From: a virus
Virus record (IMG/VR): IMGVR_UViG_3300044730_002166
Coordinates: 1-22,220 of that record
DNA length: 22,220 nucleotides
Direction: 5' to 3' (one strand)
Shown here: positions 1-22,220 of the stretch, in pieces
How positions within the stretch are numbered: the first letter of the stretch is position 1
Layout of the letters: the number at the start of each line of letters is the position of its first letter
Translations under genes and position numbers: made by a program
Notes under the pieces: model-generated
What the model saw: only the letters and a program-made list of their open reading frames with translations
Databases searched by the model: none
Told to the model about the DNA's origin: nothing

Positions 1-416
1 ACAATCTCCTTCTTGCCGTTGATCGTGGCCTTGCACCAGTCGAGGAGCCTCTCAGGAACACCTGCGAAGTTACCTGCATTGGTCTCACGGGCCACACCGG
101 AGTTCGAGTAAACTCCAACACCGCAGTTGAAACCGAACGAGACGAGGGCATCGAACATATTCTGCGTGAGCTGAACTTTGATGTTCTTTTTGATCGAGTC
201 CTCACACTTCTTCACCTCTTCGCGGAGGAGGTCATAGGCCTTCTCCTTCGTGATGGCAACACCGTCTGGAAAGTTGTCCGTTGGCTTGATGAGGTAACCG
301 ATTCCGATGGTTCGGAGACCGGCAACGTCCTTGTAAGGTGTGAGAACGCAGCCTTCCCACTTTTCGATGAACTGGAGACCATTCATTGATGTAACGAGAT
401 TATTGTTGATGCTCAT
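1..416 (-). CDS. GH24 phage lysozyme (endolysin), 3' end outside window
   Basis: This is a muramidase that would cleave the glycan strands of peptidoglycan at the end of infection. The minus-strand frame is open from an ATG at 416 to the window edge, giving about 138 residues; the C-terminus is missing. The GH24 catalytic pattern is complete near the N-terminus: Glu21, then 8 residues, Asp30, then 5 residues, Thr36, followed by the conserved IGIGY. Further on, a QNMFDALVSFGFNCG stretch matches the conserved second half of T4/lambdoid lysozymes. No signal peptide or SAR segment is visible, so release would need a holin that is not in this window. There is no clear Shine-Dalgarno sequence before the ATG. 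The gene diverges from the deaminase unit. The family call is firm; only the length is unknown. Confidence 0.92.
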   Translation of the reverse strand, partial: MSINNNLVTSMNGLQFIEKWEGCVLTPYKDVAGLRTIGIGYLIKPTDNFPDGVAITKEKAYDLLREEVKKCEDSIKKNIKVQLTQNMFDALVSFGFNCGVGVYSNSGVARETNAGNFAGVPERLLDWCKATINGKKEI

Positions 417-529
417 GGTCACTAAATATCGCGCGCGAAAATTTTTGTTGTACACGACGACCGATCAGTGTAAATTCACTTTGTTGTTTGGAATTTGCCA
501 ATCAACTTTGTCTTTCAACCTGTCAACCA

Positions 530-559
530 GTGTAAAGGACTCTTCAGAATGGTTATACT
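530..559 (+). promoter_or_regulatory. Phage promoter copy 1 (TGTAAA-N17-TATACT)
   Basis: GTGTAAAGGA at 530-539 is followed by exactly 14 nt and TATACT at 554-559, then G. The same arrangement with the same spacing precedes the genes at 4230, 5195 and 7653 and the tRNA genes. Transcription would start near 566, leaving a leader of only about six nt before the ATG at 572. Confidence 0.72.
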
Positions 560-571
560 GAGAGTACCAAC

Positions 572-931
572 ATGGCTTCCGACAAAAAGATGTTAGCAGA
601 GGCAGCTTCCGCTGCGATCAGGAGCAAGGACATTCGTACTTTCCTCCTCGGTGCGGTGGGCCTGCGTGCCGATGGCGTATTTGTTTCCTCGAGGAACATT
701 CCGGCGCCTGAGGCCACCTTCGAACGGAACCACCACGCTGAGACTCGCCTCGCGAGAAAGTTGACTCCGGGATCCACTGTTTGGGTGGCACGTGTGGCAC
801 GCCGGGATGGTTCCTGGGCGATGGCGAAACCGTGCAGAGGTTGCGAACGGAGGCTTCGGATCGCGGGTGTTTCTCGCATCGTTTACACGATCGGACCGAA
901 CGAGTGGGGTGTGATCTCGTGCGAGTCCTGA
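572..931 (+). CDS. Cytidine/deoxycytidylate deaminase-like protein
   Basis: This 119-residue protein has the zinc signature of the cytidine deaminase superfamily. HAE at residues 55-57 supplies the first zinc ligand and the catalytic Glu, and PCRGC at 87-91 supplies two Cys ligands. The C-terminal VSRIVYTIG strand fits the fold. Members act on free cytidine or dCMP, on tRNA, or on nucleic acids; the sequence alone does not tell which. The length suits a minimal single-domain deaminase. Free-nucleotide deamination is the commonest phage use, feeding dTMP synthesis, but no thymidylate synthase is visible nearby. Translation begins about six nt after the predicted transcription start, with no clear Shine-Dalgarno sequence. 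The next gene starts inside its last codons, so the two are probably translationally coupled. Confidence 0.8.
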   Translation: MASDKKMLAEAASAAIRSKDIRTFLLGAVGLRADGVFVSSRNIPAPEATFERNHHAETRLARKLTPGSTVWVARVARRDGSWAMAKPCRGCERRLRIAGVSRIVYTIGPNEWGVISCES

Positions 932-1296
932 TCCTCGATGATGAACTGGAACGTCACGCGGAGTTCGATGCGATCTACGTGGGACACGAGGTCACTCACA
1001 CGGTGTCCTACACACAGTTCATCAAGGAACTCATCGGTGGTTCCCCGTGGGATCTCATCCACCTCGACCACGACCTGGGCCACGGTGATTCCTACCTGGA
1101 TGGATGGGGGAACTCGCAGTTCTACACGGGTCAACACGCCGCTCAACGTGTCTGCGATCTTAAGGAGGAGGAACTTCCAAGTGAAGTAATCGTCCACAGC
1201 ATGAATCCCTTAGGATCGCAGAACATCCTCTTTAATTTGCGCGCTCGACGCATCCCATCGAGCTGGCGACCTTACAGCACATTAATGAGGAAGTGA
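919..1296 (+). CDS. Receiver-like protein of the cyclic-phosphate-processing (cREC) type
   Basis: The product is about 125 residues. I place the start at GTG 919, which gives an N-terminus reading MRVLILDDE, the standard first strand of this family; the frame is open further upstream only as overlap with the deaminase gene. Conserved points are the DD pair after strand 1, a second acidic cluster LDHDLGHG, and a late VHSMNPLG segment. These match the cREC family, which is predicted from genome context (not proven) to process cyclic-phosphate ends in RNA repair or nucleotide signalling. An ordinary two-component receiver would carry a phospho-acceptor Asp and a conserved Lys in other positions. 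It overlaps the deaminase by 13 nt. In a phage it could repair cleaved tRNA or remove a cyclic nucleotide signal; this is inference. Confidence 0.62.
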   Translation: MRVLILDDELERHAEFDAIYVGHEVTHTVSYTQFIKELIGGSPWDLIHLDHDLGHGDSYLDGWGNSQFYTGQHAAQRVCDLKEEELPSEVIVHSMNPLGSQNILFNLRARRIPSSWRPYSTLMRK

Positions 1297-1304
1297 GGAA
1301 CAAC

Positions 1305-1436
1305 ATGTCAGTGCAATCTAATGAATCTCGTGATAAGATGTCCAAGACACACCTACTTCTGGGTGTTCTCGGAGTGGCAGCAGCAATCGCAGTAGTATAC
1401 GCAGTAGTCAAGTCCAACAACAAATACAACAAGTGA
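1305..1436 (+). CDS. 43-residue single-pass membrane protein
   Basis: An ATG at 1305, preceded by GAGGA five nt upstream, opens a 43-codon frame. Residues 1-15 are polar (many Ser, Lys, Asp). Residues 16-35 form one Leu/Val/Ala-rich transmembrane helix. The tail is KSNNKYNK. It lies between the cREC gene (9-nt gap) and the next gene, whose GTG overlaps its stop as GTGA. Good ribosome site, tight packing and a clean helix argue that it is real. The function is unknown. A lone small helix could be a holin or antiholin, but nothing here proves that. Confidence 0.6.
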   Translation: MSVQSNESRDKMSKTHLLLGVLGVAAAIAVVYAVVKSNNKYNK

Positions 1437-1777
1437 GTCAACATCAAATGAAGAAGCAGAACGTCATCTCGAAGAGCCAGTCGAAGTCCACTTACCGCGG
1501 CAGCGTCAACCAACCTGAAGTGTATAACATGGACGCTTTGTCTTACGCATCGGACGAAGAGCTCGAGAGACTTCACAATCATCTTCAAGACGAACGTGAA
1601 AAGGCCTCGCGCATGACTGATTTCCTCGTATCGTGGGAAACGGAGATCTGTTACGTCCAGCGCGAGATCAAGATCCGCAACAGCAGGAGAGTTGCACACG
1701 AAAAGTACGTCCGCAACAATCCAGACTATTACTACGAAAACTCCACCTCTGAAGACTACGATCAGTCCTCCAACTGA
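1433..1777 (+). CDS. Hypothetical protein with central coiled coil
   Basis: This 114-residue product is not recognised. The GTG at 1433 overlaps the stop of the preceding gene (GTGA); an ATG at 1448 would give a protein five residues shorter, and neither has a clear Shine-Dalgarno sequence. The N-terminus is basic and Ser-rich. Residues about 35-90 are a charged helical stretch (ASDEELERLHNHLQ onward) with heptad-like spacing. The C-terminus is Asn/Tyr/Ser-rich and acidic. There is no signal peptide or membrane segment. It lies directly upstream of the sigma factor gene in the same operon. Confidence 0.6.
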   Translation: MSQHQMKKQNVISKSQSKSTYRGSVNQPEVYNMDALSYASDEELERLHNHLQDEREKASRMTDFLVSWETEICYVQREIKIRNSRRVAHEKYVRNNPDYYYENSTSEDYDQSSN

Positions 1778-1794
1778 TCTACAGAGAAAAAAGA

Positions 1795-2616
1795 ATGAAC
1801 CTCGCTAAAAAGCAGACTTCTGCAGTCGCACCAAACGGTGGCACCATCAGTGCCTATCTCAACGACTTGAAGTCGTACCCACAGCTCAAGCACCCAGAAG
1901 TCGTGAGTCTTTTCCAGACTTACGAGACTGGTGGGGTCGCCGGCGAACGAGCGAGGAAGAAGCTGATCGAAAGCAACCTTCGTCTCGTCATATCCATCGC
2001 GAAGAAGCAGAAGGGCCACAACATTCCCCTCGAGGACCTCATCCAAGAGGGGAACCTCGGCCTCCTCAAGGCGATCGAGCGCTTCGATTACAAGAAGGGA
2101 TTTCGGTTCTCCACCTACGCAACGTGGTGGATCAAGCAGGCGATCTCCCAACACGTCCTGAAGCGCAAGCGCATGATCAGGCTTCCTGCACATGCGGCGG
2201 GAATTCAGCGTAAATTGATGCAAGCGTCCGAAGAGTTCAAGGAAATGATGGGATTCGATCCATCACAAGAAGACTTGATGGCGCTCGTCGATGCCTCAGA
2301 AACTGTTGTAAAAGCCACAATGGCAAGTGGAAACAGCGTAGTTTCACTCAGTCAGACAATCTCTTCCGATCCTGACTCGGGAACGCTTGAAGACAAGATT
2401 GAAGACAGCGACAGTAGAAACGATCCCTTCTACAACGTTTCTTCGCGTGAACTTATGGACATCGTAAGAAACGTTCTGTCAACTCTTACTGAAAAAGAAT
2501 CTGCAATACTACGTCTGCGGTTTGGTCTGTTTGACGAAGCCGCATTGACTGAAGAAGACTACAGTATTACAGAGGAAGAGCAGCAGCAATTGATGAAAGG
2601 TGTTCCTCTGAAATGA
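1795..2616 (+). CDS. Sigma-70-family RNA polymerase sigma factor lacking region 4.2
   Basis: This 273-residue protein should bind host RNA polymerase and direct it to phage promoters. In order it shows region 1.2 (from YLNDLKSYPQ, about residue 21), region 2.1-2.2 (ESNLRLVISIAKK, then IPLEDLIQEGNLGLLKAIERFDY), region 2.3-2.4 with RFSTYATWWIKQAI for -10 melting and recognition, region 3 (about 135-190), and region 4.1 (LSTLTEKESAILRLRFGL). After RFGL, where RpoD-type factors continue into the TLEEVG...RERIRQIE helix-turn-helix that reads the -35 box, this protein has an acidic tail and stops. No frameshifted region 4.2 is visible just downstream. The last third is more AT-rich than the first half. 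Stop and next start overlap as ATGA. A separate HTH protein two genes downstream could supply the missing function. Confidence 0.9.
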   Translation: MNLAKKQTSAVAPNGGTISAYLNDLKSYPQLKHPEVVSLFQTYETGGVAGERARKKLIESNLRLVISIAKKQKGHNIPLEDLIQEGNLGLLKAIERFDYKKGFRFSTYATWWIKQAISQHVLKRKRMIRLPAHAAGIQRKLMQASEEFKEMMGFDPSQEDLMALVDASETVVKATMASGNSVVSLSQTISSDPDSGTLEDKIEDSDSRNDPFYNVSSRELMDIVRNVLSTLTEKESAILRLRFGLFDEAALTEEDYSITEEEQQQLMKGVPLK

Positions 2617-2837
2617 CCTTCGGTCACTTCTTACTTGCATTGTGTGCTGTTGCATCAACATTATCAATGTCATTTAGTCTAATGACATTGATGGCTTGCA
2701 AAAGACTTTCAGGCGAATTAGAACGTCATGTTCGAAAAATGAATGAAAGTGGCAACTTCACAGAACAAGATTTGAATACACGACTTGATCAACTACAGAG
2801 AATGAGATTCTCACCGCTTAATTTGAGACAAAGATGA
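2613..2837 (+). CDS. Small membrane protein in the sigma operon
   Basis: This 74-residue product is not recognised. Residues about 5-29 (HFLLALCAVASTLSM onward) form one hydrophobic segment, either a membrane anchor or an uncleaved signal. It is followed by a polar, probably helical cytoplasmic part with a QDLNTRLDQLQRMR stretch. Its ATG overlaps the sigma factor stop (ATGA), and its own stop overlaps the next start in the same way, so three genes are translationally coupled. That coupling suggests work related to the sigma factor, for example tethering it, but this is inference. Confidence 0.62.
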   Translation: MTFGHFLLALCAVASTLSMSFSLMTLMACKRLSGELERHVRKMNESGNFTEQDLNTRLDQLQRMRFSPLNLRQR

Positions 2838-3103
2838 AAAAGCAAAAAAGCGCAGTGTATGCGACGGTGACGAACGACGATGGCGTCAACTATCGTGAAA
2901 TCGCGGACATGATGACGGAGATTGGTTTCAAGATGAACCATTCATCGGCGCGAAACTACGTACTTAGAGTAATGCGAAAGTTCGCAGATGCTATAATTGA
3001 CAGCTGGGGTTTAGATGTACCAGAACATAATCTCGAAAAGATTGTAAAATCTCAGAAATTTCAGCAGGCAATCAGTGAAATACTTCAAGGTATCGAAGTC
3101 TGA
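2834..3103 (+). CDS. Small helix-turn-helix protein resembling sigma region 4.2
   Basis: This 89-residue protein has a central helix-turn-helix. YREIADMM (about residues 20-27) forms the first helix, a short turn follows, and MNHSSARNYVLRVMRKFADAI (about 34-54) gives the recognition helix and its extension. The layout (x-E-I-A then Ser-Ala-Arg-Asn and a basic helix) resembles sigma region 4.2, TLEEIA...RERVRQIE...KLR, but the match is weak by eye. The remainder is helical without other domains. It is the third gene of the ATGA-coupled sigma operon, and the sigma factor there lacks region 4.2. It may be a detached -35-reading domain; otherwise it is an independent small transcription regulator. 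Confidence 0.6.
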   Translation: MKKQKSAVYATVTNDDGVNYREIADMMTEIGFKMNHSSARNYVLRVMRKFADAIIDSWGLDVPEHNLEKIVKSQKFQQAISEILQGIEV

Positions 3104-3126
3104 CTGATAAACCGAGAGAGCATGAC

Positions 3127-3489
3127 ATGAGACTCAATAAAAAAAGCATATCGAAGGTTTCGCTGTTGGACCTTCTGAGGAGGAAACACTCCAATCTCGA
3201 AAAGTTCATCAATGAAAATGGAATTGTTACTTACGACCGTTTGGTTTCGAGATGCGCATCTATCGGTGTTGTTCCTCCTTCCGAAGATCAATTTAACGAC
3301 TCGATGGGGAACCCAAAAGTGCATCAGTTCTCTTCGCCTACTGAGGGAATAGTTGTACTCAATCCGATCGCCGAAGACAACCAGAATATCTCGGAATTGA
3401 CAGACCAAGAACAGGACGCTGAGGTTTTAGAGAATACTTTAGCAGCAAAGAAGCGCAAGAGAAAGTCTTCTTCAGACGATCAGGCCTGA
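3127..3489 (+). CDS. Hypothetical protein with Lys/Arg-rich tail
   Basis: This 120-residue product is not recognised. The first 70 residues look folded, with a basic helix (LLDLLRRKHSNLEKFI) followed by IVTYDRLVSRCASIGVVPPSE, the kind of segment seen in small phage proteins with winged or helical domains. The C-terminal 40 residues are acidic (ISELTDQEQDAEVLE) and then strongly basic (KKRKRK), probably disordered. GAGAG about ten nt before the ATG is a weak Shine-Dalgarno sequence. It is the last gene of the unit that carries the sigma factor. Confidence 0.6.
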   Translation: MRLNKKSISKVSLLDLLRRKHSNLEKFINENGIVTYDRLVSRCASIGVVPPSEDQFNDSMGNPKVHQFSSPTEGIVVLNPIAEDNQNISELTDQEQDAEVLENTLAAKKRKRKSSSDDQA

Positions 3490-3497
3490 CTCCATTC

Positions 3498-3527
3498 GTT
3501 TAAACAATTCCCCGTCTTGTGTATAGT
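3498..3527 (+). promoter_or_regulatory. Weak copy of phage promoter before the transglycosylase gene
   Basis: GTTTAAACAA at 3498-3507 lies exactly 14 nt before TATAGT at 3522-3527. The -10 box is good. The -35 box fits the family consensus only partly (GT, then AAA). Transcription would start near 3534, giving a leader of about 70 nt, unlike the near-leaderless copies. Confidence 0.45.
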
Positions 3528-3605
3528 TAGTGCACTCCTGGAGACAAATGTGATCTCTCAAAAATCGCAGATGATCCTAGGAGCTCACAAGGAGAAATGT
3601 AGGTA

Positions 3606-4181
3606 ATGACTAATTTAGCTATCGCACTGATGCTTGCACTGCAGACAGCTTTGCCAGGTGTCAGCCAAGATCGGCTCAGAGTTGTGTCAGAGGACATGGT
3701 CTCGGTCGTAAATAATGAATATGCAGCAGGCCGCATCAAGGGTGCTCTTCCTCAGGAAAAAGCGCTGCCCATGCTTGCTGCAGTAGCCGTCGGAGAATCA
3801 GCCTTGCGCAAGGACATAGAGTCCTGCAAGGTCGCAGGTGACGGTGGGAAATCTGTGGGTCTCGGTCAGGTGATGAGAGGACCTAACTGGCAAGGGTTCT
3901 CTCGCAAAGAGATCTGTGGTAACAGAAAGCTGCAGCTTCGTTTAGCACTTCACGTTTTGGATGCGTGCTGGACGCGCTCCCCGGAAGCTTCTTCCACGTT
4001 CAAGTGCTACACCTCGGGAAATCCCAACAAGGAATCTTACGCAGCGCGTCATGAACATTGGACTTATAAGAGGGTCCACAAGAATGTTAATACGAGCATT
4101 GCGAGCCAGAAGATACAGACCTGTTGCATGCAGAGCTTGTCTTCATTCTACGTTCGTGAGAGAAATACTTGCGAACTCTGA
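3606..4181 (+). CDS. Exported lytic transglycosylase (SLT-type)
   Basis: This 191-residue protein probably cleaves peptidoglycan in the periplasm. An N-terminal hydrophobic segment (residues 3-19) looks like a signal peptide or anchor. The catalytic Glu is likely E64 in AVAVGESAL, followed by SVGLGQVM at 83-90, which matches the Gly/Gln motif of goose-type/SLT folds. A later YTSGNP-ESYAARH segment fits the fold's last helix. Four or more Cys residues suggest an oxidising compartment. The start is fixed by an in-frame TAG two codons upstream. AAGGAG sits 11 nt before it, with an ATG-TAG start-stop pair between them. It could act in entry, in lysis beside the GH24 enzyme, or as a wall-modifying factor. 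Confidence 0.78.
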   Translation: MTNLAIALMLALQTALPGVSQDRLRVVSEDMVSVVNNEYAAGRIKGALPQEKALPMLAAVAVGESALRKDIESCKVAGDGGKSVGLGQVMRGPNWQGFSRKEICGNRKLQLRLALHVLDACWTRSPEASSTFKCYTSGNPNKESYAARHEHWTYKRVHKNVNTSIASQKIQTCCMQSLSSFYVRERNTCEL

Positions 4182-4192
4182 GACCCGCCTCA

Positions 4193-4222
4193 GTGTAAAC
4201 TGAATCAAAATTAGGATACGGT
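4193..4222 (+). promoter_or_regulatory. Phage promoter copy 3 (TGTAAA-N17-TACGGT)
   Basis: GTGTAAACTG at 4193-4202 is followed by 14 nt and TACGGT at 4217-4222. The -10 box keeps only the key T, A and final T, but the -35 box and spacing match the strong copies. Seven nt separate it from the ATG at 4230, predicting a leaderless message. Confidence 0.55.
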
Positions 4223-4229
4223 TGTAATC

Positions 4230-4427
4230 ATGATGAAGCATATCACGTTTCTTTTGGTCACGGCCGTATCCGTTCAAGTTTCTGCAGGTACAGCATCCTG
4301 CGGTTTCATCAACGATCATGACGAGAGAATGATGTGCATGGCGTCTTCCACGAGGAACTCTTCGTACTGTTCCTTCATCAAGAAGGAAGACTTGCGGATC
4401 CGGTGCTTCGCATCTCTGGGGAAGTGA
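4230..4427 (+). CDS. Secreted 65-residue protein with duplicated Cys motif
   Basis: The first 19-20 residues are a typical Sec signal peptide (basic start, FLLVTAVSV core, VSAG cleavage region). The mature part of about 45 residues contains two copies of C-x-F-I-x(3)-D-x-R-x(2)-C-x-A-S. The first runs from Cys24 to Ser39 and the second from Cys47 to Ser62, with each Cys pair spaced by 12. The four Cys probably form two disulfides in the periplasm or outside the cell. Function unknown; no enzyme motif. The ATG lies seven nt after the -10 box of a phage promoter, so the message is probably leaderless, and there is no Shine-Dalgarno sequence. A second in-frame ATG follows immediately at 4233. 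Confidence 0.7.
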   Translation: MMKHITFLLVTAVSVQVSAGTASCGFINDHDERMMCMASSTRNSSYCSFIKKEDLRIRCFASLGK

Positions 4428-4428
4428 A

Positions 4429-5145
4429 ATGTTGGCACAAGAAACTGACACAAAGAAGATCATCTCTCGGCTTGTCTTGCAGAAGCTGCTGCAGCATGAG
4501 GTCTGCAAGTTCCTCGACAAGAAGAAGTACGAGGATCTTGGAAAAATTTTCCTCTCGGGAGAACCCGACAAGGACCTGAGGCTCGACTTCATCATCACGA
4601 AGACGAACGTTGGGGATCGTTACTACCAAGCGATCGCAGATCTCCAGCTGCGGTGGATCACCGATGACGTCGAGAGGATGGATTCAGATGGAAACGTCTG
4701 GAAGACCTACGAGTTTCGCTTGGCAACCGGAATCAGTTCGCGCTGGAACATGAAGGTTGAAGAAATCGTTGAGCGTGCAGAGTGCATGGCAGCACTTGCC
4801 TCTCTCGTCACCGAGCTCGACGCTCTGATCGGCAAGCAGATGCAGATCCAGACTCTCACGAACGAGCAGCGTCTCCAACGAGAGGATCAAATCCGTCACA
4901 ACAAGATCTGCGAACAAGTCTCACAGATTATTCGGTGGAGAAATCCCGAATTCAGTCGCGGCCTGAGGTCAGGCGGCAAACCTCGCGTGGTTTCTCGTGA
5001 ACCTTTCGCGGCGGCCAAAGTTCCTGCAGGAAAGTACGAGATCGAAATTAACGAAGGAAGTAAACGGTCTCCACGGGTGAGGAAGTTCTTCATCTTTGTC
5101 CCTGAGAACCCCGAGCATCTTGTCTCTGTCAAGAGGATCGCATAA
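4429..5145 (+). CDS. Hypothetical 238-residue protein
   Basis: I do not recognise this family. There is no signal peptide or membrane segment, so it is probably cytoplasmic. Residues about 1-50 are helical and charged. Residues 50-105 look like beta strands (LDFIITK, ADLQLRW, YEFRLATG). Residues about 108-168 are a long helix with heptad-like spacing (VEEIVERAECMAALASL onward), and the C-terminus returns to strands (KYEIEIN, KFFIFVP). It starts one base after the stop of the secreted Cys protein, with GGGGAAG just upstream, so the two share a transcript. Confidence 0.68.
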   Translation: MLAQETDTKKIISRLVLQKLLQHEVCKFLDKKKYEDLGKIFLSGEPDKDLRLDFIITKTNVGDRYYQAIADLQLRWITDDVERMDSDGNVWKTYEFRLATGISSRWNMKVEEIVERAECMAALASLVTELDALIGKQMQIQTLTNEQRLQREDQIRHNKICEQVSQIIRWRNPEFSRGLRSGGKPRVVSREPFAAAKVPAGKYEIEINEGSKRSPRVRKFFIFVPENPEHLVSVKRIA

Positions 5146-5157
5146 GATCTCTTCGCT

Positions 5158-5187
5158 GTGCAAAGTTCAACACTGAGAGTGTATACT
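5158..5187 (+). promoter_or_regulatory. Phage promoter copy 4 (TGCAAA-N17-TATACT), ligase
   Basis: GTGCAAAGTT at 5158-5167, 14 nt, TATACT at 5182-5187. The 10-base upstream box is identical to the copy at 7617. Seven nt separate the -10 box from the ligase ATG, so the predicted start of transcription falls on or one base before the A of ATG. Confidence 0.8.
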
Positions 5188-5194
5188 GAAGACC

Positions 5195-6532
5195 ATGGAA
5201 TCCGTCATCGACATCCTCGAAGCCCTGGAATCTGACAACTCCCGCCTCTTCAAGGAGGAAGTCCTCCGCAAGAGTCGTAGCAACGATCTCCTCAAGCGTG
5301 TGTTCGTTGCAGCAGGCGATCCCTACACCAACTTCTTCGTGAACAAGTTCAAGATGCCTCCCCCGTGTGGGGTCGGAGACGACGATGAAATCCTTGAAAA
5401 CTTCCTCGATGAGATCTACGAGAATCTCTCCACTCGTGCGGTGACCGGCAATGCCGCCAAGGACCTCGTGGTCCGCCTCTTCACCGACATGACCGGTCCG
5501 CAGCAGAAGTGGAGCCTCCGCATCCTCCTTCGCAATCTTCGAGTCGGTGCATCGGAGTCCCTAGTGGAGAAGACTTGGCCCGGTGCGATCGCCAAGTTCT
5601 CCGTTCAGCTCGCGGAATCCCTCGAGTCACACCACGAGACGGGCAAGGGCATCGTGATCGCAGAACCCGTCGAATATCCGGTCCGTGTGGAACCCAAACT
5701 CGACGGTCTCCGATGCATCGCCATCAAGAAGGACGGCGTGGTCACCATGTTCACCCGCAGTGGTTCTCCCATCGAGACTCTTCCTACTATTAAGGCTGCC
5801 CTCGAGGCCGCCTCGTGGGACAACTTCGTTCTCGACGGCGAGGCGATGGGCCGCGACTGGAATGAGTCCGCATCGGTGGTCATGTCCCACAAGACCGCGA
5901 AGGACGATTCCGGCATGGTGTACAACGTGTTCGATGCGATGGTCTTCGATGATTGGAAGGATCAGGCAAACGATGCCGATCTCCTCTCCCGTGTCGATCT
6001 CGTCAAGGAACTCGTGGAAGAGGTCGGTTCTGACCACGTGGTCCACGTTGGTGGCATCACTGCGAAGGACCAGGATCAACTCCTCAAGTTCTACGGCAAG
6101 TGCATCGAGAGCGGTTACGAGGGCATCATGGTGAAGAAACTCGCCTCCCCGTACATCTTCAAGCGCTCCGATTCCGTTCTCAAGCTGAAGCCGGTCACCA
6201 CGTACGAAGGCGTGATCGTGGGTCACTACGAGGGCAATCGTGGTTCCAAGCGCGAAGGCCTGTGGGGCGGTTTCCAGGTGGTGATGCCCAACGGTGTGGT
6301 CACGAAGGTGGGCGGTGGTTACAACGACAAGATTCGTGCGGAGATTTCCATCGATCCTGACTCGTGGATTGGTAAGATTATTGAGATCGAGGGTCAACCT
6401 GACCCCCTCACGGCGGATGGCCTCACCGCCGATGGCCGCATCAGATTTCCTGTGTTTGTTAGGGTTCGTGATTCCCGTGATGTGGATCCCAAGGTGATCG
6501 CGGCGGGGGAGGCGTACCGTGCCTCGAACTGA
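5195..6532 (+). CDS. ATP-dependent DNA ligase
   Basis: This 445-residue ligase seals nicks in phage DNA using ATP, for replication and repair. The N-terminal 150 residues are an alpha-helical DNA-binding domain. The adenylated Lys is K168 in EPKLDGLR (motif I, KxDG). Other motifs are FVLDGEAMG (211-219, III), MVYNVFDAMVFD (241-252, IIIa), GYEGIMVKK (307-315, IV) and LKLKP (329-333, V). An OB-fold follows (about 336-425), with RFPVFVRVRDSR near the end. The length fits family members with an N-terminal extension rather than the shorter T7 enzyme. The PLTADGL-TADGR stretch near residue 405 contains a small tandem duplication. The message is predicted to be leaderless; no Shine-Dalgarno sequence precedes the ATG. 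The next gene overlaps its 3' end by 14 nt. Confidence 0.96.
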   Translation: MESVIDILEALESDNSRLFKEEVLRKSRSNDLLKRVFVAAGDPYTNFFVNKFKMPPPCGVGDDDEILENFLDEIYENLSTRAVTGNAAKDLVVRLFTDMTGPQQKWSLRILLRNLRVGASESLVEKTWPGAIAKFSVQLAESLESHHETGKGIVIAEPVEYPVRVEPKLDGLRCIAIKKDGVVTMFTRSGSPIETLPTIKAALEAASWDNFVLDGEAMGRDWNESASVVMSHKTAKDDSGMVYNVFDAMVFDDWKDQANDADLLSRVDLVKELVEEVGSDHVVHVGGITAKDQDQLLKFYGKCIESGYEGIMVKKLASPYIFKRSDSVLKLKPVTTYEGVIVGHYEGNRGSKREGLWGGFQVVMPNGVVTKVGGGYNDKIRAEISIDPDSWIGKIIEIEGQPDPLTADGLTADGRIRFPVFVRVRDSRDVDPKVIAAGEAYRASN

Positions 6533-6776
6533 GGATGATTTCAAAGATTCTGGGCATCTCCATCGGCTCCTCATGAAGCCCGAGAACGAACCTGCGAGGC
6601 GGGCATATGCTCGGGTGTACAGGGCCCTGATGGCTTGTGAATCCGCTCTCGATCGCATCAGCAGGCGGGATGTGTACGGTTCCCTGCAGGAAGAGATCGA
6701 TGAGATGCGGAGGATGGCCCGTGAGGGGCAGGAGCTCGCGCGGGAAGCACAGATGTTACAAGAGGAGAAGGATTGA
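6519..6776 (+). CDS. Hypothetical coiled-coil protein
   Basis: This 85-residue product has no recognised family. The GTG at 6519 has a strong purine-rich site (GGGGGAGG) six nt upstream, which supports this start over the ATG at 6573. The second half, from about residue 45, is a long charged helix rich in Glu, Arg and Met with heptad-like spacing (EEIDEMRRMAREGQELAREAQM), so oligomerisation is likely. There is no signal peptide. It overlaps the ligase by 14 nt and abuts the FGE-fold gene, placing the three in one operon. Confidence 0.65.
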   Translation: MPRTEDDFKDSGHLHRLLMKPENEPARRAYARVYRALMACESALDRISRRDVYGSLQEEIDEMRRMAREGQELAREAQMLQEEKD

Positions 6777-7582
6777 TGATGTTGAAGAATTTTCTCGTGT
6801 TCTCTACTTTCCTGTGCCTCGGTGGTATGGTTTTCGCCGCGGGTTCCGAACCTGATTATCAGGCGCTGAGGGCGAAGAGTTGCCCCGAGGGCACCGTGCG
6901 GGTGAAAGGTAATGCACTTCCTGCAGGATCAGACATGATTGAGATCCTCCAGGATGCCACCTGCGATGAGTGGATCTCCACCCAGTTCCCCGCCAGGTGT
7001 GCCAGATTTAATCGAGAGAAATGGGCCAAGGTTACTGACGGTCTAAAAAACAAACGCCATCAGATGGACTTCTGCATGGACACGTATGAATTCCCGAACG
7101 AGGTGGGTGCCACGCCCGTGGTGTTCATCGATTGGTACTCCGCGAAGAAGACTTGCGAACACGCCGGGAAGCGCCTGTGCACCGAGGAGGAGTGGACCTT
7201 CGCATGCGAAGGCGAGGAAGGTCTTCCGTATCCGTACGGATACGATCGCGATGCGAACACATGCAACATCGATCACAAGTGGGTCAATCCGGATGTTGAG
7301 GCACTTCAGAACCCTTCAAAGCGAGGCGAGGAACTACTGCGATTGTGGCAAGGAGTTCCCAGTGGATCCATGGAAAAGTGTGTGAGTCCGTTCGGTGTCC
7401 ACGACATGACAGGCAACGTTGACGAGTGGACGAGTTCCACGAGGAAGTCTGGGTATCGGTCGATCCTGAAGGGCGGATACTGGTCCGTGGTTCGCACTCG
7501 GTGCAGGCCTTCCACGAGGATCCACAATGAATCTTTCGCGTTCTACCAGCAAGGTTTCCGTTGTTGCACGGATGTCAGGTAG
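6776..7582 (+). CDS. Secreted FGE-sulfatase-fold protein
   Basis: The start is ATG 6776 (GAGGAG eight nt upstream; its A is the last base of the preceding stop). A signal peptide covers residues 1-22 (NFLVFSTFLCLGG, then AA). The remainder has the hallmarks of the formylglycine-generating-enzyme fold: FIDWYSAKKTCEHAGKRLCTEEEW, then PYPYG, SPFGVHDMTGNVDEW, ILKGGYW, and a final QGFRCC. True FGE oxidises a sulfatase Cys and uses a pair of copper-binding Cys; by my recollection of that motif only the second is present here (RTRC, with Val at the -5 position). I therefore infer a binding or structural role. The fold is C-type-lectin-like and is often used for ligand recognition. Many Cys suggest a periplasmic or extracellular location. 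Confidence 0.85.
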   Translation: MMLKNFLVFSTFLCLGGMVFAAGSEPDYQALRAKSCPEGTVRVKGNALPAGSDMIEILQDATCDEWISTQFPARCARFNREKWAKVTDGLKNKRHQMDFCMDTYEFPNEVGATPVVFIDWYSAKKTCEHAGKRLCTEEEWTFACEGEEGLPYPYGYDRDANTCNIDHKWVNPDVEALQNPSKRGEELLRLWQGVPSGSMEKCVSPFGVHDMTGNVDEWTSSTRKSGYRSILKGGYWSVVRTRCRPSTRIHNESFAFYQQGFRCCTDVR

Positions 7583-7616
7583 TTGGAATTCTCCTGAATA
7601 TTCTGTCGTCATTTGG

Positions 7617-7646
7617 GTGCAAAGTTTCGCCTCACCGGAGTATAGT
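7617..7646 (+). promoter_or_regulatory. Phage promoter copy 5 (TGCAAA-N17-TATAGT), HExxH/VWA gene
   Basis: GTGCAAAGTT at 7617-7626, 14 nt, TATAGT at 7641-7646. Six nt then lead to ATG 7653, placing the expected start of transcription on the A of the start codon. The promoter sits inside a frame that is open further upstream, which argues against any start before 7653. Confidence 0.8.
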
Positions 7647-7652
7647 GTTTCT

Positions 7653-8996
7653 ATGATCGAACAAACCGAAAACGAGACCGTCACGGACTTCAACCTTGAC
7701 CGGCACCTGATCAGCTTCCTGCAGGACTCTCCGTTCTTTGCGGAACTGAGCCGCCACATCCACAAGGTCCCCACGAAGTCCCTCCCGACCGCGGCCGTGG
7801 CGTTCAATGAGAAGACCGACGAGATCACGCTCCTCTGGAACCCTGACTTCTTCTCGAAGTTGTCCCAGTGGGAGGTCCGAGGCGTTCTCACCCACGAGTA
7901 CTACCACCTCGTGTTCGGTCACCTCTACGGCCGTCGGCGCACTCCTCCGCATCTGTGGAACATCGCGACGGACTGTGCGATCAACTCCATCATCATGGAC
8001 ACGGCGAAGCACGGCAACGGTGGGCGGCTCAACGGAGATCGTCCTCTTCCCGAGTTCTGCATCATCCCCGGCAAGTTTCCGAAGCACCCGGAGGGCCGTG
8101 AATACACGAAGGACGAGCAGCAGGCCATGAAGCTCGCGAAGGTGATCGAGAAGCTTCCGCCGATGAAGGCTTCTGAATGGTACTTTGAGAAGATCAAGGA
8201 GGAGTCCGACAAGGACAAGGAGGCCGGTGGTGAAGGCTTTGACGGCGAAGGTGACGGTGAAGAGTACGTGATCGGCTCCATGGACGATCACGGCAAGTGG
8301 CAGGAACTTCCTGAGGAACAGCGGGAGTACGTCCAAGGTAAGGTGAAGGCAATGGTCGAGAAGGCCACGAAGCATGCCGACTCTCAGGCTAATGGCTGGG
8401 GTAATATTCCTGTCGATCTTGTGGATCAAATTCGAAAGTCGGTGAGCAACGTCATCAACTGGCGAAACGTTCTTCGTCAGTTCGTAGGCACAATCACTCG
8501 TGGTGGACGTTCCACTTCGATCAAGCGTATCAATCCTCGCTATCCCTACATCCATCCGGGCGTGAAGCGTGGTTATCAGGCGAAACTCCTCATCGCGATC
8601 GACCAGTCGGGCTCCGTGTCCAACGAGATGCTCGGTGAGTTCTTCTCCGAACTTGGCTCGCTCACGAAGAAGGTCACGATCGACATCCTGCCTTTCGACA
8701 CCGAGGCGTACGAGAAGGACATCTACACGTGGCGCCGCGGCGCCAATCTTCCCGCGAAGCGCGTGCGCGGCGGAGGTACTGACTTCAATGCTCCGACTAA
8801 GTTTGCCAACAATCCCAAGAATCGTGGACGGTGGGATGGTCTCCTCATCATGACCGACGGCGAGTGCAGCGCTCCGGCCCCCAGCCGAATCAAACGCGGA
8901 TACGTCATCGGCAAGGGACACAAACTTTACTTCGACACGACCGACCTCGTCATCAAGATGGACGACGTCACTTCCATGGAAGGAGCGTGGAGATGA
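7653..8996 (+). CDS. HExxH metallopeptidase-like protein with C-terminal VWA domain (DUF2201 type)
   Basis: This protein has 447 residues from ATG 7653, chosen because the promoter ends at 7646 and because the codons upstream (to 7527) encode nothing family-like. The N-terminal domain carries HEYYH (81-85) in VLTHEYYHLVFGH, a zinc-metallopeptidase motif. An acidic Gly-rich linker lies at about 185-210. The C-terminal von Willebrand A domain has the MIDAS residues: DQSGS at 317-321, GGGTDF around 374-378, and MTDGE at 400-404. Proteins of this pairing usually work with MoxR-type AAA+ ATPases in complex assembly or remodelling; no such ATPase is in this window. Proteolysis is not proven for the family. 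It overlaps the glycosyltransferase start by four nt (ATGA). Confidence 0.85.
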   Translation: MIEQTENETVTDFNLDRHLISFLQDSPFFAELSRHIHKVPTKSLPTAAVAFNEKTDEITLLWNPDFFSKLSQWEVRGVLTHEYYHLVFGHLYGRRRTPPHLWNIATDCAINSIIMDTAKHGNGGRLNGDRPLPEFCIIPGKFPKHPEGREYTKDEQQAMKLAKVIEKLPPMKASEWYFEKIKEESDKDKEAGGEGFDGEGDGEEYVIGSMDDHGKWQELPEEQREYVQGKVKAMVEKATKHADSQANGWGNIPVDLVDQIRKSVSNVINWRNVLRQFVGTITRGGRSTSIKRINPRYPYIHPGVKRGYQAKLLIAIDQSGSVSNEMLGEFFSELGSLTKKVTIDILPFDTEAYEKDIYTWRRGANLPAKRVRGGGTDFNAPTKFANNPKNRGRWDGLLIMTDGECSAPAPSRIKRGYVIGKGHKLYFDTTDLVIKMDDVTSMEGAWR

Positions 8997-9697
8997 TCAA
9001 TCAGCCTCTCACCCTCAACACACGACCGACTGCAGTGATGATCACCTGCCCTACGGGTGGATCGATTCACACAGACACAGTCAAGTCTCTACTGATGCTT
9101 CAGGCCGACCTCCAGCGGAGGGGCTTGAGGCATCATTTCAATTTCTCCAAGAGTTCATTCCTACCTCACGGGCGAGCCCAGGTGTGCGGTGCTTCATTGG
9201 ATCGAGGTGAGTACCAACAACCTTACGCCACAAAGGAGATCACCCACATCTTCATGGTGGACAGTGATATTGTGTTCACACCTGAAGATTTCTGGAAGTT
9301 GTGGAATCACAACGTTCCAGTGGTGGCAGGAGCCTACTGTTATTCCACCGAGGCACTCTCTCGTGAGGAGGACAAGAGGATCGTGGCAGGCACTTGGGAT
9401 ATAGAGTTCTTCAAGAAGCACTACACGTTTCCTGCCTATACCCTCGGGCAGGCACGGGCTCTAGCCAAACCTCTCCTCGAGGTGGACTGGTTGGGCCTCG
9501 GATTCGCCCTGGTGAAGACAGAAGTATTCGCGAAAATTGAGTACCCGTGGTTCAATTCAGAATTAATCGTAATTGACGATCTACGTGACACCACCTCGGA
9601 GGATGTAGGTTGGTGTCGAAAAGTGAAGACAGCAGGATACAAGATCATGCTCGATCCTGCTGTCAAGGTAGGCCACCAGAAGAACGTGACAATATGA
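8993..9697 (+). CDS. GT-A fold glycosyltransferase (family 2-like)
   Basis: This 234-residue protein starts at ATG 8993, which overlaps the preceding stop (ATGA) and follows AAGGAG. An N-terminal strand (AVMITCPTGG) leads into the nucleotide-sugar fold. DSD at 90-92 in FMVDSDIVF is the metal-binding DxD motif. VDWLGLGFALVKTEVF (about 164-179) and TSEDVGWCRK (201-210) fit the acceptor and catalytic region of family-2-like enzymes, and a late GH at 227-228 is typical. It probably adds a sugar to phage DNA, a virion protein or host surface glycan. Which one is unknown; no modified-base synthesis genes are visible. It ends two bases before the convergent tail-fibre gene. Confidence 0.82.
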   Translation: MINQPLTLNTRPTAVMITCPTGGSIHTDTVKSLLMLQADLQRRGLRHHFNFSKSSFLPHGRAQVCGASLDRGEYQQPYATKEITHIFMVDSDIVFTPEDFWKLWNHNVPVVAGAYCYSTEALSREEDKRIVAGTWDIEFFKKHYTFPAYTLGQARALAKPLLEVDWLGLGFALVKTEVFAKIEYPWFNSELIVIDDLRDTTSEDVGWCRKVKTAGYKIMLDPAVKVGHQKNVTI

Positions 9698-9699
9698 AT

Positions 9700-12600
9700 T
9701 CAGTTTGTTGAATAAGAGACGGAAACCATGAACTCTTGGTCTACTTCAACAAATTGAGAGAGAGTAAGTCCATTTGAAAATCCCTGTCCTGCATCATATC
9801 TGTCAATGTAGATTCTTGAAGTTCCGGAATCTGCATATGCAATAACAGGGTTGTTCCAGTCAACTGCGGCATCTGGTTGGTTTATGTAGAGAGCGACTGC
9901 CGACATCGAGCTTGGTCTTTCTCCTGATGCTGTACCAAGATCTATGTAGAGCCTACCTGTTCCTGTGGAAGTCACAGTCTCTACTTGAAGATATCCGCTG
10001 ATTGTCACCATTCTTCCGATTCTTGTAAACTTTAACGTCCGAGACGCTACGTACAGTGAACAGCTAAGATTATTATTTTGGCTTTTAAGTGTAACTACTA
10101 GGTCCTTTTCATAATAAGCATCCAGCGTTTGCGCATCTGCGTTAGTGGGCGAATCCGAGAGTCTAACACCGTAACCGGCCGTGTCAACCTTAATGTTTCC
10201 GCTATTGACATGAAGTTTTTCTGAGGGATCATTCGTTCCTATTCCAACATAGCCCGTGCTGTATTCACATAGAAGAGCTACGTTGCTCGATCCTTGCTCT
10301 ATGAGAGAAATATTTGATGTAGAGGCTGCCCTGCTGAACTTCCACAGAGGATTTGCCCCACCATTCGTCCAAGAATACCCGCATTCACCTGTCGAAGACG
10401 CTTCTACGTTGACGTAGTTGTTTGTTCCTGTGCTTCCTTTTGAACCAACGTCAAGCATGACTGCAGCTCTTGGGTTTGTTGTTCCGATTCCAACTCTTGC
10501 ACCATGTGTGGAAGATCCAGATACCCAGAGAACCGTGCTGTTATCATACCCAGTAACTTGGAGGACTGGTTTTGCATTTGCGGGTGCTGTAGTGCCACCA
10601 CGAATGATTGTTGCTGTCTCTCCATCAGTTCCAAAAACGTGAAGCTTAGCCGACGCCGCGCTGGTTCCGACGCCAACATTTCCTGACGTATCAATTCGCA
10701 TCTTTTCAGAATCATTCACCAGAAGTGAGTACGGATGGTTAGTGGAAGTTCCACTGTAGCCGACACCTGAAAGACAGTAGCCTACGCGTTGACCTACTGT
10801 CCCATTCGTTGCCTCTATCTGCACTCCAGAAGCAGATTCCACGAAAAGTTTTGTCGTAGGTGATGTGTTTCCTATTCCAACGTTTCCGTCAGCAGTCTTT
10901 ATTGACACCGCAGTTGAGAGGGGAGATCCTGTGCTTCCGTACTTGAAATGAAGCTTTCCGGCACTTCTATCGTACTCTATAGAAGTTACACCTTCTGCAT
11001 TGATGTTCGAACCCATGTAGAGCGAAGAGACTGCACTCGAAATATTTGCACCGACTCTGTCTTGTCCTCCGTTGTGTACTGACAAACGATCAGCAGGTGA
11101 TGTTGTTCCTATTCCTACACTTCCTGTAGCATAGACTTGACCGTTTGTCGAAGAAGTCCAATAAGTGGGACTTGATCCGCCACCACCAGCAGCCAATTCT
11201 GACAATGTAAGACCGCCTGAATTGTTGATGTCGAAGAACTTCATGTCGCTTCCTGACTTCTGTATCCTCATGCCGCTCGATCCAAACTGCACATCGTTCG
11301 ATGTTAAGAGCACCGATCCAGTTCCAACAGAAAGTGATCCGCTAATCCTCACGTCGCCGCCGAAGACGACCTTGTCGGCTCCCGTGTTGTCTGTCGTCCT
11401 CGATCCACTCACCCACATGAACACGTCTGTTCCGACCGTATTTGTGCCTGCGCTAGATGATACCCACATCACTTCGGTTCCGTTAGCTTTTTGAGCGCTC
11501 AAGACCGGCTTGTTTATGATCTCTGGGTCGAGTCTTGCCACGAAACTGCCCGAAACTTCTACGCTTCCAGATGAGTAAAGCTTAAGCCTTTCAGCAATGC
11601 TTGGTGTTCCTGCCGAAGGCGTGGGATTTGTTATTCCAAAGAAGGTGTAGTGACCCTCAGCGTTCGACGGCCACGCGTGTGTTATCCTAAAAGTAGGCTC
11701 AGAATAATTTCCGGCGATGAAAGTCTGACGAAGTCCTGTTCCCTGTCCGCCGTTATTGTTTCTAACTCTAACAGCCTCATTTATACTGTTTGCTCCCGCA
11801 ATTATGTCAAGAGCAAATGAAGGATTAACATTAATTCCTATTCTTCCCGTGTCAGTGCTGTTTGATTTTATGTAAACGTAGGATCCACCGGCTGAATCTT
11901 CAAACCAATGTTCCTTCTTCATGTATTTGGCAATGTCAGAGTTGAAATTTCGAACAAAGCTGTCACCAAGGACTGTCGTACCACCTGACCATTGTGCTAA
12001 ATAACCGTCAGTTCCCGAACCTGTTGGCCCTGACCCACCTGATGCCTCAATCGTCACCGCCCCATTGGATCCGGTGGAAATCGTTATGTTTGTTCCTGCC
12101 CTGAGATAGGAAGTTCCATCTGTTAATTTCGTGAGTGATCCACTGAGTCCGCTTCCGCTCACGAAGACGATGGAGTTGCCTGCATAGTCCTGTATGTCGA
12201 GTAGAGGACCTGTCGGTGAGGGAACTCCGGCCTTGACGACGAGCGTTCCGTTAGTTAAGGTCGAGGATCCCGTGACGAGCAGACGTGTTGTGTTCGCAGT
12301 TAATCCAGGTAGTTCTCCGCCGAGGATGACATTTCCATTGCTGTCAATGACAAACCTCTTTGACGTTCCATCTCCACCGAAGAAAGTGTGCTGCAGAGAC
12401 GTGTACGTGTTTGTGGCAACTCCAAAAACATTTGGAGCGCCAATTTGCATTCCGTGCGATGAACCTGCATATGTCCCAGATACATGGAAAAGAGCAGAGG
12501 GTCTATTGGTTCCAACACCCACTCTTCCCCCAATTGTTCCAAGTGTTCCCGTCACGAAGAAGATTGAAGTACCTGAAGAATTTTGAACTTCAAAAAGTCC

Positions 12601-13245
12601 AGCATTGCTTGTCGGTGATGCCACACCTCCCTTGACAATCATCGCTGGAGTTGAAGACGTAGAAGAGCCGGAAACGAAGAGGCGCGAAGTGTAAGAATTT
12701 GTTCCTATTCCGACGTTGGTACCGTCGTCGAGGATGGTGCTATTGCCAATCGTGCTCGTGCCCGTGAATTTTGCAACATATCCTGAAGTGCCACTTCCAC
12801 CAACACCTCCGCCGCCGCCTGAGAACTCCGTCCACGTCAGAGACGTGGTATCGACAGTTATGGCACCAGTAGTCGACATGATATAGATCTTGCCACCGTT
12901 TGTCGATCCTTCTTCGACGTAAGTTGCAGCACCGCAACTGAGAGTCTCGGAATTTGCGTCCAACGACCTCGCGAGAGAATACGAGGAGTTAGTTATTGTG
13001 CAAACGTATATGCCGTTTTGGGATCCTGAACTCTGACTATTGAGGAGCACTCTATTGCCACTCTCAATCGTGATCCCGTCGACAGACAATGGCGTACTGC
13101 CAGTGAGTGGAACGTTTCCGGTTGAAGCTGCTCTGACAGAATTCTTCCAGTCCAGAGAATCGTCAACGATGTACTGGACTTCCATCCTGGGTTGGACTCT
13201 GTAGTACGAGTAAGTCTTGGTAAATCTCTGCGCGTCTCTTGACAT
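9700..13245 (-). CDS. Tail fibre protein 1 with VGIGT-type repeats
   Basis: This 1181-residue virion protein probably contacts the host surface. After a short N-terminus, residues about 32-135 form a common phage-fibre module (VRAASTGNVPLTG, then NGIYVCTI, YVEEGSTNGG, ITVDTTSLTW). A Gly-rich hinge follows. The shaft contains eight or nine copies of a V-G-[IV]-G-T-x(2)-P-x(3)-L-x-V unit, for example NVGIGTNSYTSRLFV and YVGIGTNDPSEKLHV, alternating with Ser/Thr/Gly-rich beta stretches. The last 110 residues are a different tip or chaperone-like domain (RIGRMVTISGYLQV). GAAGAAC and AGGAAG precede the ATG. Its 3' end lies two bases from the convergent glycosyltransferase. It shares a shaft module with tail fibre 2. 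Confidence 0.92.
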   Translation of the reverse strand: MSRDAQRFTKTYSYYRVQPRMEVQYIVDDSLDWKNSVRAASTGNVPLTGSTPLSVDGITIESGNRVLLNSQSSGSQNGIYVCTITNSSYSLARSLDANSETLSCGAATYVEEGSTNGGKIYIMSTTGAITVDTTSLTWTEFSGGGGGVGGSGTSGYVAKFTGTSTIGNSTILDDGTNVGIGTNSYTSRLFVSGSSTSSTPAMIVKGGVASPTSNAGLFEVQNSSGTSIFFVTGTLGTIGGRVGVGTNRPSALFHVSGTYAGSSHGMQIGAPNVFGVATNTYTSLQHTFFGGDGTSKRFVIDSNGNVILGGELPGLTANTTRLLVTGSSTLTNGTLVVKAGVPSPTGPLLDIQDYAGNSIVFVSGSGLSGSLTKLTDGTSYLRAGTNITISTGSNGAVTIEASGGSGPTGSGTDGYLAQWSGGTTVLGDSFVRNFNSDIAKYMKKEHWFEDSAGGSYVYIKSNSTDTGRIGINVNPSFALDIIAGANSINEAVRVRNNNGGQGTGLRQTFIAGNYSEPTFRITHAWPSNAEGHYTFFGITNPTPSAGTPSIAERLKLYSSGSVEVSGSFVARLDPEIINKPVLSAQKANGTEVMWVSSSAGTNTVGTDVFMWVSGSRTTDNTGADKVVFGGDVRISGSLSVGTGSVLLTSNDVQFGSSGMRIQKSGSDMKFFDINNSGGLTLSELAAGGGGSSPTYWTSSTNGQVYATGSVGIGTTSPADRLSVHNGGQDRVGANISSAVSSLYMGSNINAEGVTSIEYDRSAGKLHFKYGSTGSPLSTAVSIKTADGNVGIGNTSPTTKLFVESASGVQIEATNGTVGQRVGYCLSGVGYSGTSTNHPYSLLVNDSEKMRIDTSGNVGVGTSAASAKLHVFGTDGETATIIRGGTTAPANAKPVLQVTGYDNSTVLWVSGSSTHGARVGIGTTNPRAAVMLDVGSKGSTGTNNYVNVEASSTGECGYSWTNGGANPLWKFSRAASTSNISLIEQGSSNVALLCEYSTGYVGIGTNDPSEKLHVNSGNIKVDTAGYGVRLSDSPTNADAQTLDAYYEKDLVVTLKSQNNNLSCSLYVASRTLKFTRIGRMVTISGYLQVETVTSTGTGRLYIDLGTASGERPSSMSAVALYINQPDAAVDWNNPVIAYADSGTSRIYIDRYDAGQGFSNGLTLSQFVEVDQEFMVSVSYSTN

Positions 13246-13287
13246 TTTTCGTTCTTCCTGTCTTTGTCTGTCTACAAAGTATTTCTT

Positions 13288-13317
13288 TTGTATACATTGA
13301 CAGACTTGTGTTATAAA
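13288..13317 (+). promoter_or_regulatory. Weak copy of phage promoter before the lipoprotein gene
   Basis: TTGTATACAT at 13288-13297 is followed by 14 nt and TATAAA at 13312-13317. The -35 box fits the family consensus at about six of ten positions. A canonical TTGACA at 13297-13302 overlaps it without a well-spaced -10 box. Transcription would leave a leader of about 50 nt with a normal Shine-Dalgarno sequence. Confidence 0.45.
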
Positions 13318-13371
13318 TAATGATCACAGACCAAAACAACACATCTTTGGTCATCTAGGAGAAAAAGAAAA

Positions 13372-13674
13372 ATGAGATTAGCAATTAGTTCGATCGTGTT
13401 TGTTGCTGCATTCGCTCTCGTTGGTTGTGAGAAGAAGGTGGAGGCACCCGCAGTTGCAGATGCGGCCGCTCCCGAGAAGCCTGCCTGCTGTGAGAACGCA
13501 GCTCCTGCAGTTGATGCAGACGCAGCAGCTCCTGTCGCTCCTCTCACTGCCCCGACCGTTCAGCCTGTCACAGCTCCTGCCGTGACGACACCTGCGGCAC
13601 CGGTTCCCGCAGCTGCACCAGCAGTTGCCCCAACCGCTCCGGTCGCGGCTCCAACCACCACGATCAAGAAGTGA
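13372..13674 (+). CDS. Ala/Pro-rich outer lipoprotein
   Basis: This 100-residue protein has a lipoprotein signal: a basic start, hydrophobic FVAAFALVG, then the lipobox LVGC with the lipidated Cys at residue 19. After EKK the mature chain is almost entirely Ala, Pro, Val and Thr, in repeats such as APVAP and TAPAV, ending in TIKK. This suggests an extended, flexible tether from the membrane into the periplasm. A CC pair occurs near residues 39-40. AGGAG sits about ten nt before the ATG. Possible roles are an outer spanin-like lysis protein or a superinfection-blocking lipoprotein; neither can be chosen from sequence. Low complexity makes homology weak evidence here. Confidence 0.72.
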   Translation: MRLAISSIVFVAAFALVGCEKKVEAPAVADAAAPEKPACCENAAPAVDADAAAPVAPLTAPTVQPVTAPAVTTPAAPVPAAAPAVAPTAPVAAPTTTIKK

Positions 13675-13714
13675 GTTGGTGGCCCGTCAGTTTCGGTGAT
13701 CGGAACACCTAATT

Positions 13715-13752
13715 AGGAGGAGTGGATTCGTCATCCACACGGGCCTCAGATG
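13715..13752 (+). promoter_or_regulatory. Structured ribosome binding site of the NADAR gene
   Basis: AGGAGG at 13715-13720 is 29 nt from the ATG at 13750, too far for normal initiation. A perfect six-base-pair hairpin (GTGGAT, five-base loop, ATCCAC, 13722-13738) lies between them. Folding it out would leave about 12 nt, reminiscent of the T4 gene 38 site. A perfect palindrome CCTAATTAGG (13708-13717) overlaps the AGGAGG. No other Shine-Dalgarno sequence is near the ATG. Confidence 0.4.
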
Positions 13753-14196
13753 ACAGACAGAAAAATAATCGATTCATTCACCTTGGCATCTGGATACGCA
13801 TTTCTGTCCAATTTCCATCCTTCAACCATATGGGTGGGAGGCAAGAGCTATCCTACAATCGAGCATGCGTACCAGGCACACAAGACTCTCAATGAGGACT
13901 CCCGAGAGTTGATACGTAACGCGAAGGATCCCTCGATCGCCAAGAAACTGGGGAGGGGTGTGGAGATGCGCCCCGATTGGGATTCGGTGAAGGAGGGGTT
14001 GATGCGGGACTTCATACGCAAGAAGTTCGAGTCCCCTTTCCTCGCCGATCAACTCCTCAAGACGGGTGATTGCGAACTCGTGTTCGGAAACACGTGGAAC
14101 GATCGCGTGTGGGGAGTGTGCAGAGGAACGGGTGCGAACCTCCTAGGAAAGATCCTCATGGAGGTCCGTCAGGAGTTGAAGAACTCCTCGAGTTGA
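13750..14196 (+). CDS. NADAR-family (YbiA-like) N-glycosidase
   Basis: This 148-residue protein is a full-length NADAR domain. Motifs in order are FLSNFHPSTI (18-27), YPTIEHAYQAHK (about 34-45), AKKLGRGVEMRPDW (64-77), MRDFIRKKF (85-93), LLKTGDCELVFGNTWNDRVWG (about 103-123) and NLLGKILMEVR. Characterised relatives hydrolyse N-glycosidic bonds, either in riboflavin intermediates (YbiA type) or in ADP-ribosylated guanine, undoing DarT-type DNA modification. In a phage the second activity would be a counter-defence; this is inference. It follows the lipoprotein gene after a 75-nt leader with an unusual ribosome site. Its 3' end overlaps the convergent patatin gene by 28 nt. Confidence 0.88.
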   Translation: MTDRKIIDSFTLASGYAFLSNFHPSTIWVGGKSYPTIEHAYQAHKTLNEDSRELIRNAKDPSIAKKLGRGVEMRPDWDSVKEGLMRDFIRKKFESPFLADQLLKTGDCELVFGNTWNDRVWGVCRGTGANLLGKILMEVRQELKNSSS

Positions 14197-15227
14197 TCGT
14201 GCATCTTCGCGGCGTCCTCGTAGCCTGCCTTCAACAGGAGTTGGATGTAGGGTTGGAAGATGAGGATGAACGAGAGTGAGGTTATCCATCCAGATGGGAT
14301 GATTCCCCAGAGGATGTCATCCTTCGCCTGAAGTGCAAGTGAGTCCAGGGAAATCGAAGGCCTCGCGAGGAGGAGATTGATTCTCCTGTACTTTCCGTAC
14401 GAATCAACACCCATCGAGTCGAGGAAGTCGTTGATCGTGTCGGCCTTCGCGACGTCCTGTGTGATGTGGTTGACTGTGAGGGACTCGAACATCCTCGAGG
14501 TCTGTGTGAGGATCGTGGGCTCGCTCGTCCACTCATGCTTCGTCTCTGGTTCAGGCAGCGTGAGGACGAGGATCTTAACCTCGGGATCAGAGGCCGTTCT
14601 ATAGTTCCTGTCGTTGTACATCGACATGATCGCCGGGAGTATCGGTGTGTTGTTGCACAGGCCGCCATCGATGTGCCACCCTTCCTCGAGCTGTACGGAC
14701 CTGAATGCGATTGGAATTGCACCTGAAGCCGTAGCGTGTTCCGCTCCAAGCTCCCTTTTTCTCACAGTCCAGTTCGCAGACTCGTAGTCTCTCTCGACCT
14801 TGGAGTCCACCCAGATGTACGCCTTCTTCTCAGAGAGTTCGGTGGTTGTCACGATGTTGGTCTCCACCACACCCGTGTCGATGTTTCGCCTGTAACCCTC
14901 GTTGTCGAGTGTCGTCTTCAGGAAGTCCATGAGCGGAGAGTTGTCCATGAGGGAGTAGAACTTGAAGGAGAAGATGTCGCCCCACGGGACCTTCGCCACC
15001 TGGCCGAACGTGACCTTGTTCCAGGGTTCCACGATCTTCTCTGGCAAATCTGGTGATCCTGCCGCTGCCACGTAGGACATGCCGTTCAGAGCCCCCGCCG
15101 AGGAACCGCACACTGTGGCGAACTTGTGCCCCCACTTCTCCGCCACGTACTTGAGGAATCCCGCCTCCCAGGCGCCCTTGACGCCTCCACCCGAAAGTAC
15201 CAATGCGAACTTCTTGTTGTCTTTCAT
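14169..15227 (-). CDS. Patatin-like phospholipase
   Basis: This 352-residue enzyme should hydrolyse acyl esters of membrane phospholipids. The oxyanion hole is LSGGGVKGAWEAG (11-23). The nucleophile is Ser43 in the lipase elbow GSSAG (41-45), and the catalytic Asp is D187 in DGG, so the Ser-Asp dyad is intact. The family's QLEEGWHIDGGLCNNTP segment is well conserved. There is no signal peptide. A C-terminal hydrophobic stretch (WITSLSFILIFQPYIQLLL) could bind membrane. AGGAG lies eight nt before the ATG at 15227. It is the only gene of its unit, divergent from pth2 and overlapping the NADAR gene tail to tail. Roles could include membrane damage at lysis or lipid remodelling; neither is shown. 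Confidence 0.9.
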   Translation of the reverse strand: MKDNKKFALVLSGGGVKGAWEAGFLKYVAEKWGHKFATVCGSSAGALNGMSYVAAAGSPDLPEKIVEPWNKVTFGQVAKVPWGDIFSFKFYSLMDNSPLMDFLKTTLDNEGYRRNIDTGVVETNIVTTTELSEKKAYIWVDSKVERDYESANWTVRKRELGAEHATASGAIPIAFRSVQLEEGWHIDGGLCNNTPILPAIMSMYNDRNYRTASDPEVKILVLTLPEPETKHEWTSEPTILTQTSRMFESLTVNHITQDVAKADTINDFLDSMGVDSYGKYRRINLLLARPSISLDSLALQAKDDILWGIIPSGWITSLSFILIFQPYIQLLLKAGYEDAAKMHDQLEEFFNS

Positions 15228-15282
15228 GATGACGAACTCCTGTGTCTAGATTACTTATAGCAGGTAAAAAATTCGAGGTCCA

Positions 15283-15310
15283 TTACAATGAATCGAGAAA
15301 ATTTTACTAT
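15283..15310 (+). promoter_or_regulatory. Possible sigma-70-like promoter before the pth2 gene
   Basis: TTACAA at 15283-15288, a 16-nt spacer and TACTAT at 15305-15310 form a loose match to host-type promoters. It lies in the divergent 109-nt gap between patatin and the pth2-like gene. It does not fit the TGYAAA family. Confidence 0.3.
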
Positions 15311-15336
15311 CTTTCAAGAACAATCAGGAGGGTCCC

Positions 15337-15723
15337 ATGACCGACGGTCTGAAGCAAGTGATACTTGTGCGGCGAGATTTGAAGATGAAGAAATCTCACG
15401 TTGCTTCGCTGGTGGCGAAAGCCTCAACCGAGTTCTTCCTGGCGAACGACGAGTCTGCGAGGGGCGACACCCTCTCGGTCCGCCTGACGCCGGAGGAGAC
15501 CGACTGGATTAACAGTGGGTCCATTAGGATAGTGTTGGGTGTCGGATCTGAGACTTCACTCAAGAACCTCACCTTCAAGGCGGAGCTCGCAGGTCTGCAG
15601 TGTTATCCCGTGGACGGCAAGATATTCGACGATGAGGGACCTGTGGAGACCCTGTGTGTCGCGATCGGCCCAGATGAAGCGAGCAAGATCGACGAGATAA
15701 CAGGCAACCTAAAGTTGTTGTAA
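15337..15723 (+). CDS. Pth2-type peptidyl-tRNA hydrolase
   Basis: This 128-residue enzyme would release peptides from stalled peptidyl-tRNA. The N-terminus KQVILVRRDLKMKKSHVASLVAKAS is the PTH2 signature (strand 1 plus the basic helix). SIRIVLGVGSE, LQCYPVDGK, CVAIGPDEASKIDEITGNLKLL match the later strands and C-terminus. This is the archaeal/eukaryotic-type enzyme, distinct from bacterial Pth1, and is occasional in large phages. The loop between DDEG and the last strand looks several residues shorter than usual, so activity should be checked. AGGAGG precedes the ATG. The gene ends inside the promoter of the tRNA genes. Confidence 0.87.
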   Translation: MTDGLKQVILVRRDLKMKKSHVASLVAKASTEFFLANDESARGDTLSVRLTPEETDWINSGSIRIVLGVGSETSLKNLTFKAELAGLQCYPVDGKIFDDEGPVETLCVAIGPDEASKIDEITGNLKLL

Positions 15724-15747
15724 AGTTACTCCAGCATATGTTATAAC
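15718..15747 (+). promoter_or_regulatory. Phage promoter copy 7 (TGTAAA-N17-TATAAC), tRNA genes
   Basis: TTGTAAAGTT at 15718-15727, 14 nt, TATAAC at 15742-15747. It matches nine of ten upstream positions and the exact spacing. Transcription would start near 15754, five nt before the tRNA-Leu gene. The upstream box overlaps the last codons and stop of the pth2 gene. Confidence 0.75.
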
Positions 15748-15758
15748 ATAGACATCAA

Positions 15759-15840
15759 GCCGCTCTGGCGGAATCGGCAGACGCAGCGGATTCAAAATCC
15801 GCCACCGCGAGGTGTGTGGGTTCAACTCCCACGGGCGGCA
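15759..15840 (+). tRNA. tRNA-Leu (anticodon CAA)
   Basis: This 82-nt type II tRNA reads UUG. The acceptor stem is GCCGCTC with GGGCGGC (one G-U pair) and discriminator A. The anticodon loop TTCAAAA closes a five-pair stem GCGGA/TCCGC. The variable arm ACC-GCGA-GGT is the long class expected for Leu. The T arm is GTGGG-TTCAACT-CCCAC. The 3' CCA is not encoded and must be added. It has its own phage promoter and is followed after 14 nt by a second tRNA. Confidence 0.95.
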
Positions 15841-15854
15841 CTTGATACTCAAAC

Positions 15855-15928
15855 GGAACCATAGCTCAATAGGTTAGAGCATCTGACTCATAATCAGCCG
15901 GTTCTCGGTTCAAGTCCGAGTGGTTCCA
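15855..15928 (+). tRNA. tRNA with CAU anticodon, probably tRNA-Ile2 (lysidine type) or elongator Met
   Basis: This 74-nt tRNA has acceptor stem GGAACCA/TGGTTCC, discriminator A, D arm with AGCTC...GAGC, anticodon loop CTCATAA, and T arm TCTCGG-TTCAAGT-CCGAG (outer pair aside). CAU tRNAs read AUG unless C34 is changed to lysidine, when they read AUA. An adjacent TilS-like gene favours the Ile2 reading. The initiator class is unlikely because the acceptor begins with a paired G-C. No CCA is encoded. A T-rich run (AATTTTTCT) follows and may end transcription. Its 3' half is overlapped by the stop end of the antisense endonuclease frame. Confidence 0.93.
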
Positions 15929-16691
15929 CTAATTTTTCTACTGTAAAAGTTGAGTTCTTAATTTCGTCAATCTCTTTTCTCTTGATGATCACAAGACTTT
16001 TAGGAAATTGGCTCCATTTGCACCTGTCTTTTTCTGTTTCATATCCTTTTACCTCAACGTACACATCGATGGATCCTAACCAGAAATCAGGATAATAGGT
16101 TCTTTCTCCGCTGAAATGATACGTGAAACCTCGATCGCACTGTTGCGGATTGAGGTTTTTCTCTTTTGCCCACCTATAGAATTCAGCTTCCCAATTTCCC
16201 GTAACTACAATCCCGTCTATTTCGACTTTTCTTACTTTACCTCGGTTTCTTCCCTTGTATGAATTCGGATTAGAGTGAACAACTTCTTTCATTTTTTCTG
16301 ACTGCTTCTTCCTCCTTTCGTCTGTCCACCACTCTTTCATGATTTTGCTTTTTTGAGCCCTTTGTTCAATTTTTTCAGGAGGAATTTGTTGAGGCTGAAC
16401 GAATTTTTTAACATCTTGCACGATTTTCTTTCTGTGAGCATCACAATATTTTGCAAAAGGCATGGATGTGAAGAATTTTTGATCACACTTTACGCAAGAT
16501 TTTTCCAACTTCTTGAGAAAAATCTTGCCCTTTTGTGATACACTTGATTTGGCCTTGAGGCTCTCGCTGATTTTTTTATTCTTTTCTTCTCTGCAATTTT
16601 TTGATGCAAACGACCTCGCACATTTAATACTGCAGAACCTACCCGACCCTACTTTGTCTTTGATTTCTTGCTCACAGTTTTCGCAGTTCAT
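15894..16691 (-). CDS. Homing endonuclease-like protein, Zn-finger plus PD-(D/E)xK nuclease
   Basis: This 265-residue protein probably makes a double-strand break to copy itself into related genomes. The N-terminus has Cys pairs (C3/C6 with C20/C24), and a second set (C66/C69 with C83) fits small zinc ribbons. A basic middle (about 85-165) may bind DNA. The nuclease site is E168 in GNWEAEFYRWA, D202 in YYPDFWL and E213-x-K215 in YVEVKG, a PD-(D/E)xK layout. The final residues, EPLGLEPRTG, are antisense translation of the tRNA(CAU) gene, and the TGA stop lies in its anticodon stem, so the natural C-terminus has been lost or replaced. No Shine-Dalgarno sequence is visible. It is AT-rich and sits between tRNA and tilS genes, a usual niche for such elements. 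Confidence 0.8.
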   Translation of the reverse strand: MNCENCEQEIKDKVGSGRFCSIKCARSFASKNCREEKNKKISESLKAKSSVSQKGKIFLKKLEKSCVKCDQKFFTSMPFAKYCDAHRKKIVQDVKKFVQPQQIPPEKIEQRAQKSKIMKEWWTDERRKKQSEKMKEVVHSNPNSYKGRNRGKVRKVEIDGIVVTGNWEAEFYRWAKEKNLNPQQCDRGFTYHFSGERTYYPDFWLGSIDVYVEVKGYETEKDRCKWSQFPKSLVIIKRKEIDEIKNSTFTVEKLVEPLGLEPRTG

Positions 16692-16759
16692 ATCAGTAAG
16701 TATTATTTGTGATTTGAACCAACCTCTAAATTAATGGTCCTTTTTGAAAGTGTAGCAAA

Positions 16760-17371
16760 ATGATTAGATTCCTTGGGAAACTTCCAAAAAAGTGCATTGT
16801 TGCCTTTTCCGGGGGCGTGGATTCCGTAGCTGTTACAGACTTTCTTGTAAATGGTGGAAAAGAAATTGATCTGGCTTTCTTTCACCACGGAACTGCTGCG
16901 TCTGAAGAAGCGGAGATCTTCGTGCGGGAGTTTTCCAAGCTTAGAAAACTACATTTGAACGTTAAGAGAATTGACAAGCTTGTCCCTCCTCGAGGAATCT
17001 CTCAAGAAGAACACTGGCGGAATTGTCGTTATGAATTTCTCGAAAGCTTCACTCTCCCAGTCGTTACGTGTCATCATCTTGACGACGCTGTTGAAACTTG
17101 GATTTTCTCTTCTCTCCATGGTGAATCGAAGCTAATCCCTTACTCTCGAAGAAACATCATTAGACCATTCCTAATTTCAGAGAAGAAAGATCTTATTTCC
17201 TGGGCAAATAAGCGATCTTTGAGATGGCAGGAAGACATTTCGAATACAGACCTGAAGTACACAAGAAATTTGATTCGACACGCTATCGTTCCTCAGGCAT
17301 TAAAAGTGAACCCAGGACTTAGAAAAGTCCTCAAGAAGAAGTATTTGAATTCGATTCTCGGTGTACAATAA
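16760..17371 (+). CDS. tilS: Short TilS-like tRNA(Ile)-lysidine synthase
   Basis: This 203-residue protein is a PP-loop ATPase of the TilS type, which attaches lysine to C34 of tRNA-Ile(CAU). Motifs are SGGVDS (17-22) for ATP, then CHHLDDAVETWIFSSLHG (104-121), RPFLISEKKDLISWA (135-149) and WQEDISNTDLKYTRNLIRHAIVP (156-178), each in the TilS order. It lacks the Cys motifs of TtcA-type thiolases. Bacterial TilS usually has C-terminal tRNA-binding domains (E. coli about 430 residues); this one ends after the catalytic domain, with no stray remainder downstream. It may be active with fewer contacts or on a single phage tRNA. It lies just past the endonuclease, with only a weak GAAAG before its ATG. 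Confidence 0.88.
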   Translation: MIRFLGKLPKKCIVAFSGGVDSVAVTDFLVNGGKEIDLAFFHHGTAASEEAEIFVREFSKLRKLHLNVKRIDKLVPPRGISQEEHWRNCRYEFLESFTLPVVTCHHLDDAVETWIFSSLHGESKLIPYSRRNIIRPFLISEKKDLISWANKRSLRWQEDISNTDLKYTRNLIRHAIVPQALKVNPGLRKVLKKKYLNSILGVQ

Positions 17372-17391
17372 TTACTAATGTCGAGGAAATC

Positions 17392-17913
17392 GTGAAGAAA
17401 GTCAGACTCTCCCTGAAACGGGGATCCAAGCCGTGGTCATTCACTCTGTATGACTCAGCCGAGTCTGCCTACTATCTCAAAGATGAACCTCCTTATCCTG
17501 ACGGATTCGAAGAGGAATATCGCAAGGTTGTCACCCTGAACAAGGGAGACATCCTCGAGGTCGAGTGGGTCGGATCCGAGTGGGTGTTCGAGGACGAACA
17601 CGAAGACTTCCTGCGCAAACCGGTGGTCCTCCGACGCGAGGTCTTCGACAAGTACGATAAGATCAGAGTCGGCAAGATCACGCCGATCAAGGGCACCGAG
17701 GAGAAGATGGGTTACCTCGAGGTGTACGCCGGGTGGACCTTCGGTGGGGCCGTCCCATGGTCAGAAGAGACCACTTCACATGGTCTCAAAATAACCGAGG
17801 TAAAAGGTCGGATACGTTCAAAGTTCGATTTTCCGAAGTTATTCTCGGACCCAACGATGGGTCTCCTCCAGCAGGAGGATCCTGAGCAGCCGTTGGGTGA
17901 TGTCCTCAACTAG
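17392..17913 (+). CDS. Hypothetical 173-residue protein
   Basis: I do not recognise this family. It starts at GTG 17392 with GAGGA closely upstream; the nearby ATG at 17378 is in another frame and stops quickly. The first half is predicted mostly beta, with a DILEVEWVGSEWVFEDEHEDF stretch. The middle has KIRVGKITPIKG and LEVYAGWTFGGAVPW. The C-terminus is acidic and polar. No signal peptide or membrane segment. It follows tilS by 20 nt, so co-transcription is likely. Its TAG stop shares a CTAG palindrome with the stop of the convergent HAD gene. Confidence 0.66.
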   Translation: MKKVRLSLKRGSKPWSFTLYDSAESAYYLKDEPPYPDGFEEEYRKVVTLNKGDILEVEWVGSEWVFEDEHEDFLRKPVVLRREVFDKYDKIRVGKITPIKGTEEKMGYLEVYAGWTFGGAVPWSEETTSHGLKITEVKGRIRSKFDFPKLFSDPTMGLLQQEDPEQPLGDVLN

Positions 17914-18473
17914 ATCTCGGTCTTGTGCACGATGTGTCGAGAGATCACCTTGACGCTCGGATACTTTGCAGCACGGCGATTGACGGCTTCGACATTTTTA
18001 TATGAATCGTCGAAGAACTCTACGTACTTAACACCGTCATCGACGATTCTTTTTTCAATATAGTCTGCCTTCTTCTCGGGATCGGCGTTAGCCAGAGCGA
18101 CGACTTCCAGACGAGGAAGACCTGCGTCTTCAAGAAACTGATATACAGGGGCTTGAGCTGACCTTGCGGTCAAAATGACCACCTCACCGCCTTTTGAGAG
18201 GATATTGCGAAGTATCCTACCCGTCCAAACAATCTCTCGTGGGTCGATCAACTTGGAAAAATCGGAGTAGTCGAACTCGTCTCCAGGCTGAGACTCATAG
18301 ACGGCGTACTCGCCCGGTGTCAACTCGAACTTGTCTCCCGTGCCCGATGTGACATATATCTTCGAATTCGTTTTGACAAGTGTGTCGTCGAAATCGAAGA
18401 CGCGGAGCCTCCGGCCCTCAATCCTTCTCCTCTCGGACAGGATTGAAGCTATGTATTCTCTCAGAAGCTCCAC
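17910..18473 (-). CDS. HAD-superfamily phosphatase
   Basis: This 187-residue protein starts at GTG 18473 with GAGGAG ten nt upstream. The HAD motifs are motif I DFDDT (27-31), motif II Thr in VVILTARSA (T102), a candidate motif III Lys near 135-141, and motif IV FFDDSYKN (153-160). The Asp nucleophile and general acid are present, so a phosphatase or nucleotidase is likely. Substrate is unknown; 3'-phosphate ends of nucleic acid, nucleotides or sugars are all possible. The N-terminal LLREYIASILSE helix is common in phage-encoded proteins of marine type. It is the last gene of the tail-fibre 2 transcription unit. Confidence 0.85.
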   Translation of the reverse strand: MELLREYIASILSERRRIEGRRLRVFDFDDTLVKTNSKIYVTSGTGDKFELTPGEYAVYESQPGDEFDYSDFSKLIDPREIVWTGRILRNILSKGGEVVILTARSAQAPVYQFLEDAGLPRLEVVALANADPEKKADYIEKRIVDDGVKYVEFFDDSYKNVEAVNRRAAKYPSVKVISRHIVHKTEI

Positions 18474-18487
18474 GTCTCGTTCACTCC

Positions 18488-18838
18488 TCAGGCGCCTGGG
18501 TCAGGGGTAGGTTCAGGAGTCGGCTCTGGAGGTGGAGGTGGAGGTGGGGCAGGAGGAGCGTCCCAGTAGTTTCCTGCCTCTATCGACTCGATCACCACGT
18601 CTGCAAGTTTCGTGCCTAGCCACGTGTAGATGTAGGAATCGTCTGTTCCCCACGCCGAGTAGTCTTCACCGTCCATCGAGAGACCGCCCGACTCGTAGTC
18701 TCTTCTGTCTGTTGCCTGGTCTCCCATCAGCGACCATTCAACTATCGCTCTGGATCCGAGCTGGACCGATGTTCCTCTGACGACGAGGCACTTGGCCTGT
18801 CCCGTCCTATATGCAACCGGTGTTATCTTCGCGTACAT
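18488..18838 (-). CDS. Fibre-linked small protein with Pro-rich tail (paralogue A)
   Basis: This 116-residue product is a paralogue of the protein at 19597-19854. Shared positions include MYAxIxPxxYR at the start, TSVxL, the WSLM core, GExYSxW, DDxYxxTWL and a KL near the end. After about residue 88 it adds a tail with seven consecutive Pro and PEPTP repeats, which the other copy lacks; this tail is encoded by a GGAGGT microsatellite (18528-18548 on the + strand). The family is unknown to me. The position next to fibre genes suggests a fibre accessory, baseplate or chaperone part, which is inference. Its stop lies inside the ribosome site of the HAD gene. Confidence 0.68.
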   Translation of the reverse strand: MYAKITPVAYRTGQAKCLVVRGTSVQLGSRAIVEWSLMGDQATDRRDYESGGLSMDGEDYSAWGTDDSYIYTWLGTKLADVVIESIEAGNYWDAPPAPPPPPPPEPTPEPTPDPGA

Positions 18839-18866
18839 GTTCTGTGTGACCTTTCACTACTATTTA

Positions 18867-19574
18867 TTATCTTGAACTAGATTTGTTCTCCCATTCTGCA
18901 GGTGACGGCGGCAAAGTTAAACCAAATAGCTTCGCAATCCTGTGCATCTCATCAAACGCTGAGTCGTGTCGATCGTACAGGTCTCTGTTAACTTCTGCAA
19001 TTTTCCCTGCAATGGCATAGCCAGGGTCGTCTACTTGCAAATCCTGGGTTCCTGGTGTGCCAAGAGAGATCATCTTCACGTCTCTTCCGTATGGCAACGT
19101 TTCCATTTCCTTTCGAATTCGATACTCTTTGTCTTGAAAGCTTCCGTCTAATTTCTTGAGTTTACTCAAAACTGAATTTACGGTAGGGGAATCGCCTCTG
19201 TCTGACACAATCTTCTTCCATACCCTTAGACCTAGATTGTAGAGGATGGTCGCCTCAATCGCAGAGTTCGACCAGAGATACACGACTTCATAGCCACCTG
19301 CGTGATGTTTCTTGACCGAGAAGATTCCATCTAAACTCACGGCTGATGCAGGCATTTGTTCTATCACAGGCGAGTAATAACCGAGTCGCTTGTGGTTGTT
19401 CTTCTCACTTTTCTTTTCTGATAATATCATTAAGAAACTATACGTGGGACACTCGGCATCAGACACGAGGTAGATGTCTTTTCTTTCTCTCGTCACCATG
19501 TCAGCCAGTGCTACATGATCTTTCACTATCCCTTTGCATCCCGCCTCTACTAGCTTCTTAACCTGTTCCAGCAT
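18867..19574 (-). CDS. Hypothetical 235-residue protein
   Basis: I do not recognise this family. It has no signal peptide or membrane segment. The first 60 residues (VKKLVEAGCKGIVKDHV, then KDIYLVSDAECPTYSFLMILSEKK) look like alternating helix and strand. Residues about 130-170 are helical and charged. The C-terminus is polar and Pro-containing. It lies between the two paralogous fibre-linked genes, with gaps of 22 and 28 nt, so it belongs to the same transcript. Confidence 0.66.
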   Translation of the reverse strand: MLEQVKKLVEAGCKGIVKDHVALADMVTRERKDIYLVSDAECPTYSFLMILSEKKSEKNNHKRLGYYSPVIEQMPASAVSLDGIFSVKKHHAGGYEVVYLWSNSAIEATILYNLGLRVWKKIVSDRGDSPTVNSVLSKLKKLDGSFQDKEYRIRKEMETLPYGRDVKMISLGTPGTQDLQVDDPGYAIAGKIAEVNRDLYDRHDSAFDEMHRIAKLFGLTLPPSPAEWENKSSSR

Positions 19575-19596
19575 CTCGAAATCTTAAACCAAGAAA

Positions 19597-19854
19597 TTAC
19601 ACGTGTATTTCGACGATTGCAACGCCAAGCTTTCCGGCCAACCATGTCATGACATACTCGTCATCCCCAAGCCAGGACGAATATTCTTCACCACCAAGCA
19701 AGGCCGTTCCATGCTCAAATAATACAGATCTGTCTTCGTTCATGAGTGACCAACTTATAGCTGCTCCTCGGCTTAATTCAACACTAGTCTGCGTGATAGA
19801 AAGAACAGTGGCATCACCCTGCCTGTAACTTAATGGTTCAATGATAGCATACAT
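19597..19854 (-). CDS. Fibre-linked small protein (paralogue B)
   Basis: This 85-residue product starts at ATG 19854. An upstream in-frame TTG at 19872 is less likely: from 19854 the protein begins MYAIIEPLSYR, matching the start of its paralogue MYAKITPVAYR, and AAGGA lies eight nt before it, overlapping the fibre stop codon. The two paralogues align along the whole 85 residues, with GEEYSSWLGDDEYVMTWLAGKL against GEDYSAWGTDDSYIYTWLGTKL. This copy has no Pro-rich tail. It directly follows tail fibre 2, supporting a structural or assembly partner role. The family is unknown to me. Confidence 0.72.
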   Translation of the reverse strand: MYAIIEPLSYRQGDATVLSITQTSVELSRGAAISWSLMNEDRSVLFEHGTALLGGEEYSSWLGDDEYVMTWLAGKLGVAIVEIHV

Positions 19855-19864
19855 CTTATTTTCC

Positions 19865-22220
19865 TTAGGCAACTCTGTAAGTTATTGTGAGGTAGATCTC
19901 AGCGTTAGCAGGCACATCTGCGTAAGAAATGACAGATGAAGATGTACCTACACCCGTCTGACCATACATGCGAATCTGCGTCTCAGTATCTGCAACATAG
20001 CCCGACATTGAATAGTAAGAATTTGTAAATGATATCCATCTTCCTACGGCAGCAGCACCGACGCCTGTCGAAGCATAAGGCAATCCCGTGATAACGAAGT
20101 TACCTGTTGCGGGCGTGCCGGCTCTTGCTGTTTGTTTGGCATAACAAGTCGCAATACATAGTTTTCCAACTCTGACATAATAAGCTTTCTGGTTTGTTGT
20201 ATCCATGGTACCTGCATTTCCACCGCTTGCTCCGGTGAAGACAGGATTCCAAGTTCCATAATCATATTGGTCTATAGTGCTACTTGTTCGTGTTCCATTC
20301 GTTGGTCCTGATTGACCAATCCATCCTATGCCATATGTTGCGTTGAACGCGGCAATACCATTATAGATGTGAAACCTTGTATTGGTGATCGTCGTGTCTG
20401 GGGTTGTGGTTCCAATACCAACGCTTCCGTTCGTGTTATCCCACCAGAAGTTGTTGCTGCCGCTGAGAACTCCGCCTGTTCCGGCCACAACCACTTGTCC
20501 CGCAGAAACATTGCTTCCTGTAAGAGAACCAGAAATACTGGTGGCATAGACATTATTCCATCTCTTCGAAGAGGAACCGAGGCTGTATAGGTTGTCTGTT
20601 CCCGGAAGGAGAGAACCCGTGACGGACATCGACCCATTGACAGCGAGTTTATCACCCATGGCATTCGTGCCGATGCCGACGTTGCCGCTCGTGTCAATTC
20701 TCATCCTCTCTGTCGCAGCAACGCTGAGAGCCAGCACGGTTCCGCTCGTGTTGGTTCCGATGGTCGCGAGAGATGACCCAAGAGAAACCGCGAACGAGTT
20801 TGTCTTACCTTGATCGGCAACTAGAATTCCTCTACCTGAAGAGTCTGCTATGAAAGTCGCAGCCATTCCTGTGTTGCTGTTAGGAGCGACGACAAAGAGA
20901 CGAGTGACACCTGTATCGATACCGGTGACAGAGGGCGTGGTTGAACCAATCCCAGCATTCTGTGAAGTATCGATTGTTAAAGCTGTAACATTTGCTGTTC
21001 TAATTCCAAGCGTGTGACTGGTAACTGTTCCAATGAGGCCGCCGCCTGAAAACGCGTAATTCAGCAGCTCAACATTATTCGTAGCATCTCGAATCGCCAG
21101 GTTTGTTGTCCCAAGAGCCGTGACGTAAGCAGTGGCGCTGACTGTCGGTGTATCATTTCCTGCTCCCACATGGAGGAGTGCAAGCGGAGCATTTGTTCCA
21201 ATTCCCACCCGCGTGTTCGTGTTATCCCACCAGAAGTTGTTGTTGCCGCTGAGGACACCGCCTGTTCCTGCTACGACCACTTGACCTGCAGAGACGTTGC
21301 TACTTGTCAGAGACCCCGATATATTTGTGACTTTTAAGAGATTCGTCGCCTTAGTGAACGTGAAGTCTGCATCTCCTCCGAACGATCCACCGTCATTAAA
21401 CTGAACATGCGTGTCAGAACCGCCAGGTGTTGCCGAGCTCGCGAGAAAGTTAGTTGCAACTCCGGCACCCAAAGAAGTTACGTCCCAATAACCTCCTCTG
21501 TTCGTTCCGCCTGTCTCAAATATTCTAACTCTGTTCTGGTGGACGTCGATGGACACACCAGTGTTCAATGACGTATTCGTGACAGACTTGCTGAGAAATA
21601 TCTCTCCACCCTCATCGCCTGATGAATTTAGAGACTTAAGCGTTCCGCTTGCAACAATGTCAACGGCAGACGTGATTTGACCTGTGAATCGTGTTCCGCT
21701 GACTGTTGCAACTACTGAATCGTTAATTCCGAGAGTGACTGTTGAGTTGGCACCGCCATCTGTCAAGGAAAGGCCTGTTCCTGCTGTCAATGACCTTTCC
21801 GCTGTGAGCGAAGAGTCATTTCCTATCGTAACGAACGCTGATGTCGAGGGCGCAAGATTAGGCGCTGAAATTGTGACGGCTCCGGAAGATCCCGTAAAGA
21901 TGGTGACGTTTGATCCTGCAATGAGATAAGAGGACCCATCATTAAGTCTTGTGAGAGACCCTGACAAACTGTTAGCATATACATTCGCCCATCTGTTTCC
22001 GCTTGATCCCAGGTCATAGAGCCCTGTGACTCCGGGCAAGATAGAACCTGTGACTGCAGTCGTTCCGCTGAGAAATAAGGAGTTTAGAGCTCCTCCTGCA
22101 GCTGGGAAGTCTGATATCTTGAGCAGAGAGCCCGAGACACCGACGAACTGTACAGATCCTTCGCTGAGGACCTCTAATCGCAGTGTATTACCTGCAGACC
22201 CGCTAAACTGTATGTTTGGG
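19865..22220 (-). CDS. Tail fibre protein 2, 5' end outside window
   Basis: The frame is open to the right edge, giving 784 or so codons here; the N-terminus is missing. The TTG at 22039 is not the start, since the frame reads through with fibre-like sequence (LNSLFLSGTTAVTGSILPG). The shaft has V-G-I-G-T-type units (RVGIGTNAP, NVGIGTNAMGDKLAV, SVGIGTTTP) and two copies of a VSAGQVVVAGTGG-xLSG-NNFWWDNTN block. The last 140 residues are a tip or chaperone-like domain with YDYGTWNPVFTG and KAYYVRVGKLCIATCYA. It heads a five-gene unit with two small paralogues. It probably binds the host surface. Confidence 0.9.
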   Translation of the reverse strand, partial: PNIQFSGSAGNTLRLEVLSEGSVQFVGVSGSLLKISDFPAAGGALNSLFLSGTTAVTGSILPGVTGLYDLGSSGNRWANVYANSLSGSLTRLNDGSSYLIAGSNVTIFTGSSGAVTISAPNLAPSTSAFVTIGNDSSLTAERSLTAGTGLSLTDGGANSTVTLGINDSVVATVSGTRFTGQITSAVDIVASGTLKSLNSSGDEGGEIFLSKSVTNTSLNTGVSIDVHQNRVRIFETGGTNRGGYWDVTSLGAGVATNFLASSATPGGSDTHVQFNDGGSFGGDADFTFTKATNLLKVTNISGSLTSSNVSAGQVVVAGTGGVLSGNNNFWWDNTNTRVGIGTNAPLALLHVGAGNDTPTVSATAYVTALGTTNLAIRDATNNVELLNYAFSGGGLIGTVTSHTLGIRTANVTALTIDTSQNAGIGSTTPSVTGIDTGVTRLFVVAPNSNTGMAATFIADSSGRGILVADQGKTNSFAVSLGSSLATIGTNTSGTVLALSVAATERMRIDTSGNVGIGTNAMGDKLAVNGSMSVTGSLLPGTDNLYSLGSSSKRWNNVYATSISGSLTGSNVSAGQVVVAGTGGVLSGSNNFWWDNTNGSVGIGTTTPDTTITNTRFHIYNGIAAFNATYGIGWIGQSGPTNGTRTSSTIDQYDYGTWNPVFTGASGGNAGTMDTTNQKAYYVRVGKLCIATCYAKQTARAGTPATGNFVITGLPYASTGVGAAAVGRWISFTNSYYSMSGYVADTETQIRMYGQTGVGTSSSVISYADVPANAEIYLTITYRVA
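20429..20543. repeat. Internal fibre duplication, copy 1
   Basis: A 115-nt block is repeated in the same orientation at 21215-21329 without gaps. By hand count the copies differ at about 18 positions (about 84% identity). It encodes the NVSAGQVVVAGTGG...NNFWWDNTN shaft block. High nucleotide identity suggests a recent duplication or gene conversion. Confidence 0.85.
21215..21329. repeat. Internal fibre duplication, copy 2
   Basis: This is the second copy of the 115-nt block at 20429-20543, in the same reading frame, about 790 nt away. The first 28 nt are identical between the copies. Confidence 0.85.

Follow-up and report, generated by a model that had tools for sequence, protein, structure and literature searches.

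The window analyzed here is the whole of a 22,220-base virus record, IMGVR_UViG_3300044730_002166, whose features are collected in Table 1. Near its left end lies a gene for a truncated sigma factor, followed by genes for a small protein and for an HTH protein. Both junctions are ATGA overlaps (2613-2616 and 2834-2837), so that the ATGA-coupled operon with an 89-residue protein described in the initial annotation is confirmed. The next gene of the module is referred to below as gene X.

Table 1. Features of the window, in order of position
Feature	Position	Strand	Basis or remarks
Predicted promoter GTGTAAA-N17-TATACT	530..559	+	12 nt before ATG at 572; 11.8 bits
Truncated group-1-like sigma factor, regions 1.2-4.1, without 4.2, 273 aa	1795..2616	+	Pfam, PDB profile, AlphaFold
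Small intervening protein, 74 aa	2613..2837	+	Hydrophobic N-terminal segment; C-terminal LNxRLxxLQxxRFS
HTH protein, 89 aa, proposed -35-reading subunit	2834-3103	+	AlphaFold model, conservation
Gene X, 120 aa	3127..3489	+	Next gene of the module; conserved in clades A, B and the L219 branch
Predicted promoter GTGTAAA-N17-TACGGT	4193..4222	+	ATG at 4230, 7 nt after -10; 15.5 bits
Predicted promoter GTGCAAA-N17-TATACT	5158..5187	+	DNA ligase ATG at 5195, 7 nt after -10; 22.3 bits
Formylglycine-enzyme-like gene	6773-7582		Pfam
Predicted promoter GTGCAAA-N17-TATAGT	7617..7646	+	ATG at 7653, 6 nt after -10; 27.9 bits
Long protein with GTG/SGS-rich repeats	9700-13245	-	Probable tail fibre or adhesin paralog
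NADAR gene	13750-14196		Pfam
Patatin gene	14169-15227	-	Pfam
PP-loop (TilS-like) gene	16760-17371		Pfam
Long protein with GTG/SGS-rich repeats	19865-22039	-	Probable tail fibre or adhesin paralog

Profile searches of the PDB match the sigma factor to RpoD/SigA, with E-values of about 1e-59. Pfam recognizes region 2, which holds the -10 reading residues (Sigma70_r2, E 1.2e-22), and region 3 (Sigma70_r3, E 7.9e-6, above its cut-off). In region 4 (Sigma70_r4), only positions 1-18 of 50 are matched, and the chain stops about 25-30 amino acids beyond this partial match. The AlphaFold model aligns with most E. coli sigma70 holoenzyme chains to about residue 566-569, and residue ~568 of sigma70 is the end of region 4.1. 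No region 4.2 HTH was found in the sigma factor's own chain, either by Pfam or by alignment of the model. The earlier reading that regions 1.2 to 4.1 are kept and 4.2 is missing thus stands. In all members of the clade described below, the sigma factor terminates past region 4.1, and the tail that follows 4.1 is conserved (Y-x-I-T-E-E-E...G-x-P-L); the C-terminal ends of the relatives retrieved showed no fused sigma-HTH form.

The AlphaFold model of the HTH protein consists of a helix (20-29), a turn, a long helix (36-58) and two further helices, with mean pLDDT values over 90 for each ten-residue block between residues 21 and 80. The HTH helix carries MNHSSARNYVLR, the core NYREIADMMTEIGFKMNHSSARNYVLRVMRKF is nearly invariant within clade A, and an N-terminal GYATV segment is also conserved. 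The initial annotation had called this HTH region 4.2-like: the model supports the HTH fold, and the homology to region 4.2 is suggestive only. Some clade-B HTH proteins have Sigma70_r4_2 as their best Pfam family, with E-values down to 1.9e-4, under the curated cut-off, and an hhalign comparison of the HTH profile with RpoD region 4 was not significant. When the PDB is searched with the sequence of the HTH core, the best match is the StbA HTH (E 0.0047 over 29 positions), and region 4 of SigR/sigmaE ranks behind it (E 0.58-1.2). No strong match to the model was found with Foldseek and VIA-align; against the C-terminal domain of DosR, it gives a Z-score of 3.9 and an rmsd of 2.7 with 47 aligned residues. 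On these sequence and fold comparisons, the HTH protein may or may not descend from region 4.2. Two T4 proteins were also considered as counterparts and rejected: the HTH profile has no match to gp33, and its comparison with T4 DsbA, likewise of 89 amino acids (phrog_639), was not significant.

The small protein encoded between the sigma factor and the HTH protein is present in most clade-A loci and absent from clade B. It exceeds the Kyte-Doolittle membrane threshold in 34 of 40 aligned members, and a role as membrane tether or regulator is possible. Its short C-terminal motif (Table 1) is conserved in clade A. Gene X ends in a basic low-complexity tail. No match to known families was found for it, and identity with T4 gp33 or DsbA was rejected, as HMM comparison detected no relation to either.

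The nearest relatives of the sigma factor come from uncultivated viral contigs reaching 369 kb in length. A T4-type gp23 capsid gene is present in several of the group's large genomes, which makes a large tailed phage with ties to the T4 superfamily the most likely identity of the window's virus. The HTH protein gave no tblastn match in 50,697 phage records, and no relative was found on a scan of genome contigs; hence no cultured member of the HTH family is available. Those matches of the sigma factor in phage records that were inspected are full-length or cellular RpoD-like proteins and were rejected as members of the family.

We gathered loci by scans with both the sigma factor and the HTH protein, and every ORF of the fetched loci was profile-searched. 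This yielded 153 distinct sigma factors: 103 are truncated with an HTH gene downstream, 15 are truncated without it, and 35 are full-length without it. The two-part sigma factor put forward in the initial annotation predicted a conserved pairing and no partner beside sigma factors with an intact region 4.2. Both predictions are supported: the HTH gene lies just downstream on the same strand in 103 of 103 truncated sigma factors of clades A, B and L219, and beside none of the 35 full-length ones. Starting from the other partner, the HTH query found 148 relatives, and a truncated sigma factor is present in all 80 of the loci fetched. In clade B, sister to clade A, the two genes abut or overlap. 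With 103 pairs and no exception in the clade, chance is excluded as an explanation for the sigma split and the sigma-HTH pairing.

In the sigma tree, all HTH-bearing sigma factors fall on a single branch (support 100/99), and the truncated sigma factors that lack an HTH gene, all of them outside the HTH clade, group on the other side with full-length ones. This placement points to probably two or more losses of region 4.2, one of them with a replacement and one without. Some of the truncated sigma factors without an HTH partner (among L347, L350-L371, L222, L253 and L265), mostly of 228-232 amino acids, end exactly at region 4.1, and they give no -35 signal where tested.

HTH-bearing phages share a bipartite promoter, GTGnAAA-N17-(TGn)TAnnnT, with N16 in the sister clade. 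It emerged from a k-mer and spacing search run without a preset -35 motif: among 6-mers ahead of TATANT in the clade-A loci, GTGCAA is the most enriched, at a distance of 18 nt (GTGCAAA-N17-TATANT; 17 seen against 0.27 expected). GTGYAAA occurs 19 times in clade A (0.72 Mb) and once in control loci with full-length sigma factors (0.51 Mb), while the counts for TTGACA-N17-TATANT in the same sets are one and four. Individual clade-A genomes show a sharp GTG[ACT]AA peak 18 nt upstream of TAnnnT, with 44 occurrences in G001, where other spacings average 1.3, and likewise 41 against 2.0 in G004, 32 against 0.6 in G010 and 27 against 1.1 in G013. In clade B, the peak lies one base pair closer, at 17 nt (9 against 0.8 in G016, 7 against 0.75 in G018), and clade-B genome G032 has TGTAAC-N16-TATANT (31 against 0.16 expected). 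The GTG[ACT]AA signal is weak in three HTH-bearing genomes (G008, G015 and G019), and the full-length-sigma phage G023 has TTGAC[AT] instead. The atypical -35 box of the earlier reading is therefore borne out, and is statistically strong.

With the start codon added, the pattern GTGHAA-N17/18-TAnnnT-N6/7-ATG has 528 matches and occurs in all 32 clade-A records tested; the reversed pattern gives 2. The joint pattern of box, spacer, -10 box and ATG is found 0 times in four truncated-sigma records without the HTH gene and twice in three full-length-sigma records; those same four truncated-sigma records show no -35 peak at these spacings. As a two-part sigma factor would predict, the box stands at sigma-4 spacing in phages with the partner and is lacking in the tested truncated-sigma phages without it. 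Sigma factors lacking both region 4.2 and the neighbouring gene had been named as a case against the proposal, and 15 distinct ones exist; since they lie outside the HTH clade and the four tested give no -35 signal, they fit a two-part sigma factor and do not refute it. Because the HTH-bearing phages form one clade, the link between partner and -35 box rests on few independent events.

At 113 of 145 clade-A sites, the ATG lies 6-7 nt past the -10 box. Transcription normally starts at this distance, so most such clade-A mRNAs should be leaderless, and we predict from these positions that leaderless mRNAs largely prevail genome-wide in clade-A phages. In the window, a weight matrix finds four promoters above 10 bits (Table 1), against 0.17 expected in shuffled sequence. 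The highest-scoring one marks the start of a metallopeptidase/VWA-domain gene, whose ATG is 126 bp inside the listed ORF (7527-8996); judging from the promoter position, this gene probably starts at 7653 and not at 7527. No GTGnAAA promoter was found directly upstream of the window's sigma operon, and some relatives have one about 330-400 bp upstream of theirs. In L015 and related contigs (G013, G004, G011 and G040), the spacers of many promoters carry GTGCAAAGTTCAACCTCGAAAGG-TATACT, a conserved pattern that includes a small TTC...GAA inverted repeat.

A sigma factor without region 4.2 is expected to be unable to read a -35 box. Because the sigma factor lacks 4.2 and the box accompanies the HTH gene, the most economical explanation is a takeover of -35 reading by the HTH protein. 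Most likely, then, the HTH protein would give -35 recognition to the truncated sigma factor as a separate, region 4.2-like subunit, and we have good confidence that the two may form a two-subunit phage sigma factor with a phage-specific -35 box. The truncated sigma factor would bind the host RNA polymerase, and its region 2 and the adjacent region would read the -10 or extended -10 element (TGnTAnnnT). Having retained region 4.1 and lost the DNA-reading 4.2, it would be complemented by the HTH protein in place of 4.2. Positioned on the upstream DNA, where region 4.1, the tail of the sigma factor and the tip of the beta flap would probably be its contacts, the HTH protein would recognize GTGnAA(A), separated from the -10 box by 17 bp in clade A and 16 bp in clade B. 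The two proteins would recruit the host polymerase to promoters of the phage; those of clade A mostly abut the start codon. We infer all three of the properties on which this scheme turns, namely that the HTH protein reads the box, contacts the sigma factor and polymerase, and is needed in initiation. The conserved sigma tail and the GYATV segment of the HTH protein are candidate contact surfaces. We also lean, with somewhat less assurance, towards a broader reading: that in a large uncultivated lineage including jumbo phages, -35 reading has moved to an obligate separate subunit, a detached region 4.2, giving a two-part holoenzyme with a GTGnAA box and largely leaderless transcripts genome-wide.

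The most serious alternative is that the HTH protein is a class II activator that binds GTGnAAA and touches polymerase, the sigma factor reading only the -10 element and working alone at a basal level. The HTH core is equally close to generic HTHs (StbA, GerE/DosR) and to region 4.2, truncated sigma factors without an HTH gene do occur, and phage sigma factors that read only a -10 element are known (phiEco32 gp36, PMC8948821; T4 gp55, PMC7892883). We nevertheless hold this to be unlikely: a pairing without exception, the adjacency or overlap of the genes in clade B, a fixed 16/17-bp spacing equal to that of region 4.2, and a single box at the many phage promoters found all agree better with an obligate subunit than with a gene-specific activator.

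A second alternative assigns the -35 role to gene X, which alone or with the HTH protein would read the box or bridge the beta flap like gp33, the HTH protein being otherwise employed. Gene X is present in 210 of 233 HTH loci, some of the remaining loci being incomplete, and like the HTH gene it is absent from the clade-C and full-length-sigma sequence tested. Its association with the HTH gene is therefore nearly as tight as that of the sigma factor, and co-occurrence alone cannot single out the HTH protein. But the HTH protein is the clear DNA-binding candidate, whereas gene X shows neither a known family nor a detectable tie to gp33 or DsbA, and we regard a gene X reader as quite improbable, although gene X may take some part in the task. 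That the HTH protein is instead an anti-sigma factor or an autoregulator of the sigma operon, GTGnAAA being read by another factor such as a host sigma factor of unusual -35 preference, is hardly credible: small HTH genes beside sigma genes may be regulators, and the membrane-like intervening protein resembles the integral membrane regulator of SigO-RsoA (reference 46 of PMC10141391), but phages that have no HTH gene also lack the box, its occurrence across genomes with a GC content of 0.37-0.62 makes it hardly a single host's preference, and a regulator role leaves bipartite promoter reading without 4.2 unexplained.

We return to the two-subunit sigma factor, our preferred reading. In the literature searched (open-licence papers only), no description of a sigma factor without 4.2 together with an HTH protein was found. 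Few systems are known that divide the reading of -10 and -35 between two proteins; SigO-RsoA is the clear cellular example and T4 gp55/gp33 a phage one. In this Bacillus subtilis pair (YvrI-YvrHa), sigma4 resides in SigO and sigma2 in RsoA, so that two proteins with divided sigma2 and sigma4 functions form one working sigma factor (PMC8103513). The phage pair may work like such a two-subunit sigma factor; it differs in being phage-borne and RpoD-like, and in keeping regions 1.2-4.1 in one protein while replacing only 4.2.

Phages offer further parallels. T4 gp55 and gp33 (with gp45) also combine a phage specificity factor with a small partner that sits on the beta flap, close to upstream DNA; gp33 holds the beta flap, is structurally unrelated to region 4, does not bind DNA alone and works with the sliding clamp (PMC7892883). 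A search for gp33 homologs (phrog_254) was positive for T4, and none was found in 16 other records tested. The sigma factor of phage 7-11 (gp47), which has region 4, uses a bipartite promoter; in the related phage phiEco32, the promoter used by gp36 has a single element, and gp36 shows no homology to region 4 (PMC8948821). The presence of region 4 is thus tied to a -35 element there as well, although these are single proteins in which absence of region 4 goes with absence of a -35 box; unlike phiEco32, the present phages have a -35 box plus a second gene. Finally, the 'group 2' jumbo phages are also of gp23 type with sigma factors of their own, minimal or RpoD-like, and a gp33 ortholog; the accessible part of that source describes no loss of 4.2 alone with an obligate HTH neighbour (PMC7824862). 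The arrangement found here is new and widespread, and its cut point is unlike those of SigO-RsoA and T4 gp55/gp33.

If our reading is true, these phages hold a widespread and deeply conserved solution in which -35 specificity is a separate part, and the old question of whether region 4.2 needs to be covalently joined to the sigma factor becomes testable. The promoter signature could be used to find transcription units in uncultivated phages, and the pair would constitute a compact orthogonal promoter system for laboratory use.

Elsewhere in the window, the two long reverse-strand proteins (Table 1) carry similar GTG/SGS-rich repeats, and they are probably tail fibre or adhesin paralogs.
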